Origin: Vaginella massiliensis | GTDB taxonomy: Bacteria > Bacteroidota > Bacteroidia > Flavobacteriales > Weeksellaceae | Assembly: GCF_900089075.1 (NCBI RefSeq) | Contig: NZ_LT593746.1 | Span: 618,920-682,919 of the forward strand | Direction: 5' to 3' | DNA length: 64,000 nucleotides | In this document: positions 1-64,000 of the stretch, one piece after another | Position numbering within the stretch: the first letter of the stretch is position 1 | Layout of the letters: each line of letters opens with the position of its first letter | Translations under genes and position numbers: made by a program | The notes under the pieces: generated by a model | The model's database searches: none | Told to the model about the DNA's origin: nothing | Seen by the model: only the letters and a program-made list of their open reading frames with translations

Positions 1-30
1 ATCAAATAATTTCATTCTAAATAGAAAATT

Positions 31-58
31 AAAAGTGTCCTTCATGGACACTTTTTTT
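31..58 (+). terminator. Rho-independent terminator at left edge
   Basis: A 10-base stem (aaaagtgtcc / ggacactttt) closes a 5-base loop and runs into a T tract. It probably ends a plus-strand gene lying left of the window, convergent with gltX. Confidence 0.7.
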
Positions 59-64
59 ATGGTA

Positions 65-100
65 TAAAAAACATCCCAAACAGATTTCTATTTGGGATGT
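65..100 (-). terminator. gltX terminator
   Basis: Inverted repeat acatcccaaa / tttgggatgt with a 10-base loop. On the minus strand it is followed by TTTTTTATACC, so it terminates transcription of gltX, whose stop codon lies 27 bases upstream. Confidence 0.75.
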
Positions 101-126
101 TTGTATGTTATAATATTCGGTTTAAT

Positions 127-1635
127 CTAAGATTGAGCGTTTATCAAACTTTTTATTCTTTTTGTCGTTTCTTCTCGACCAATGAGTTCCATAATCACCG
201 GAATATCTGGTCCTTGTAAAGCGCCTACCAAAGCCAATCGCAGTGGCATTCCAATTTTTCCAAAGCCAATTTCTTTTGTGTCTACAAACGTTTGCATCGC
301 TTGGTGTAGAGCATCGGCCGTGAAATCAGTTTCTTGCAGAAGTGCCGAAAAGTCTTCCAAAATTTCTTTTGAATCATCTTTCCATGCTTTTTTCACTGCT
401 TTTTCGTCATAAGTTGACGGAGCTTCGAAAAAGAATTTACCTTGTTCTGCGATATCTTTTACAAAATTTGCACGCTCTTTCAACAATTCAATTACCTTCA
501 AACTCAGCTCGTCATTAGCTTCTAATCCAAAAGTTTGTAAAATTGTGTTGAACTCTGGTAACAAATCATTTGTCCTTTTTTGTTGAATGTATTGATGATT
601 AAACCAAATAGATTTTTCTGGAGAAAATCGTGCTCCCGATTTTGAAACTTTTTCCAAACTGAATTGTGCGATCATTTCATCCATCGTCAGGATTTCTTGA
701 TCATTCCCCGGATTCCATCCTAATAAAGCCAACATATTGAGCACAGCTTCTGGCAAATAACCTTCTTCGCGATAGCCTTTAGATAGTCCTTCGTCTGTTT
801 TCCATTCCAACGGAAACACAGGAAATCCATGTTTGTCACCGTCGCGTTTGCTCAGTTTTCCTTTTCCTTCGGGTTTTAGAATCAAGGGTAGGTGAGCAAA
901 TCTGGGCGCTTCCCAATCAAAAGCTTCGTACAACAATTCGTGCAAAGCCATCGATGGTAACCATTCTTCTCCTCGAATCACATGGGTGACTTCCATCAAA
1001 TGATCATCTACAATGTTTGCCAAATGATAGGTAGGCATGCCGTCTGATTTGAAAAGTACTTTGTCGTCTAAAGTGTTGGTGTCAATGGTGATTTTACCTC
1101 GAATCAAATCATCGAGTAAGATGGTGCGATCTTTTTCTATTTTGAATCTGATCACGTAAGGCGTTCCTTTTTCGATCAACGATTGCACCTCGTTTTCTGG
1201 TAAAGAAAGTGAGTTTTTCAACTGATTGCGAGTCGACCAATTGTAGATAAAGGGTTCTTTGGCGTCTTCGCCTTTTGCTCGTAAGTCGTCCAATTCTTCT
1301 GCCGTGTCGAACGCATAGTAAGCTTTGCCCTTGGCAACCAATTCTTCGATGTGTTTTTGATATATTGTTTTGCGCTCAGATTGTTTGTACGAGCCATAAT
1401 TTCCTCCAAATCCCACACCTTCGTCTGGAATCAAATTTAGCCATTTCAACGATTCGATGATATAATCTTCGGCGCCTTCTACAAATCGTGTTTGATCTGT
1501 GTCTTCTATACGCAAAATGAATTTTCCGTTGTGATGCTTGGCAAATAAATAGTTGAACAAAGCGGTTCTTACTCCACCGATATGCAATGGTCCTGTCGGA
1601 CTGGGAGCGAATCTTACGCGAACTTCTTTTGACAT
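127..1635 (-). CDS. gltX: glutamate--tRNA ligase
   Basis: Class I aminoacyl-tRNA synthetase that charges tRNA-Glu with glutamate in the cytoplasm. The 502-residue protein has the usual length. The catalytic Rossmann fold shows the HIGH-type signature HIGG at residues 18-21 inside APSPTGPLHIGG. The KMSKS-type loop is KLSKR at residues 260-264. GEEW near 222-225 and the NPGN helix region also fit. The C-terminal anticodon-binding helices are complete. There is no obvious zinc-binding insertion. A TAATTTTG -7 box lies just upstream and a terminator just downstream, so it is probably monocistronic. It could in principle be a non-discriminating GluRS, since no glnS is visible here, but that cannot be decided from this window. 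Confidence 0.97.
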   Translation of the reverse strand: MSKEVRVRFAPSPTGPLHIGGVRTALFNYLFAKHHNGKFILRIEDTDQTRFVEGAEDYIIESLKWLNLIPDEGVGFGGNYGSYKQSERKTIYQKHIEELVAKGKAYYAFDTAEELDDLRAKGEDAKEPFIYNWSTRNQLKNSLSLPENEVQSLIEKGTPYVIRFKIEKDRTILLDDLIRGKITIDTNTLDDKVLFKSDGMPTYHLANIVDDHLMEVTHVIRGEEWLPSMALHELLYEAFDWEAPRFAHLPLILKPEGKGKLSKRDGDKHGFPVFPLEWKTDEGLSKGYREEGYLPEAVLNMLALLGWNPGNDQEILTMDEMIAQFSLEKVSKSGARFSPEKSIWFNHQYIQQKRTNDLLPEFNTILQTFGLEANDELSLKVIELLKERANFVKDIAEQGKFFFEAPSTYDEKAVKKAWKDDSKEILEDFSALLQETDFTADALHQAMQTFVDTKEIGFGKIGMPLRLALVGALQGPDIPVIMELIGREETTKRIKSLINAQS

Positions 1636-1652
1636 TTTATATTAAATTTCAA

Positions 1653-1660
1653 CAAAATTA
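1653..1660 (-). promoter_or_regulatory. -7 box of gltX promoter
   Basis: TAATTTTG on the minus strand matches the Bacteroidota -7 consensus TAnnTTTG and lies 18 bases ahead of the gltX ATG. No clear -33 TTG is visible. Confidence 0.45.
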
Positions 1661-1754
1661 AGACCTTATCATTAGATTTTGTAACTATTGTCATAATATT
1701 CTTTCTATTCCTCATATTTTAATAATTTAGTAAAAGATAAAAAACGATACAATC

Positions 1755-2621
1755 ATGAAACTTTATAGCATAGAAACTGGAAATTTTAAACTCGACGGCG
1801 GCGCAATGTTTGGTATAGTACCCAAATCTATTTGGAACAAAACCAATCCTGCAGACGAACGTAATATGATCGAACTCGCCATGCGTTGCCTGTTGATCGA
1901 AGATGGTGATCGACTTATACTAATCGATACCGGAATTGGAAACAAACAAGACGAAAAATTTTTCAGTTTTTATTACTTGTATGGTGAGCATAGCCTCGAT
2001 CTTTCTTTAGCAAAACACGGATTTCATCGAGACGATATCACCGATGTTTTTCTTACGCACTTGCATTTCGATCATTGTGGAGGAGCAATACAATACAACA
2101 AAACCAAAGCATATCTCGAGCCTTCTTTCAAAAATGCCAAATTTTGGTCAAATGCCAATCATTGGGATTGGGCCGTGAATCCCAACCCTCGAGAAAAAGC
2201 CTCCTTTCTCAAAGAAAATATTTTACCAATGCAAGAAAGCGGACAATTGCAGATGCTCGATTTACCCATGAACTCGAACCGAATCACCGATACAGCATTA
2301 GGATTCGACGTATTGTTTGTCGATGGGCATACCGAAAAACAAATGTTGCCCATCATCACTTACAAAGGAAAAAAAATTGTTTACGTTGCCGATCTTATTC
2401 CGACTGTTGGGCATATTCCGTTGATTTATGTCATCGGATTTGACACCAGACCATTGATTACGGTAAAAGAAAAAGCAAAATTCTTAACCGAAGCCGTCGA
2501 AAACGACTACTATTTGTTTTTTGAACACGATGCCCATCACGAGTTGGCAACCTTGCAAACGACCGAAAAAGGAGTTCGATTGAAAACAACCTTCCGATTC
2601 AATGAAGTATTCGGAGAATAA
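1755..2621 (+). CDS. MBL-fold metallo-hydrolase
   Basis: Zn-dependent hydrolase of the metallo-beta-lactamase superfamily; 288 residues, no signal peptide, so cytoplasmic. The metal-binding motif THLHFDHCGG sits at residues 101-110 (HxHxDH). Further expected ligands are visible as GH at 191-192, AD at 212-213 and H258 in FFEHDAH. The architecture resembles the N-acyl-homoserine-lactonase/AttM-like and general MBL hydrolase group common in Bacteroidota, but the substrate cannot be told from sequence. It is divergent from gltX with a 119-base spacer and stands alone ahead of the ricT promoter. Confidence 0.85.
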   Translation: MKLYSIETGNFKLDGGAMFGIVPKSIWNKTNPADERNMIELAMRCLLIEDGDRLILIDTGIGNKQDEKFFSFYYLYGEHSLDLSLAKHGFHRDDITDVFLTHLHFDHCGGAIQYNKTKAYLEPSFKNAKFWSNANHWDWAVNPNPREKASFLKENILPMQESGQLQMLDLPMNSNRITDTALGFDVLFVDGHTEKQMLPIITYKGKKIVYVADLIPTVGHIPLIYVIGFDTRPLITVKEKAKFLTEAVENDYYLFFEHDAHHELATLQTTEKGVRLKTTFRFNEVFGE

Positions 2622-2672
2622 AAATATTTTTCACTTACAAAGAGAGTTCGTCAGAGGCGAACAAAAAATACT

Positions 2673-2680
2673 TACCTTTG
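2673..2680 (+). promoter_or_regulatory. -7 box of ricT promoter (decides the start codon)
   Basis: TACCTTTG matches TAnnTTTG exactly. Transcription should begin a few bases downstream, at or after position 2685. The ATG at 2682 would then fall at or before the transcript start, and the ATG at 2709 becomes the first usable start. Confidence 0.55.
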
Positions 2681-2708
2681 TATGTCATTTATAAAAAAAA
2701 CAGGTCAT

Positions 2709-4136
2709 ATGGGATGTGGATCATGTGGAACCAAAAATGGCCTCCCGAAAGGGTGTAACAACAACGGAGCTTGCGGCGTAGACGGTTGTGGAAAACTTAC
2801 CGTATTCGATTGGTTAGCCAATATGCGATTACCAAAAGGCCAAGAGCAGTTTGATTTTGTAGAAGTTCGATTCAAAAACGATCGAAAATTATATTATAAA
2901 AACGAAAACAATATTGCGATAAACATCGGTGATGTTGTCGCTGTGGAGGGAAATCCTGGTCACGATATCGGGATTGTTACACTTACCGGGGAGCTGGTTC
3001 GAATTCAGATGAAAAAGAAACATCAATCCTACAAAGGAGAAGATGTAAAGAAAGTTTATAGAAAAGCCAATCAGAAAGATATCGAGACTTGGCGCGAGTA
3101 TCGCGAACGCGAAACGCAAACGATGATAGATTCTAGAATCATCGCCAAACGATTGGGGCTAGAAATGAAAATTTGCGACGTCGAATATCAAGGAGATGGT
3201 GGCAAAGTTACTTTCTATTATACAGCCGATGGTCGGGTAGACTTTCGCCAACTGATCAAAGAATACGCGAGTAAATTTGGTGTGCGAATCGAAATGAAAC
3301 AAATCGGTTACCGACAAGAAGCGGCAAAAGTAGGCGGAATTGGTTCGTGCGGACGAGAATTGTGCTGTTCGACATGGCTTACCGACTTCAGAACAGTGAG
3401 TACTGCAGCAGCAAGGTATCAGCAACTTTCGATCAATTCGCAGAAATTGGCAGGGCAATGTGGCAAACTCAAATGTTGTCTCAATTACGAGTTGGATAGC
3501 TACCTCGATGCGCTGAACAATTTCCCAACGATGGATACCAAACTCAACACAGAAAAAGGCTATGCCAATTGTGTGAAGATCGACGTTTTCAAACGTGAGA
3601 TGTGGTTTTCATACGACCAAGGCGGTGTAATGTGGTATAAATTCTCGGTAGAAGATGTGCAAGAATTTATGGCAATCAACGCCAAAGATCAGAAATTAGA
3701 ATCTTTGGAAGATCTGGCTAAGAACAGCATCATAGAGAAAAAGATAGATTTTATCGATGTCATTGGAGAGGATTCTTTGGAACGTTTTGAACGAAAAAAT
3801 AGACCTTCAAATAGAAAACGTTCAAACCAAAGAAATAAAAACAGAGGAAATCAACCGGCTACTCAGAAGAATAATCAGGGAGAGAAAAATGCAAAAACAG
3901 CAAATCAGCCCAATGCAAATGCAAGCAGAAATGCTAATCAGCAAAACAGAAAACGCCCAAATCAGCAACGTGCAAAGCAAGGTGGAGCTCCTCAGTCCAA
4001 AAATCAACGAAATCGACCGAAACCAGAACAAGGTGGCTCGAATGTAAAAGGAAATCAAAATTCGACTGGCGAACAAAAAAAATCGGTACCAAAAAAACGT
4101 TTTCACCGTGGAAATCAGAATCGTAAAAAAGATTAG
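2709..4136 (+). CDS. ricT: PSP1-domain protein RicT-like
   Basis: Homolog of RicT/YaaT, a PSP1-domain subunit of the Ric complex; in Bacillus that complex carries Fe-S clusters and influences mRNA processing, while its role in Bacteroidota is not established. The N-terminus is rich in cysteine (MGCGSCGTKNG, then GCNNNGACG and DGCGKL). The PSP1 core carries conserved cysteines in GSCGRELCCS and GQCGKLKCCLNYE. After about residue 365 the protein turns into an approximately 110-residue N/Q/K/R-rich disordered tail that may bind RNA. I chose the second ATG because of the -7 box position and because family members start with a Cys-rich MxCGSC-like sequence. The last 29 bases overlap gldH, which suggests translational coupling. 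Confidence 0.85.
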   Translation: MGCGSCGTKNGLPKGCNNNGACGVDGCGKLTVFDWLANMRLPKGQEQFDFVEVRFKNDRKLYYKNENNIAINIGDVVAVEGNPGHDIGIVTLTGELVRIQMKKKHQSYKGEDVKKVYRKANQKDIETWREYRERETQTMIDSRIIAKRLGLEMKICDVEYQGDGGKVTFYYTADGRVDFRQLIKEYASKFGVRIEMKQIGYRQEAAKVGGIGSCGRELCCSTWLTDFRTVSTAAARYQQLSINSQKLAGQCGKLKCCLNYELDSYLDALNNFPTMDTKLNTEKGYANCVKIDVFKREMWFSYDQGGVMWYKFSVEDVQEFMAINAKDQKLESLEDLAKNSIIEKKIDFIDVIGEDSLERFERKNRPSNRKRSNQRNKNRGNQPATQKNNQGEKNAKTANQPNANASRNANQQNRKRPNQQRAKQGGAPQSKNQRNRPKPEQGGSNVKGNQNSTGEQKKSVPKKRFHRGNQNRKKD

Positions 4137-4584
4137 TTTTATATTGTCTGTGATTTTCATTATAGTGAGCTGTGAATCACATCATTACTATCAAGACAGC
4201 CGAGATTTGAGCGATGGATGGGACAAGAAAGACATCAAAGAATTTCAGTTTCGAGTTCAAGATACGATAAACCTCAGCATCAATTTGGCTTTTGTTTTGC
4301 GAAATGCGACCGATTATGAATATAGCAATTTGTACCTTTTTACTAACTTCACAGATCCGAAAGGAAAAGAGATGACCGACACTTTGCAATATTACATCGC
4401 TAATCCCGACGGAACATGGATTGGCAAAGGAATTGGGAGCAAAGAACAGATTCTGATTGTGAGAGAAAACTTAGCATTAAAAGATACAGGAATCTATAAA
4501 GTAAGGGTAACGCACGGGATGCGAGAAAACAAACTGAAAGGGTTAAAAGATATTAGTCTTATCGTTGATAAATTAGCAGATTGA
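4108..4584 (+). CDS. gldH: gliding motility lipoprotein GldH
   Basis: The 158-residue lipoprotein has a short basic start, a hydrophobic stretch and the lipobox IVSC with Cys22. Mature GldH is an envelope lipoprotein needed for gliding in Flavobacterium johnsoniae, and homologs persist in non-motile relatives. The motifs SDGWDKKDIKEF and the later GIGSKEQ/GIYKV beta-sheet region fit the family. It starts inside the ricT tail and ends at TGATG, overlapping the start of the penicillin-binding protein, so the three genes are probably one transcript. Presence of gldH alone does not prove gliding. Confidence 0.85.
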   Translation: MEIRIVKKISFILSVIFIIVSCESHHYYQDSRDLSDGWDKKDIKEFQFRVQDTINLSINLAFVLRNATDYEYSNLYLFTNFTDPKGKEMTDTLQYYIANPDGTWIGKGIGSKEQILIVRENLALKDTGIYKVRVTHGMRENKLKGLKDISLIVDKLAD

Positions 4585-6926
4585 TGAAAGAAAATAAAAC
4601 CAAAACTGCAACGCCAACCAAAAAAGGTTCGGGAATCATTCGCAAAGCCATCATGTTGTTATGGTTTTGTTTCATAGCAGGCGTATTAGGTGTTTTAGGA
4701 ATTTTTTGGGCTACTTCTAACGGCTGGTTGGGAGAAATACCCAACGTTCGAGACCTCGAAAATCCAGATATCTACGTCGCATCGGATATCATCTCTTCAG
4801 ATGGAAAATTATTAGACCGTTTCGAAACCGAACATCGCACACCAATCGCTTACAAGGACCTTCCGCCTCATTTGGTTGATGCCTTGTTGGCAAAGGAAGA
4901 TATTCGTTTCTTCGAACATCCGGGGATCGATGCGCGTGCAGCACTACGGGCTGTAACCTCTGCAGGTGATGCTGGTGGAGGTTCAACGATTACGCAACAG
5001 CTTGCCAAACAATTGTATACGGTAAATCCGTCTCAGAATATTGTTGCTCGTATCTTTCAAAAACTCAAAGAATGGGTAACCTCTGTGCAGTTAGAAAAAC
5101 TGTATACCAAAGAAGAAATCATTGCGATGTATTTCAATAAGTTCGACTTTATTTATGGAGCAAAAGGAATAGAGTCGGCATCAAAAGTATATTTCAACAA
5201 AAAAACAAAAGACCTCAATCTATCAGAATCGGCGATTTTGGTGTCGATGTTTCAGAATCCAGTAGCGTATAATCCGATCAGAAATCCAAAAGTTTCTAAA
5301 GAAAAACGAGACCTGGTGATCGATCAGATGTTGAAGTACAACAAGATTTCGCGCCAAGAAGCAGAAGCGGTAAAAGCTTCGCCAATCGTTACCGATCGTC
5401 AATATATCTCGAAGCGAGACGAAACGTATTCGGCTTATTTCAAAACCGCATTGCGCAAAGAAATAGAAGCTTGGTTGGATGAGTATGAAAAAGAAACAGG
5501 TAAACGATATAATGTAGATAAAGACGGACTCAAAATTTACGTTACGTTAGACTCTCGCATGCAGCGCATTGCAGAAGACGCTGTAAAAAAGCATCTTTCT
5601 ACCTTACAAAGACAATTCTTTGCAGAGCAACGCGGCCGAAAATTAGCACCGTTTTATGATGTAAACGAAAAGAAACGTCAAGAAATTTTTGTACAAGCCA
5701 TGCGACGCACCGATTTGTACAAAAGCATGAAAGAGCAAGGGGCAAGCGAAGAAGAAATCATCAAGAAGTTTAATGAACCACGTGATTCTGTAAAATTCTT
5801 TACGTGGGACGGTGTAAAATACGAAAAGAACAAAACCTTGTTGGATTCTATTATCTACCACAAGCACATCCTACAAACCGGATTGATGTCGATGGATCCG
5901 CGAGATGGAACAATAAAAGCTTGGGTTGGAGGAATCGATTGGGAATACTTTAAGTACGATCACGTAAAACAAGCAAGACGACAAGTAGGATCAACCTTCA
6001 AACCTTTTGTTTATGCTACAGCGATCAACCAATTGGGGTACACGCCATGTACCGTAATCTCGAACGATCGATTGACAATTGGGCGTTGGTCGCCACGCAA
6101 TGCCAACGGCAGATATGGCGGCTCACAAGATTTGCGAACAGCCCTTTCTTATTCTACCAACGTGGTGGCGGTGCGTTTGATATTGCAAACCGGCATCGAT
6201 CCGGTTATCCAAATGTGTCGAGATTTGGGAGTAGAATCGCCAATCATTAAAGATAATACAATTGCGTTAGGATCTGCCGATTTATCGGTGTACGAAATGG
6301 TAGGAGCAATGAGTGCTTTTGCAAATGGCGGAATCTACATCAGACCAGAATTGATTCTAAGAATAGAAGACCGACAAGGTAAAATAATCAAAGACTTCAC
6401 GCCATTATCACGAGAAGTAGTCAACGAGCTCGTAGCCTATACCATGATCGATTTGATGAAAGGCGTAATCGAACGCGGTACAGGTAAACGAATTAGAAAC
6501 TATGGAGTGTCGGCCGAAGTAGCGGGTAAAACTGGTACTACAAACAACAACTCAGACGGATGGTTTATGGGCCTTACTCCTAATTTGGTGACTGGCGTTT
6601 GGGTAGGAGCAGAAGACCGTTTTGCACATTTCGGAAGCACAGCAATGGGACAAGGAGCCTCTACTGCATTGCCAATTTGGGGCTATTATATGGCAGAAAT
6701 TTATAAAAACGGAAGTTTTGGGGTGAGCCAAAGCGATAAATTCGAAAAGCCAGAAGGTATGGATGATGGCTGTTCTAGCATCCATTCGTATGGCAGTCTG
6801 AGTGCTGGTTCATATAGTGACGATGACCTGATCGAAGGTGGTGGATATGATTACAATTCACGGCAATCGAACGAGGTCGATGTTTCACCAAATTTTAAAC
6901 CTGACGACATAGATTTCAATCAGTAA
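4584..6926 (+). CDS. penicillin-binding protein 1A (bifunctional)
   Basis: Class A PBP that polymerises glycan strands and cross-links peptidoglycan in the periplasm; 780 residues. One membrane anchor spans about residues 20-43. The GT51 glycosyltransferase shows EDIRFFEHPG (catalytic Glu105) and GGSTITQQLAKQL (132-144). The transpeptidase shows STFK with nucleophile Ser470, STN at 524-526 and KTG at 649-651. The start is the ATG in the TGATG overlap with gldH; a TTG one codon upstream is less likely. The C-terminal tail after about 710 is acidic and Ser/Gly rich. A strong terminator follows. Confidence 0.95.
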   Translation: MKENKTKTATPTKKGSGIIRKAIMLLWFCFIAGVLGVLGIFWATSNGWLGEIPNVRDLENPDIYVASDIISSDGKLLDRFETEHRTPIAYKDLPPHLVDALLAKEDIRFFEHPGIDARAALRAVTSAGDAGGGSTITQQLAKQLYTVNPSQNIVARIFQKLKEWVTSVQLEKLYTKEEIIAMYFNKFDFIYGAKGIESASKVYFNKKTKDLNLSESAILVSMFQNPVAYNPIRNPKVSKEKRDLVIDQMLKYNKISRQEAEAVKASPIVTDRQYISKRDETYSAYFKTALRKEIEAWLDEYEKETGKRYNVDKDGLKIYVTLDSRMQRIAEDAVKKHLSTLQRQFFAEQRGRKLAPFYDVNEKKRQEIFVQAMRRTDLYKSMKEQGASEEEIIKKFNEPRDSVKFFTWDGVKYEKNKTLLDSIIYHKHILQTGLMSMDPRDGTIKAWVGGIDWEYFKYDHVKQARRQVGSTFKPFVYATAINQLGYTPCTVISNDRLTIGRWSPRNANGRYGGSQDLRTALSYSTNVVAVRLILQTGIDPVIQMCRDLGVESPIIKDNTIALGSADLSVYEMVGAMSAFANGGIYIRPELILRIEDRQGKIIKDFTPLSREVVNELVAYTMIDLMKGVIERGTGKRIRNYGVSAEVAGKTGTTNNNSDGWFMGLTPNLVTGVWVGAEDRFAHFGSTAMGQGASTALPIWGYYMAEIYKNGSFGVSQSDKFEKPEGMDDGCSSIHSYGSLSAGSYSDDDLIEGGGYDYNSRQSNEVDVSPNFKPDDIDFNQ

Positions 6927-6941
6927 AGGATATCAAGCAAT

Positions 6942-6974
6942 AAAAAACGGAACCTTTGGGTTCCGTTTTTTTAT
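6942..6974. terminator. bidirectional terminator
   Basis: aaaaaacggaacc / ggttccgttttttt with loop tttg. The A and T runs on both sides let it serve both the PBP1A transcript and the convergent DUF4254 gene. Confidence 0.85.
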
Positions 6975-6986
6975 ACAATAAAAATT

Positions 6987-7598
6987 TTATTTTTTGTTTT
7001 GATACAAAACAGGATTCAAACTTTCGTCGTTATACATTTTCATTTGTTTGTAGACTTTCATGTATTTGCTTCCTTTCGCAATATCGTCGATGAGTTCTTC
7101 GATCGCCGTACTCAAGTCTTGATGTTGTTTCAAGAGAATGTCTAATTTGGCTTGACAAACCATTTTGTGATCGGCAGATGCATCTTCTCTATCAACTTCT
7201 TGTTGCATGTGGTAAACTTTGAGCGCAAGAATCGATAGGCGATCTATTGCCCAAGCCGGGCTTTCGGTATTGATTTTGGCCGCTGGGCTGATGATGACAT
7301 CTTTGTATTTGTCCAAAAACCAAGAATCGATATATTCCACCATATCGGTGCGTTCTTGATTCGATTGATCGATCCAACGTTTGATGCGCAACGCTTCTAC
7401 CGGATCGATTGCAGGATCGCGAATGATGTCTTCTAAATGCCATTGTACGGTATCGATCCAATTCTTTTTATACAAAAGATGTTCGATCAGGTCGTTTTCA
7501 GAATACGGGTTGTCGATGGTATTGTTTACATCATCCTGCCGATGATAATCTGCTATACTTTGGTTGAATATTTCCCAAGCTTTTTCTGTAAAAGTCAT
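6987..7598 (-). CDS. DUF4254 domain protein
   Basis: A 203-residue soluble, helical protein of the DUF4254 family, which in Bacteroidota often lies beside glycosyltransferases or envelope genes. Recognisable stretches are ENDLIEHLLYKKNWIDTVQW and the WHLEDIIRDP / IDQSNQERTD motifs in the first half. No signal peptide or catalytic motif is evident and the function is unknown. It follows tatA on the same strand after a terminator, so it probably has its own promoter. Confidence 0.8.
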   Translation of the reverse strand: MTFTEKAWEIFNQSIADYHRQDDVNNTIDNPYSENDLIEHLLYKKNWIDTVQWHLEDIIRDPAIDPVEALRIKRWIDQSNQERTDMVEYIDSWFLDKYKDVIISPAAKINTESPAWAIDRLSILALKVYHMQQEVDREDASADHKMVCQAKLDILLKQHQDLSTAIEELIDDIAKGSKYMKVYKQMKMYNDESLNPVLYQNKK

Positions 7599-7620
7599 AT
7601 CAGCTAAATTGATTTTGTTA

Positions 7621-7652
7621 TAAAAAAAGCATTGTAATTAGATCACAATGCT
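7621..7652 (-). terminator. terminator after tatA
   Basis: agcattgt / acaatgct with a 9-base loop; on the minus strand a run of seven T follows. It lies between tatA and the DUF4254 gene. Confidence 0.7.
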
Positions 7653-7682
7653 GTATTATTCTTTTTTCGAATTTATAAAAAA

Positions 7683-7859
7683 TTAGTTACCCTTTTTTTC
7701 AGATTCTTCTTTTTTATCTTCTTCTTTCGTAGCATTTTTGAATTCTTTTATACCCGAACCCAAGCCTCTCATCAATTCTGGAATCTTTTTACCCCCGAAT
7801 AATAAAAGAACGATCAAAACAATAATGATGATCTCTGTTGTTCCAAATCTACTAAACAT
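7683..7859 (-). CDS. tatA: twin-arginine translocase subunit TatA/E
   Basis: This 58-residue ORF was found by reading the gap. It has a short N-terminus (MFSRFGTTE), one membrane helix at about residues 9-21 and the family signature [15 protein letters not shown], followed by an amphipathic helix and a charged Lys/Glu tail. It forms the protein-conducting part of the Tat export system in the inner membrane. It is the last gene of the minus-strand envelope operon and is followed by a terminator. tatC is not in the window. Confidence 0.92.
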
Positions 7860-7895
7860 ATTCTATTGATTTTGTGCAAAGTTAATTATAAATTC

Positions 7896-9554
7896 TTACA
7901 TACCGGCCACCCAATGTGCAGGATTTTGTCTCGAGGTTCCGTTCCATACCTGGAAGTTCATCACCGTTTGTCCGTCTGTGGTATCAATTGTCCCTAAAGA
8001 CTGACCGCGAGATATCTTGTCTCCTTTGGCTACGCTTACCGAACTTAGGTTGGTATAAGCTGTGAAATACGAGCCGTGTCTCACCAAAACCATTTTGGCG
8101 CCACCTGCAATTTGCATCACCGACTGTACTTCGCCATCGAAAACTGCTTTGGCCTGTGCTCCTCTAGATGTCGCAATGTCTACCCCGAGATTTTCGTAAG
8201 AAATATTCGATAAAATTGGATGCGATGAGGTTCCGAATGCAGCCACCACCCGTCCGTTGTCTACTGGCCATCTGAGGCGACCTTTGCTCGATGCAAAATC
8301 TGATGATAAGCCGCCAAGTCCTGTACGGTCTTCATAGGCTTCGTCGTTGGGGGTTGCTCGGTCTACTTTTACTATTTTTTCTTTTTCTGGTACTTTGGTT
8401 ACGACTTGTCTTTCGGCTTCTTCTTTAGCTTTGCGTTCTGCTTCGGCTTTTGCTTCAGCAATTTTTTTCTCGTCGGCTTCTTTTTGTGCTCTTAGACGGC
8501 GTTCTTCTTCGGCTTTGGCTTCGGCTATTCTACGTTGGCGTTCTGCTTCTGCTTCTCGCTCTAGCTTTTCGAATTTTTCGATTTCGGTTTTAGCTGTGGT
8601 CACAAACGAACCTTTTGGGTGAGCTTTCAGATAAGTTTGATAGGCAGATTTCGTATGCGTAGAACGTGCGGTGTTCCAGGCTCTTGCGTCTTCTTGTATT
8701 ACCTGAATGGCTTTTCGGGCAGATTTTACATAATCACCTTGTGGATATTCGTTCATATAGGTTTCGAAAGCTGGAATTGTATTGGCTTTGAGGGCGATTT
8801 CCCAGGCTTTTCGATCTTTTTCTGCTCTGATTTTTGCTTGTCGAATTTCTTCTTCGATGATACGTTTAATTTGTGCGTCTATCTGGCGTTGCATCGCTTC
8901 TTTTTCTTGAATTTGTGCTGCAATTAGCCCTTCGTTCTTTTTGAACTCTTCGATCGCTCTATTTCGTTCTGCTCTTTCGCTTTCCAAGCCTTTTGCAAAA
9001 ATTACTTGTTGATTCAGAACTTTTTCTTTGTCTTTTATTGTTTTTTCTTTCTTGATTTTCGCTTGCTGAATATCGTTTTGTTTGTCCACGATTTCTTGGG
9101 CTTGGGCTTTTTGGAAATCGGAATATTTTTCGAGGTATTTTATACGTCGATAAGCTTGGTTGAGGTTTCGAGAAGAGAGTACAAATAATAATTTGTTCGC
9201 GGTTGATTTGTTTTTATAAGCTTTTACGAGAATTTTCTTGTATTCTTCTTTTAGTCCGGTCAATTCACGAGAAAGTTTGTTGATTTCGAGTTGGGTTTTG
9301 TAGATGTCGTCATCCAACAATTTTTTTTCGCGCGTAAGATTGTTGACCAGTTGCGACTGAACGTCAATCTTTTTTTCGAGATTCTGCACGTATTCTACAT
9401 TCAACTTAGAGTCTTGTTGATTCTTTTTCAGCTCTTTACCGAGCTGAATGATTTCTTTTTTTAATTCTTGATTTTGCTTTTGTAGCTTTTCTTTGTCTTG
9501 TGCAAAAATGACACTTACAGCTAAGAATAAAACAAAACTGAAAAAAATTCTCAT
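7896..9554 (-). CDS. EnvC-like murein hydrolase activator with inserted helical repeats
   Basis: A 552-residue exported protein: signal peptide 1-18 (ending IFAQ), long coiled coil about 20-245, two imperfect repeats at about 250-282 and 291-323 (pattern AW..A....A..TY...P.G....A...I), a Glu/Ala/Arg coiled coil 330-385, then a LytM domain about 430-552. The LytM domain looks non-catalytic: His in the HxxxD motif is replaced (ENLGVDI, Asn455) and the HxH motif reads MNFQVW (Asn533). It should therefore activate amidases rather than cut peptidoglycan, as EnvC does for AmiA/AmiB. Its ATG overlaps the upstream DUF4292 stop (TAATG). The repeats are unusual for EnvC. Confidence 0.85.
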   Translation of the reverse strand: MRIFFSFVLFLAVSVIFAQDKEKLQKQNQELKKEIIQLGKELKKNQQDSKLNVEYVQNLEKKIDVQSQLVNNLTREKKLLDDDIYKTQLEINKLSRELTGLKEEYKKILVKAYKNKSTANKLLFVLSSRNLNQAYRRIKYLEKYSDFQKAQAQEIVDKQNDIQQAKIKKEKTIKDKEKVLNQQVIFAKGLESERAERNRAIEEFKKNEGLIAAQIQEKEAMQRQIDAQIKRIIEEEIRQAKIRAEKDRKAWEIALKANTIPAFETYMNEYPQGDYVKSARKAIQVIQEDARAWNTARSTHTKSAYQTYLKAHPKGSFVTTAKTEIEKFEKLEREAEAERQRRIAEAKAEEERRLRAQKEADEKKIAEAKAEAERKAKEEAERQVVTKVPEKEKIVKVDRATPNDEAYEDRTGLGGLSSDFASSKGRLRWPVDNGRVVAAFGTSSHPILSNISYENLGVDIATSRGAQAKAVFDGEVQSVMQIAGGAKMVLVRHGSYFTAYTNLSSVSVAKGDKISRGQSLGTIDTTDGQTVMNFQVWNGTSRQNPAHWVAGM

Positions 9555-10327
9555 TACTTAATTTCTCTTTTCTTATAACCTGTTGGAATACTAAACGGAG
9601 TGTCGATTTGTTGGTATGTAAAACTATTATATTCCAAATCAATTTGTTTAGTTTTTTTATCTTTTACCAAAATTTTAACTTTTTTGGGGAACTCTTCTTT
9701 TTCAGCCTTCACCCAATCTGCGTACGAAAGATGGATGTCGATGTTTTGCTTTTCGTCTTTTAGATGGGCTTCTAACAGTCTGAAACCACTGTCGAAAACA
9801 TAAGTTTCTGCATAATTTGCTTTGCTTTGTCCAACAATTTTGTACTGATTATTGATTCGCTCCGCGGTATATTTCTCTTGGTTCAAATCCACAAAAACAC
9901 GCCCGAGGAGAAGGTTTTGAAATTTATTATAATCGATAAAATCGACCCCTAACAGTTTGTTGATAAAATCAAAATCGCCATCAATGTACGATTTGCTAAA
10001 ATTCTCATAAGCCTTGAAGCCTTCTGGAGTTATTTCTGCACGGGCTTTGAAAATAAATTTTTGAGCATTGATCCAAATTTTATCCTGATTATCGACAGAG
10101 ATTGTGGCGTCTATTCCCGTGTCCATATCGCCTAAATCAGCTGTAATTTTAGATTTGATGACCAAATGATTGAAATTGTTGGTCTTATGCAATACGTTTT
10201 TGATGATGGCGCTGCTGGTCGAAACATTGGATGTTTGACTGTTGACACCCGATGTTTGTGCACCTTTCTGGGTACTACAACTGCCGATAAAAAGTCCTAA
10301 ACCTAGGATTACAGCTAATTTTTTCAT
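9554..10327 (-). CDS. DUF4292 lipoprotein
   Basis: A 257-residue lipoprotein starting at MKKLAVILGLGLF with lipobox IGSC; an upstream in-frame ATG would add 27 residues that bury the signal peptide, so the later start is preferred. The mature part is beta-rich (YIDGDFDFINKLLG, LEAHLKDEKQNIDIHLSY) and resembles the LolA/LppX-like fold proposed for DUF4292. The role is unknown; a lipid or lipoprotein carrier role is an inference from the fold. It sits between the nucleotidyltransferase (5-base spacing) and envC-like (4-base overlap), so it is part of the envelope operon. Confidence 0.82.
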   Translation of the reverse strand: MKKLAVILGLGLFIGSCSTQKGAQTSGVNSQTSNVSTSSAIIKNVLHKTNNFNHLVIKSKITADLGDMDTGIDATISVDNQDKIWINAQKFIFKARAEITPEGFKAYENFSKSYIDGDFDFINKLLGVDFIDYNKFQNLLLGRVFVDLNQEKYTAERINNQYKIVGQSKANYAETYVFDSGFRLLEAHLKDEKQNIDIHLSYADWVKAEKEEFPKKVKILVKDKKTKQIDLEYNSFTYQQIDTPFSIPTGYKKREIK

Positions 10328-10331
10328 GTTT

Positions 10332-11345
10332 TTATTCTTTTGATTTAAAATCCAAAACCGAATAGTCTCCCAAACTAATGCTTCGAGAAACGCCGTAATA
10401 TTCGGCATTGTTCCCGATCATGCTTTCGGTAAGATGGGCATTTTCGATTGTTGCATTTTCTTGTACCAAACTATTTGCAATATTCGTGCTAATGACGCGA
10501 GTGCCGTTGCCCAACGATACGTTTGGTCCGACCAGAGAGTTTTCGATCACTACGTTTTCGCCGATGAAACACGGTTGGATGATCAACGAATCTTTGATTT
10601 GGGCAGATGCCGGAATCTCGAACGACTCACTGAAGCCTAATACTTTGCTGTTGGTCTCTACGGTTACGGCTTTGTTTCCGCAATCCATCCACTCGTCTAC
10701 TTTTCCTAGTGTGAATTTTTTACCTTTTGCTCGCATATTTTCCAAAGCGTCGGTCAATTGGTATTCGCCACTTTTCATGATGTTGTTATCAATTAAGTAT
10801 TGAATTTCTTCTTTCAGGTTGTTTCCGTCTTTGAAAAAATAGATGCCGATAATCGCCAAATCCGAAACGAATTCTTGTGGTTTTTCGACAAAATCGGTGA
10901 TGTAACCGTAATGATCCAATTTTACGACACCAAATGCATTTGGATTTTCGACTTGTTTTACCCAAACAACTCCATCGTTGTTGGTGTCTAATTCGAAGTT
11001 GGCGCGGAACAAGGTGTCTGCGAATGCTACAACAACAGGGCCATTGATCGATTCTTTTGCCATCCAAATTGCGTGTGCCGTTCCTAGCGGTTCTTCTTGA
11101 TGGTAGATGGTTCCTTTTGCTCCAAGTTTTTCGGCAATTTTTATCAAATCTTGTTCAACCTCTTCTCCAAAATCACCAATTACGAATGCAATTTCGTCTA
11201 TCGGCTCTGATGATAATTGATGAATATCTTCTGCCAAGCGATGAACAATTGGCTTGCCAGCGATTGGGATTAACGGTTTTGGAGTGGTAAGAGTATGCGG
11301 TCGGAGGCGAGAACCTCTGCCGGCCATTGGTATGATAATTTTCAT
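10332..11345 (-). CDS. sugar-phosphate nucleotidyltransferase with left-handed beta-helix
   Basis: A 337-residue protein that activates a sugar phosphate to its NDP sugar. The N-terminal signature MKIIIPMAGRGSRLRPHTLT and the lysine-containing TPKPLIPIAGKP are typical of the family. Further motifs are FADTLF and DFVEKPQEF. Hexapeptide repeats near the end (SLVGPNVSLGNGT) form a beta-helix. The start at MKII is chosen over an ATG 23 codons upstream that would run into the dut 3' end region. Closest functions are glucose-1-phosphate thymidylyl- or mannose-1-phosphate guanylyltransferase; the substrate is uncertain. Its neighbours (flippase, dut, DUF4292) suggest surface glycan synthesis. Confidence 0.85.
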   Translation of the reverse strand: MKIIIPMAGRGSRLRPHTLTTPKPLIPIAGKPIVHRLAEDIHQLSSEPIDEIAFVIGDFGEEVEQDLIKIAEKLGAKGTIYHQEEPLGTAHAIWMAKESINGPVVVAFADTLFRANFELDTNNDGVVWVKQVENPNAFGVVKLDHYGYITDFVEKPQEFVSDLAIIGIYFFKDGNNLKEEIQYLIDNNIMKSGEYQLTDALENMRAKGKKFTLGKVDEWMDCGNKAVTVETNSKVLGFSESFEIPASAQIKDSLIIQPCFIGENVVIENSLVGPNVSLGNGTRVISTNIANSLVQENATIENAHLTESMIGNNAEYYGVSRSISLGDYSVLDFKSKE

Positions 11346-11379
11346 TTGAATATTTTTATTTTTTAGGTTTGTAAATTCA

Positions 11380-11811
11380 TTATTTTCCAGTACTACCGAA
11401 GCCGCCTTCTCCACGCACGGTGTCTGATAGGTTTTCTGTGATTTCCCACGAGATGGTTTCGTGTTTTGCGATTACCAATTGTGCGATGCGTTCACCGTCT
11501 TTTACTACAAATTCTTCATTGGATAGGTTGATGAGTATCACACCGATATCGCCTCTGTAGTCGGCATCTATAGTGCCGGGCGTGTTGAGTACAGTTACCC
11601 CATTTTTGTAGGCAAGTCCGCTTCTTGGTCTTACTTGTGCTTCATAACCTGCCGGAAGCTCGATAGATAATCCGGTAGCGATCAGCCTGCGTTCCAAAGG
11701 TTTCAATACCACATCTTCTTCGAGGTTAGCCGTCAAATCCATACCAGCAGATAAAGCGGTTTTGTATTCGGGTAAAGCGTGTTTTGATCGGTTGATGATC
11801 TTTATTTTCAT
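11380..11811 (-). CDS. dut: dUTP diphosphatase
   Basis: Trimeric dUTPase that converts dUTP to dUMP and PPi, keeping uracil out of DNA. All five motifs are present in 143 residues: AGMDLTAN (1), [10 protein letters not shown] (2), [13 protein letters not shown] (3), GERIAQLV (4) and the flexible C-terminal [11 protein letters not shown] (5). Its ATG overlaps the stop of the upstream flippase gene by 4 bases, a pairing common in Flavobacteriales operons. Confidence 0.97.
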
Positions 11812-13232
11812 GATGTACTTTTGTTAAGTTTTATACTTGCTTTTTCGATGAAAAACACCATCGCAAGATACAAGATTAAGAAAAGATTTCCAATGAGTAT
11901 ATTGGCATTAAAAACATAATAAGCTAGACAGGTAAAAATAATGGCGATTAGGGTATAAAAAGTTATTTTTTTGGTCTGATAAGGAATTTTGTATTCTTTT
12001 TGTCCCCAAATATAGGAGATGATCATCATGGTGGCATATGCCAATAGTGTAGCCCAAGCCGAAATCATGAATCCGTATTTTTTCAGCAAAAATAAATTCA
12101 TTACGATGGTAATGGCACAACCGATGAGCGAAATGATGGTGCCAACATAGGTTTTGTCTGATACTTTGTACCAAGTAGAAAGGTTAAAATAAATTCCGTA
12201 AAATAAATTAGCAATCAGTACAATCGGTACGATATCCATGGCAATCCAATAGCTCTCGTTGTTGAGGAGAATGTATTTTAACCACCCCAAGTTGGCGATG
12301 ACGCCGATGATTACAATATTGCACACAATGCTGAAATACAGTAAAATATCGGCATAAGTCTTTCTGCTGTCTTTTTGGTCAGATACTTTGAAGAAGTAAG
12401 GTTCTACGCCCATGCGGTAAGCGGTAACGAATAGCGTAAGAATCATGGCGATTTTGTACACGCCACTATAAGCTCCAGCTTCTGCTTCTGGGATGATATT
12501 TCGTTGAATTAATTTATCTAAATTTTCGTTGGTCACGAACGCCAAACCTGCAAACATGATAGGATAACCGTAGTGAAACATCTTTTTGAATAAAGTCCAT
12601 TCGAAACTAAAAGAAACGTGACGAAGTTGTGGCACAAGCAGGAGGAAACCCAAAACACTTGCCGCAAAGTTTGCAAAGAAAGTATACGATATTTTTTCTT
12701 TCAACCCGATGCTGCTCAGCCAATTGTCGCTTATCCAATACAAAAAAACGAGGGTCAAAATCGCTTGAAAACTACTGGTAACAATCCGAATCAAAGCATA
12801 TCGTATCGGTTGGTTGTTGAATCGGAGCGTAGCGAAAGGAATCACCGTCAAGGTATCGAAAAAGATGATCCAACCAAACCATTTGAGGTATTCTGGATGA
12901 TTTTCGTAATCTGCCCATGTAGCTAAAGGATTGACCAGCAAATAGACCAACAAAATAAACAAACTTGCAGTTGCAAACATGAACCAAAACGAATTGTTCA
13001 GCGATTTTTTGTACAAACCATCTTGCGAGGCAAATCGAAAAAAAGCAGTTTCGAAGCCAAAGGTCAAAATCACATTCAGATACGAAACAGCGGCATACAA
13101 TTGGCTGTATTGCGAATATTCTTCGCTGTTGACTTGTGCAACAATGAACGGCGTGAGGATAAAGACAATCAACCGCGGCAATACCGCACCCATTCCGTAA
13201 ATGATGGTTTCGCTTAAAAGTTTTTTATACAA
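11808..13232 (-). CDS. polysaccharide flippase, Wzx/MOP superfamily
   Basis: A 474-residue polytopic membrane protein with about 12-14 hydrophobic segments and the early basic start [20 protein letters not shown] typical of Wzx/polysaccharide-biosynthesis proteins. It probably flips a lipid-linked oligosaccharide across the inner membrane. It is the first gene of the minus-strand operon that runs through dut, the nucleotidyltransferase, the DUF4292 lipoprotein, the EnvC-like protein and tatA. The exact glycan is unknown. Confidence 0.85.
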
Positions 13233-13258
13233 AGCTGTAATCTAAATAGTAAAACAAA

Positions 13259-13285
13259 ATTGAGATTTCTTTTTCAAATCTCAAA
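13259..13285. repeat. inverted repeat between divergent genes
   Basis: ttgagattt / aaatctcaa with a 7-base loop, between the flippase start and the gpsA promoter. There is no T tract of terminator length on either side, so it could be an operator or a weak structural element. Confidence 0.4.
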
Positions 13286-13307
13286 ACAAGACTGACTCTA
13301 AATATAG

Positions 13308-13315
13308 TATATTTG
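13308..13315 (+). promoter_or_regulatory. -7 box of gpsA promoter
   Basis: TATATTTG, an exact TAnnTTTG match, 22 bases ahead of the gpsA ATG. Confidence 0.6.
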
Positions 13316-13337
13316 TAGGCTCAAACAATCAAAAACG

Positions 13338-14336
13338 ATGCAACAAGATCATTATCGTATAGGGCTCATTGGTAACGGCAGTTGGGCGACTGCAATTGCT
13401 AAAATTCTCAGCAAAAACATCGAAACCATCAATTGGTGGGTGAAAGATGAATTTGTGAAAGAAAACCTCATCAGAACCAAACACAACCCAACTTATCTTA
13501 CCGATGTTGAATTCAACCCAGATCAGTTCAATATTTCTACTGATATCAACGAAGTTGTTTTCAATAGCGACATCATTTTTTTCGTTGTCCCTTCGATTTT
13601 TGTAGAAAAATGTTTAGAGCCATTGAATGTTGGGTTCAGAGACAAAATAGTGATCACCTCGATCAAAGGAATCATACCAGAACACTATCAGACGGTAAAT
13701 GATTTTCTGAAAAAACATCACAATCTGTCGGATGACAATCTTGCGGTTGTAAGTGGTCCATGCCACGCTGAAGAAGTTGCCCTCGAACGCTTGTCGTATC
13801 TTACTGTTGCTCACCAAGATACAGCCATTGCCGAAACCATTGCCAATTGTCTGCGTTGCGATTTTATTCAGGTCAAAACAACGCACGATGTCACTGGTAC
13901 AGAGTATGGGGCAATTCTGAAAAATATTTTTGCCATTGCAGCGGGTATTGCGCATGGGCTAGGTTATGGAGACAACTTCCATGCAGTACTGATGAGCAAC
14001 GCTATTCGAGAAATGGAAAGGGTTTTGGATGTCGTAGATCCGCTTGATCGCAACATCAACGAATCGGCTTATTTAGGAGATTTGTTGGTTACGGGCTATT
14101 CATTTTTCTCACGTAACCGCATGTTTGGGAATATGATTGGAAAAGGCTATACGGTAAAATCAGCTATCTTGGAGATGAATATGGTTGCCGAAGGTTATTA
14201 TGCTACAAAAGGCGTATATGAGCTCAAAGATCAATATCGGGTGCGAATACCGATTATTGCGGCTGTTTACAAAATTTTATACCTCAAAAAAAACCCAAAA
14301 AAAGTAATGGATAAGTTAACCAAAAAATTGGACTGA
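13338..14336 (+). CDS. gpsA: glycerol-3-phosphate dehydrogenase [NAD(P)+]
   Basis: Reduces dihydroxyacetone phosphate to sn-glycerol-3-phosphate for phospholipid synthesis. The 332-residue protein has the Rossmann signature GLIGNGSWATAIAK near the N-terminus. The substrate and catalytic region includes the Lys in ITSIKGI, VSGPCHAEEVA and GTEYGAILKNIFAIAAGIA. The length is typical. The TGA stop overlaps the next gene's ATG (TGATG). Confidence 0.95.
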   Translation: MQQDHYRIGLIGNGSWATAIAKILSKNIETINWWVKDEFVKENLIRTKHNPTYLTDVEFNPDQFNISTDINEVVFNSDIIFFVVPSIFVEKCLEPLNVGFRDKIVITSIKGIIPEHYQTVNDFLKKHHNLSDDNLAVVSGPCHAEEVALERLSYLTVAHQDTAIAETIANCLRCDFIQVKTTHDVTGTEYGAILKNIFAIAAGIAHGLGYGDNFHAVLMSNAIREMERVLDVVDPLDRNINESAYLGDLLVTGYSFFSRNRMFGNMIGKGYTVKSAILEMNMVAEGYYATKGVYELKDQYRVRIPIIAAVYKILYLKKNPKKVMDKLTKKLD

Positions 14337-14740
14337 TGCTGAAAAGAGATTTTATTGCCAAATACATCGAAGAATTGGGCAAAATGCTCGGCAAGTTGCT
14401 CGATATTGAACAATACCAAGAGGCGGTGTCGCAGTTCGATTTTTATTTTGATGAAATGTTGCATACTTATTACAAAATAAATTCGGAGCAATTGGCAATT
14501 TTGTTGGAAGAAAACGAAGAACGAGATTTGTTTTTGCTGGCATTCGACTTGAAGAATAAAAATATTTTAGCTTTCGCAAAAGCAGCAAAATATTTCTATT
14601 CAAAAAATCAAGTAGAAAAAGTTGCCACCATCAAAAAAATTATCCAGCGCATCCAAGAGGTGAAATCCGATGTATTTCAGTTTCCGACAGCAGAAGACCA
14701 AGCAGTAGCCCAAGTGTTGATGGAGTTGGAACGATTATAA
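14336..14740 (+). CDS. small helical protein of unknown function
   Basis: A 134-residue soluble protein predicted to be mostly helical (MLKRDFIAKYIEELGKMLGK at the start). It is translationally coupled to gpsA by TGATG. It vaguely resembles the DUF6483 type of small proteins, but I cannot assign it securely. No catalytic motif or signal is seen. It ends a few bases before the convergent haemoglobin gene. Confidence 0.75.
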   Translation: MLKRDFIAKYIEELGKMLGKLLDIEQYQEAVSQFDFYFDEMLHTYYKINSEQLAILLEENEERDLFLLAFDLKNKNILAFAKAAKYFYSKNQVEKVATIKKIIQRIQEVKSDVFQFPTAEDQAVAQVLMELERL

Positions 14741-14744
14741 AAGA

Positions 14745-15146
14745 TTAACCAAGTGGAGTCAAACCTTCTTTATCAAAATAGGCTAATTTACTTTGGAACA
14801 ATGTTGCCATGGTATTCGCCTGTTTCTTTGCTTTTTGGCTCACCTCGTTTTCGATAAACAATTCACTCAAAGTCTGTTCGAAAATAGCAATCCAACGTTC
14901 GAAATGCTCAGCTTTTAATCCCAACGGAATATGCGGCGGAAAAGGTCGACCTTTATAGGTATAGGCATGGTCGAAAAGAACGGTCTCCCAAAACTGGTAC
15001 ATTTTAGACAAATGCTCACCCCAACGGTCCCCGATAACGCGTTCGAAAATTGGGCCAATCAAATCGTCTTTTCTCACCTTTCCATAAAACGTATCCACCA
15101 ATTGTTGAACATCTTCAATAGTCGCAATATTTTTCTTTTCTAGCAT
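14745..15146 (-). CDS. group III truncated haemoglobin
   Basis: A 133-residue 2-on-2 globin. Motifs fit group III: VDTFYGKVRKDDLIGPIFE at the start, then YQFWETVLFDHAYTYKGRPF, and the proximal-His helix region LKAEHFERWIAIFEQTL. The internal ATG (MLEKKNIATIEDV) is chosen because it gives the family length; an ATG 14 codons upstream adds a non-conserved leader. The likely role is binding of O2, NO or related ligands in the cytoplasm; the physiological job is unknown. Confidence 0.88.
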   Translation of the reverse strand: MLEKKNIATIEDVQQLVDTFYGKVRKDDLIGPIFERVIGDRWGEHLSKMYQFWETVLFDHAYTYKGRPFPPHIPLGLKAEHFERWIAIFEQTLSELFIENEVSQKAKKQANTMATLFQSKLAYFDKEGLTPLG

Positions 15147-15299
15147 ATCGATTTGTATTTGATTGCCATCGAAGAGGGTAGAGACCAATTCGGAAGCAGT
15201 GCCACAAAGTTACTACTTTTACACTACAAACGAGCGATTTGCAGCCATGTGATTGGTCAGCAAATTGGCAAACCTATTCCAGCTGCATCCAATCCAATA

Positions 15300-15851
15300 T
15301 CACCACTTCAATTTCATTTTTATTTCGTATTCACCGTTGTAGGCGCGATTTTGTTGAGGATTTTCGGCAATCAAAACTTTATAAACACCTTTTGCGGGCA
15401 ATGCGTATTCTATTTTTTTGCCAAATGGACCAGCTTTTATACCATCGGGACCGTAAAGCTGTGCAATGTGAATATTTGCCGCAGAATCTGGCGCAACGAG
15501 TTCGATTTCGAGCTTGTTTGCTGTGTTGGTATCGAAGACAAACGAGTTGGTCTGCTTGCCAAGTTTCGAAAGTTTACGACTTGTTTTGGCATAGACAAAC
15601 TCCAAGGTATCGGTGGTGTTGTTTGGACTTGCTGCAACTGTTGTGTTCTTTTTTGGTGCAACTTTCTTTATCGTTTTATTGGTTTTGGCAACTGCAGTTT
15701 TGGTGATTTCTTCGGGCTCAGTCTTTGGTTTGGCAATCAAATGTGCATATTCTTTTTTCACACCAGTTGGACTGGGATGGATGCGAGGCGTTTTTTCGCG
15801 GTGGCATCCCATAATGCAAATCAAAACCAAAATGGAAAGTAAATCTCTCAA
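15300..15851 (-). CDS. lipoprotein with PPC-like C-terminal domain
   Basis: A 183-residue lipoprotein: start MRDLLSILVLICIMGC with lipobox Cys16, a Lys/Thr/Pro-rich linker (about residues 30-90), then a beta domain ending AKGVYKVLIAENPQQNRAYN that resembles bacterial pre-peptidase C-terminal or jelly-roll domains. The function is unknown. A 153-base spacer separates it from the downstream haemoglobin gene, and it is divergent from the alpha/beta hydrolase. Confidence 0.75.
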   Translation of the reverse strand: MRDLLSILVLICIMGCHREKTPRIHPSPTGVKKEYAHLIAKPKTEPEEITKTAVAKTNKTIKKVAPKKNTTVAASPNNTTDTLEFVYAKTSRKLSKLGKQTNSFVFDTNTANKLEIELVAPDSAANIHIAQLYGPDGIKAGPFGKKIEYALPAKGVYKVLIAENPQQNRAYNGEYEIKMKLKW

Positions 15852-15955
15852 ATCGAATAATTTTGATACGAAATTAATTATTTTTAAAATTAAACATAAG
15901 CAAATTCAACTCATATTTATAAATTGTATCAGTTTTAAAAGATAAAAAATTTCTG

Positions 15956-16723
15956 ATGCTGTATTACGAACAAATGGGTGAAAAAGCTCCAACACTAGTT
16001 TTTTTGCACGGCTACTTCGAAAGTATGAAAATTTGGTACGACTTGGCAGATGAGCTTGCCAAAAACCATCGGGTAATTCTCATCGATTTGCCTGGGCATG
16101 GGCAATCGCCAAATCTCTCGCCAACCAATACCATGGATATGATGGGAGAGGAAGTGATAAAGATTTTGAACGAAATCGGGGTAGAACATTTTTCGCTTTG
16201 TGGACATTCGATGGGAGGTTATGTGAGTTTGGCTTTGGTAGAGAAATATCCCGAGCGTGTCGACAGTTTGGTGTTGCTCAACTCAACCACATTGCCTGAC
16301 AATGAAGCCAAAAAAGAGCAGCGTCTGAAAGCCGTAGACACCGCAGCCCAATATTTCGATGCGTTGATCAACCTGAGCATCCCAAATCTGTTTGCAAAAG
16401 ATAGGTTGGAAGAGTTGCGCGACGAAATAGATTTTGTGAAATCCATTGCCAAGAAGACTTCTGTAGCAGGTGTACAAGGCGCTTTGCGCGGAATGCGTTT
16501 GCGTCCAGATCGAACTTTTGTGCTTGCCGAATTTTCGAAACCTCAATTGATTATTTTGGGTTCACAAGACGAAGCCGTTGACCCAGAAGAGTTGAAAAAA
16601 GTGATTCCAAATCAGCCAAATACCGAAGTTTTAGAGCTCAACACAGGGCATATGAGCTATTTGGAGGCTTACCCTGAAGTGTTGGCAGCCTTAATGGCAT
16701 TCTACCAGAAAGTTTATCCTTAG
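15956..16723 (+). CDS. alpha/beta hydrolase
   Basis: A 255-residue hydrolase of the alpha/beta fold, of the pimeloyl-carboxylate esterase/MhpC type. The oxyanion region FLHGYFESMKIW, the nucleophile elbow GHSMGGY and a C-terminal His in NTGHMSYLEAYPE give the Ser-Asp-His triad; the Asp is probably in LGSQDEAVDP. No signal peptide. The substrate is unknown. Its stop codon overlaps the stop of the convergent holB gene within the four bases TTAG. Confidence 0.88.
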   Translation: MLYYEQMGEKAPTLVFLHGYFESMKIWYDLADELAKNHRVILIDLPGHGQSPNLSPTNTMDMMGEEVIKILNEIGVEHFSLCGHSMGGYVSLALVEKYPERVDSLVLLNSTTLPDNEAKKEQRLKAVDTAAQYFDALINLSIPNLFAKDRLEELRDEIDFVKSIAKKTSVAGVQGALRGMRLRPDRTFVLAEFSKPQLIILGSQDEAVDPEELKKVIPNQPNTEVLELNTGHMSYLEAYPEVLAALMAFYQKVYP

Positions 16724-17850
16724 TTGCGGACAACTTTACGATGTAGATAACGGGTGAGTTTGATCGAAAGATCGAACAAAATAATCTTTGCATTCCCGTT
16801 GCGTTCGATATGATAAGCCGCTTCGTTGATTTCGTTCAAAATATCGAGAATATTATCACCGTGGATAAACCCAGAAAATCCGTCCCACTTGAAACCTTCT
16901 GATTTTATTTGGAGGTAAGCCACTTCGTCTACCTGATAATTACGCAACAGGGCTTGACGAAAAACTTCGCTGCAATACGTCAAGAAGTTTTTTTGTTCGT
17001 CGCGTGACCAAGCAGCAATATCATTCGACCATTTGATGAGGTCTTTGAGCACAGCAGGCTTTTTGGCAGCCAAGAAAGCATTGCGCACCCAGCTTACAAA
17101 ATAACGATCGAAAACAGCGTCTTCTTCGCCCAATTGTTGTACGGCAACACGCAAATTTCCTTGAGCCATGAAAGCAATTTGTTGGGCTCGATTGGGTTCT
17201 ACTTGATGCTTTTGCACCAGGTATTGTTCTATATCTGCATCACGCAATCGTGGAATTTTTACGGTCTGACATCTCGACAAGATGGTGGGTAAAATAGAAT
17301 CTTCGCGTTCGGCGGTAAGTATAAATAAGGTTTTTTGCGGTGGCTCTTCAATGATTTTCAGCAATTTGTTGGCGGCCTCTGTATTCATCATATCTGCATG
17401 CCAAATAATCATGATTTTATAACCGCCTTCGTAACTGTTGAGCGATAAGCTTTTTACAATTTCTTCTGATTCTTTGACGTTGATGATTCCTTGTTTTTTC
17501 TCGATTCCGAGATGTTTCATCCAATCAGAATAATTTCCGTACGGATTTTCTGTAACGAATTCACGCCATTGGTTGAGGTAGTTTTTGGCAACCGGATCTT
17601 TCTCGTCATTGGCTTTGTTGAACGGATACGAAAAATGCAAATCAGGGTGTTGCAAGTTTTTCACTTTTAGTAAGCAATTAGCGTTATTAATACCGCACAA
17701 AACCTGTTGGGCATAAGCAATTGCCAGAGGCAAAGCACCCGAACCTTCGGGACCAATAAACAATTGTGCATGGCTCACACGACCTTCGTCGATGGATTCT
17801 CGCAGTTTTTGTACAATTTCTGTCTGTCCGATAATATTATCCCAAAGCAT
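16720..17850 (-). CDS. holB: DNA polymerase III subunit delta'
   Basis: Clamp-loader subunit of the replicative polymerase. The 376-residue protein starts MLWDNIIGQTEIVQKLRESI. The P loop is degenerate (GPEGSGALPLAIAYA), as expected for the non-hydrolysing delta' subunit. The ESEEIVKSLSLNSYEGGYK and LLKIIEEPPQKTLFILTAE stretches and the SRC motif (LSRCQTVKIP) are conserved. A run CGINNANCLLKVKNLQHPDLH replaces the usual four-Cys zinc site with only two visible cysteines. Confidence 0.93.
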   Translation of the reverse strand: MLWDNIIGQTEIVQKLRESIDEGRVSHAQLFIGPEGSGALPLAIAYAQQVLCGINNANCLLKVKNLQHPDLHFSYPFNKANDEKDPVAKNYLNQWREFVTENPYGNYSDWMKHLGIEKKQGIINVKESEEIVKSLSLNSYEGGYKIMIIWHADMMNTEAANKLLKIIEEPPQKTLFILTAEREDSILPTILSRCQTVKIPRLRDADIEQYLVQKHQVEPNRAQQIAFMAQGNLRVAVQQLGEEDAVFDRYFVSWVRNAFLAAKKPAVLKDLIKWSNDIAAWSRDEQKNFLTYCSEVFRQALLRNYQVDEVAYLQIKSEGFKWDGFSGFIHGDNILDILNEINEAAYHIERNGNAKIILFDLSIKLTRYLHRKVVRN

Positions 17851-17906
17851 GCCTCAAAATTATAACATTTTCTTATACCTTATATAATTTATTTATCTCA
17901 TGCTTA

Positions 17907-17938
17907 TTGTATTATAACATAATTAAAATCTATTTTTG
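17907..17938 (+). promoter_or_regulatory. siderophore operon promoter with palindrome in spacer
   Basis: A -33 TTG at 17907-17909 and a -7 TATTTTTG at 17931-17938 are 21 bases apart, matching the Bacteroidota promoter layout. A perfect inverted repeat ATTAT-aac-ATAAT (17911-17923) lies inside the spacer and is a candidate operator, for example for a Fur-type repressor; it is not a classical 19-base Fur box. Confidence 0.55.
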
Positions 17939-17964
17939 CTTTTATTAAGTCTAAATAAAGGGGA

Positions 17965-18909
17965 GTGAGGATTCTATTTTTGAGTTTAATTTTGGTCTTG
18001 TGCAGCGTACTTTCGCTATTTGTGGGAGTAAAGGAAATTCCGATACGTTCTTTTTTTTCTTTGTCTGAAGACGAGTTGTTGGTTTTAGGAATCAGTAGAG
18101 TACCGAGAACAATAACGCTTATCCTTACTGGCGTTGGTCTTAGTATTGCTGGTTTTATTATGCAGCAAATTGCCCAAAATAAATTTGTAGCACCCTCTAC
18201 CGCCGGAACTATTGAAGCGGCAAAAATGGGAATATTGTTCAGTATAGTGTATTTTCAGCATATTTCGTCTCTTGGAAAAACAATTATTGCTTTGGTTTTT
18301 ACACTTTTAGCCAGCTGTATTTTTATTGTAATGATAAGAAGAATACGTACGAAAAATGTAATTTTTATTCCGCTTATCGGCATTGTGTACGGCAATATTA
18401 TTGGAGCTATTTCTACTTTTTACGCCTATAAAAACAATATTGTGCAAAATGTTCAATCTTGGATGATGGGTGATTTTTCTTCAATTCTACAAGGCAATTA
18501 CGAGTCTATTTATTTCATTTTGCCAGCAGTGCTTATTTCTTATTTATATGCCAACGAATTTGTGGTGGTGGGTATGGGAAAAAACTTTTCTAAAAATTTG
18601 GGACTCAACTACCAAAGTATAGTCTATTTAGGTTTGTTTTGTGTTGCTCTCACTGTAAGTGTTACAGTGGTTACTGTGGGAGCAATACCTTTTTTGGGAC
18701 TCGTAATACCAAATGTGGTGAGCATGATTCATGGTGATAACCTGAAAAAAACACTTCCGTACACTGCTCTTTACGGAGCTATTTTCTTGATTGTTTGTGA
18801 CCTGATAGGCAGGGTGATTATTTACCCTTACGAAATACCGATAGGTCTTACAATAGGGGTGATAGGAGGGGTGTTTTTCTTTTTTCTAATCCTAAAACGC
18901 AAAGCATAA
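17965..18909 (+). CDS. siderophore ABC transporter permease 1 (FecCD family)
   Basis: Inner-membrane permease of the FecCD type, 314 residues with about 9-10 membrane helices. The GTG start is imposed by an in-frame stop nine bases upstream. The FecCD motifs are RVPRTITLILTGVGLSIAG, VAPSTAGTIEAAK and GAIPFLGLVIPNVV. It is more like the YclN/FatD/CeuB group than FhuB or BtuC. The order permease-permease-ATPase-binding protein is the same as Bacillus yclNOPQ (petrobactin uptake), which suggests a catecholate-type ferric siderophore; the ligand is inferred. Confidence 0.9.
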   Translation: MRILFLSLILVLCSVLSLFVGVKEIPIRSFFSLSEDELLVLGISRVPRTITLILTGVGLSIAGFIMQQIAQNKFVAPSTAGTIEAAKMGILFSIVYFQHISSLGKTIIALVFTLLASCIFIVMIRRIRTKNVIFIPLIGIVYGNIIGAISTFYAYKNNIVQNVQSWMMGDFSSILQGNYESIYFILPAVLISYLYANEFVVVGMGKNFSKNLGLNYQSIVYLGLFCVALTVSVTVVTVGAIPFLGLVIPNVVSMIHGDNLKKTLPYTALYGAIFLIVCDLIGRVIIYPYEIPIGLTIGVIGGVFFFFLILKRKA

Positions 18910-19865
18910 TGAACGAAATGTTGCGAAAAAGAAGCCTTATTCTTTGCGGTATATTCCTTGCTGTTGTGGGGCTTTTTATGTTTTACAGCACGGGATCAAA
19001 TTTAGATTATGTATTACCAAGAAGACTCATAAGGCTTAGCTCTATTATTTTGGTTGGCATAGCTGTCGGGTATTCTTCTCTAATTTTCCAGACCATTACC
19101 AACAACAAAATTCTCACCCCAGCTATCATGGGATATGAGGCGGTTTTTATATTGTTTCAGACTTTTATGGTCTTTTTGTATGGCGACAAAACCTTCAAGA
19201 TTGTCAACCAAAATGATAATTTTTTTCTGTCTATCGCCTTTATGATGCTGTTTTCTTTTGTCATGTATTTTATCCTGTTCAAGAAAGGAAAAAACAACAT
19301 TTACCATTTGTTATTGATTGGTTTGGTGCTGGGGACACTTTTTGGTACGCTAAGCCAGTTTATACAAATTATTATCGACCCAAACGAGTTCTCGATGATA
19401 GAGGCTTATATGTTTGTTTCTTTCAATAAAATGAATACCTCTTTGCTCTACATCGCAACAATCATTACCCTGATTACGTTAACGATTGCCCAACCATTTC
19501 TCAAATACTTAGATGTCCTAGCTTTGGGAAGAGAAAACGCCATCAGTCTCGGGCTCAACTACAATCGACTGATACAGATTTATATGCTCATAATCTCTGT
19601 ATTGGTTTCTGTTTCAACTGCATTAGTCGGACCAATTGCTTTTTTAGGAATCATGGTAACCAATATTTGCTATGAGCTTTTTCCAACGCCAAAACATCGC
19701 CACATGGTTTGGTTGTGCAGCCTCATTGCTTGTGTGTTTTTATTGGTCGGACAAACGATGGTTGAACATTTTTTCAATTTTTCGACCACCACCAGCATTG
19801 TCGTCAATTTTATTGGAGGCGTCTATTTCATTTATATCGTCTTAAAATCAACTCAAAGAAAATGA
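18909..19865 (+). CDS. siderophore ABC transporter permease 2 (FecCD family)
   Basis: Second permease, 318 residues with about 9 hydrophobic helices, expected to pair with the first as a heterodimer. Its ATG overlaps the previous stop by one base. It corresponds to YclO/FatC/CeuC in order and in motifs: RLSSIILVGIAVGYSSLIFQ, NKILTPAIMGYEA and LVGPIAFLGIMVTNICYE. Its last bases overlap the start of the ATPase gene. Confidence 0.9.
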   Translation: MNEMLRKRSLILCGIFLAVVGLFMFYSTGSNLDYVLPRRLIRLSSIILVGIAVGYSSLIFQTITNNKILTPAIMGYEAVFILFQTFMVFLYGDKTFKIVNQNDNFFLSIAFMMLFSFVMYFILFKKGKNNIYHLLLIGLVLGTLFGTLSQFIQIIIDPNEFSMIEAYMFVSFNKMNTSLLYIATIITLITLTIAQPFLKYLDVLALGRENAISLGLNYNRLIQIYMLIISVLVSVSTALVGPIAFLGIMVTNICYELFPTPKHRHMVWLCSLIACVFLLVGQTMVEHFFNFSTTTSIVVNFIGGVYFIYIVLKSTQRK

Positions 19866-20623
19866 TAGAAGTAAAAGATATACACAAAAAATTCGGTAAA
19901 CGAAACATACTCAACGGGATAGATTTTGATATTCCAAAAAATCAAATCACATCTCTTATTGGACCAAACGGAGCAGGAAAAAGTACACTTTTATCCATCA
20001 TAAGTCGACTAATAGAAAAAGACAAAGGCACTATAATTCTAAACAGCCAGGATCTTTTCAAGATAAAAAATAAAGAGTTGGCTAAACATCTTTCTTTCCT
20101 GAAACAAACCAACCATTTAGAGCTGAAACTCTCCGTAGAAGACCTTGTTGCCTTTGGGAGATTTCCTTATTCTAAAGGTAAGTTAACCGAAGAAGACCGC
20201 CAAAAAATACAGGAAGCTATTGCTTTTTGCTCACTCGAAGATTATAGAAATTGCTATCTAGATGAGCTTAGTGGTGGCCAACGGCAGCGTGCTTTTCTTG
20301 CCATGGTGATAGCTCAAGATACCGAGTATATCCTGCTAGACGAACCGCTCAACAATTTAGATATGAAGCTTTCTGTAAGAGTAATGAAAACCTTAAAACG
20401 CTTGGCACTAGAGAAAGGAAAAACCATAATCATTGTGATACACGAAATCAATTTTGCGGCCAACTATTCAGACTACATCATTGCGCTGAAAGAAGGAAAA
20501 GTTATTCTAAAAGGACCAACCGAAGAAGTAATTTCTGCTGAAAATCTTAAAGAAATTTTCGATCTCGAATTCGAAGTTATCGAACGAAACAATCAACGAA
20601 TTTGCAATTATTTTAATCTTTAA
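19862..20623 (+). CDS. siderophore ABC transporter ATP-binding protein
   Basis: ATPase of 253 residues driving iron-chelate import. It shows Walker A GPNGAGKST, the Q-loop region LKQTNHLELKLSV, the ABC signature LSGGQRQRAFLAMV, Walker B YILLDEPLNNLD and the H-loop His in VIHEINFAA. It overlaps the permease by 4 bases (ATGA) and groups with YclP/FatE/FepC-type ATPases. Confidence 0.95.
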   Translation: MIEVKDIHKKFGKRNILNGIDFDIPKNQITSLIGPNGAGKSTLLSIISRLIEKDKGTIILNSQDLFKIKNKELAKHLSFLKQTNHLELKLSVEDLVAFGRFPYSKGKLTEEDRQKIQEAIAFCSLEDYRNCYLDELSGGQRQRAFLAMVIAQDTEYILLDEPLNNLDMKLSVRVMKTLKRLALEKGKTIIIVIHEINFAANYSDYIIALKEGKVILKGPTEEVISAENLKEIFDLEFEVIERNNQRICNYFNL

Positions 20624-20636
20624 AACACACTATATC

Positions 20637-21569
20637 ATGAAGAATTTAATTCAATTATCGATGCTCTCTGTACTATTGCTTTTGGGTGCATGTAACAAAA
20701 ACGAAAAGCCAGAAAACAACAATGCGCAGACCGTAGAAATCGTTCACGAATTGGGTACAACACCAGTAAAAGAAAATCCAGAACGCGTTGTTGTTTTTGA
20801 CATAGGTTCTATAGAAACTCTAGATCAATTGGGTGTGAAAATAGTCGGAGTCCCAAAAGATTTCTTACCAGAACATTTGCAACAATATGCTCAAGATGCT
20901 AGTATAGAGAATGTAGGATCTGTGAAGGAAGCCAATTATGAAAAAGTAAACGCTCTGAATCCAGATCTTATTATCATTTCTGCTCGCTTGCAACAAGCCT
21001 ACGAAGAGTTGTCGTCTATTGCACCTACAATTTACATGCAGGTAGATTATAAGGATTATATGAATTCTTTCGAAAAAAACACCCTTCAATTGGGTAGAAT
21101 TTTCGGCAAAGAAAAAGAAGCAAAAGAGAAAGTGAATCAGCTGAAGCAAGAAATACAAACCGAAAAAGACTTCTTGGCAAACGATGATAAAAAAGCATTG
21201 ATTATCCTGCACAATAATGGCAAATTTAGTGCCTACGGAAAAGGCTCTCGTTTTGGATTTTTGCACGATGTTTTGGGTGTAAAACAAGCCGTAGAAGATT
21301 TAGATATAGCCACACACGGGCAACCAGTTTCTAACGAATTTATAGAAAATCTAAACCCAGATTACCTGTTCGTTGTAGACCGCTCTGCTATTATAAACAA
21401 AGTAGAAACCAACAAAAAAGAAATAGAAAACACCCTCATTCAGCAAACCAACGCCTATAAAAACGGAAAAATCATTTACCTTAACCCACAAGTATGGTAT
21501 CTTTCTGGGGGCGGACTGATTTCTACAAAAATGATGATAGACGAAATTAAACAAAACTTAAACCAATAA
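20637..21569 (+). CDS. siderophore-binding lipoprotein
   Basis: Substrate-binding protein of 310 residues with lipobox LGAC (MKNLIQLSMLSVLLLLGAC), anchored in the periplasm. It resembles YclQ/FatB/CeuE: ERVVVFDIGSIETLDQLGV, then NVGSVKEANYEKVNALNPDL and the later AYGKGSRFGFLHDVLG. This group binds catecholate or mixed siderophores such as petrobactin and anguibactin in other bacteria. It lies 13 bases after the ATPase gene. No TonB-dependent siderophore receptor is adjacent. Confidence 0.9.
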   Translation: MKNLIQLSMLSVLLLLGACNKNEKPENNNAQTVEIVHELGTTPVKENPERVVVFDIGSIETLDQLGVKIVGVPKDFLPEHLQQYAQDASIENVGSVKEANYEKVNALNPDLIIISARLQQAYEELSSIAPTIYMQVDYKDYMNSFEKNTLQLGRIFGKEKEAKEKVNQLKQEIQTEKDFLANDDKKALIILHNNGKFSAYGKGSRFGFLHDVLGVKQAVEDLDIATHGQPVSNEFIENLNPDYLFVVDRSAIINKVETNKKEIENTLIQQTNAYKNGKIIYLNPQVWYLSGGGLISTKMMIDEIKQNLNQ

Positions 21570-21572
21570 AAT

Positions 21573-22391
21573 ATGAACAAACCAAACATAGCAGATAAAG
21601 AATTCGAATTGGTTCGAAAAGAATACATTACACCACACTACATACGGGTTACTTTGCAATGCGACGATGTTACACCTTTTGCAGGATGCACCTTGGGCGT
21701 TAACAATAAAATAATGATTCCGCCCAAAGGAGTAGATAAAGTCTATTTTCCAACCATAGCAGAAAATGGAAAAGATTTTATCCAAGCAGAAGAACATCTA
21801 CGCCCTATTGTTCGCACCTATACACACCGCTATATAGACGTAGAAAAAAATCAATTGCAGATAGATTTTATTCATCATGGCGAAAACGGGCCGGCCTCTG
21901 CTTGGGCTATAAATGCCAAAAAGGGAGATAAAATTGGTGTCGCCATGAAATTATTGAAAGCAGAATTGTACCCGCCAACCGAATGGTATTTCTTGATTGG
22001 AGATGCAACAGCAATCCCTGTAATTGCTTCAATTCTAGAATCATTACCAGAAAATGCCAAAGGCATTGCCCTGCTCGAAACGCCAACAAAAGAAGACGAA
22101 CAAAGTTTACCAAAACCGCAAGGCATTCGTCTAGAATGGATTCATAATCCGCATCCAGCAAACGGAAGTGAATTGGCAAAAATTGCTAAAGCAAAGAAAA
22201 TTCCAAACACATCCAGTAAATTTGCCTATGTGGCAGCCGAGTTTTCTACCGTAAAAGAACTTCGATTCTATTTTCGAAAAGAATTGAATTGGACCAAAGA
22301 AGAACTCTACGCCTATTCTTATTGGAAAGCAGGCGTTGCAGAAGACAAATCGGTAAGCTCTAGGCAAGAAGAAAACAAATCGATCGAATAA
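21573..22391 (+). CDS. siderophore-interacting protein (FAD ferric reductase)
   Basis: A 272-residue SIP/ViuB-type flavoprotein that reduces the imported ferric siderophore in the cytoplasm to release iron. The FAD motif RTYTHRYID and the following HHGENGPASAWA are typical, and the NAD-domain stretch FLIGDATAIPVIASILE is present. It follows the binding protein by three bases, so the operon covers import and iron release. The C-terminus is charged. Confidence 0.92.
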   Translation: MNKPNIADKEFELVRKEYITPHYIRVTLQCDDVTPFAGCTLGVNNKIMIPPKGVDKVYFPTIAENGKDFIQAEEHLRPIVRTYTHRYIDVEKNQLQIDFIHHGENGPASAWAINAKKGDKIGVAMKLLKAELYPPTEWYFLIGDATAIPVIASILESLPENAKGIALLETPTKEDEQSLPKPQGIRLEWIHNPHPANGSELAKIAKAKKIPNTSSKFAYVAAEFSTVKELRFYFRKELNWTKEELYAYSYWKAGVAEDKSVSSRQEENKSIE

Positions 22392-22492
22392 ATCGACTAG
22401 TTTTTACAAACGAAAATATGACCATCAAAGCAAATCTATTTTGGGTTTGCTTTTGTATTTTAAAATATATTGAAGTTCAGTATTATAAGAAA

Positions 22493-22963
22493 TTATTTCG
22501 CCAAAATTTTCCTCAAATCAGCCGGAGAATAATTCACCGATTTCAGCGTTTTATGATCACTTTTCCTGAAAACCAAAAACAATCCATCGATTTCGCTCAC
22601 ATAACTTTCTGTGCCATCTTTATCGAGGTAAAATTGCATTGTAGCTTCGGCTTCTTCTTTTGTTTTGCAAGCTTTGCTCATATTCGAACGATGAACCTCA
22701 TTGAACAAATCGTTGAATTTATCCTTCAATCCAAACTCCAAAACCGCTCCAGCCAACACATATTGCAAGTCGCAAAGCGCATCGGCAACTTCTACCAAAT
22801 CGTTGTCTTGTATGGCTTGTTGCAATTCTTTCAGCTCTTCGGTTAATAAATCTACCCGCAATTGACTGCGAGATACAGCAGGAATTTGTGGGGTTTCTAA
22901 AATTGGATGTTGAAAAGTCGAATGAAATTCGGCAACCTTGCTCAATGATTCTGGATTCTGCAT
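22493..22963 (-). CDS. MazG-like nucleotide pyrophosphohydrolase
   Basis: A 156-residue all-helical NTP pyrophosphohydrolase of the MazG/HisE superfamily. The metal-binding glutamates are in LLTEELKELQQAI and the EVADALCDLQYVLAG motif (ExxD). The likely job is hydrolysis of (non-canonical) nucleoside triphosphates; the substrate is unknown. It is divergent from lepA. The long C-terminal part after about residue 105 extends beyond the minimal domain. Confidence 0.85.
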   Translation of the reverse strand: MQNPESLSKVAEFHSTFQHPILETPQIPAVSRSQLRVDLLTEELKELQQAIQDNDLVEVADALCDLQYVLAGAVLEFGLKDKFNDLFNEVHRSNMSKACKTKEEAEATMQFYLDKDGTESYVSEIDGLFLVFRKSDHKTLKSVNYSPADLRKILAK

Positions 22964-22982
22964 AGCGAAATATTATTTGATT

Positions 22983-22990
22983 CAAAGATA
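22983..22990 (-). promoter_or_regulatory. -7 box of MazG-like gene
   Basis: TATCTTTG on the minus strand fits TAnnTTTG and lies 20 bases ahead of the ATG. Confidence 0.5.
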
Positions 22991-23048
22991 GAAAATTGTT
23001 ATTTTTAATAAACGCAAAAAAGTTTTAGTTCGAATTGAATGAAATTTC

Positions 23049-23078
23049 TTGTACTCTGAACGGAAAAGATTATTTTTG
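23049..23078 (+). promoter_or_regulatory. lepA promoter (decides the start codon)
   Basis: TTG at 23049-23051 and TATTTTTG at 23071-23078 are separated by 19 bases. The promoter lies inside the upstream open reading frame, which rules out the ATG at 23035 and supports the one at 23098. Confidence 0.6.
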
Positions 23079-23097
23079 CCTATTCGACAAAAAAAGT

Positions 23098-24894
23098 ATG
23101 AAAAATATTCGCAATTTCTGTATTATCGCCCATATAGACCATGGTAAAAGCACCTTGGCCGACCGTCTATTGCAAGTAACCAAAACGGTTTCTGACCGCG
23201 AGTTGCAAAATCAAACTTTAGACGATATGGACTTGGAACGTGAACGTGGAATCACAATCAAATCGCACGCCATCCAAATGGAATATGAAAAAGATGGTGA
23301 AGTATATATTTTAAATTTAATAGACACTCCGGGTCACGTGGATTTCTCTTATGAGGTTTCTCGTTCGATTGCTGCTTGCGAAGGGGCTTTGTTGATTGTA
23401 GATGCTGCACAAAGCATCCAAGCCCAAACGATTTCAAATCTTTATCTAGCTTTAGAGAATGATTTAGAAATCATTCCGGTTTTGAATAAAATAGACCTTC
23501 CTTCTGCCAATCCAGAAGAGGTAACCGACGATATTGTAGATTTGTTGGGTTGCGACCCTGGCGATGTTTTGCGCGTAAGCGGAAAGACAGGGCAGGGCGT
23601 AGAAGAATTGTTGCAGACGATTATCGAGAAAGTTCCTGCACCGCAAGGCGACCCAAATGCCCCTTTACAAGCGCTGATTTTCGACTCGGTTTATAATCCG
23701 TTTCGTGGGATAGAGGCTTTCTACAAAGTGGTCAACGGTGAAATCAAAAAAGGAGACGAAGTACAATTCATGGCAACTGGAAAAAGATACCACGCCGACG
23801 AAATTGGTACGTTGAAACTGACCCAAGTTGAGAAAAAAGTCATCAAAACTGGCGATGTGGGTTATATCATTTCGGGTATCAAAGACGCTTCGGAGGTAAA
23901 AGTTGGGGATACCATCACACTCGTAGACAATCCGGCAGAGGCGGCAATCGAAGGTTTCGAAGAAGTGAAACCTATGGTTTTCGCTGGGATTTATCCAGTA
24001 GATTCAGAAGATTATGAAGACTTGCGCTCTTCTATCGAAAAGTTGCGCCTGAATGACGCTTCGCTAACGTTCGAAGCAGAGTCGTCGGCTGCCCTAGGCT
24101 TTGGCTTCCGTTGTGGTTTTCTGGGAATGTTGCATTTAGAGATTATTCAAGAACGTCTCGAGCGTGAGTTCAATATGACGGTGATTACCACGGTGCCCAA
24201 TGTGTCGTACGAAGCTTATTTAGAAAAAGACCCCGAAAAAGCCATTCCAGTACACAACCCGTCTGAGTTGCCCGATCCGGCTGGTCTCAATCGTGTAGAG
24301 GAGCCTTATATACGAGCTGCCATCATTACAAAATCTGAATTTGTGGGGCCGGTAATGAGTTTGTGTATCGAAAAACGGGGAGAATTGCAATCGCAAAATT
24401 ACCTTACCCAACATCGCGTAGAGTTGGTGTTCAATATGCCGTTGGCAGAAGTTGTATTTGATTTTTATGACAGACTGAAATCGATTTCAAAAGGTTATGC
24501 ATCATTCGATTATGCGCCTTCGGGTATGAAAGCTTCGAAATTGGTAAAAGTAGACATCATGATAAATGGAGAAATAGTAGACGCTCTTTCTGCATTGATT
24601 CACGTAGACAATGCCTATACGATAGGTAAAAAAATGTGCGAAAAACTCAAAGAACTCATACCGCGTCAGCAATTCGACATCCCGATTCAGGCGGCGATAG
24701 GAGCGAAAATTATTGCGCGCGAAACCATAAAAGCTCTTCGCAAAGATGTGACAGCAAAATGTTACGGTGGAGATATTTCGCGTAAGCGTAAATTATTAGA
24801 AAAGCAAAAAGCAGGTAAAAAGAAAATGCGCCAAATTGGACGAGTAGAAGTTCCGCAATCTGCCTTTTTAGCCGTATTGAAACTAAACGATTAA
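23098..24894 (+). CDS. lepA: elongation factor 4 (LepA)
   Basis: Ribosome-associated GTPase that resembles EF-G without domain IV and acts in ribosome assembly/back-translocation. At 598 residues it has the family length. G1 is AHIDHGKST (11-19), G3 DTPGHVDF and G4 NKIDLP. The C-terminal LepA-specific domain ends [21 protein letters not shown] bidirectional terminator follows. Confidence 0.97.
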
Positions 24895-24911
24895 GAATCG
24901 TATTAAACAAT

Positions 24912-24953
24912 AATCAAATAAGCCGCCTCTTTTATGAGACGGCTTATTTGATT
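24912..24953. terminator. bidirectional terminator lepA/fbp
   Basis: aatcaaataagccg / cggcttatttgatt, a 14-base stem continued by ctc/gag around a short loop, between the convergent lepA and fbp genes. Confidence 0.8.
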
Positions 24954-24968
24954 AATCGAATTGTATGA

Positions 24969-25985
24969 CTAGGCGTCTTTGTAATTTGCCATGAATTCTT
25001 CAGCCTTTTCGACCATATTTTTAGAACCACAGAAGAAAGGCACGCGTTGGTGCAACTCTGTTGGCTGAATGTCTAAAATTCTTTGGAAGCCGTCAGAAGC
25101 CTTTCCACCTGCTTGTTCGGCAATAAAAGCCATCGGGTTGCATTCGTACAACAAACGCAGCTTTCCATTGGTATTGTTCGTTCCAGACGGATAAATATAA
25201 ATACCGCCTTTGAGCATGTTGCGATGAAAATCTGAACACAACGAACCGATGTAGCGAGAGGTGTAAGGACGCTCATCTTCTTCTGCCTGACAATATTTGA
25301 TGTATTGTTTCACACCCTGCGGAAATTTGGCATAATTTCCTTCGTTTACCGAATAGATATTTCCGTTTTCGGGAATGGTCATATCGGGATGCGAAAGGTA
25401 AAACGTTCCGATTCCAGGATTCAAAGTAAATCCGTTTACCCCATTTCCTGTGGTATAAACCAACATGGTAGAGGTTCCGTAAACGATATAGCCTGCGGCA
25501 ACTTGCTGATTTCCTGGTTGAAGGAAGTCTTCTAAAGTCACGGGAGTTCCAGGTTCTGAAATGCGACGATAAATCGAAAAAATAGTACCAACCGACACAT
25601 TCACATCAATATTCGAAGAACCATCTAGCGGATCAATCAATACCACATATTTGTTGTTCTTTGCATTGGTGCCGCAATGGATTTCGATAAAATCTTCATT
25701 CTCCTCAGAGGCGATACCGCAAACTACTTCGCGTTGCGAAAGCGTCTCGATAAAAACCTCGTTGGCAAAAACATCTAATTTTTGTTGTTTTTCTCCTTGT
25801 ACGTTTTCGTTTCCATATTCACCTAATATGTTTACCAAACCAGCTTTGTTTACTTTGTAGTTTACAACCTTTGTCGCTAATTTGATCGAGCTCAACAAGC
25901 GACTCAACTCTCCACTCGAATAGATAAAATCATCTTGTTTTTGGATGATGAATTCGCCCAAGGTGGTATGTGTATTTGTAGGCAT
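24969..25985 (-). CDS. fbp: fructose-1,6-bisphosphatase class I
   Basis: Gluconeogenic enzyme producing fructose-6-phosphate; 338 residues, cytoplasmic. The metal and catalytic motif [20 protein letters not shown] is intact, as is [20 protein letters not shown] with the substrate-binding region. The length and motifs match class I enzymes. A TATTTTTG -7 box is present upstream on the minus strand. Confidence 0.97.
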
Positions 25986-26007
25986 AATTGTTATTGTGTT
26001 TTTGCTT

Positions 26008-26015
26008 CAAAAATA
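26008..26015 (-). promoter_or_regulatory. -7 box of fbp promoter
   Basis: TATTTTTG on the minus strand, 22 bases before the fbp ATG. Confidence 0.5.
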
Positions 26016-26098
26016 CTAAGATATTTTAGCTTTTGAAAGTCGATTAAAAAAACATTTTCAGGGATTAGGTTTCTCAATTTTTAATAGAAACAGTTGAG

Positions 26099-26106
26099 TA
26101 TATTTG
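26099..26106 (+). promoter_or_regulatory. -7 box of aspartate kinase promoter
   Basis: TATATTTG, 19 bases before the ATG. Confidence 0.55.
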
Positions 26107-26125
26107 TATACAGAAATGTTATCAA

Positions 26126-27367
26126 ATGAAAGTTTATAAATTCGGTGGAGCATCTGTAAAGGATGCAGACAGTGTGAAAAATGTAGCAATATTGCTAGAG
26201 AAAGTCGGCTGTGAAGATACTTTTATGGTGGTTTCTGCAATGGGTAAAACGACCAATGCGCTAGAAGAAGTGGTGCAATTGTATTTTGATGAACAAGATT
26301 ACGAAAAGAAAATTCACGAAATCGAAGCATTTCACCTCGAGATTGTGAAAGAACTTTTCGATGATCAGACCAAAATAAACCAAGAACTCAAAATCTTTTT
26401 CAGCGACATCGTTTCGTTTTTACGAAGAAACAAGTCGCCCAATTATAGCTATGTTTACGATCAGGTTGTTTGCAATGGCGAGTTGGCTTCTACCCGTATT
26501 ATAAGCGCTTACCTCAACCAAACTGGAATAGCGAATACGTGGTTGGACGTGCGCGATTATTTGAAAACTGATAACAACTATCGCGAAGGTAAGGTGAATT
26601 GGGACGAAACAGAAAAGAATTTTCGAACCATCGAAAGCGGAAAGCTCTACGTTACGCAAGGATTTTTAGGCTCAGACGAAAACCATTTTACTACCACATT
26701 GGGTAGAGAAGGTTCAGATTACACGGCTGCGATTATCGCGTATTGCTTAGACGCCCAAAGCATGACAATTTGGAAGGATGTGCCAGGGGTGTTGAATGCC
26801 GACCCGCGGTATTTTTCGGATCCAGTTTTGTTGAATCACATTTCGTACGAAGAGGCTATCGAATTGGCATATTACGGTGCTTCGGTGATTCATCCCAAAA
26901 CCATGCAACCGCTTCAGAATAAAGAGATTCCGTTTTTTGTAAAATCATTTATCAACCCAACCGATTCTGGAACAGCCATAAAAAAAGGCGCTCCGCTCGA
27001 ACCCAAAATTTCGTGTTTCATCCTGAAAAAAGATCAACATTTAGTTCGGTTCTCGAGTAAAGATTTTTCGTTTATTACAGAAGATAAATTGAGCGGAATT
27101 TTCAATCAGTTGTATGATGCAAAAATTAAAGTAAATTTGATGCAAAATTCAGCAATTAGCTTATCTTTATGTGTAGAGGATAAATACGGCAATCTGAAAG
27201 AATTACTCAACAAATTGGATAAAATGTATAACATACAACACGATGAGCAGGTGAATTTGTATACCATTCGGCATTTTGATGAGCACTCAGAAAAAGTTCT
27301 ACCACTCGAACGAGAACTTCTGAGGCAGACACTAAAAGAAACTTTGCAAATCGTGACCAAAGCATAA
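26126..27367 (+). CDS. aspartate kinase (monofunctional)
   Basis: Phosphorylates aspartate, the first step toward lysine, threonine and methionine. The 413 residues start MKVYKFGGASVKDADSV, the kinase signature. The aspartate/ATP region TLGREGSDYTAAII and the SYEEAIELAYYGASVIHPKT motif are conserved. The C-terminal regulatory part (from about 300) carries an ACT-like pattern. No fused homoserine dehydrogenase domain. The next gene starts one base after the stop, so the two form an operon. Confidence 0.93.
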   Translation: MKVYKFGGASVKDADSVKNVAILLEKVGCEDTFMVVSAMGKTTNALEEVVQLYFDEQDYEKKIHEIEAFHLEIVKELFDDQTKINQELKIFFSDIVSFLRRNKSPNYSYVYDQVVCNGELASTRIISAYLNQTGIANTWLDVRDYLKTDNNYREGKVNWDETEKNFRTIESGKLYVTQGFLGSDENHFTTTLGREGSDYTAAIIAYCLDAQSMTIWKDVPGVLNADPRYFSDPVLLNHISYEEAIELAYYGASVIHPKTMQPLQNKEIPFFVKSFINPTDSGTAIKKGAPLEPKISCFILKKDQHLVRFSSKDFSFITEDKLSGIFNQLYDAKIKVNLMQNSAISLSLCVEDKYGNLKELLNKLDKMYNIQHDEQVNLYTIRHFDEHSEKVLPLERELLRQTLKETLQIVTKA

Positions 27368-27368
27368 T

Positions 27369-29267
27369 ATGGGACTCGTATCTACCAATGACATATACCA
27401 AGGTTTGGGACTGAAAAAATTTGGTTTACTCGGGAAACCGCTCGCTTGGAGTGTGAAAATGATGACACGGCTAAATGTGCTGAATGCCATCTACGACAGA
27501 GGAAAACACCTAGAAGCCGACCAGTTTCTAGATTATCTGTTGGATGACATCGACGTAGATTATGAAATACACGCCGAAGATTTGTCGAGAATACCCAAAA
27601 CAGGACCGTTCATCTTGTTGTCCAACCATCCGTTAGGCGCCTTGGACGGCATCATCATGATGCATGCCATAAGAAAAATTCGACCCGATTTCAAGGTTAT
27701 GGGGAATTTTTTGTTGCAAAAAATAGAACCCTTAAATCCGATCGTTATCCCCGTAAATCCATTCGAAACTCGAAAAGAGGTTTACAACAGTGTAAGCGGT
27801 CTGCGAGCTGCTCTCAAACATCTGAAAGAAAACGGAAGTTTAGGAATTTTTCCAGCAGGTGAGGTTTCTTACAAAGACGACACAGGAGAGATTGTAGACC
27901 GCCAATGGCAAAATTCGGTGATTCGCTTGGTGCAAAAAGCCAATGTGCCTGTAATCCCCATGTACTTCAGGTCTCGAAACAGTGCTTTTTTTTATCGGGT
28001 TTCGAAATTGCATCCCGATTTGCAGACGGCGATGTTGCCTTCGGAAATGATCAAGAAAAGAACCAAACCGATCAGGATTCGTATAGGTAAACCCATTATA
28101 CCCAAAATATTGGCAGAATATGAAGATGTAGATCAGTTGCGAATGTTTTTGCGCAAGAAGATTTATATCTTATCGTCTTATTATGGTAAGAAAAACTCTT
28201 TTCGCGAGAATCTTTCTATCGACAACATCAAGAAGATTCCGTCAACCATTCCATCTTTACCATCGAAGATTATTCCACAGTTTATTCCGCAATTGTCAAG
28301 AGCTTCTAAGCCCAAAGAGATTATTTCGCAGACCGATCCAGCATTGGTAAAGTCAGACTTTGAGCAGTTGAGACAAGATCCGCTCAGTTTGCTTTTTACC
28401 AGTAATCAGTACGAATGTTATTTTGCTTTGGCAAAAGATATTCCAAATGTTTTGCGAGAAATAGGGCGTTTGCGAGAACTTACCTTTAGGGCTGTGGGCG
28501 AAGGAACCAATCATGAAATCGATTTGGATTGGTACGACAATCATTACCATCATCTTATTTTGTGGGACAAAGACAATTCTCGTATTGTTGGGGCGTATCG
28601 CATGGCTTTGGGGGCAGAGGTGTACGAGAAATTTGGCGTAAAAGGTTTTTATGTCAACGAATTGTTCAATTTCGAACCAGAGATTCATCCGTTTTTCAAG
28701 AAATGTATCGAGATGGGGCGAGCTTTTGTTGTACAAGATTATCAACAAAAACCCATGCCGTTGTTTCTGCTTTGGCGAGGAATTGTACACGTTACTTTGC
28801 GAAATCCGCAACAAAAATTCATTATTGGTGGGGTGAGCATTAGCAATCAGTTCTCAGATTTTTCGAAGTCGTTGATGATCGAGTTCATGCGTTCGCACTA
28901 TTACGATTCTATTGTATCGCAATATGTACACGCCAAGAATGAATATAAAGTGAGGTTGAAAGAGGAAGATCGATCGTTGCTTTTTGATACACAAGCCGAT
29001 TTGAACAAGTTTGATAAATTGATCGATGAGTTGGAACCCAATATGCTTCGCTTACCTGTTTTGATCAAAAAATACATCAAACAAAACGCCAAGGTCATTG
29101 CGTTCAATGTCGACCCGAAGTTCAACGATGCCATCGATGGTCTGATGTATATTCGAGTGTCTGATATACCCGAATCTACCGTAAAACCTGTAATAGAAGA
29201 TATACAAGCCGAATTGGAAAAGCGAACCAGCGAGGGACAAAATAAACAAGCCAATACTGAAGAATAA
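27369..29267 (+). CDS. OlsF-like bifunctional acyltransferase (PlsC + GNAT-like)
   Basis: A 632-residue fusion. The N-terminal half (about 60-270) is a PlsC/LPLAT O-acyltransferase: SNHPLGALDG with His87 and Asp93 (spacing HX5D instead of the usual HX4D) and FPAGE at 161-165. The C-terminal half (about 340-600) is an OlsB/hemolysin-type N-acyltransferase: GAYRMALGAEVYEKFGVKGF, then CIEMGRAFV. This matches the layout of OlsF, which makes ornithine lipids alone in some Proteobacteria and Flavobacterium. The assignment rests on architecture. It is co-transcribed with aspartate kinase. Confidence 0.8.
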   Translation: MGLVSTNDIYQGLGLKKFGLLGKPLAWSVKMMTRLNVLNAIYDRGKHLEADQFLDYLLDDIDVDYEIHAEDLSRIPKTGPFILLSNHPLGALDGIIMMHAIRKIRPDFKVMGNFLLQKIEPLNPIVIPVNPFETRKEVYNSVSGLRAALKHLKENGSLGIFPAGEVSYKDDTGEIVDRQWQNSVIRLVQKANVPVIPMYFRSRNSAFFYRVSKLHPDLQTAMLPSEMIKKRTKPIRIRIGKPIIPKILAEYEDVDQLRMFLRKKIYILSSYYGKKNSFRENLSIDNIKKIPSTIPSLPSKIIPQFIPQLSRASKPKEIISQTDPALVKSDFEQLRQDPLSLLFTSNQYECYFALAKDIPNVLREIGRLRELTFRAVGEGTNHEIDLDWYDNHYHHLILWDKDNSRIVGAYRMALGAEVYEKFGVKGFYVNELFNFEPEIHPFFKKCIEMGRAFVVQDYQQKPMPLFLLWRGIVHVTLRNPQQKFIIGGVSISNQFSDFSKSLMIEFMRSHYYDSIVSQYVHAKNEYKVRLKEEDRSLLFDTQADLNKFDKLIDELEPNMLRLPVLIKKYIKQNAKVIAFNVDPKFNDAIDGLMYIRVSDIPESTVKPVIEDIQAELEKRTSEGQNKQANTEE

Positions 29268-29285
29268 TCACAAGCGAATGCGCAT

Positions 29286-29316
29286 AAAAAAATCCCGATT
29301 TATTTCGGGATTTTTT
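29286..29316. terminator. bidirectional terminator
   Basis: aaaaaaatcccga / tcgggatttttt, loop tttatt, between convergent OlsF-like and rseP genes. Confidence 0.85.
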
Positions 29317-29338
29317 GTGGAGAATTATTTCACTCGAA

Positions 29339-30655
29339 TTATTTATTAAATAGGTTTAAAATATCATTTCCGAAGATGAAAATCATCAATCCTAAAATGA
29401 TGATGAAACCTGCCATTTGTGCATATTCTAAGAATTTATCACTTGGTTTGCGACCGGTAATGATTTCGTACAATGCAAACACAGCATGACCGCCGTCTAA
29501 GGCAGGGATGGGCAATAGATTAACGAATGCTAACCACGCAGAAATCACCGCCGTGAAAGACCAAAAGAAAGTCCAATTCCACGAAGTGGGCATTTGATTT
29601 ACCATGCCAATTGGACCCGAAATTTGTTTGCGTCCACCCTCCATGGTTGCAATGGTTTTGATACCGCGTACTTGGGTAAAAACAGACCCAAATGTTTTGT
29701 TCACAGCAGCTTTCATGCTTTCGAGAGCGCCCATTTCTCTAGTGTTGGCAAGGCTCGCCAAATACGTTGTTTCGGGAGTAGTAATCACGCCTAGTTTCCC
29801 TGTTTTGTCTAGCGTCGCCATCAATTCTACCTCGTCGCCATTACGATCTACGGTAAGCGGAAAAGATTTACCTTTGTAGTTGCTCAACCATTGGTCAAGC
29901 TCACCGCGCGTATGAATGGTTCTACCATCGATGCCTACAACTTTGTCGCCTTTCAAGATTCCAGCTGTTTCTGCAGCCGATTTTTCAGTAACTGAATCAA
30001 TGACGAACGGAAAATCTGGGGTGAAAAAAGCACCTTTTGACTCGATGATTTTTTTACTAAATTCTTTATCGATTGCGAGGCTGATTTCTTTTCCGTCTCG
30101 TAATACCTGTAGAGATTCGCCATCCAACATGGCTTCTTTCGTGATCTCGGCGAGGTTATCGTATTTTATCCCATTTACACCAATTGGAATATCTCCCGTT
30201 TTCAGCCCTGTGTTTTGATGAATAGAATCGGTAATGATACCATATTCCATCTTGTTCACGTCTAAATACGATTCGCCATTCTTCATCAACAATCCCCAAA
30301 AGATGACGATTGCCAACAAGATATTCACGATGATACCACCCAACATGATGATCAGTCTTTGCCAAGCTGGTTTTGTACGAAATTCCCAGGGTTGTGGATC
30401 GCGTTTCATTTGCTCGGTATCCATGCTTTCATCGATCATCCCCGCTAGTTTTACATAACCACCGAGCGGCAGCCAGCCTATTCCGTAAATGGTATCGCCA
30501 ATTTTTTTCTTCCATAAAGCGAATTTCCAATCGAAAAAGATGAAAAATCGCTCAACACGTACACCAAACCATTTTGCTGTGACGTAATGACCCCATTCGT
30601 GAAGCATCACGAGAAGCATTAAACTCAGCATTAATTGTGCTATCTGTATTGCCAT
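29339..30655 (-). CDS. rseP: RIP metalloprotease RseP (site-2 protease)
   Basis: Intramembrane zinc protease that cuts anti-sigma factors or signal-peptide remnants. The 438 residues begin with a membrane helix carrying HEWGH (His19, Glu20, His23), have a PDZ region about 120-290 (GILKGDKVVGIDGRTIHTRG) and the C-terminal LPIPALDGGHAVFALYE motif supplying the third zinc ligand. The family length and order are as expected. A TAATTTTG -7 box lies upstream. Confidence 0.95.
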   Translation of the reverse strand: MAIQIAQLMLSLMLLVMLHEWGHYVTAKWFGVRVERFFIFFDWKFALWKKKIGDTIYGIGWLPLGGYVKLAGMIDESMDTEQMKRDPQPWEFRTKPAWQRLIIMLGGIIVNILLAIVIFWGLLMKNGESYLDVNKMEYGIITDSIHQNTGLKTGDIPIGVNGIKYDNLAEITKEAMLDGESLQVLRDGKEISLAIDKEFSKKIIESKGAFFTPDFPFVIDSVTEKSAAETAGILKGDKVVGIDGRTIHTRGELDQWLSNYKGKSFPLTVDRNGDEVELMATLDKTGKLGVITTPETTYLASLANTREMGALESMKAAVNKTFGSVFTQVRGIKTIATMEGGRKQISGPIGMVNQMPTSWNWTFFWSFTAVISAWLAFVNLLPIPALDGGHAVFALYEIITGRKPSDKFLEYAQMAGFIIILGLMIFIFGNDILNLFNK

Positions 30656-30687
30656 TTTTTAAATTTTTTTAATTTTTTTTGAAGCCA

Positions 30688-30695
30688 CAAAATTA
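30688..30695 (-). promoter_or_regulatory. -7 box of rseP promoter
   Basis: TAATTTTG on the minus strand, 32 bases before the rseP ATG. Confidence 0.4.
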
Positions 30696-30719
30696 GAAGA
30701 AATTATCGAGAATACGGGT

Positions 30720-31316
30720 TTAATTTTTCCATTGTGTGGTCTCGATCAACTTCATCACGTCTTTTTCGATATATTGAACCGCCGGAGCTAGGGAATCTGG
30801 ATTTGGTTTTGCAGAAAAATAAACCGATCCCGAAATGAAATTCTTGACGCTGTCGGTGACATGAAATTTGTAATTGATTGCAGATTCGCCACCCAGCTCG
30901 AATAGAGTTCCGTAGACCCGATGCGCCGGATAGGAGAACTCTCTTGGTGAGATATAACTTGCTTTTATCGTTTGTTCTTGCACAAATTTTTCCGACTCTT
31001 TTATCTTTTCGATGAGGTCTTCTCGGGATCGAAGACGGAAATAAGTGAGGAAAATATTAGCCTTCATTTTGGGATAATGTATGGTGTATTGGCAGGCGCC
31101 TTTTCGGCTCAACATTGCTTTTGCCAAGGTAGAATACTCGAAGGTGTAAGGACACTCGGTATCAAATTTTTGATATTTTGCTTTCGGATATTCTAATCGT
31201 ACTTCTCCCAAAGGTTTCGCTTGTTCGTTTTGGTGACAAGCAACAAAGCTTGCGACGGCAAAAAACAACGCAATGCAATTGATCAATTGCGTACAATATC
31301 GGGTTGCTCTCTTCAT
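30720..31316 (-). CDS. gldD: gliding motility lipoprotein GldD
   Basis: A 198-residue lipoprotein (lipobox FVAC) with the GldD pattern LGEVRLEYPKAKYQKF, CPYTFEYSTLAK and YGTLFELGGESAINYKFHV. In F. johnsoniae it is required for gliding and linked to type IX secretion, with gldE usually next to it. Here it follows ssb directly by 26 bases and no gldE is present between them. It is therefore probably in the mutY-ssb-gldD transcript. Confidence 0.88.
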   Translation of the reverse strand: MKRATRYCTQLINCIALFFAVASFVACHQNEQAKPLGEVRLEYPKAKYQKFDTECPYTFEYSTLAKAMLSRKGACQYTIHYPKMKANIFLTYFRLRSREDLIEKIKESEKFVQEQTIKASYISPREFSYPAHRVYGTLFELGGESAINYKFHVTDSVKNFISGSVYFSAKPNPDSLAPAVQYIEKDVMKLIETTQWKN

Positions 31317-31342
31317 TTTTCTTTCTCGGGATATTCTATAGC

Positions 31343-31798
31343 TTAGAATGGCAAATCGTCGTCTTCTTCTTGTGTAAAATTCGAAGAGGTTTCGGGCTGA
31401 TTGGGATTGGTGTTTTGGCTAAAAGACGAACTGTTCGAGCTGGTATTGCCAGCCGAATGACTGTCTGATTTCGGAGTCAAAAACTCAATGGAATTCGCCA
31501 CGATTTCGGTGGTGTAACGGGTTTGTCCGTTGTCTTCCCATTTTCTGGTCTTGATGCGACCTTCTACAAAAACCTTATCGCCTTTTTTCAGGTATTTTTC
31601 ACACAATTCTGCCAATTTGTTACGCGTAACAATGTTATGCCACTCTGTTTCGGTAATCCTTTCTCCTGTTCTAGAGGTGTAGGCTTCTGTCGTAGCAATA
31701 GGAAAACGACCGATGCAATTGGCGTCATCGAAATGATGAATCTTCACATCGTCACCCAAATTCCCGATTAGCAATACTTTATTGGTAGTTCCGTTCAT
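31343..31798 (-). CDS. ssb: single-stranded DNA-binding protein
   Basis: A 151-residue OB-fold SSB: MNGTTNKVLLIGNLGDDVKI, TEWHNIVTRNKLAELCEKYL and GDKVFVEGRIKTRKW in the first 110 residues, then a Ser/Asn/Gln-rich linker and the acidic tip EEDDDLPF that recruits partner proteins. It lies between mutY and gldD, an arrangement conserved in Flavobacteriales. A possible -7 box TAAATTTG (31822-31829) overlaps the mutY 3' end. Confidence 0.97.
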   Translation of the reverse strand: MNGTTNKVLLIGNLGDDVKIHHFDDANCIGRFPIATTEAYTSRTGERITETEWHNIVTRNKLAELCEKYLKKGDKVFVEGRIKTRKWEDNGQTRYTTEIVANSIEFLTPKSDSHSAGNTSSNSSSFSQNTNPNQPETSSNFTQEEDDDLPF

Positions 31799-31826
31799 AA
31801 CACTGAAATTGTGGTTTCAAACAAAT

Positions 31827-32867
31827 TTAGTTGAAATATTTTAATTTCATAAACTTTTCGATGGGTTTTGGTAACGGATATTGATCAAGCTGCTTTTTAC
31901 TGATGCTGATAAAATTATTTGTTTTTCTGATTTGCTCGTATGTTTTTTCATCCAAATCGATGGTGTAGAATCGGATCCATAATTTTTGATGAGACAAGAT
32001 GTGTTTTTCTTCGTAGAGGTAAGTTTTTTCGAAATCGGCGAGCCCAAAAGGCGATAGAGGTTCCTCTGCTTGTTCTACGAGCGGAAGCGTGTATAAATGC
32101 TGCCAAACATCAGTTTGTGTGCGATGGGTCAAAAGAAAATGATCAGCATTCGACAGTAAATAAAAATGAAAAAATCGATCCTTCACTTTTATTTTTTTAG
32201 ATTTTACAGGCAAACGGTCTTGTTCTTTCTTTTGCAACGCATAACAGGAGTCGTTCAGCGGGCAATCTGTGCATAGCGGATTTTTGGGTTTGCAGATGGT
32301 TGCGCCCAAATCCATCACTGCCTGATTGAAATCTCCAGGGTGATTTTTATCGATAATGGATATTCCGAGCTCAAAGAAAACTTTTTTAGTTTTTGGTAAG
32401 GCGATGTCGTCGTAGATGCCAAAATATCGAGCAAATACGCGATACATATTACCGTCTAGCGCAGGAATAGCCTCGTTGAAACAGATAGAAGCAATAGCGG
32501 CAGCAGTATAATCGCCAATGCCTTTTAGTTTTTTTAGTTCTAAAAAATTATCAGGAAACAGACCTTTGTAATCTCTATAAACAGTTTGTGCTGTATGGTG
32601 CAAGTTTCTTGCGCGCGTATAATACCCAAGTCCTTGCCAGAGTTTCAAGATTTCTTGTTCGCTGGCGTTTGCAAGTGATTCGATAGTAGGATAATGCGTA
32701 GTAAAGTTGAGGTAATATTGCATGCCTTGTTCTACCCTTGTTTGTTGCAAAATAATTTCCGATAGCCAGATAAAATAAGGGTTTTTTGATTCACGCCAAG
32801 GCAAATGCCGTTGATGATGCCCATACCAATCCAATATCAATAAGTTGATAGTTAATATTTTGTCCAA
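31827..32867 (-). CDS. mutY: A/G-specific adenine glycosylase MutY
   Basis: Removes adenine mispaired with 8-oxoguanine. The 346 residues contain catalytic Glu37 in SEIILQQTRV, the helix-hairpin-helix LKGIGDYTAAAIAS (114-127), catalytic Asp138 in ALDGNMYRV, and the 4Fe-4S cysteines 192, 199, 202 and 208 (CKPKNPLCTDCPLNDSC). The C-terminal NUDIX-like domain (about 225-340) recognises oxoG. It is divergent from HU. Confidence 0.96.
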   Translation of the reverse strand: MDKILTINLLILDWYGHHQRHLPWRESKNPYFIWLSEIILQQTRVEQGMQYYLNFTTHYPTIESLANASEQEILKLWQGLGYYTRARNLHHTAQTVYRDYKGLFPDNFLELKKLKGIGDYTAAAIASICFNEAIPALDGNMYRVFARYFGIYDDIALPKTKKVFFELGISIIDKNHPGDFNQAVMDLGATICKPKNPLCTDCPLNDSCYALQKKEQDRLPVKSKKIKVKDRFFHFYLLSNADHFLLTHRTQTDVWQHLYTLPLVEQAEEPLSPFGLADFEKTYLYEEKHILSHQKLWIRFYTIDLDEKTYEQIRKTNNFISISKKQLDQYPLPKPIEKFMKLKYFN

Positions 32868-32895
32868 ATAACTTTTTTTTAAAAATTACAATTAT

Positions 32896-32903
32896 TATAT
32901 TTG
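32896..32903 (+). promoter_or_regulatory. -7 box of HU promoter
   Basis: TATATTTG, 37 bases before the HU ATG and followed by gcatcc, the same context as several tRNA promoters in this window. Confidence 0.55.
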
Positions 32904-32940
32904 CATCCGCTTTCAAAATTAAGAATAATAAAGAGAAATT

Positions 32941-33231
32941 ATGACAAAGGCAGAAATAGTAAACAATATTTCAAGTAAGTTAGGGCTTGAAAAGAGTGAT
33001 ACTCAAAGGGTAGTAGAATCGTTTATGGATGAAGTGATTAAGTCTTTAGAGTCTGGTGAGAATGTTTACTTAAGAGGATTTGGATCTTTCACTATAAAAA
33101 CAAGAGCAGAGAAAACAGGTCGCAATATTACCAAAGGGACGTCGATTATCATCCCAGCACACAATGTACCAGCTTTCAAGCCAGCGAAAAGTTTTGTTGA
33201 TAGCGTAAAAGAAAAAGTAGCAGTTAAATAA
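32941..33231 (+). CDS. HU/IHF-family DNA-binding protein
   Basis: A 96-residue nucleoid protein that bends DNA. It has the two-helix body MTKAEIVNNISSKLGLEK and the beta-arm region RGFGSFTIKTRAEKTGRNI, and it ends close to the usual 90-100 residues. It is followed after 21 bases by the 30-residue basic gene and then a terminator, so both are probably co-transcribed. Confidence 0.95.
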   Translation: MTKAEIVNNISSKLGLEKSDTQRVVESFMDEVIKSLESGENVYLRGFGSFTIKTRAEKTGRNITKGTSIIIPAHNVPAFKPAKSFVDSVKEKVAVK

Positions 33232-33252
33232 TTATTATAAAATTTAGGACAT

Positions 33253-33345
33253 ATGCCAAGCGGAAAAAAACGTAAAAGACATAAGGTAGCGACTCACAAA
33301 AGAAAAAAACGTCGTCGTCTTAACAGACACAAAAAGAAAAAATAA
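33253..33345 (+). CDS. very basic 30-residue protein (ribosome-associated candidate)
   Basis: Found by reading the gap. It starts MPSGKKRKRHKVATHKRKK and consists almost only of Lys, Arg and His. Near-identical short ORFs after HU are widespread in Bacteroidota. It resembles AURKAIP1/COX24 (mS38/bS22-like) basic proteins, which are ribosomal in mitochondria and actinobacteria. The ribosomal role is inferred. It lies 21 bases after HU and ahead of a terminator. Confidence 0.8.
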   Translation: MPSGKKRKRHKVATHKRKKRRRLNRHKKKK

Positions 33346-33385
33346 TTTGACGATTGAGTTTAAATTATTTTTAATCTTTTTGAAT

Positions 33386-33422
33386 AGCACTTTTCGAGTA
33401 ATGCATACTGAAAAGTGCTTTT
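33386..33422 (+). terminator. terminator after the HU/basic-protein operon
   Basis: agcacttttc / gaaaagtgct with a 14-base loop and a T4 tail, just before rng. Confidence 0.6.
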
Positions 33423-33450
33423 GTGTTTAATTTTAGAACATAATTTTTTG

Positions 33451-35019
33451 ATGAATAAAGAGTTAGTAATATCAGCACAAAATCAGGATGTAAGAATCGC
33501 TGTTCTCGAAGAAGGACGGTTGATGGAATTGCATCAGGACTCGAGCGATGAAGGTTTTGCTGTGGGTGATATCTACTTGGGTAAAATCAAAAAATTAGCA
33601 CCAAGCCTCAATGCTTGTTTTGTCGATATAGGGTACAACAAAGATGCTTTTTTGCATTACCACGATTTGGGACCGCAAATCAAATCTTCTTTTCAGTTTA
33701 CCAAGCAAGTAGCACAGAAAAAGCAACAAACTCATTTGTTGAAGAATTTCAAAATAGAGAAAGATATCAACAAAAATGGGTCGATTACCGAAGTCTTTCA
33801 GCCCGGTGATTTGGTGATGGTACAAATTACCAAAGAACCCATCCATACCAAAGGACCGAGAATCACCTCCGAGATTTCTATTGCCGGACGCTACATTGTA
33901 TTGGTGCCTTTTTCGGATCGAGTTTCGATCTCGCAAAAGATTAGAAATCGAGAAGAACGCGACCGTTTGATTAAAATCTTAGAAGGCTTCAAACCGGAAG
34001 GTTTTGGCGTCATCATCCGAACGGTAGCAGAAGAAAAGAAAGCTGATGAGCTGCAAGCAGACCTCAATTATTTGTTGAAAAAGTGGAAACTATTATACCA
34101 AAACATTTCCAAAAACAAAGCGCCAAGTCTTATTTTAGACGAGATGGATCGGGCATCGTCTATCTTACGAGACAATTTCAACGATGATTTTGTAAAAATC
34201 TCGGTAGACGATAAAGCATTGTACCACGAAATGGTCGATTATCTGCAATACATCGCCCCAAAAAAAGTGAACATTGTCAAATATTACGATGATGCACACG
34301 TACCAATTTTCGAGAAATTCAATATCGAACGTCAAATAAAATTGGCGTTTGGCAAAACCGTGACCATCCCACAATCCAAAGGAGCATATTTGGTTATCGA
34401 ACATACCGAAGCCCTGCACGTAATAGATGTGAACTCTGGGAATATTTCTCGTAATAGTAAGAATCAAGAAGATTCGGCATTTGCAGTGAACAAAGTCGCA
34501 GCTTCGGAAATAGCGCGTCAGCTGAAACTGCGAGATATGGGCGGTATTGTTGTGGTCGATTTCATCGATATGAAATCGTCTGAACATAAAAAAGAATTGT
34601 TCGAACACCTACGCGCCGAAATGGCAAAAGACAAAGCAAAGCATAAGATTTTACCACCGAGTAAATTTGGTCTTATCCAAATCACACGGCAACGTGTAAG
34701 ACCAGAACTCAATTACACCACAACAGAAGAAAATCCTAATCAGGAAGATGAAATAGAAGCGCCAATTGTGGTGATCGACCGCATCAACGAAACGCTTCAA
34801 GCAATCATGGATCGAAAGAATAAGGATTTGACCAATATGTCGTTGCATGTACACCCATTTGTTGCCGCTTATCTGAAGCAAGGTTTTCCAAGCATTCAGC
34901 TCAAATGGTTGATGAAATACAAAAAGTGGGTAAAAATTGTACCACGCGACGCCTACAAATACCTGCAATTCAATTTTCTCGATCGCAATAAAAACACGCT
35001 GTACAACGAGTCCAATTAA
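33451..35019 (+). CDS. rng: ribonuclease E/G family protein
   Basis: Endoribonuclease of the RNase E/G family, 522 residues. An S1 RNA-binding domain about 35-130 (GDIYLGKIKKLAPSLNACFV), then the catalytic DNase-I-like subdomain with VIDVNSGN and GGIVVVDFIDM carrying the metal-binding aspartates. It lacks a long degradosome scaffold tail, so it is RNase G-like. The start at MNKELVISAQ is preferred because the upstream in-frame ATG lies within the terminator hairpin region. Confidence 0.92.
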   Translation: MNKELVISAQNQDVRIAVLEEGRLMELHQDSSDEGFAVGDIYLGKIKKLAPSLNACFVDIGYNKDAFLHYHDLGPQIKSSFQFTKQVAQKKQQTHLLKNFKIEKDINKNGSITEVFQPGDLVMVQITKEPIHTKGPRITSEISIAGRYIVLVPFSDRVSISQKIRNREERDRLIKILEGFKPEGFGVIIRTVAEEKKADELQADLNYLLKKWKLLYQNISKNKAPSLILDEMDRASSILRDNFNDDFVKISVDDKALYHEMVDYLQYIAPKKVNIVKYYDDAHVPIFEKFNIERQIKLAFGKTVTIPQSKGAYLVIEHTEALHVIDVNSGNISRNSKNQEDSAFAVNKVAASEIARQLKLRDMGGIVVVDFIDMKSSEHKKELFEHLRAEMAKDKAKHKILPPSKFGLIQITRQRVRPELNYTTTEENPNQEDEIEAPIVVIDRINETLQAIMDRKNKDLTNMSLHVHPFVAAYLKQGFPSIQLKWLMKYKKWVKIVPRDAYKYLQFNFLDRNKNTLYNESN

Positions 35020-35026
35020 AAAAAAT

Positions 35027-35053
35027 ATCCACTCACGCGAGTGGATTTTTTTA
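35027..35053. terminator. bidirectional terminator
   Basis: atccactc / gagtggat, loop acgc, flanked by A and T runs, between rng and the convergent membrane protein. A near-identical stem (atccactc, gagtggat) ends the crotonase operon at 53.6 kb. Confidence 0.85.
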
Positions 35054-35064
35054 TTCCTAAAAAA

Positions 35065-35481
35065 TCACACCGTCTGTTTTTTCTTCAAAATAAAAAAGAT
35101 ACAACTCGTCATCCAATTGATCCAAAAAAGATAAGCACCAAAATGAAAAGAGCTTTTGAGGTATCGATGTGCGGTATAATTGAAATCGTAAAAGGTATAC
35201 ATCAGCCCGAATAAACCCACATGGAAGAGAACGATTGCCAAGATTCTACTCGCCCTGAGACCGATCAGCTGTTGAAACAGGTAGAAAACCAAGTTGAGAA
35301 AAAGCATGATGGCAAAGATGACCAAAGCTGTTTTCCACCACGACCGGAAAATTAAATAATCTCGATAAAATACAGAGATCCCGATTTTACCAATCCAAGA
35401 CATTTTAGAGATCAGAATGCCAGATAACAACGACAAAATTCCTTGAATGAGGAGGAGAATCAAATTATTTTTCTTTGTCAA
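35065..35481 (-). CDS. small integral membrane protein, unknown
   Basis: A 138-residue protein with four hydrophobic segments (about 7-26, 48-70, 79-97 and 112-131) and a Lys-rich end (ILKKKQTV). I do not recognise the family. It is convergent with rng and shares the terminator; it stands upstream of no other gene. Probably real because the hydrophobic pattern is regular and the frame is clean. Confidence 0.65.
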   Translation of the reverse strand: MTKKNNLILLLIQGILSLLSGILISKMSWIGKIGISVFYRDYLIFRSWWKTALVIFAIMLFLNLVFYLFQQLIGLRASRILAIVLFHVGLFGLMYTFYDFNYTAHRYLKSSFHFGAYLFWINWMTSCIFFILKKKQTV

Positions 35482-35595
35482 AACTCGAGTTTTAGATGCT
35501 AAAATAATTCCAATAAATCAGATTTCAAAAAATATTCATTATCAAACAATTGCCCTAAAAAACAAGCTTATTGGTAAAAAAAGTTGATGCCAAAT

Positions 35596-35625
35596 TTGGT
35601 AGTTTTATATTTTGAGCTATATTTG
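35596..35625 (+). promoter_or_regulatory. tRNA-Asn promoter
   Basis: TTG at 35596-35598 and TATATTTG at 35618-35625, spacer 19, ending 21 bases before the first tRNA. Confidence 0.7.
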
Positions 35626-35646
35626 CACTCACAAAAACGAATAAAT

Positions 35647-35720
35647 TCCTCCTTAGCTCAGTTGGTTAGAGCATCTGACTGTTAATCAGAGGGTCGCTGG
35701 TTCGAGCCCAGCAGGAGGAG
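35647..35720 (+). tRNA. tRNA-Asn (GTT), copy 1
   Basis: Acceptor TCCTCCT / AGGAGGA, D arm AGCTCAGTTGGTTAGAGC, anticodon stem TCTGA / TCAGA with loop CTGTTAA (anticodon GTT), T arm GCTGGTTCGAGCCCAGC. CCA is not encoded. Confidence 0.97.
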
Positions 35721-35763
35721 CAAAGTCAAGAAAAGACTTCAAAAAATCACAAAAAAAGGTCAT

Positions 35764-35837
35764 TCCTCCTTAGCTCAGTTGGTTAGAGCATCTGACTGTT
35801 AATCAGAGGGTCGCTGGTTCGAGCCCAGCAGGAGGAG
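35764..35837 (+). tRNA. tRNA-Asn (GTT), copy 2
   Basis: Identical over all 74 bases to copy 1, 43 bases downstream and presumably on the same transcript. Confidence 0.97.
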
Positions 35838-35844
35838 CGATAAG

Positions 35845-35873
35845 AATCCCATCAATGCGATGGGATTTTTTTA
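35845..35873 (+). terminator. terminator after tRNA-Asn pair
   Basis: aatcccatc / gatgggatt, loop aatgc, then a T7 tract. Confidence 0.85.
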
Positions 35874-35980
35874 TTCTACCGATTTCGACTGGCATTCTGT
35901 TTTTGATTCTTTAAATCGAACTTTGGCTAGATTTTTTTTCCATATTATTTCCTTAAATTCAAATTTTATTAGCAAATCAA

Positions 35981-36145
35981 ATGAAGAATAAACCAAGACA
36001 GCTCATTGTCCACAATTTAGAAGAATGGCAAGAGTTGATAGAAGGCTATCATCCTACCCACGACAAATGTCGTGACCTGAAGATCTTTAAACATTTTTCG
36101 GCAACCAAAGACGACTTATCTCTCCAACATAAAAAAATCTATTGA
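35981..36145 (+). pseudogene. rearranged 5' fragment of the LOG-family gene
   Basis: A 54-codon ORF starting MKNKPRQLIVHNLEEWQELI. The first part matches the N-terminus of the full LOG gene at 38853 (TLIHNLDEW), then jumps in frame over 76 codons to the region WQELMEGYHPTHDKSRDLKI and stops matching after HFSATK. The 84 bases 36026-36109 match 39126-39209 with three mismatches. The jump point is a shared TGGC. It ends in an unrelated tail (DDLSLQHKKIY). Most likely a remnant; a short functional peptide cannot be excluded. Confidence 0.75.
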
Positions 36146-36274
36146 ACTCTAGATTATTTATATTTTATACAACCATAGTTGTAAATTTTGAATCTAAAAC
36201 AGATTCAATATCCTTGAATAGAAAAACTCCTAAAAAGCTTAAAGATAAAAGAAAGTTTAAAGTAGAATAAAAAA

Positions 36275-36300
36275 AATTCAGGAAAATATTTTCCTGAATT
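36275..36300 (-). terminator. terminator of the QVGINT three-gene operon
   Basis: Perfect 26-base palindrome (arms aattcaggaaaat / attttcctgaatt) followed on the minus strand by a T-rich run. The rest of 36146-36332 is A+T rich and shows nothing else. Confidence 0.75.
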
Positions 36301-36332
36301 AAATGTAAATTAAGCGTTATATTATTTATATA

Positions 36333-37001
36333 CTAAAACTTCTCACAAGTAATTGTATATGAGTTATAGGTATTTCCGTTATTTGTATAGTTTGGTCGTC
36401 CTAAAAATGTAACCCTATAATAATTGGCTTCTCCAGGATAAGAAATGTAGAATTCACCTGTACTATTCACATCGAGTTGAGGACATAATAATTGAGTTTG
36501 AGTATAATTACTAGAGTTGAAAGTTTTCCCATTTGCTTTATAATACTTTAAGTTAACGTCTCCCCATTTCCTAAATAAAGTATAATATGTAGTAACTTCC
36601 TTTTTGGGGTCATCAAGTAAATTCATCATAATATCTAAGTTTTTATTTGATGAAGTGGAAGGTCGGAACGAAAACTGGAAGCGACCACATGTCAGCTTCT
36701 CATTAGCATTTGGTTTTAAGTCTGTATAAAAAAGACGCTTATTTTCAATAATTTCTTCCTTAATTTGATACTTTAAATCTGTAATATTAATTGCATCGAT
36801 ATTACCATTGGTATCTGTAACTAAAACTTGACTATAAGAGTCTATTTCCGAAGATTTATCTTTTAGTACTCTTACTTTTAGGTCGCCATTTATATCGAGC
36901 ATACGTGTAGGTTGATCTGTTTGTATACCTACTTGAGCAAAAATGTTTATTGAAAACATCATGCTAATAAAGCATATGAATTTGTTTATATTTATTTTCA
37001 T
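36333..37001 (-). CDS. secreted QVGINT-type protein, paralog C
   Basis: A 222-residue exported protein: signal peptide ending NIFAQ, then the motif QVGIQTDQPTRMLDINGDLK that opens many flavobacterial surface/tail-fibre-like proteins. The middle carries CGRFQFSF and the end YRVTFLGRPN..CEKF. No type IX C-terminal sorting domain is obvious. Third gene of a tandem with 10-base gaps. Start chosen at MKININKF, the second ATG, which puts the signal peptide at the N-terminus. Function unknown. Confidence 0.8.
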   Translation of the reverse strand: MKININKFICFISMMFSINIFAQVGIQTDQPTRMLDINGDLKVRVLKDKSSEIDSYSQVLVTDTNGNIDAINITDLKYQIKEEIIENKRLFYTDLKPNANEKLTCGRFQFSFRPSTSSNKNLDIMMNLLDDPKKEVTTYYTLFRKWGDVNLKYYKANGKTFNSSNYTQTQLLCPQLDVNSTGEFYISYPGEANYYRVTFLGRPNYTNNGNTYNSYTITCEKF

Positions 37002-37011
37002 TGTAATCTTA

Positions 37012-37788
37012 TTATTGGTTATAATATCTTTCACAGATTAGAATGCGTAAACCGCTATTTTCAACGTTTTTAAGATTTAGTGCCTGACCTGGTCTAATAT
37101 CAGATTTTTTATTTGGCATTCTACTAAAATTAACTTTATATAGATCACCAGTTAATGGATCAATAATATGTAATTTTAAGAAGTCATTATTGATCATATA
37201 CTTCTCCGAGTAAGTAAACTGTGTGTTGGCATTATCTGAATATGGAAGCGAATAATCAAAAACTTTCTGAAACTGATTCCAGTTTGTAGTATTGAATGTT
37301 TTATCAAAGTTGCTATAATAGTAGTCACCATCACCAGTGTTTCCACTATGTCCTCCTATAAGTCTATTAGGATTTCTCCGTTCAAGTCTTCTCAGTCCGT
37401 ACTGAATATTATAATTAGAGCTAGGCTTTTGAGAAAGTTTAAATACAGGTTGATTGTCTGCAGTAAATGCAAATATAAATCTACCACAAACAACAGTTTT
37501 TTCTTGGTCACCTCCAGATTCATTATAATAAACATTTCTAACAACTTCTACTTGTTGAGTAGGTGATTGTGTGATAGAGGATTTTTTTTGCTTATCTACA
37601 TTTCCTGTTGAATTTGCGATTACGATGTCGCTATAGCCTTTATCGTCTTTCTTATCTTGAGTCTCTGTTACTCTTAAGTTGCCATTTAAATCAAGTATTC
37701 GCTCCGAAGAATTTGTATTGATGCCTATTTGAGCAAGTGTAGATAAACTAAGAACAAACGTTAAGATACTTGTTATATAAAATTTCAT
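37012..37788 (-). CDS. secreted QVGINT-type protein, paralog B
   Basis: A 258-residue exported protein: signal peptide ending STLAQ, motif QIGINTNSSERILDLNGNLR, then VCGRFIFAF and the C-terminal YKVNFSRMPN..ICERYYNQ. It has the same plan as the flanking paralogs but a longer middle (about residues 115-175, GGDQEK and GGHSGNTGDGDYYYS). The start at MKFYITS is preferred over an ATG 12 codons upstream that overlaps the previous gene. Function unknown. Confidence 0.8.
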   Translation of the reverse strand: MKFYITSILTFVLSLSTLAQIGINTNSSERILDLNGNLRVTETQDKKDDKGYSDIVIANSTGNVDKQKKSSITQSPTQQVEVVRNVYYNESGGDQEKTVVCGRFIFAFTADNQPVFKLSQKPSSNYNIQYGLRRLERRNPNRLIGGHSGNTGDGDYYYSNFDKTFNTTNWNQFQKVFDYSLPYSDNANTQFTYSEKYMINNDFLKLHIIDPLTGDLYKVNFSRMPNKKSDIRPGQALNLKNVENSGLRILICERYYNQ

Positions 37789-37798
37789 TATTGTTAAT

Positions 37799-38458
37799 TT
37801 AGAATTGTTCACATATATTGACAAAGTATGTTTCGTTATTTTGCTTTATGCGGTAAAACGTAATACGATAAAATTGTTCTTCCCGTGGGTAGGAGATATA
37901 CAACTCATTGTATTCCCCATCTACAACATGTGCACCTGAAGTGACTGGTATACTTTGGTAGGTACTGTAATTATTGGGGGTGAAGACTTTTGCATTAGGT
38001 GATGCTTCATATTCAAAACCATCATTCCTATTGTAAGGAGGAAAGTTTTGCTCAAAAGTAACATATACATTTACATTGTTTTGCGGCCGATCTAGTAAGC
38101 GAAAGCTTACTTTAGCGTCGTTATCTAGAAAGCTAAAAACAAACCTTCCACATGTTAGTGATCGTGTAGTTATAGGTCTTCCATTTGTCGTTTTATAAAG
38201 ATTATTTTGTACGATCTTATTAACCTCACCTGTCATATCTGGCAATAAATTACTTTTATTAATGTAATCAACATTACCATTATTATCGACAGCTAATACC
38301 TTAGAATAATCACTGTCTGCAGCTTTGTTTTGAAGGTTTCTAACTCTTAGATTACCTTCGACATGCAGATCTCTTGTAGGGTTTTCAGTATTAATTCCTA
38401 CTTGAGCCCAAGAAATCGAGAAAAGCATTAGGAATCCTAGATATAAAATTTTTTTCAT
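37799..38458 (-). CDS. secreted QVGINT-type protein, paralog A
   Basis: A 219-residue exported protein and first gene of the tandem: MKKILYLGFLMLFSISWAQ signal peptide, VGINTENPTRDLHVEGNLRV, then TCGRFVFSF and YRITFYRIKQ..CEQF. The CGRF box and the terminal Cys-acidic-aromatic end are shared by all three, indicating duplication. A plausible extracytoplasmic or surface beta domain; role unknown. Upstream (38459-38852) is a 394-base A+T-rich gap that carries four 10-base direct repeats and presumably both divergent promoters, which I could not pin down. Confidence 0.82.
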   Translation of the reverse strand: MKKILYLGFLMLFSISWAQVGINTENPTRDLHVEGNLRVRNLQNKAADSDYSKVLAVDNNGNVDYINKSNLLPDMTGEVNKIVQNNLYKTTNGRPITTRSLTCGRFVFSFLDNDAKVSFRLLDRPQNNVNVYVTFEQNFPPYNRNDGFEYEASPNAKVFTPNNYSTYQSIPVTSGAHVVDGEYNELYISYPREEQFYRITFYRIKQNNETYFVNICEQF

Positions 38459-38700
38459 TTCAATTTTTTTTTCATTTTAATTTATAAAGTATATTGCTTT
38501 CAATAAAATATTTATTGTCAAAAAATACTAAAGCTGAAGATAAAGTATATAAGAAAAGAAGAAGTAAGATAAAATACTTCCAATCGAAAAGGAATCACCT
38601 ATATGAGCCCTTTAGCTTTTCATAGAATTTTTTAAGAAAATTTGTGTTGGTTGTGCAAAATTATAAATAATTAATGAATATAAAAATCGTTGTATCGATC

Positions 38701-38740
38701 AAATTCATATTAATTCATATTAATTCATTATAATTCAGAG
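38701..38740 (+). repeat. four direct 10-base repeats
   Basis: Four consecutive units (aaattcatat, taattcatat, taattcatta, taattcagag) share AATTCA in identical phase, one per helical turn, 113 bases upstream of the LOG start and in the spacer between divergent transcripts. A possible cooperative protein-binding site; a chance A+T-rich repeat is also possible. Confidence 0.5.
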
Positions 38741-38852
38741 TGTTCTAGAAAATTATTTAATATAATTTTATGACCGACAGATAATTTTCGAGCACTTATA
38801 ATTTTTTTGAGGAAATTATTAATATATTTTGGTTAAAGTATTTAATCAAAAC

Positions 38853-40004
38853 ATGAAAAAGAAATGTCCTCAAACCCTAATACATAATTTAGATGAGTGG
38901 CGAGTTTTGGTACAAAACACCAACTCGCTCGCTCATACCGTGATCCAAGACGTTAATTTCTGTCAAGAAAAAGTCGATTGGACACGCTTTTACCTCAATC
39001 AAACTTCTTTTTTGGGGTGTACCTTCAATCGTCGAGATGCTATTTACCTCATCGAGAAAGGGGCTTTCGTTTATCCGAAATTCAAAAATATTCCCTACAA
39101 ACCCTACCGTAGCTTTCTCTATACCTGGCAAGAGTTGATGGAAGGCTATCATCCTACCCACGACAAAAGTCGTGACCTGAAGATCTATAAACATTTTTCG
39201 GCAACCAAATACAACCCCAGCGTTCACGAAGCAATGGCACAACGGATTCATGATCATAGTATTGATGATGCTCTGCGCGAATTGTTAGGGTACGATGACC
39301 AAGGAATGACACAAAGAAAATGTGTCGGTTTCATGGGCGGACATGCAACCAAACGCGGATCCGAGTTCTATAATAAAACAGCCTTGGCAGCAAAACGACT
39401 TGCTCAAATGGGCTATTATGTCGTAACAGGAGGCGGACCAGGGATTATGGAAGCCGCGAATTTGGGAGCGTATATGGCGCATTACTCCGAAGAAGATTTG
39501 TCAGACGCCATTGCTATTTTGCAAGACCTAAAGTTTTCAGAACCTGATCAGGTCGATTATTTGGCTGAGAACTATGCTCAACAATCGAAAAAAGTTCTCG
39601 AGCATTATCCCAATGCCTGTGAGAATTTAGCGATTCCTACCTGGTTCTATGGTCACGAGCCGAGTAATTTATTTGCCACCCATATCGCCAAATACTTTTC
39701 GAACAGTATCCGAGAAGATACCTTGTTGGCAATAAGTTTGTTCGGAATTGTATATGCGCCCGGTAGTGCAGGGACGACACAAGAGATTTTTCAAGAAGCA
39801 GCTCAAAATCATTACGGAACCTTTGGCTATTATAGTCCGATGGTATTCTTGGGTGTGAAGCGTTATGTAGAAGATACAACCTTGTATTCGGTCTTGCATC
39901 AGTTGGCAAAAGGAAAAACCTATAAAAAATTATTGTTTCTAACCGATGAAGCAGAGGAAGTTGCAGATTTTATTGCAGCAAATCCACCCATAAAAGCAGA
40001 ATAG
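38853..40004 (+). CDS. LOG family protein (lysine-decarboxylase-like fold)
   Basis: A 383-residue protein with the LOG/TIGR00730-type fold: CVGFMGGHATKRGSEFY, the nucleotide-binding VVTGGGPGIMEAANLGAYMA and the catalytic-type APGSAGTTQEIFQEA (variant of PGGxGTxxE). Such proteins hydrolyse nucleoside monophosphates to base and ribose phosphate (cytokinin-activating LOG, PpnN). The first 120 residues are an extra N-terminal domain. The start is the ATG at 38853 rather than an upstream TTG. A partial duplicate lies 2.7 kb upstream. Confidence 0.88.
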   Translation: MKKKCPQTLIHNLDEWRVLVQNTNSLAHTVIQDVNFCQEKVDWTRFYLNQTSFLGCTFNRRDAIYLIEKGAFVYPKFKNIPYKPYRSFLYTWQELMEGYHPTHDKSRDLKIYKHFSATKYNPSVHEAMAQRIHDHSIDDALRELLGYDDQGMTQRKCVGFMGGHATKRGSEFYNKTALAAKRLAQMGYYVVTGGGPGIMEAANLGAYMAHYSEEDLSDAIAILQDLKFSEPDQVDYLAENYAQQSKKVLEHYPNACENLAIPTWFYGHEPSNLFATHIAKYFSNSIREDTLLAISLFGIVYAPGSAGTTQEIFQEAAQNHYGTFGYYSPMVFLGVKRYVEDTTLYSVLHQLAKGKTYKKLLFLTDEAEEVADFIAANPPIKAE

Positions 40005-40006
40005 GT

Positions 40007-40036
40007 TTGGTAGAATAGAAAAAAGTTGTATATTTG
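40007..40036 (+). promoter_or_regulatory. initiator tRNA promoter
   Basis: TTG at 40007-40009 and TATATTTG at 40029-40036, spacer 19. It starts three bases after the LOG stop codon. Confidence 0.7.
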
Positions 40037-40047
40037 CATTCCAATAC

Positions 40048-40120
<73 letters not shown>

Positions 40121-40127
40121 CTAAGAT

Positions 40128-40200
<73 letters not shown>

Positions 40201-40242
40201 CTAACAACACTAATAATCAAAAGATTGCGAGTGTTATGGACT

Positions 40243-40280
40243 AAAAAAGGGAGTAACTTATTCGGTTGATCCCTTTTTTT
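40243..40280 (+). terminator. terminator after initiator tRNAs
   Basis: aaaaaaggga / tcccttttttt with a 17-base loop; the T7 tract is on the plus strand. Confidence 0.55.
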
Positions 40281-40281
40281 A

Positions 40282-40651
40282 TTAATTATTTAAATCATTT
40301 ATAAAACAATTTTCACTTTCCATCGCTATTCCATTAAACCCAAAAATTCCTTTTGATCCAAAAGTAATTTTAATTACATCTCCTCTTAAAGATCTAATTT
40401 CCATAATATCATTACAAGGTATTACAATATTTGAAAATCCTTATTTTAATATCAATTTCTTGTCTGTTTTTATAATATAATGAAATACTATACAAATAGA
40501 TAAAAACTATCAACATTATAGAATTTAAAACTATTGCTTCCATTAATCCATATTTATTGAATATACCTAAAAAAACAACAGGATGTATAATTATATACAT
40601 AAGAGTCAACAATTTAACATATATTGACTTTGTACTTTTTATTTTTTTCAT
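40282..40651 (-). pseudogene. frameshifted PH-domain-like membrane protein
   Basis: The first 79 codons encode two membrane helices (KLLTLMYIIIHPVVFLGIF and AIVLNSIMLIVFIYLYSISL). The frame then ends, but one base away an open frame continues with GFSNIVIPCNDIMEIRSLRG and ITFGSKGIFGFNGIA to a stop at 40282. The second part resembles bacterial PH domains that follow two N-terminal helices, where FGSGGLFGY is a known pattern. A single-base insertion near 40432-40442 would explain it. The C-terminus is also short. Family assignment is tentative. Confidence 0.55.
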
Positions 40652-40745
40652 AATATATCACTTGATCTTGTTCAAATTCTGTTTCATTTACCATAGCAAG
40701 AGTTCCCAAAAGAGCAAAAACACTTACAAATAAAATTTTCTTCAT
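40614..40745 (-). pseudogene. truncated second copy of the Cys-peptide gene
   Basis: A 43-codon ORF starting MKKILFVSVFALLGTLAMVN, closely similar to the leader of the peptide at 44589 (MMKILFASAFALIGTFAMAN). The Cys-containing core is missing; after the leader comes EFEQDQVIYYEKNKKYKV, and the end overlaps the PH-like gene start. The bases upstream of both ATGs are also alike (ttttttagttta..attgttgttaat), so the leader and its 5' region were duplicated. Confidence 0.6.
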
Positions 40746-40763
40746 TTTTTTAGTTTATTTATT

Positions 40764-40810
40764 GTTGTTAATATTACTATGATATGATAGTAATATTAAC
40801 AACCTTTTTT
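40764..40810 (+). repeat. 17-base perfect inverted repeat with T tract
   Basis: Arms gttgttaatattactat (40764-40780) and its exact complement (40787-40803) enclose gatatg, followed by cttttttaaaaa. It lies between the barrel gene's stop and the truncated peptide start. The T run is on the plus strand, so as a terminator it would block transcription entering the cassette from the tRNA side. Confidence 0.75.
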
Positions 40811-43436
40811 AAAAATTAAATCGAGTGGTGAACATGACTTGAGTTGGTCGTAATTTATAAACATAACGCTGTTCTAAATTCGAAGAAAAACTATTTTGTG
40901 AAAAATATTTTTCATTAAATAGATTATAAGCACTTAATTCAAAATCTATTTTCTTCTTTTTTAATGAATAACGATACATCAAATCTCCGAAAGTAGAATT
41001 AGGATTTAATCTCGTGTCATCGTTTACATATAAATCAAAATTAAGCTTTACGTAATGTTGATCTGCTGGAAAAAAATGTAATCCAACTTGATGAATTTGA
41101 TTGGTAATTGATCTTGAACTTGAGTTTCCTGACAATTTATTTTTATAATTTGTTAAACCGTATTTATATTCAAAAGTCATCCAACTTAATAATCTGAAAG
41201 AAGCATCAAAATTTGAAGTTAAAATAGTGTTGTCAATTTCGACTAAATCATCATTTAATAATTGATCGTATGTTGTAAAATTATATCCTCCAGCTAAATT
41301 AAATGTTGTCTTAATTTTAGAAAAATATTGACTTACTTTAGCATTAACCGAATGTGTTTTTTGATGATTTTTTAAGTTCAAAGCTTCTAAAAGTGTACTT
41401 GCATCTGCATTGTAGTTATAATTGTAGATTAGGTTATTTTCTGTCCAATTATACGAATATCCAAAATTGATAAACCTTGATTTTATCGGATTTTTATACT
41501 CGAAACGTAAAGAAGAATTCCATTTTTTTACTTCGTTAAAATCTCCATAATTTTGTTGAATAGAATTGTATCGAAACAATATAAATCCTTTGTGTAAACG
41601 TGTTAAACTTCCTAAATCATTAGAGAAATTATGCGAAGTTGATACTTTCCAGAATTTTGAAAATTCTAATCCTATGTTAAATTTAGGTTCGATATAAAAG
41701 CGATTGTAAGAAGTTTTATCTCCGAAAGAATTATTTTCTAAATTATACCACTGAAAAGGAATTCCAAAAGAAAAATTAAGTCGATTTTTTCTGTACGAAA
41801 AGTTATTTTCTACATACGGATTTAAAGTTGACCAACGTGTATTGTTGGTAAAAGTTGAATTTATTGATTGATTATCTGCTAACAAGTCACTTTTCATTGT
41901 ATGATTGGTGTATTTAATTCCAATTTTTGATTGTAGCGTTAAAGCCTTTATTCCTTTTGAAAATTCTGCAAAATTATTTGTCGAAAATTTCTCGAAATTA
42001 ATTTGTTGAAAAGCATTTTGATAATCATTTCCATTGTTTATAAAATCAGTAAAAACTCCAGGAGTAATACTTAAATTTTCGCTGTAACTTTTGTATGATA
42101 TATTAGATTTAAGCGTAATTAACTGTTTGCCAATTTTCTTTATTGTATTAAATTGATTGGTAAATTGACGATTTGGTTGAGCCAAACGTTGTGTAATCAA
42201 ATTATTATTTTGGTGGAGATTCCCTCTCGAACTATTCCAATCGCCTTTAAATTCTAAGACATTTTCAAGATAATTTTTCGAACTATTTTGAGATAATGTT
42301 GCTTTAAGATTAAGACTTTCCATTTGTAAATAATTTTGTTTGATTTCTTTGAGAAATATATCGCCAGTAGGTAAAAAGTATTGTGTGTTTGTTTCTCCAA
42401 ATCGCTTTTGAAAATCGTTGTGATAAGACAAATTAATTCGTAAATCTATCTCTTTTTTTAATTTGAAAAGATGATTCCAAGAACCAATATTTATTGCATT
42501 ATCCAACCAACGTTCGCCATCAAAATTGGGAGTTTGAATTCCTGAAATAGATAACCATCTTTCATTCGAAAATTTTTCAGAATCGTTTAACAAATCTTCT
42601 AAACTTAATGTTTTTAATTGTCGTGATACATCATTTCCACTATTATTTCCTTGATAAGAACCAATCATTTGTTGTTTATTTGTAAATAACATTGGTGTAA
42701 TATTAGCATGGTATAACATAGATGATATGCCAAGACCAACTTCTGCTTTACCAGAATAAGTCATTTTATTTTTCAGTTTTATGTTTAATGCCGCTTTGGG
42801 ACTATAAACTAAACTATCTAAAATCTTGATTGGTTGATGGTTCTCTAAAATTTGAACTTTATCTACAGCATCTGCAGAAAGATTTTCGTTTGCTAAAGCA
42901 TATTTCCCTCCCAACAAATCCATTCCTTCAATATAATATTTATTGATTGGTTCGCCTTGATATAATATTCGACCTGAAGCTTCTATTTCTATTCCAGGCA
43001 TTTTTTTGATCACATCTGCTATAGAACGATCTTGGATATCTTTAAAATTACTAACATCATAAGCAATTGTATCGCCTTTTTTTCGGATTGGAGATTCTTT
43101 TAGTTTTACTTCTTTCAACTCAATTGCTTTTTCTTGTAAAGTAAAATCGAAATTATTAGACGATTCGTTTACCAAAACTGAAATAAATGCATAATCCATC
43201 GCACGAACTTTTATTTCATAAGTTTCGTGCGATGGATTATCTAATTTCAAAGTGTATTTTCCATCATTTTTTGTAATGAAGTATGCTAAAGTTTCATCCG
43301 AAGTACTTGATGAAATAATTACATTAGCACCTGTTATAGGATTTCCTTCTTCATTTTTTACAACTCCAGATATAGTAAATTGTGCAAAAATAAAGTGTGA
43401 GAGTAGAGTGAATATTAGTGTTAATTGGAATTTCAA
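40809..43436 (-). CDS. TonB-receptor-like outer-membrane beta-barrel protein
   Basis: An 875-residue outer-membrane protein: signal peptide 1-18 (HFIFAQ), CarboxypepD_reg-like domain about 20-115 (ISGVVKNEEGNPITGANVII), plug-like domain about 125-220 (DVIKKMPGIEIEASGRI, EPINKYYIEGMDLLGGKY, VQILENHQPIKIL), then a long beta barrel ending in FTTRFNF with a C-terminal Phe. It starts one base after the stop of the GLPGLI gene. Barrels of this type regularly accompany GLPGLI proteins in Bacteroidota; the transported molecule is unknown. Codon use is A+T rich compared with core genes. Confidence 0.85.
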   Translation of the reverse strand: MKFQLTLIFTLLSHFIFAQFTISGVVKNEEGNPITGANVIISSSTSDETLAYFITKNDGKYTLKLDNPSHETYEIKVRAMDYAFISVLVNESSNNFDFTLQEKAIELKEVKLKESPIRKKGDTIAYDVSNFKDIQDRSIADVIKKMPGIEIEASGRILYQGEPINKYYIEGMDLLGGKYALANENLSADAVDKVQILENHQPIKILDSLVYSPKAALNIKLKNKMTYSGKAEVGLGISSMLYHANITPMLFTNKQQMIGSYQGNNSGNDVSRQLKTLSLEDLLNDSEKFSNERWLSISGIQTPNFDGERWLDNAINIGSWNHLFKLKKEIDLRINLSYHNDFQKRFGETNTQYFLPTGDIFLKEIKQNYLQMESLNLKATLSQNSSKNYLENVLEFKGDWNSSRGNLHQNNNLITQRLAQPNRQFTNQFNTIKKIGKQLITLKSNISYKSYSENLSITPGVFTDFINNGNDYQNAFQQINFEKFSTNNFAEFSKGIKALTLQSKIGIKYTNHTMKSDLLADNQSINSTFTNNTRWSTLNPYVENNFSYRKNRLNFSFGIPFQWYNLENNSFGDKTSYNRFYIEPKFNIGLEFSKFWKVSTSHNFSNDLGSLTRLHKGFILFRYNSIQQNYGDFNEVKKWNSSLRFEYKNPIKSRFINFGYSYNWTENNLIYNYNYNADASTLLEALNLKNHQKTHSVNAKVSQYFSKIKTTFNLAGGYNFTTYDQLLNDDLVEIDNTILTSNFDASFRLLSWMTFEYKYGLTNYKNKLSGNSSSRSITNQIHQVGLHFFPADQHYVKLNFDLYVNDDTRLNPNSTFGDLMYRYSLKKKKIDFELSAYNLFNEKYFSQNSFSSNLEQRYVYKLRPTQVMFTTRFNF

Positions 43437-43437
43437 A

Positions 43438-44277
43438 TTAATTATTCAATTCTATTGGATTATAAGGTAGTTCTTTAGTCATTGAAGTTTCTTCTACTCC
43501 TGGCTTACTATAAACCTGTCCTACATAAATCCCAGGATTACTATGAAAATTTTGTTCTGCCTTATAAAAGTCTTTTTTTGTAGTTTTTATTATATTCTTT
43601 TCTTTATGTATGTATATAGTACTTGAATTGTTATCTATTCCTTGAGCTGTAAAATGATGTTCATTATTATCATCATATACTTCTAATATTAAACCTGGTA
43701 ATCCATTAAATATAAAAGGGCCATCGTTTAAAGGAATGTCTTCTGAATAATATGCAATCCAATTACGTCCTTTATAATAAACTCTAGCTTCTTTACATTT
43801 ATACCCTAATATTTCTTTCATATTTTCCTTTAAGTCCCATTTTAAAACAGGAATTTCTTCTATAAATTCATAATTTTTATTATATATTTTCCCTTGAAAT
43901 AGGTATTTACCATCTTTAGTATTTACAATAGATTTATTAAACTTTATTGCTTTTCGGATAGCTATGAGCTCATTTAAATCATTTGAATCTATAAAATCTT
44001 TTTTAGAATTTTTAACAGTCATAGAGTCAAATTTTAAAAGATTTGCATCTGTAAATTTTGTTTTGCCTTTTCCTATTTGAAGTACTGTAATAGTATTCTT
44101 TTTCTTATCTCTATTCTTCTTGTCAGATGAAAATGAATAACTGTAATAAATGTTTTTAGAAACCGTATCTAGTTTCTCAATTACAATCTCATCTGGATTC
44201 AATTTAAAATTACCAGATATTTCTTGTGAATATCCAAATACTGATAATAATAGAAAAAATATTATTTTTTTAAACAT
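43438..44277 (-). CDS. GLPGLI family protein
   Basis: A 279-residue exported protein with signal peptide 1-17 (FFLLLSVFGYSQ) and the namesake motif GLPGLI at residues 192-197 within PFIFNGLPGLILEVYD. CKEARVYYKGRNWIAYYSED precedes it, also typical. The family is periplasmic and uncharacterised. The start at MFKKIIFF is favoured over an ATG nine codons upstream. It follows the peptide gene after a hairpin and directly precedes the barrel gene. Confidence 0.9.
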   Translation of the reverse strand: MFKKIIFFLLLSVFGYSQEISGNFKLNPDEIVIEKLDTVSKNIYYSYSFSSDKKNRDKKKNTITVLQIGKGKTKFTDANLLKFDSMTVKNSKKDFIDSNDLNELIAIRKAIKFNKSIVNTKDGKYLFQGKIYNKNYEFIEEIPVLKWDLKENMKEILGYKCKEARVYYKGRNWIAYYSEDIPLNDGPFIFNGLPGLILEVYDDNNEHHFTAQGIDNNSSTIYIHKEKNIIKTTKKDFYKAEQNFHSNPGIYVGQVYSKPGVEETSMTKELPYNPIELNN

Positions 44278-44302
44278 TTTAATAAATTTTATTTTAATTG
44301 AC

Positions 44303-44327
44303 AAAGACTACTTTTAAGTAGTCTTTT
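44303..44327 (-). terminator. hairpin between peptide and GLPGLI genes (possible attenuator)
   Basis: aaagactac / gtagtcttt, loop ttttaa. On the minus strand only three T follow, so it should terminate incompletely and lower expression of the two downstream genes relative to the peptide. Confidence 0.5.
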
Positions 44328-44346
44328 CATTATATTAGTCAGCTTA

Positions 44347-44589
44347 TTAGCACCCTCTTGCTTCGTCAAAATAATCAATAGCATCCAACACATCTCCTGT
44401 AGTCTCATAATTGTCTGCACATAAATAATATGTCCCACAAGAATTAACAGTAATCCAACTACTACAAGGTGCTACAACTTCAACTTTTTTATCTTCACCT
44501 TTCTCTTCAGTTGTTTTAGTTTTTGTGTCATTTGCCATAGCAAAAGTTCCAATAAGTGCAAAAGCACTTGCAAATAAAATTTTCATCAT
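44347..44589 (-). CDS. small secreted Cys-rich peptide
   Basis: An 80-residue precursor: signal peptide about 1-19 (ILFASAFALIGTFAMA, AxA cleavage before NDT), a Lys/Glu/Thr-rich linker 20-38, and a compact C-terminal core with Cys42, Cys51, Cys57 and Cys80 (CSSWITVNSCGTYYLC and the final RGC). I do not recognise the family. It is first in a transcript with GLPGLI and barrel genes. Possible identities are a secreted signal, a bacteriocin-like peptide or a small surface protein. Start at MMKILF rather than the ATG 12 codons upstream. Confidence 0.78.
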   Translation of the reverse strand: MMKILFASAFALIGTFAMANDTKTKTTEEKGEDKKVEVVAPCSSWITVNSCGTYYLCADNYETTGDVLDAIDYFDEARGC

Positions 44590-44671
44590 TTTTTTTAGTT
44601 TTAGTATTGTTGTTAATTTTACCAAACTAAATATTATTTTTTATATTACAAAATTTTAATTGTTTAATTTT

Positions 44672-45154
44672 TTACTTCACTTCCATTTTCTCTACCTTTC
44701 TAAACAAATCTTTACTTTCCTTTGGATTTTTCTCAATCTAAAGTTTAAACTTTTTTAAAAATTCAGCATCTTTTTGACCATTATATTGTCCTTTTTGAAT
44801 CAGTTCATTTCTGTAATCTTCTTTTATATCAGACTTAATCTCAATTCCATATTTAAACGTAAAAAAGAAAGCTACTAACCCTATTGCACAAAAAATAACT
44901 GAATACAATACTACATTAAACCTTTTGTGAGTATTTTCAATACCTTTTTTCCTCTTTTCAGCCACTCTTTCCAATTTTCCAATACTTTGATCCACTTCTG
45001 AACGATCTACTTTAATATCCGTTCGTTTAAGTTCGTTCAAATAACGCTGATTAGACTGCTCCATTTGAGAAGCTAATTCTTCCATACGTCTGATTTTCTC
45101 CGACATTTCTTTATTCTCAGCTAAAAGTATCTCTAAAAACTGTTTGTTATTCAT
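44672..45154 (-). pseudogene. mobilisation-associated coiled-coil membrane protein, nonsense mutation
   Basis: Coiled coil about 5-80 (EMSEKIRRMEELASQMEQ), one membrane helix about 82-102 (VVLYSVIFCAIGLVAFFF) and a Lys-rich tail. It matches the MobB/coiled-coil genes that follow relaxases in Bacteroidota mobilisable elements. The frame hits TAG (44738-44740) after FLKKFKL but continues open for 21 codons (IEKNPKESKDLFRKVEK) to TAA at 44672. The TAG probably replaces TGG (Trp). It lies 31 bases after the relaxase. Confidence 0.7.
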
Positions 45155-45185
45155 ATAGTTAGTTTAATTCATTAAAAATTTACAA

Positions 45186-45957
45186 CTACATTCCTCTGTC
45201 AATCGAACGTCCAACTTTAAGCGCAACATCCGCTATTTTAATCTCCGGTTGTAAAAGCGAAAGAACTTCCACCGGTTTTGTAACCATTTCTTTGGTTAAG
45301 CCTTTTACAATTTCCGTTTGCATGGTCATTCCTTTAAATGAAACACCTTTCTCAATCATACTTTTCATTCCACAATTTTTATGAATTTCAGAAGCTTTAA
45401 AATCAAGCCGACTAATTTTATCATGAATAAGGAACCCTTGCAATTTCCCCCCCCTTTATTAATTGTTGGTTCAATTCGACAACCTTTGTCATACATACTT
45501 TGCATATAGTCCGAAAAAGTACGCGATTGCTTAACTGAAATGTTATGTTTTTTATAAATATCAGCTTTTAGTTCTTTGCTTAATTCCTTATCCAACATTC
45601 GCTCAATCTCCTTATCTTGTCGAACTTCTTTCGCCGTTTTTAAACCATTCTCAAGTGCAATTTTTTCAGCAGAATTTTGAGCTTTAAATCCAATATAAGA
45701 ATCGTCCAAGGCTTTTCCTTTTTCATCTATTCGGTTAGCTATAATATGAATATGAGTTGCTTTTGTGTTTTGATGAACATAAGCAATACATTGATTGTTT
45801 TCTAAACCTAAATTTTTCAAATGATCTTGGGTATAACGCAATAATTCTTGGCGTGTATGTACCTGATCATTGTTTGGGCTTAAAACAATAGAAATCCTAT
45901 TGTTGGAACAATTCTCATTCATCTCCTGTACTTCTCTAAACTCTGCAAGTATTTCAA
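45186..45957 (-). pseudogene. relaxase/mobilisation nuclease, truncated and frameshifted
   Basis: MobB-type relaxase with the HUH-like metal motif THIHIIANRI (first His in AYVHQNTKATHIHI), preceded by EILAEFREVQEMNENCSNNR, which is typical but begins abruptly at the IS3 left end, so the N-terminus with the catalytic Tyr region is lost. A run of eight G (45447-45454) breaks the frame after EPTINKGG; one more or two fewer G restores LQGFLIHDKISRLDFKASE through to GRSIDRGM. Both lesions indicate an inactive gene. Confidence 0.8.
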
Positions 45958-46025
45958 TAAATCCCCCTAAAATTCCGACAGTTTAAAAGATTATAAAAAT
46001 TTATAAATTTAAACTGTTATTAGAG

Positions 46026-46292
46026 ATGAAAAAGTCAAGATTTACAGAAACACAAATCAGCCAAGTACTCAAGGAGAATGAAGCTGGCAAAAAGGGATCC
46101 GATACATGCCGAGAATTATCCATCAGTCCAAACACCTTTTATTTGTGGAAGCGCAAATATGGTGGCATGGATCAAGAAATGTTGCGTCAATACAAGGAAT
46201 TGGAGTGAGAAAATGCTCGCTTGAAAAAGACGTAAGCGGATTTGAGTTTGGATCACAGAATTCTAAAAGAGGTCATCGAAAAAAAGCTTTAG
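46026..46292 (+). pseudogene. IS3 orfA (helix-turn-helix), two nonsense codons
   Basis: MKKSRFTETQISQVLKENEA and the HTH stretch CRELSISPNTFYLWKRKYGG are intact, then TGA at 46206 and TAA at 46233 interrupt a frame that otherwise continues ENARLKK, ADLSLDHRILKEVIEKKL to the usual orfA stop. The A7G slippery tract at 46279-46286 used for -1 frameshifting into orfB remains. Confidence 0.85.
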
Positions 46293-47109
46293 GGCTCTGT
46301 CAGAAAAGAGATTTGGCAGAAGAATTAACAGATGACAAACAATTCAGTACGGCCAGAGCCTGTCGCATCATCGGATTGGAACGTTCGGGATATTATTATC
46401 AAAGCATCAAGGACGATACAGAAGTAGAGCGTAGATTGCTTTATTATGCCGAAAAACTTCTGTCAAGAGGTTGTCCGGAATACACCAAACGCATCAGAAA
46501 GGAAGGTTATGGGTGGAACCATAAACGCATTGAGAGGATTTACCGTAAGTTAGGACTGAACAAACGCAGAAGGAAAGTCAAATGTCGCATCCCCAATCCG
46601 GGCAAAGAATACTTATTGCAGCCGATTGCACCCAATATTACTTGGAGTATGGAATTTATGAGTGATGTGTTGGAGAACGGAAGAAAGATTCGGATACTGA
46701 ACGTGATAGACGATTACAACCGGGAGGCATTAATGTGCGAAATAGACTATAGTTTTGCTTCAGAGAAAGTAGTTAAACTCGTGCAAAGGCTCATTGAGTG
46801 GTATGGAAAACCAACCAACATCCGTACGGACAACGGCACGGAGTTCATCGCAAAAGCTTTTGAGGGCTTTTGCTCCAACTCCTCTATCTGGCATATCAAG
46901 ATACAGAAAGGAACCCCATGCAGAACGGATTTTGTGAACGCTTCAATAAATATTTTAGAGAAGATGTGCTAGATGCTTACCTATTTGAAAACTTAGAACA
47001 GGCAAGAACCATCGCCCAAAACTGGATGGATGATTACAACAATCATCACCCACATTCAAGTTTAGCTGATTGTTCACCTATCGAATTTAAATTAAAAAGA
47101 AGTGCGTAA
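46283..47109 (+). pseudogene. IS3 orfB (DDE transposase), frameshifted
   Basis: Integrase-type core: FSTARACRIIGLERSGYYYQ, then NITWSMEFMSDVLENGRKIR, RTDNGTEFIA and, after a frame change near 46915, QNGFCERFNKYFREDVLDAY and HHPHSSLADCSPIEF. A one-base loss around accccatg separates the two parts. The first acidic residue of the DDE triad reads Glu (WSME) instead of the usual Asp. Confidence 0.85.
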
Positions 47110-47144
47110 TTTGTTTAGTTTTGAATTGTCTGAAAAACGGGGGA

Positions 47145-47257
47145 CTTACAATTTTGGCAGTGGGAAGAGGGAGAGTTCCACCAATCAGAACGGCGGCTAT
47201 ATTCATGACATTGAATTGCAAAGCTATGGTGAATATTTGGTAAGAGCTATCGATTAA
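47145..47257 (+). pseudogene. orphan C-terminal gene fragment at the IS right end
   Basis: An open frame without start codon: YNFGSGKRESSTNQNGGYIH, then DIELQSYGEYLVRAID and stop. It reads like the end of a real protein cut off by the IS, but I do not recognise it. The remaining sequence 47258-47511 (254 bases) is A+T rich and shows no gene. Confidence 0.35.
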
Positions 47258-47511
47258 AAACATGAGCAAAGTTTCTGGCGTTTCACAAAACATAGATTGA
47301 TAAAGCCCAATGATTTAGAAATCAATATTATATCACATTTAAGGATGCGATTTCTACTTGAAAAAGGATAACCCAGAATAAAAAAAAACAATAAAAACTA
47401 AAAAAATATGGATAACTTTCTTAACGACTAAGTCTAAAAGTTACCCACATTCTTATGTTTTACAAAAAAAATATTTTAAAAAAAACGCTGATTTTGAAGT
47501 TTTAAATCTAT

Positions 47512-48210
47512 TTATCGATACTTCGTTACACTTAAACAAACATTAGAATATGATGAGGATGTTCTTTTTTGCCCATAATATGATATTCTAAAAAAATCCA
47601 TATCCGTTAATTGTGTTCCGGTTACGTTTTGGTCTGTAAAAAATAGAAATTCACCTGCATACTCCACATCCCAATTTAAGTTCCCCGTCATATGTACCCA
47701 TGTATTGGGAGGTAACGGTACATAACCCTTAGAAGAACCATTTCCTCCCATACTTGAAGTATAGCCCTGCACCGTGGTAGTTTTATTGTTTCTGATTTGA
47801 AGATAATTTCCTGAACTTCCAGCTGTGTTCACATGATAGCTGAAAGAGAAATCCTCAAAATCAATTTGAGCTACTCCTTGATTGTTAACTTCAGAAAAAT
47901 TTTGTGAAGTGGAAGCATAACATGCATTTTGCGAAACATTTGAAGACTCCTTAGGCACATAGTTTACAGTTCCAAACACTCCATTTTGATCAGCAACAAC
48001 TGTGCGTGTTGCAACAAAATTATTTGTCCCCGCCGTACCATCAGCCAAAGTATTAATAGAATTAGTAGAACCATTATTGGGAAGGCTCTGCACTCTTACC
48101 GTACCACTGACATCAAATTTTTCAGTAGGAGTTTCGGTATTTACACCTACTTGTGCATTTGCAAGAAAAGCTCCTGCAAAGACCATTAACAAAGATAAGT
48201 TTTTCTTCAT
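47512..48210 (-). CDS. secreted QVGVNT-type protein, paralog D
   Basis: A 232-residue exported protein: signal peptide MKKNLSLLMVFAGAFLANAQ, then VGVNTETPTEKFDVSGTVRV, a linker with repeated Thr/Asn, and a beta domain containing DFEDFSFSYHVN and FFRISYYGQKR..NVCLSVTKYR. It shares the start motif and the end layout with the three paralogs at 36.3-38.5 kb but lacks their CGRF box. It stands alone between two dead transposases. Function unknown. Confidence 0.8.
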   Translation of the reverse strand: MKKNLSLLMVFAGAFLANAQVGVNTETPTEKFDVSGTVRVQSLPNNGSTNSINTLADGTAGTNNFVATRTVVADQNGVFGTVNYVPKESSNVSQNACYASTSQNFSEVNNQGVAQIDFEDFSFSYHVNTAGSSGNYLQIRNNKTTTVQGYTSSMGGNGSSKGYVPLPPNTWVHMTGNLNWDVEYAGEFLFFTDQNVTGTQLTDMDFFRISYYGQKRTSSSYSNVCLSVTKYR

Positions 48211-48361
48211 AATTAAATTTTTTTTACATAAGATTTCATTAAAACATGTTTAAGATTTACAAAAAGAAATTCTTTATCAGGTAAGAAAATTACAAAAATT
48301 AGGCTAAAAATCCAAATAACCTCAGTTCGATTAATACAACAAAACCAACTGATTAGCATTC

Positions 48362-48572
48362 TATGTCATCAGAAAATCCAGAAAGAGAATTGAGACCTTA
48401 TTCTTCCAACTCTAAGACCAATTTTAGGATTCGAAGCAATTACGCAAAAACTTTCAATAGATTTAAAACGACAGTTTTGAGTAAAATAACCGCGCTGACC
48501 ATTATCCAATTTGTAAATGTTTTTGTATTCGGTAGAAAAATGAACAACATTAAAGTTTCAATTATTAAATAA
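48362..48572 (+). pseudogene. IS982-family transposase remnant
   Basis: Reading two frames gives YVIRKSRKRIETLFFQL, a TAA stop (48413), DQF, then after a one-base shift RIRSNYAKTFNRFKTTVLSK and ITALTIIQFVNVFVFGRKMN to the stop. This is the C-terminal end of Bacteroidota IS982-type transposases. The 5' part is gone. The rest of 48211-48657 shows nothing else except the promoter below. Confidence 0.65.
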
Positions 48573-48641
48573 TGCACTACGGGCGACACTATATTTTGAG
48601 AACCGAAATAAGAATCTCTTTTTTATACATCATCCTTTTTG

Positions 48642-48649
48642 TACCTTTG
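48642..48649 (+). promoter_or_regulatory. -7 box of SUFU gene promoter
   Basis: TACCTTTG, exact TAnnTTTG, 8 bases before the ATG. Confidence 0.5.
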
Positions 48650-48657
48650 CAACTCAC

Positions 48658-49293
48658 ATGAATTTACAAGAATATCAATCAACATTTAACGAAAATCAGG
48701 CGGTAGGCGCTTTGTTTGTCGAGCATTCGATAAAAGAATTATATCCAGCACTTACACCCAATTTTTACTCGCCTCAAGTATTGAGTTTTCAAGGAGGAGA
48801 GGATGCGCTGGATGGCGTAGCCATTTACAAGACGGCAGATTATTATCATCTGATAAGTTACGGAATGTCTCAATTGTATTACAACGAAGAGGCAGTCGGA
48901 CAAGAATACAGCAAATGGGGATTTGAATTTTCGATGCGCATCAAGCCTTTTGAGGGCGATAATGGTGAAGAGCCTTTTTGGGCTATACAATTGATGCAAA
49001 ATCTGGGGAGGTTTGTGTACGATACGCAAATTTATTTCGACGAAAATCAGTTCATTCCCCTGGGAGGGCCAATTCGAGAGGATGCCGATACCGCGATTGT
49101 AGGCGTGATTTTTATAAAGGATGTTGAACTTGGCGAAATTAATACGCCACACGGGAAAGTTAAATTTTTGCAAATGGTTGGCATCGATCAATCTACCTTG
49201 ACTGATTTAGAAACAGATCCGTCTCCAGAGCACATCCGAGTTGTGATCGAATCGATTTCAAAAAACAATCCCATATTTGTCAACCAATTATAA
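48658..49293 (+). CDS. suppressor-of-fused (SUFU) domain protein
   Basis: A 211-residue soluble protein with the SUFU pattern: YYHLISYGMSQLYYNEEAVG, YSKWGFEFSMRIKPF, PFWAIQLMQNLGRFVYDTQ, IPLGGPI and GKVKFLQMVGID. Bacterial SUFU proteins are known as immunity or partner proteins in polymorphic-toxin settings, but this one has no visible toxin gene beside it. It sits at the edge of the accessory region, directly after the IS982 remnant. Confidence 0.85.
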   Translation: MNLQEYQSTFNENQAVGALFVEHSIKELYPALTPNFYSPQVLSFQGGEDALDGVAIYKTADYYHLISYGMSQLYYNEEAVGQEYSKWGFEFSMRIKPFEGDNGEEPFWAIQLMQNLGRFVYDTQIYFDENQFIPLGGPIREDADTAIVGVIFIKDVELGEINTPHGKVKFLQMVGIDQSTLTDLETDPSPEHIRVVIESISKNNPIFVNQL

Positions 49294-49368
49294 ACGCTTG
49301 CACCATCAAACAATAATAAAATAAAGTTAAAGTGTATCATCGGTAAAACAGATAAACCAGATACACCT

Positions 49369-49376
49369 TATATTTG
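49369..49376 (+). promoter_or_regulatory. -7 box ahead of a gene-free transcript
   Basis: TATATTTG, exact TAnnTTTG, between the SUFU stop and a strong terminator, with no ORF in between. Confidence 0.4.
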
Positions 49377-49382
49377 TCATAC

Positions 49383-49488
49383 AATTTTCTTCGTCATCAG
49401 AAGAATAAGTATTTTTCATAGGTTTTAGGTTGGTAAATTAAGTTTAACTTAGTTTGAGCGTCTCAATTCGTTTTGAGACGCTTTTTTA
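49383..49488 (+). ncRNA. candidate small RNA
   Basis: About 105 bases between the -7 box and a terminator. Internal pairings include cttc-gtcatca-gaag and taagtt-t-aactta, then the terminator stem. No start codon leads an ORF of any length. I cannot match it to a known RNA family. It could instead be only the 3' end of the SUFU transcript. Confidence 0.3.
49457..49487 (+). terminator. strong terminator
   Basis: agcgtctcaa / ttgagacgct, loop ttcgtt, then a T run; plus strand. Confidence 0.85.
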
Positions 49489-50895
49489 TTTCAAAATTCT
49501 AAACATTATGTACAACACCAACATCCATATCGGAATCAAAATTACCTGAATGTGCATGCCGGTCACCAACATCAAAACCAAAATTCCAATCAAAAATAAA
49601 ATACACAAGTAATTAGAAAACGGATAAAATAAGGTCGGAAATACGGTAGCAAGCCTATTCTTCATTTTAAAATTCTTGAACTTCATATGCGTAATGCTGA
49701 TCATCAACCAGTTGATGATAAGGGACGAAACCACGAGCGTCATCAAATATTCGAAAGCTTTTTCGGGAAACAAATAATTGATGATTACACACAATGCTGC
49801 AAAAAACGACGAGACCAAAATTGCATTTACAGGCACATGGTATGCGTTTACTTTTTTCAGAAACGACGGCGCATTTCCTTGCTCGGCCAAGCCCAAAAGC
49901 ATCCTACTATTGCTATAAACACTACTATTGTACACCGAAAGTGCAGCAGTGAGCACGATGATGTTGAGTACGTTTTGAATCAGCACATTACCCGATATTT
50001 CGTTACCCATGAAACGAAAATATAAGCCATTCAGATTATCGAATACCGTGATGAATGGGCTAGAATCTGTCGTGATGGTTTTCCAAGGCGATAGGGAGAA
50101 TAGGATAATAAGCGAGCCAACATAGAAAATCAAAATTCGATAAATAACCTGATTGGTAGCTTTCGGGATGGTTTTTTCTGGGTTTTTTGCCTCCGCAGCG
50201 GTAATTCCGATAAGTTCCAAACCACCAAAAGAAAACATGATAAGAGCCATGGCGGCCAACAAACCTTCGTAACCATTTTCGGTCTTATTGAACCAACCTT
50301 TCGGAAAAAAGCCTCCATCGTTCCATAAATTGTTTATGGTTGCGGTTTCGCCTCCCGTGCCACTGATCAACAGATATGTACCAAAAACAATCATGGCAAC
50401 AATTGCCACAACTTTGATAATAGCAAACCAAAATTCGGTTTCGCCAAACAGTTTTACCGAACCAAGATTGAGTGCGTTGATGGTGATAAAAAAGAAAAGG
50501 CTTGACGCCCAAAGCGGAATTTCGGGCCACCAGAAGTTGATGTAAATGCCTACCGCAGTAAGCTCTGCCATACTCACCAAAATGTAAAGAATCCAATAAT
50601 TCCATCCAGAAGCAAACCCTGGGAAATTCCCCCAATATTTGTAAGCAAAGAAACTGAAGCTCCCCGATACGGGTTCATCAACAACCATTTCGCCCAGTTG
50701 CCGCATGATGAAAAAGGCGATGACACCCGCCAAAGCATAACCTAGAATTACAGCAGGTCCAGCCAAAACCGCTGCTGCGCCTATGCCAAGAAACAAGCCT
50801 GTACCAATGGCACCTCCCAAGGCAATTAATTGAATATGACGATTAGATAGCCCTCGTTGTAGCGACCTATTTTCTGTTTCGTTTTGTTTGTCCAC
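49486..50895 (-). CDS. amino-acid permease (APC superfamily)
   Basis: A 469-residue, 12-helix inner-membrane importer. It opens with RGLSNRHIQLIALGGAIGTG and GIGAAAVLAGPAVILGYALA, typical of the AAT group (GabP, AnsP, CycA, ProY), and has EPVSGSFSFFAYKYWG and GLELIGITAAEAKNPEKTIP. The substrate is not decidable from sequence. Monocistronic, with tRNA-Pro upstream on the same strand. Confidence 0.9.
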   Translation of the reverse strand: MDKQNETENRSLQRGLSNRHIQLIALGGAIGTGLFLGIGAAAVLAGPAVILGYALAGVIAFFIMRQLGEMVVDEPVSGSFSFFAYKYWGNFPGFASGWNYWILYILVSMAELTAVGIYINFWWPEIPLWASSLFFFITINALNLGSVKLFGETEFWFAIIKVVAIVAMIVFGTYLLISGTGGETATINNLWNDGGFFPKGWFNKTENGYEGLLAAMALIMFSFGGLELIGITAAEAKNPEKTIPKATNQVIYRILIFYVGSLIILFSLSPWKTITTDSSPFITVFDNLNGLYFRFMGNEISGNVLIQNVLNIIVLTAALSVYNSSVYSNSRMLLGLAEQGNAPSFLKKVNAYHVPVNAILVSSFFAALCVIINYLFPEKAFEYLMTLVVSSLIINWLMISITHMKFKNFKMKNRLATVFPTLFYPFSNYLCILFLIGILVLMLVTGMHIQVILIPIWMLVLYIMFRILK

Positions 50896-50986
50896 CCGTG
50901 TTGTGTATAAATTTATTTTTAAATATATAAAAATTCAGTTTGCAACGAAACGCTAAAAAGAGAAAATTGGAAAATATTTTGGTACA

Positions 50987-51023
50987 AAAACAAAAAACCT
51001 TTCATCAAATGATGAAAGGTTTT
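50987..51023 (-). terminator. tRNA-Pro terminator
   Basis: aaaacctttcatca / tgatgaaaggtttt with a 2-base loop; on the minus strand a T-rich tail follows, directly after the tRNA. Confidence 0.8.
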
Positions 51024-51024
51024 G

Positions 51025-51099
51025 TCGGGGTGGCAGGATTCGAACCTGCGACCTCCTGGTCCCAAACCAGGCGCGATGACCGGGCTACGCTACACCCCG
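51025..51099 (-). tRNA. tRNA-Pro (TGG)
   Basis: On the minus strand: acceptor CGGGGTG / CACCCCG, anticodon stem CCTGG / CCAGG with loop TTTGGGA (anticodon TGG), T arm CGCAGGTTCGAATCCTGC. CCA not encoded. Confidence 0.96.
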
Positions 51100-51117
51100 A
51101 TTCGGTCATTGAGGATG

Positions 51118-51147
51118 CAAATATAGAACATGTTCTGAAATTTCCAA
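51118..51147 (-). promoter_or_regulatory. tRNA-Pro promoter
   Basis: On the minus strand TTG (51147-51145) and TATATTTG (51125-51118), spacer 19. A perfect palindrome AGAACATGTTCT (51125-51136) lies mostly in the spacer. Confidence 0.65.
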
Positions 51148-51229
51148 ATTATTTTTTGGGATAAATTTTACTGAAGTTTGTCATTCGAACGCCTCGCTGA
51201 TTTTAAATCTTTTCTACTCTTTTCGTCGT

Positions 51230-51793
51230 TTAGGCTTCTAACCAGTTTTTGAGCAGCTCGTCTCCAAAGGGTGTCAAGATAGATTCTGGATGAAATTGCA
51301 CGCCTCTTACATCGTAGGTTTTGTGTCGTAAAGCCATGATTTCACCCTCTGGACCAACAGCCGTGATTTCTAATTCCTCAGGGAAATCATCGCGCGAAAC
51401 CACCCAAGAATGGTAACGACCAACTTCAAACCGTTGCGGTAAATGAGCAAATAATCGATCTGGCACGATGACCGCTATCTCAGATTTTATACCGTGAAAC
51501 ACCCTTTCGGTGTTGTGCAGTTTTCCGCCAAAAACCTCAGCGATGGCTTGTTGTCCGAGGCATACGCCCAAAATCGATTTGCTTGCGGCGTATGCTTGAA
51601 TTATGGGTTTGAGCATATTTGCTTCATCTGGAATTCCTGGACCAGGTGACAACAATATTTTATCGTAAAGTTTTACCTCTTCCAATGCGATTTCGTCGTT
51701 CCGTTTTACCGTAATATTTTGTGCAAACTTCTTCAGGCTATGCACCAGATTGTAGGTGAAAGAATCGTAATTGTCGAGTACCAATATTTTCAT
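51230..51793 (-). CDS. anthranilate/aminodeoxychorismate synthase glutaminase subunit
   Basis: Class I glutamine amidotransferase of 187 residues that supplies ammonia to the chorismate-using partner. Catalytic Cys78 in GVCLGQQA, His168 and Glu170 in QFHPES; the oxyanion motif SPGPGIPDEA is present. It may serve tryptophan (TrpG) or folate (PabA) synthesis or both; no partner gene is adjacent. The following gap 51794-52014 (221 bases) is A+T rich without a recognised gene. Confidence 0.9.
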   Translation of the reverse strand: MKILVLDNYDSFTYNLVHSLKKFAQNITVKRNDEIALEEVKLYDKILLSPGPGIPDEANMLKPIIQAYAASKSILGVCLGQQAIAEVFGGKLHNTERVFHGIKSEIAVIVPDRLFAHLPQRFEVGRYHSWVVSRDDFPEELEITAVGPEGEIMALRHKTYDVRGVQFHPESILTPFGDELLKNWLEA

Positions 51794-52014
51794 AAGTCTA
51801 TTTTTTTCGATTAAAAATGTTGCTTTGCAAAGTACTCCAAGTTGATGATTTGCTTCTGCTAATCTGGGTGTTACATCGGGTTTTTGTGCGTGTTGAATTG
51901 GCGTGTCGAATAGATTGCCATTTTCTTGTAAACAAATGTATTAATAGATTTTAGAACGTGGCAAATTATTTTAAGTAAAAAAAATCACTTATTTTTAAAA
52001 AAAAAAATTCAAAA

Positions 52015-52773
52015 ATGAACGAATATATCGAATACCAAATCAATAAAGATGTGGCGACCTTAGAGTTTTACCACGAAAAGAGCAACTCGTTTCCTTCTAC
52101 ATTATTAGATCGTTTTATAGAGGTCATAGAAGAATTGGGCATAAATAATGAGGTGAAAGTGATCATTTTGCGCAGCAAGGGCGATCGTGTTTTTTCTGCC
52201 GGAGCTTCTTTTGATGAATTGTTGATCATAGAGGATTTCGAAACAGGTAAAAAATTCTTTTCTGGTTTTGCAAGAGTAATTTTGGCAATGAAAAACTGCC
52301 CGAAATTTATTATCGGTTGCATCAATGGTAAAGTTGTTGGAGGAGGCGTTGGCATTGTATCGGCTTGCGATTATGCGATAGCAGACGAAACGGCATATCT
52401 GAAGCTGAGCGAACTGTCGATTGGCATAGGACCATTTGTTATAGAGCCAGCAATAACGAGGAAAGTAGGGATCACCGCATTTACCGAAATGACATTGAAT
52501 CCAACAAATTGGATACATCCATTTTGGGCAAAAGAAAAAGGATTGTATACAGAGGTTTTGAACACCGAAAAGCAAACCATGCAACGTGCAGCAGAGTTGG
52601 CACAACAGTTAGCTCGATACAGCTCGGAGGCGATGAAAAAACTAAAAACTGTTTTCTGGCAACAAACCGATAATTGGGACAATTTGTTGCTCGAACGAGC
52701 AGCGATGAGTGGTGAATTGGTTTTGTCTGATTTTACAAAAGAAACATTGAACAAATTTAAAAATAAGAACTAA
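52015..52773 (+). CDS. enoyl-CoA hydratase/isomerase family protein 1
   Basis: Crotonase-fold protein of 252 residues. Oxyanion-hole segments SAGASFDELL and NGKVVGGGVGIVSACDYAIA are present, and LKLSELSIGIGPFVIEP supplies one usual glutamate position. It is more divergent than the following gene and lacks the ADIKE form of the first oxyanion loop. The reaction is not certain; a methylglutaconyl-CoA or related hydratase is possible. The next gene starts immediately after its stop. Confidence 0.8.
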   Translation: MNEYIEYQINKDVATLEFYHEKSNSFPSTLLDRFIEVIEELGINNEVKVIILRSKGDRVFSAGASFDELLIIEDFETGKKFFSGFARVILAMKNCPKFIIGCINGKVVGGGVGIVSACDYAIADETAYLKLSELSIGIGPFVIEPAITRKVGITAFTEMTLNPTNWIHPFWAKEKGLYTEVLNTEKQTMQRAAELAQQLARYSSEAMKKLKTVFWQQTDNWDNLLLERAAMSGELVLSDFTKETLNKFKNKN

Positions 52774-53544
52774 ATGGATTTCCAAAATTTAATTGTCGAA
52801 GTAGAAAATAAAATTGCAGTGGTCACGCTAAATCGTCCACAAGCTTTGAATGCGTTGAACAAAGATTTGTTGAGCGAGTTGTCAACATTCTTCAGCACAG
52901 CTCAGGATAACGAAGAAATACGCGTCGTCATCTTAACGGGTTCTGGTGAAAAATCTTTTGTCGCTGGCGCGGATATTAAAGAGTTTTCTGATTTCAATGG
53001 TGCGCAAGGACAAGAATTGGCGGCGCAAGGGCAGACAACCGTTTTCGATAAAATAGAAAATTTTACAAAACCAGTAATTGCCGCAATCAATGGTTTTGCT
53101 TTGGGAGGTGGACTAGAATTGGCGATGGCTGCGCATTTCAGAATTGCTTCTAAAAATGCTAAATTGGGTTTACCAGAGGTTACCTTGGGGTTGATACCAG
53201 GCTATGGCGGTACGCAACGTTTGCCAAAGCTGATTGGTAAAGGTCGTGCCATGCAAGCCATCATGACTGCCGAAATGTTTTCTGCTGATCGTGCTTATGA
53301 AATTGGTTTGGTGAACGTAGTGGTCGATCAAGCCGATTTAATTGCTCGTGCCAAAGAAATCGCAGCTCGCATTACACAAAATTCGTCTATGGCAATAGCG
53401 CGTGCCATAACGGCGGTCAATGCGTTTGATAAAGAACAAGGTTTTGCTATCGAAATCGAGAGCTTTGGGAATTTGTTCGATCAAGAAGATTTCAAAGAAG
53501 GGACAGCTGCTTTCATCGAAAAACGAAAACCGAATTTTAAATAA
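52774..53544 (+). CDS. enoyl-CoA hydratase/isomerase family protein 2
   Basis: Crotonase of 256 residues with all standard motifs: VVTLNRPQALNALNKDLL, FVAGADIKEF, NGFALGGGLELAMAAHFRIA and LPEVTLGLIPGYGGTQRLP containing both catalytic glutamate positions. Probably hydrates short enoyl-CoA in fatty-acid or amino-acid breakdown. Starts with no gap after the first crotonase gene, so the two form an operon, closed by a terminator. Confidence 0.92.
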   Translation: MDFQNLIVEVENKIAVVTLNRPQALNALNKDLLSELSTFFSTAQDNEEIRVVILTGSGEKSFVAGADIKEFSDFNGAQGQELAAQGQTTVFDKIENFTKPVIAAINGFALGGGLELAMAAHFRIASKNAKLGLPEVTLGLIPGYGGTQRLPKLIGKGRAMQAIMTAEMFSADRAYEIGLVNVVVDQADLIARAKEIAARITQNSSMAIARAITAVNAFDKEQGFAIEIESFGNLFDQEDFKEGTAAFIEKRKPNFK

Positions 53545-53560
53545 GTTAGACCATCGAACA

Positions 53561-53592
53561 AAAAAAATCCACTCGATCGAGTGGATTTTTTT
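53561..53592. terminator. bidirectional terminator
   Basis: Perfect palindrome aatccactcgatcgagtgg.. flanked by A7 and T7, shared by the crotonase pair and the convergent PpiD-like gene. Confidence 0.85.
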
Positions 53593-53612
53593 ATAATATT
53601 ATCGATTCGTTT

Positions 53613-55769
53613 CTAACGGCTCATCACTCGCGAACGATTGTCTTTGATGTCTGCCGCTTCGATCAAACTTGGTAATAAGTTTTGTTGAATACGATTTTTC
53701 AGACTTCGAGTCATATTGTCTAATAATTGAGAACCGTTTTGATTCTGAGGTTTGATTTTCGATTTCGTGATCACATAATACACGCCTGCATTCCCTTCGA
53801 TGGCTTTAGAAGAGGTGTTTTCTTTGATTCCGAAAGCCACGCCAGCAACACGCGGTTCTATACCAGTTGAGATGTTTGCATTTGCAAAGTTGATGTTTTC
53901 TGAGAATTTTGTGGCTCCTAATTTCGATACAAAAGCATTTAGACCTCCATTTCCGATGGTTTCGTTTACTTTAGCGGTGATTATTTGTCGACGCACAATC
54001 GGTTCTACAATTTCTCTTGCTACGCTCACTGCTGCCAATCCTGCTCCAAATTTGTCTTCTACGTGTACCACGATATAATCTCCGTAGTTTGTCGTAAATA
54101 GATTTGTATCGCCTTTGTTGGTTTTTTTGTTGAATGCCCAACCTAAAATCGCGTCGTCTTGGTCGTTGGGAATATCTTGTCCAATTGTTGGCGCAAATCG
54201 TTCCAATCCTTGTGTCTTATTGGTTACATAACCTTTTTTCTTCGCCAAATCGGTAAATACGTTCAACGATTTTCCGTTTACCGACTGAACATAAGAACGA
54301 GCATCTGTAAAGGCTTTGTCTGTTGTCGCTTTCGATGGCTTGATACGTTTTACCAAATGAGCAACCTGATAAGCAGTTTTAGATTTTGCTTCGTCTACCT
54401 TGATGATGTGGTATCCAAATTCAGATTCCACGATATCGATTGTGCCTACTGGTTTGTTGAAGATGAATTGGCTATAAACTGGAGTTAAACCGTTTTGTTG
54501 TCCAACCCAACCAATGCTCCCTTTTTGTGTTGCTGAGCCTTTGTCGTCTGAGTATTTTTCTGCCAATGCTCCGAAGTTGCCTGTTTTAGCTTCAGCTAAA
54601 TAGTGGTCGGCCAATTTTTTTGCTTCTTCTTTGCTTCTTGTGATGTTTTGTCCGGCAGGACTTCCTTTATAAGCAACCAAAATATGAGAAGATTTTACAG
54701 AGTCTCGTACATCTTTGGCTTTAGACAATTTGTATAATTGATAGGTGTTTTGAATTTTGAATGGTCCTCCCACTTGCCCAACTTGTGCTCCGTTCAAGAA
54801 GTTCTGAGCTTCTGCAGGCAATCCAAAACTTTTGATTTGATCTTTTGTAAAATATTGCGAGATGAAGGCATCGTCTGAGTTTTGGGCAATATAAGCAGAG
54901 TCGTTTTTGGCTTGTGCAAATCCTACGATGGTGTCAGTAATGCCATTTTCTTGGTCTGTTTTTATTTGCGTCGCCAAATACGCATTGATGTTTTTCAGTG
55001 CAACTTGTTCATCCGAAGCCGATGCTTTTGCAGGGAAGTAAGTGTACGCCAGTTTTACCATTGGTTCTACTTCGAACTGCTTAGGGTATTTTTTTACATA
55101 AGCATTGATGTCTTCGTCAGAAACTTTGATGTTCAGCTTTTTTGCCAAAGATTCGTAGTCCAAATAAGCGAAATCAATGGTTGCGGTCTCTGCATTATAG
55201 GTTTGTTGGATGTCTGCTTCTTTAGAAGTAGCAAACGCTCCGGCTGTTACATAGCTTGTGTATTTCTGATTCAATAGCTGTGCCCTTATCGAGTTGGCGG
55301 TGCTCAACCAGCCTTCGTATTGTTGCAATGCGTTTGGATCTGTTGCTGCCATTTGCTCTAATTGAGCGACTTGGTTTCGAGCTTCGTCACCAGAAGCCAT
55401 CCCGAAGTTTTGGGCTACAAAATCCCAAAATTCGTTATCAGAAACTTTTAGACCTATCTTCTCTGCAATTTGTTGGATAAGTTTTGTGGATACCAAGTTG
55501 TTCCAAGTTTGCTGTGCTGCTTGGTTTGGGGTAATGTTCTGACCCTGATTTTGCATCATGTTTGTGGTAAGATTCACTGCGTTTTGATATTCACCAATCC
55601 CGATATCTTCACCATTTATAGAGCCTACAATGTTGGGGTCACCAGCAAAAATTTTTCGAATTGCCGAGTTCTCGCTGAACAAATCTCCAGCAACGAATGC
55701 CAACAATGCAACACCAATTACGACCATTATAACCCAAGGTCTTCTACGAATTTCTCCTAAAACTGCCAT
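53613..55769 (-). CDS. PpiD/SurA-type peptidyl-prolyl isomerase
   Basis: A 718-residue periplasmic foldase anchored by one N-terminal helix (WVIMVVIGVALLAFVAG, about 12-28). A SurA_N-like domain follows (NGEDIGIGEYQNAV), then a parvulin domain about 355-460 with KSSHILVAYKG, FGALAEKYSDDKGSATQKG and VESEFGYHIIKV. A second, degenerate parvulin-like region may lie near 510-600. Helps fold outer-membrane and secreted proteins. It lies downstream of the lptC/outer-membrane-protein genes on the same strand, with 90 bases between. Confidence 0.9.
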   Translation of the reverse strand: MAVLGEIRRRPWVIMVVIGVALLAFVAGDLFSENSAIRKIFAGDPNIVGSINGEDIGIGEYQNAVNLTTNMMQNQGQNITPNQAAQQTWNNLVSTKLIQQIAEKIGLKVSDNEFWDFVAQNFGMASGDEARNQVAQLEQMAATDPNALQQYEGWLSTANSIRAQLLNQKYTSYVTAGAFATSKEADIQQTYNAETATIDFAYLDYESLAKKLNIKVSDEDINAYVKKYPKQFEVEPMVKLAYTYFPAKASASDEQVALKNINAYLATQIKTDQENGITDTIVGFAQAKNDSAYIAQNSDDAFISQYFTKDQIKSFGLPAEAQNFLNGAQVGQVGGPFKIQNTYQLYKLSKAKDVRDSVKSSHILVAYKGSPAGQNITRSKEEAKKLADHYLAEAKTGNFGALAEKYSDDKGSATQKGSIGWVGQQNGLTPVYSQFIFNKPVGTIDIVESEFGYHIIKVDEAKSKTAYQVAHLVKRIKPSKATTDKAFTDARSYVQSVNGKSLNVFTDLAKKKGYVTNKTQGLERFAPTIGQDIPNDQDDAILGWAFNKKTNKGDTNLFTTNYGDYIVVHVEDKFGAGLAAVSVAREIVEPIVRRQIITAKVNETIGNGGLNAFVSKLGATKFSENINFANANISTGIEPRVAGVAFGIKENTSSKAIEGNAGVYYVITKSKIKPQNQNGSQLLDNMTRSLKNRIQQNLLPSLIEAADIKDNRSRVMSR

Positions 55770-55859
55770 TTTGCAATAATTGTATAAATTTTATAGGTTG
55801 CGAAAATACGACAAACCATTGAATTATAAAATATTTCTTAAAAATTGATATTAAAATGC

Positions 55860-56438
55860 TTAAAAAGATTTGGATTCATCGACCCAGATAAATCCTTGGT
55901 TGTTGAAAAGGGTATAACGTTCGAGGTTATCGGTCGCTTCTAATCCGTTGCGCGCATGCAAAGAATCACCGTTTTTAGAGATTAAAAAAACCTCTTTGGT
56001 GGTGTAGATTCGTTTGTCTGTTCTATTCCAAAAAAGATGTTCTGTTTTCAAAGAATCTCCGGCGTCGTTGACCAAAATTACATTTCCTTTGCCTTCGTAT
56101 AGATTGGTAGCATCGTTCAATTTTGCCCAGTTTGCCTGTAAATATCCAGGTTTGTTTTTATTTTTTTCGTAAAAATCTAAATCGACACCTTTCGGGAAAA
56201 GCGTGTAAGGAGAGTCGACGAGCTGATACATTTCGATCAGTGGCGAACGCAAATCCATCTGAATGCTTCCTGAATCTTTGTGTAAAATGTGCGCGTTGAA
56301 GATTACTTTGTCTGGAAAGTCTATTTTTTTAGAAGCGTCCAACAGGTCTGTTTTCCGATCACAGGAAGTCAATAAAAAAATAAAGCTAATCAAAAAACTA
56401 ACTTTATTGATACAGGATATGCTACGCGATGCAATCAT
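55860..56438 (-). CDS. lptC: LPS export periplasmic protein LptC
   Basis: A 192-residue LptC-like lipoprotein (lipobox LLTSC) with the LptC/OstA beta-jellyroll repeats FNAHILHKDSGSIQM, GVDLDFYEKN, YEGKGNVILVNDAGDSLKTE and EHLFWNRTDKRIYT. It passes lipopolysaccharide between LptB2FG and LptA. In E. coli LptC is membrane-anchored; the lipoprotein form is usual in Bacteroidota. Four bases follow the upstream gene. Confidence 0.88.
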   Translation of the reverse strand: MIASRSISCINKVSFLISFIFLLTSCDRKTDLLDASKKIDFPDKVIFNAHILHKDSGSIQMDLRSPLIEMYQLVDSPYTLFPKGVDLDFYEKNKNKPGYLQANWAKLNDATNLYEGKGNVILVNDAGDSLKTEHLFWNRTDKRIYTTKEVFLISKNGDSLHARNGLEATDNLERYTLFNNQGFIWVDESKSF

Positions 56439-56441
56439 GGA

Positions 56442-57728
56442 TTAATCGATCACACGCTTTCTGAACCAAATGTCGTTGAAATCGAACCCAACTCGGAAGC
56501 CTAAATAATTTTCCTGAATCAGGTTGTAGTCTGTCGAGCCTCTTTTGCCGTATTCCAATGCAATGTTCAACATCGAACCATCGTTTGTTTTTCCTACTGG
56601 CAAACCGAAGCCTAAAGTCGCTCCATATCGGTTGATTTGATGTTGGTTGATGTAGAATCCGCCTTTTTCGTAATACACACCCGCGCGGTAGATGACGCGG
56701 TCGAAATAGCTTTTGTAACTGTTGAAATTAGGTATGAAATAACCTCCCAATGCCAAACGATAACTGTCTTTGTGTGCGACCTGACTCAAATAGGATTGAT
56801 TTTCATCATATACTGGATTTTCGAACTGCGACCAACCTGTATATTTAGCCTCTGCCGCAATATTCCATTTTAAATCCTTTCCGAATGCAGCCGCCAAACT
56901 CACTTGATGCGGTAATTGAGCTTTTGCCTCCTTGTCGTGACGAAAAGAGATGGTGTCTAAATTGATCATACTCGAACCGTTGTAGGTATAAGTCGTGATG
57001 AGGTTGGTGTATTGTGCTTTGATTTTTGACCCTAAGGTATAGGTTGCTCCAACATTTAATCGGTAATCGTTGTTCAATTTTTTGTTGTAAACCGTACCCA
57101 ACGCAAATTGGTATCCCGAATACGAAACATTGGTGTCGTGATCTGTCAAGAGCGATGCACCATCTACCGAAATGATTTCATTTTTTTCTTGATCACCAAA
57201 CAAGAATCCAGCTCTAATACCCACCGATAATTCTGGTGTAATGTTTCGGTTGTAGAAAGCATGCACCGTGTTGATTCCGCCGTTTGCTTTGTTTTGTGCA
57301 TTGATTGGATTTTGACTTGTAGAATCTATCTTCAAGACATTGTAACCAGTCGTTGTATAGGGTTGATAACCAAATCCAGCTTGGCTTTTCGCCGAAAGCG
57401 GAAACGCCAAAGATAGGTTAGAAATATAAGCAGTCCCGGCATTTTCTTTCTTATCACTGAATTTGAATTGCGTGTTGTCGCCTCGCAAACTGACATTGAA
57501 ATTTACCATTCGAAGCGCAGCATTGGCTGCAGGATTATAAAAATTTGCACTTTGCCCGTACGGATTCGCATTCAGTGTAGAAATGCCTGCCATACCGCCT
57601 TGTTCGGTGTTGTTATCGAACAAAGGTTCGCCAATTCCGTAACCAGAATAAGGTGAACTTGATAACTCTTGTGCCTGAATCGATTGTAGTGTAAAAAGCA
57701 CGATTCCACTAATAATCCATTTTTTCAT
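56442..57728 (-). CDS. outer-membrane beta-barrel protein
   Basis: A 428-residue exported protein with signal peptide ending QSIQA and beta-barrel sequence throughout, ending DIWFRKRVID. The early motif SPYSGYGIGEP and GGMAGISTLNANPYGQSANFY are typical of Bacteroidota OmpP1/FadL-like or PorV-type barrels, but the family is not certain. Start chosen at MKKWIISG; an ATG five codons upstream is equally possible, while the outermost one overlaps a near -7 box. It precedes lptC. Confidence 0.8.
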   Translation of the reverse strand: MKKWIISGIVLFTLQSIQAQELSSSPYSGYGIGEPLFDNNTEQGGMAGISTLNANPYGQSANFYNPAANAALRMVNFNVSLRGDNTQFKFSDKKENAGTAYISNLSLAFPLSAKSQAGFGYQPYTTTGYNVLKIDSTSQNPINAQNKANGGINTVHAFYNRNITPELSVGIRAGFLFGDQEKNEIISVDGASLLTDHDTNVSYSGYQFALGTVYNKKLNNDYRLNVGATYTLGSKIKAQYTNLITTYTYNGSSMINLDTISFRHDKEAKAQLPHQVSLAAAFGKDLKWNIAAEAKYTGWSQFENPVYDENQSYLSQVAHKDSYRLALGGYFIPNFNSYKSYFDRVIYRAGVYYEKGGFYINQHQINRYGATLGFGLPVGKTNDGSMLNIALEYGKRGSTDYNLIQENYLGFRVGFDFNDIWFRKRVID

Positions 57729-57915
57729 CGAAAATTTTTTCATGTAAATTGGGTACAAATATGATGATTTGTTATCAAATTGAAAAATATACGTTCACTA
57801 AAATGCTGTTAAGATGATATTAAAGTTTGACAATCATCACAAAAATTATCGTTTCGAAATGATTCGGAATCAATTTATAAGAAAGAAAAAGCAGGAAAGA
57901 GGTGAAAAAAACTTT

Positions 57916-57944
57916 TTGAAGTTTAGAAAAAGCCATTATATTTG
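57916..57944 (+). promoter_or_regulatory. tRNA-Phe promoter
   Basis: TTG at 57916-57918 and TATATTTG at 57937-57944, spacer 18, then gcatcc. 16 bases before the tRNA. Confidence 0.7.
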
Positions 57945-57960
57945 CATCCGAAATTGAGTT

Positions 57961-58033
57961 GGTGCCTTAGCTCAGTTGGTAGAGCAAAGGACTGAAAATC
58001 CTTGTGTCCCTGGTTCGATTCCTGGAGGCACCA
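57961..58033 (+). tRNA. tRNA-Phe (GAA)
   Basis: Acceptor GGTGCCT / AGGCACC, D arm GCTCAGTTGGTAGAGC, anticodon stem AAGGA / TCCTT with loop CTGAAAA (anticodon GAA), T arm CCTGGTTCGATTCCTGG. Confidence 0.97.
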
Positions 58034-58037
58034 CAGC

Positions 58038-58073
58038 AATCCCGTAGAAATTGATTTCTATGGGATTTTTTTA
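58038..58073 (+). terminator. tRNA-Phe terminator
   Basis: aatcccgtagaaa / tttctatgggatt, loop ttga, T7 tail. Confidence 0.85.
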
Positions 58074-58194
58074 TTCCACGCAAAATTTCTTCAATCTTCC
58101 CCAAATAGTAAGAAGCAGTTTTTCTACCAAAACATAAAGGCACGATTTCTGAAACTCCAATACTTTTTTGTAATATTGCTGAAACTTATACACG

Positions 58195-58782
58195 ATGTTT
58201 ACAGGAATTGTAGAAAATTTAGGAGTTGTTACGAAAATAGAAGCAGAAGAATCGAATCTACACTTTTGGCTTAGCGCTGAGTTCGACGAAGAATTGACAA
58301 TCGATCAGAGTATTGCCCATAATGGCGTTTGCCTTACGGTGGTAGAAATCAACGGCAACGATTATAGAGTTACCGCAATTCAAGAGACATTAGACAAAAC
58401 CAATTTAGGACTTCTGAAAGTGAACGATCTGGTCAATCTAGAACGTTGCGTACGCCTCAGTGCAAGATTAGACGGGCATATTGTGCAAGGACATGTAGAC
58501 CAGACAGGAAAAGTAAAAGAAATACAAGAACTCAACGGAAGCCATGTACTGACGATTTCTTATGACGAAGAATTGTTTGGCAATGTAACGGTAGAAAAAG
58601 GATCTATCTGTCTCAACGGTGTGAGTCTCACAGTGGTAGATAGCAAAGTGGGCGAATTTTCGGTTGCCATTATCCCGTATACATGGGAATTTACCAACCT
58701 GAGCAAGCTCGAAATTGGCGATAAGGTAAATCTAGAATTTGATATCATTGGCAAATACATCAAACGGCTTACCCAACGTTAA
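58195..58782 (+). CDS. ribE: riboflavin synthase
   Basis: Dismutates two 6,7-dimethyl-8-ribityllumazines to riboflavin. The 195 residues show the two homologous lumazine-binding barrels: MFTGIVENLGVV, IAHNGVCLTVVE, ARLDGHIVQGHVD, then ISYDEELF, KGSICLNGVSLTVVD. No FMN riboswitch was noticed in the 161 bases upstream. The next gene starts 8 bases after the stop. Confidence 0.96.
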   Translation: MFTGIVENLGVVTKIEAEESNLHFWLSAEFDEELTIDQSIAHNGVCLTVVEINGNDYRVTAIQETLDKTNLGLLKVNDLVNLERCVRLSARLDGHIVQGHVDQTGKVKEIQELNGSHVLTISYDEELFGNVTVEKGSICLNGVSLTVVDSKVGEFSVAIIPYTWEFTNLSKLEIGDKVNLEFDIIGKYIKRLTQR

Positions 58783-58790
58783 GAAAGAAC

Positions 58791-60245
58791 ATGACTAAAA
58801 AGAATCGAACAATAAAAACCTCGCTTTCACTTCGAATATTCCTCGGGATGTTTGGGGTGATTATCGTTATTGCCATTTCGATTCTGATCATTACCATCAA
58901 TCATTATAGCCAACAAACCAATCAGTATCACTTAGATTTGCTTCAGCGCAAAGAACAAACCGTGTTGGCATTGATTGATTACGAAATCATCGATTACTCG
59001 TTAGGTGAAGATAAAGAAGACATTTTGGATGTACTGCAAAGTAAAATTCTGAAGTTTCAAGACATCAGTAAAATGGATATCATCATTTACGATGTTCGAG
59101 GGAATTTTATAGAATCTACACAGGTTCGTCCGCCAAAGTACAAAGTAATTCCGACAGCAATTCTCAAAAAATTAGATCAAAAAGGATATTATCGCGATTA
59201 CCCAACTCCAGACGAAAAAGGCGACAATCTCTACAGCACATTCAATTACCTGAAAGATGTACGAGGAGAGCGCATTGGGATAATCAACCTGCCCTATTAT
59301 ACCGACAATTCGTTTTTAGAAGAAGACAAGCAGTCGTTGCTGAAACTTTTCGGTGCGGTACTTTTATTTGTGATTGTGTTCGGAGGTTTGATCTCTTGGC
59401 GTATATCTCGCCAAATTACCAATAGACTGCGAATGTTTGCCAACAAAATTCTCGATACCCACGTGGTTGGGAATACCCGACCTCTAGATTATCAAGGGAA
59501 TGATGAAATACGCATTTTGGTAGACTCGTACAACGAAATGTTGCAAAAATTAAAAGAACAATCAGAGCAAATAGCTACAATCGAAAGAGAAGAAGCTTGG
59601 CGCGATTTGGCAAAACAGGTTGCCCACGAAGTGAAAAATCCGCTGACTCCAATGAAGTTGATGATTCAGAATTATGCAAGAAAATTTGATCCAAATGACG
59701 AACAACTCGAAGAGAAAACCAAAGCTTTGACCACAACCCTGTTGGACCAGATCAACACCATTTCGACTATGGCAGAAGCCTTTTCCGATTTCGCCAAAAT
59801 ACCAGACCGAAATGACGAGAACACAGACATTGTAGCGGCTGTAGAAAACTGTTTGTCGATATTTCCACAAAAATACATCAGCTTTTCTTCGACAGAGCCA
59901 GAAATTATCCATCGAATCGATAAAGTGTACCTCAACCGCATCATCACCAATCTTACCAAAAATGCAATCCAATCTGTGCCGAGCGATAGAATACCCGACA
60001 TTCGGATTTCGGTAGAACGAAAAGCAGAGCGAATTGTGTTGAAAATTGCCGACAATGGCAATGGAATTCCAAAAGAAATTGGCAATAAGATTTTCACCCC
60101 AAAATTCACCACCAAAAATAGCGGTATGGGCATCGGGCTGTCGATGGTAAAGAAAATTATCGAAGATTACAATGGCGTAATCCGATTCGTGAGCGAAGAG
60201 GGCAAAGGAACCACATTTATTATAAGCCTCCCGTTGAATGAATGA
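58791..60245 (+). CDS. NtrY-like sensor histidine kinase
   Basis: A 484-residue membrane kinase: helix 1 about 15-37, periplasmic domain about 40-183, helix 2 about 184-203, HAMP about 205-255, H-box VAHEVKNPLTPMKL with His279, N-box NLTKNAIQ and the ATP lid GIGLSMVKKIIEDYNG, DNGNGIPKEI. The VKNPLTP motif resembles NtrY-type kinases. No response regulator is adjacent. The signal sensed is unknown. Overlaps trmN6 by 8 bases. Confidence 0.92.
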   Translation: MTKKNRTIKTSLSLRIFLGMFGVIIVIAISILIITINHYSQQTNQYHLDLLQRKEQTVLALIDYEIIDYSLGEDKEDILDVLQSKILKFQDISKMDIIIYDVRGNFIESTQVRPPKYKVIPTAILKKLDQKGYYRDYPTPDEKGDNLYSTFNYLKDVRGERIGIINLPYYTDNSFLEEDKQSLLKLFGAVLLFVIVFGGLISWRISRQITNRLRMFANKILDTHVVGNTRPLDYQGNDEIRILVDSYNEMLQKLKEQSEQIATIEREEAWRDLAKQVAHEVKNPLTPMKLMIQNYARKFDPNDEQLEEKTKALTTTLLDQINTISTMAEAFSDFAKIPDRNDENTDIVAAVENCLSIFPQKYISFSSTEPEIIHRIDKVYLNRIITNLTKNAIQSVPSDRIPDIRISVERKAERIVLKIADNGNGIPKEIGNKIFTPKFTTKNSGMGIGLSMVKKIIEDYNGVIRFVSEEGKGTTFIISLPLNE

Positions 60246-60945
60246 TCAACCTTTTCTATTCAAACAATTTAGCATTCATCAAGATCAATGCGCGATGAAA
60301 GTCGGCACAGATGGTGTTTTGTTAGGAGCTTGGGCAGATGGTACACACGCTTGTCAAGCCTTGGATATTGGAACAGGAACTGGACTTGTCGCATTGATGC
60401 TGGCACAGCGTTTCCCTACACTCAAGATAGATGCGATAGAGTTGGATGGGGACGCTTCGGAACAAGCGTTTGCTAATGTGTCGAATAGCAAGTTTCATCG
60501 GCAGATTGCGGTTTATCATGCAGATTTTATGACCTTCGAACCGTCTAAAAAATATGATTTAATTGTCTCCAATCCGCCGTTTTTCGAAGACAACAAAAAG
60601 ATGGAATTGAACAATCGAAAAATTGCTCGACAACAGCAAAATATGAGCATTGAACAACTGATCTTTCGTGCTAAAGGAATGCTGTCTACCCAAGGTAAAA
60701 TTTCGTTGATTCTTCCTTACCAGCAGCTCGATTCTGTTCGCGAAATTGCGCAACAACATTCCTTATATTTTCACAAACAAACCAATGTCAAAGGAAATGA
60801 ACGAACGACGTATAAACGAGTTTTGATCACTTTAGGACTTCATCAAGTTGCGTTTGAAGAAGACGAGTTGATCATCGAAAAAGAACGCCATCAGTACACA
60901 GAAGACTACGTAAAATTGACCAAAGATTTTTACCTGAAAATGTAA
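60238..60945 (+). CDS. trmN6: tRNA1(Val) adenine-37 N6-methyltransferase
   Basis: SAM-dependent methyltransferase of 235 residues that methylates A37 of tRNA-Val. SAM motif LDIGTGTGLVALML (42-55), acidic ELD and the catalytic NPPF at 112-115 in VSNPPFFEDN. Overlaps the kinase gene by 8 bases, so probably co-transcribed. The following gap 60946-61164 (219 bases) holds no supported gene. Confidence 0.93.
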   Translation: MNDQPFLFKQFSIHQDQCAMKVGTDGVLLGAWADGTHACQALDIGTGTGLVALMLAQRFPTLKIDAIELDGDASEQAFANVSNSKFHRQIAVYHADFMTFEPSKKYDLIVSNPPFFEDNKKMELNNRKIARQQQNMSIEQLIFRAKGMLSTQGKISLILPYQQLDSVREIAQQHSLYFHKQTNVKGNERTTYKRVLITLGLHQVAFEEDELIIEKERHQYTEDYVKLTKDFYLKM

Positions 60946-61164
60946 TGATTTTGTAGCTAATCTTTTTTAGGTTTTTGTTCCAAAATCTTTCGCCGCATGC
61001 GTTGGGAAAGAATGTCATCCGAATCAGAAATCATCAAAACTTGACCGATTTTGAGGGCAAATCGGCATATTGTCAGAGAATATTCAAAAAAGCTGTGTTC
61101 AATTCTTAAATATTCAGTAAATTGTAATCTCAAAAAAAATAACTAAAACTATTAAACAGAAATT

Positions 61165-63432
61165 ATGGCATTTGATATTGAAATGATCAAGGGAGTCTAT
61201 GCTAGAATGAAAGAACGTGTAGACCTAGCAAGACAGGTTGTAGGACGACCTTTAACCTACTCGGAGAAAATTTTATACGCACACCTATCCGAAGGAAATC
61301 CAACGCAAGCATACAAAAGAGGTGAATCGTATGTTGATTTCGATCCCGATCGTGTTGCCATGCAAGACGCAACGGCTCAGATGGCGTTGTTACAATTTAT
61401 GCAGGCAGGGAAAAGCAAAACCGCTGTGCCAAGTACCGTACATTGCGACCACTTGATTCAAGCAAAAGTTGGAGCAAAAACAGATTTGAAAGAAGCAATC
61501 AATAAATCATCAGAAGTTTTCAACTTTTTAGAATCAGTTTCTAATAAATACGGAATCGGATTCTGGAAGCCAGGAGCAGGGATCATTCACCAAGTGGTGT
61601 TAGAAAATTATGCATTTCCTGGAGGAATGATGATCGGGACTGATTCGCATACACCAAATGCGGGCGGACTAGGAATGGTGGCGATTGGAGTTGGTGGTGC
61701 CGATGCCGTTGATGTAATGGCCGGAATGCCATGGGAGCTGAAAATGCCAAAACTGATTGGAGTAAAATTAACTGGAAAATTGAACGGTTGGGCGTCGCCA
61801 AAAGACGTAATCTTAGAAGTTGCCGGCTTGTTAACCGTAAAAGGCGGAACAGGAGCAATTGTAGAATACTTTGGCGAAGGAGCAGAGTCGCTCTCTGCAA
61901 CAGGTAAAGGAACTATCTGTAACATGGGTGCCGAAATCGGAGCAACCACTTCTATCTTTGCCTACGACCAAGCCTCGGAGCGATACCTAAGAGCCACCGA
62001 CCGTAACGATGTTGCCGATGCAGCAAATGAGCTGAAGGCTTATTTACGTTCTGATGATGAGGTCTATGAAAATCCAACACAATTTTTCGATCAATTGATC
62101 GAGATTAATTTATCTGAATTAGAACCAAGATTGAACGGTCCTTTCACTCCAGATTTGATGACGCCTGTGTCTAAAATGAAAGATACAGCAAATGCAAACG
62201 ATTGGCCGCTTACTGTTGAGTGGGGATTAATCGGTTCTTGTACCAATTCGTCTTACGAAGATTTGTCGCGTGCTGCTTCTATTGCAAAACAAGCGGTTGA
62301 AAAAGGATTGGAAACCAAAGCTTCTTTTGGAATCAACCCAGGATCAGAACAGGTGCGATTTACTGCAGAACGAGACGGAATTCTAAAGCCATTCAACGAT
62401 CTTGACGCAGTGATTTTTACAAACGCATGTGGACCGTGTATCGGACAATGGGATCGAGAAGGTGCAGATAAAGAAGAGAAAAACACCATTGTACACTCAT
62501 TCAACCGAAACTTTAAAAAACGTGCCGATGGAAATCCAAATACCTACGCATTTGTAACTTCGCCAGAAATGGTGGCAGCCATCGCCATTGCAGGTCGATT
62601 GGATTTCAATCCGCTTACTGATACTTTAGTTAACAAAAATGGAGAGGAAGTAAAATTAGATCCACCAAAAGGTGATGAGTTGCCATCAAAAGGTTTTTCT
62701 TACGAAGACAACGGTTACCAAGAGCCAGTGAAAGACGGTTCGAATGTAGAAGTAATTGTAAATCCAAACTCAGAAAGATTACAATTGTTAGAAGGCTTCC
62801 AACCTTGGAATGGTGAAAACATTACCGGAGCGAGATTGTTGATCAAAGCCTACGGAAAATGTACAACCGATCACATTTCGATGGCAGGACCATGGTTGAG
62901 ATTTAGAGGTCACTTAGACAACATATCAAACAACACTTTGATAGGAGCTGTAAATGCGTTTAACCAAGAAGTAAACAGCGTAAAAAATCAGCTTACTGGC
63001 ACTTACGGGCCAGTGCCAGATACTGCCCGAGCATATAAAGCAGCCGGCGTTCCTTCTGTCATTGTGGGTGATGAGAACTACGGCGAAGGTTCTTCTCGTG
63101 AGCATGCCGCAATGCAACCTCGTCACTTGGGTGTTGTAGCTGTTTTGGTTAGATCATTTGCACGTATCCACGAAACGAATTTGAAGAAACAAGGATTGTT
63201 GGCGCTTACCTTTGCCAATAAAGATGACTATGATAAAATCTTGGAGGATGATGTGATAAACTTTGTCGATCTGAAAGATTTTGCACCAGAAAAACCTCTA
63301 ACGATAGAGTTGGTACATGCTGATGGTACAACGGATACCATTTTGGCAAACCATACGTATAATGCTGCCCAAATCGAATGGTTCAAAGCAGGTTCAGCTT
63401 TAAATCTGATCAAAAAGCAGCAACAATCATAA
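61165..63432 (+). CDS. acn: aconitate hydratase
   Basis: TCA-cycle enzyme interconverting citrate and isocitrate; 755 residues, mitochondrial-type layout. 4Fe-4S ligands in [11 protein letters not shown] and [10 protein letters not shown]; swivel domain with [17 protein letters not shown]. The [19 protein letters not shown] motif is intact. A terminator follows. No obvious -7 box was found upstream. Confidence 0.96.
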
Positions 63433-63459
63433 TGGATTAAGGCTTATTCAGGTCTAAAT

Positions 63460-63490
63460 AAAACCTCTTTTCATAGAAAAGAGGTTTTTT
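63460..63490 (+). terminator. aconitase terminator
   Basis: aacctcttttc / gaaaagaggtt with loop ata and T6. Confidence 0.85.
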
Positions 63491-63568
63491 AATGGCCTTG
63501 GATAAATGATAGACGGTAAATTTCACCTCAACTTATCTCATCTTAAAAAGTGCTATCGATTAGTTGAT

Positions 63569-63600
63569 AAAAGACTTTCATTTTACTGTAGTCTTTTTTT
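63569..63600 (+). terminator. second hairpin before meaB
   Basis: aaaagact / agtctttt with a 13-base loop followed by T run, 26 bases before the meaB ATG. It could be a second terminator or a 5' regulatory hairpin. Confidence 0.45.
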
Positions 63601-63625
63601 ATCTTTAGACTTCAAAAGTTAAAGA

Positions 63626-64000
63626 ATGCAACTCAACCTTTTCAAAGAAGAAATCATACGTGGCAATATCACCTACCTCAGCAAGGCGATTACGCTCGCA
63701 GAAAGTACACGCTCTGATCATCAAGATTTTGTACAAACCTTGATAAAAGAGCTGAATCCCTACCGAAAAAAATCGAAAAGGATTGCAGTTACGGGAATAC
63801 CTGGCGTAGGGAAAAGTACATTTATAGAAGCGCTTGGCAAACATATCGTGAAGCGTAAGCAACAATTAGCGGTTTTGGCAATCGACCCGAGCAGTTCGCT
63901 GTCTAAAGGTAGTATTTTGGGTGATAAAACTAGGATGGAAGATTTGGCGAGAGAAGAGTTGGCATACATTAGACCTAGTGCAAACAACGGGACTTTGGGC
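63626..64000 (+). CDS. meaB: methylmalonyl-CoA mutase-associated GTPase MeaB (partial)
   Basis: The first 125 codons of a G3E-family GTPase that protects or loads B12-dependent methylmalonyl-CoA mutase; cut by the window edge. MQLNLFKEEIIRGNITYLSK starts it, Walker A is GIPGVGKSTFIEALG, and DPSSSLSKGSILGDKTRM is the MeaB/ArgK signature. The ATG at 63626 fits family starts. Confidence 0.93.
   Translation, partial: MQLNLFKEEIIRGNITYLSKAITLAESTRSDHQDFVQTLIKELNPYRKKSKRIAVTGIPGVGKSTFIEALGKHIVKRKQQLAVLAIDPSSSLSKGSILGDKTRMEDLAREELAYIRPSANNGTLG

Follow-up and report, generated by a model that had tools for sequence, protein, structure and literature searches.

A LOG-family gene in the genome of Vaginella massiliensis has part of its sequence repeated on the far side of three genes for secreted proteins, and the question raised by this arrangement is how the gene array and the two LOG copies came to stand together. 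The locus lies in a stretch of 64,000 nucleotides, referred to here as the window, and was compared using one genome per species: the window's genome (G000, 2.43 Mb) and those of two genus-mates, G001 (2,272,954 bases) and G002. The features concerned are as follows.

35647..35838, + strand: tRNA-Asn pair (ARAGORN), on the presumed recipient side of the junction.
35981..36025, + strand: diverged LOG 5' end, probably the recipient's own; 15 codons, or 16 with the TGG at 36026-36028; LOG-family N-terminus MKNKPRQLIVHNLEEW.
36026..36115, + strand: LOG piece of the probably imported type, codons 92-121, fused in frame at TGGC and apparently decaying; 81/84 over its first 84 bases.
36116..36258, no strand assigned: filler of 143 bases between the LOG piece and the array; no meaningful match.
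36333..37001, - strand: array gene 3, signal peptide and QVGIQT secreted protein, probably imported; 71% amino-acid identity to G001 991878-992543, dS 0.93.
37012..37788, - strand: array gene 2, QIGINT secreted protein, probably imported; 66% amino-acid identity to the G001 orthologue, dS 0.95.
37799..38458, - strand: array gene 1, QVGINT secreted protein, probably imported; 64% amino-acid identity to the G001 orthologue, dS 0.97.
38853..40004, + strand: full LOG/SLOG-family gene, 383 aa, probably an imported allele; 97.0% nucleotide identity to G002, Pfam LDcluster4 above cut-off.
39126..39215, + strand: the part of the full LOG gene that is duplicated at 36026-36115 (pairwise match).
40048..40201, + strand: tRNA-Met pair 3' of LOG (ARAGORN); homology to both genus-mates stops about 100 bases further on.

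The first-pass annotation had described an 84-base repeat with a left copy joined in frame after the removal of 228 bases at a shared TGGC, and alignment confirmed this description. Positions 36026-36109 equal 39126-39209 at 81 of 84 bases, or 85 of 90 when the match is extended to 36115; a genome-wide search gave the 84-base pair an E value of 1.4e-34 and returned no third copy of the block in the genome. In the full LOG gene, which starts with the ATG at 38853, TGGC occurs at 38898 and again at 39126, that is, at codons 16 and 92, 228 bases apart. In the left fragment, the ATG at 35981 lies only 45 bases 5' of the 84-base block, which opens with TGGC at 36026, so that after its first 45 bases the fragment is offset by 228 bases relative to the full gene, and the in-frame join gives a 54-aa open reading frame at 35981-36145. 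The full-length protein matches the Pfam family SLOG cluster 4 (PF18306, LDcluster4) with 29.1 bits against a cut-off of 26.3, and falls outside the TIGR00730 subfamily, for which it scores only 23 bits against a cut-off of 96.

The two parts of the left fragment differ in their affinities. The claim that the left copy carries the LOG start region holds in the sense that this start is of the LOG family by similarity, but it is not a copy of the adjacent start, to which its first 45 bases are identical at only 27 positions, whereas the LOG starts of the three genus members agree with one another at 45-48 of 48. The 16 N-terminal residues of the fragment reach a BLOSUM62 score of 50 against LOG-family N-termini, compared with 25 or less for approximately 4,400 other M-initial 16-mers of the same sequence set, genuine LOG starts aside. 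It shares the residues K-P at positions 4-5 with Empedobacter and Algoriella; with the TGG included, the start matches genus LOG sequences at 30 of 48 bases and those of Empedobacter at 29-32 of 48, a length too short for tree placement. By its sequence, the start represents a LOG lineage distinct from the others seen in the genus. As 45 bases cannot be placed on a tree, we infer its native status, namely that it is probably the remnant of the original LOG gene of the recipient. No second copy of the long LOG gene was found elsewhere in the recipient genome.

The 84-base block, by comparison, matches the LOG genes of G000 and G002, which are identical here, at 81 of 84 bases, that of G001 at 68, and those of other genera at 51-58, a pattern that assigns it to the putatively imported LOG type. 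Over 90 bases, the differing codons are all amino-acid changing (M>I, S>C, Y>F, Y>D and N>D), and at the five differing bases the fragment is unlike all eight family members compared. Since every difference changes an amino acid and is unique to the fragment, the piece looks like an unconstrained pseudogene. The first-pass annotation had named conservation of the fragment as a distinct gene as counting against its reading, a situation that did not arise, as the LOG fragment is absent from G001 and G002. For the filler at 36116-36258, no source appeared in DNA searches of G000, G001, G002 and G023, nor in protein searches.

The age of the array and the full LOG gene can be compared with that of their surroundings through synonymous sites. 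Between G000 and G002, fourfold-site identity is 88% for LOG (97.0% over all nucleotides) versus 20.5-47% for 17 other window genes. The corresponding LOG values are 53% both for G000-G001 and for G001-G002, and because these two are equal, the LOG gene of the window stands at a within-clade distance. Relative to G001, the array genes have dS values of 0.93-0.97 and LOG 0.88, with LOG at 0.91 between G001 and G002, whereas the neighbouring genes give a G000-G001 background pS of 0.70-0.79, which is saturated or nearly so. On these synonymous measures, the array and LOG share an age much younger than the species split and the neighbouring genes. Because their distance to G001 is common while the neighbours are saturated, they probably arrived together, from the G001/G002 clade or from a nearby unsampled member of the genus. 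In a rooted LOG tree with outgroups, no closest pair emerged among the three genus members (AU p 0.47, support 50/10); the distances conflict with the species relationships, and the direction of transfer is consequently read from them. Slow evolution of LOG is ruled out as the cause of the identity with G002, since LOG at 53% between G001 and G002 is no less diverged than other genes (55-83%). Transfer from G000 to G002 is disfavoured as well; it predicts a G000-G001 LOG identity at background, approximately 20-40%, versus the observed 53%.

The limits of the younger segment can be followed on both sides. On the right, the high identity to G002 covers both LOG and tRNA-Met and is lost some 60-100 bases past the latter, at the point where homology to G001 ends as well. 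On the left, the tRNA-Asn bodies are identical in all three genomes, with a spacer and flanks that differ in G000 and are nearly identical between G001 and G002, as is expected of a pair that has had no recent sharing with the genus-mates. Because this pattern is the opposite of that of LOG, the boundary between recipient and putatively imported DNA is placed between tRNA-Asn and the array, and the fragment would straddle it.

Gene order in relatives indicates what each side of this boundary may have looked like. G001 carries the array, LOG, two tRNA-Met genes, other genes, two tRNA-Asn genes and trpB, in that order. In G002, three other QVGI-type genes stand upstream of LOG-tRNA-Met and a type I restriction system downstream, with tRNA-Asn beside trpB on a contig separate from that of LOG. 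The location of tRNA-Asn therefore differs between the window and G001. The RNase G gene to the left of the window's tRNA-Asn pair has no adjoining tRNA-Asn in either genus-mate; in G001 it lies a long way from LOG, and in G002 the two genes are on separate contigs. Empedobacter, Algoriella, Moheibacter and Apibacter have LOG adjoining tRNA-Met without the array, and there tRNA-Asn is not beside LOG. Because the pairing recurs in several other genera of the family, LOG-tRNA-Met is, judging by gene order, an old unit; the array stands beside it only in this genus, among the genera examined. The empty site proposed as a check, with tRNA-Asn, LOG and tRNA-Met contiguous and no array, was not found in the relatives examined.

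The surroundings offer further observations. On the 3' side of the tRNA-Met pair, each of the three genus members has a different content; in the window (40300-48600), this side contains a CarboxypepD_reg-domain gene, a Porph_ging-domain gene, a relaxase fragment (45365-45922), a transposase gene with an rve domain (46106-46972) and a further QVGVNT gene (47512-48210). A trpG-like gene, which lies near trpB by tRNA-Asn in G001 and G002, is isolated in the window at 51230-51793. No TrpB orthologue was found in the window's genome, where the best match has 30% identity; this points to loss of the trp operon, at least in part.

The explanation we consider the best, and reasonably likely, is the import of a block whose donor was a sister species within the genus, with the left fragment as the junction between recipient and donor LOG. 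The block would have comprised the three QVGINT-type secreted-protein genes, LOG and probably the tRNA-Met pair, and would have recombined into the recipient's own LOG-tRNA-Met locus. The array and LOG are much less diverged from sister species than the flanking genes are, and outside the junction the sequence is of recipient type (the spacer and flanks of tRNA-Asn and the 5' end of the fragment), both as expected of xenologous import. The right crossover probably fell within the conserved tRNA-Met pair or just past it. At the left end, the recipient LOG would have been cut at codon 16 and joined at the shared TGG(C) to a donor-type LOG piece, leaving the 54-codon pseudogene at 35981-36145. 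Because a 45-base start foreign to the genus LOG is followed by a block of imported type, the fragment is most simply read as such a junction, 228 bases out of register. Of the first-pass proposal that insertion or recombination brought the array here, recombination is supported by the shared young synonymous age of the array and LOG, but insertion of the array beside a resident full LOG is not, as the full LOG appears itself to be the foreign copy. A Campbell-type single-crossover insertion was also rejected; after such an event the 3' end of the right LOG would be native, and this gene is donor-type over its whole length to tRNA-Met.

Natural transformation is the presumed route. In homology-facilitated illegitimate recombination (HFIR), junctions form at 3-10 shared bases (PMC6382021). 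The present case resembles HFIR, or homeologous import by natural transformation, as described there (PMC6382021), in having a foreign block that is homologous at one end, a few-base junction at the other (here TGG or TGGC) and a mosaic gene at that junction. The TGG(C) at the join is a candidate microhomology. ComEC and DprA homologues, which are used in transformation, are present in the window's genome, although these are widespread (10-11 of 14 control genomes) and weakly favour this route. The case differs from HFIR in that part of the donor-type gene occurs in two copies, which calls for at least one additional step or for a donor molecule of an unusual kind. That no single simple event accounts for the 84-base LOG piece left of the array counts against the explanation; the extra bases may have arrived in donor DNA whose array was flanked by LOG on either side, or they may remain from a second import or from partial conversion, with 228 bases later deleted between the TGGC repeats.

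An appreciably less probable account is that the resident LOG stayed beside the added array and LOG as a tandem pseudogene, was partly converted, lost 228 bases by slippage between TGGC sequences and lost its 3' end. The TGGC at codons 16 and 92 of the imported LOG makes an in-frame slippage of this size natural, and the 84-base block has decayed since, as a pseudogene might; the account nevertheless invokes a conversion and two deletions, where a direct junction takes fewer steps. The insertion with duplication of the first-pass annotation, in which part of LOG was copied locally and nothing was imported, is improbable: it accommodates a block of the same LOG type as the neighbouring full gene and leaves unexplained both the diverged 45-base start and the young synonymous age of the array and LOG beside old neighbours. 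Finally, a mobile element (integrase-borne or a transposon) bounded by the 84-base copies, as might be suggested by the relaxase fragment and transposase gene at 45-47 kb and by the direct repeats flanking the array, is very hard to credit, given that 35-41 kb holds no recombinase and no repeated tRNA ends, that the repeats lie inside LOG codons, and that G001 and G002 are without the LOG fragment.

Block import by recombination remains the preferred reading, and the region at 35-41 kb contains no integrase, recombinase, terminal repeats or att repeats of the kind that define an integrative element or composite transposon. Recombination between the 84-base copies is predicted to delete the array and to yield an in-frame LOG of 307 residues without 76 codons; because it would not restore LOG, the repeats are better seen as a scar than as the ends of an excisable element. 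The duplication looks like the scar of ordinary bacterial gene exchange, unusually clearly documented. Genomic-island hotspots are variable loci beside tRNA genes, and the present locus is similar in that both sides of the LOG-tRNA-Met unit vary among the three genus members. It differs in that the block has neither an integrase nor an att duplication, and in that variable genes are also present 5' of LOG, remote from the tRNA 3' end.

The array proteins change considerably faster than LOG, with dN/dS ratios of 0.21-0.29 versus 0.04-0.08, and this rapid amino-acid change is in keeping with variable selection on secreted or surface proteins. The G001 array (L034:7661-8944) contains two recent duplicates (dS 0.30, dN 0.20, ratio 0.67), of which the second is shorter (176 aa) and probably truncated, and local duplication seems to let the array grow and diversify. 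The three QVGI-type genes of G002 (L033:401-2836) lie on the other strand directly upstream of an almost identical LOG and are not close relatives of the window array; the sequence changes over no more than about 70 bases from the LOG start. Plasmid searches gave no relatives of the array; the DNA hits cover 5-6% of the query and look like tRNA genes.

The case is a clear instance of a known process, in which the array and LOG can be dated, on their synonymous distances, to what was probably a joint arrival from a sister species, and in which the secreted-protein array found 5' of the LOG-tRNA-Met unit varies among genus members. A more tentative possibility, to which we give only limited credence, is that the 5' side of LOG serves as an exchange site at which whole fast-evolving QVGINT arrays are swapped between species, with LOG-tRNA-Met as the homologous anchor and LOG pieces as the scars of successive swaps. 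Because the array proteins change fast, in a manner that fits variable selection, the locus would be a reasonable place to seek differences in how these bacteria meet hosts or competitors.
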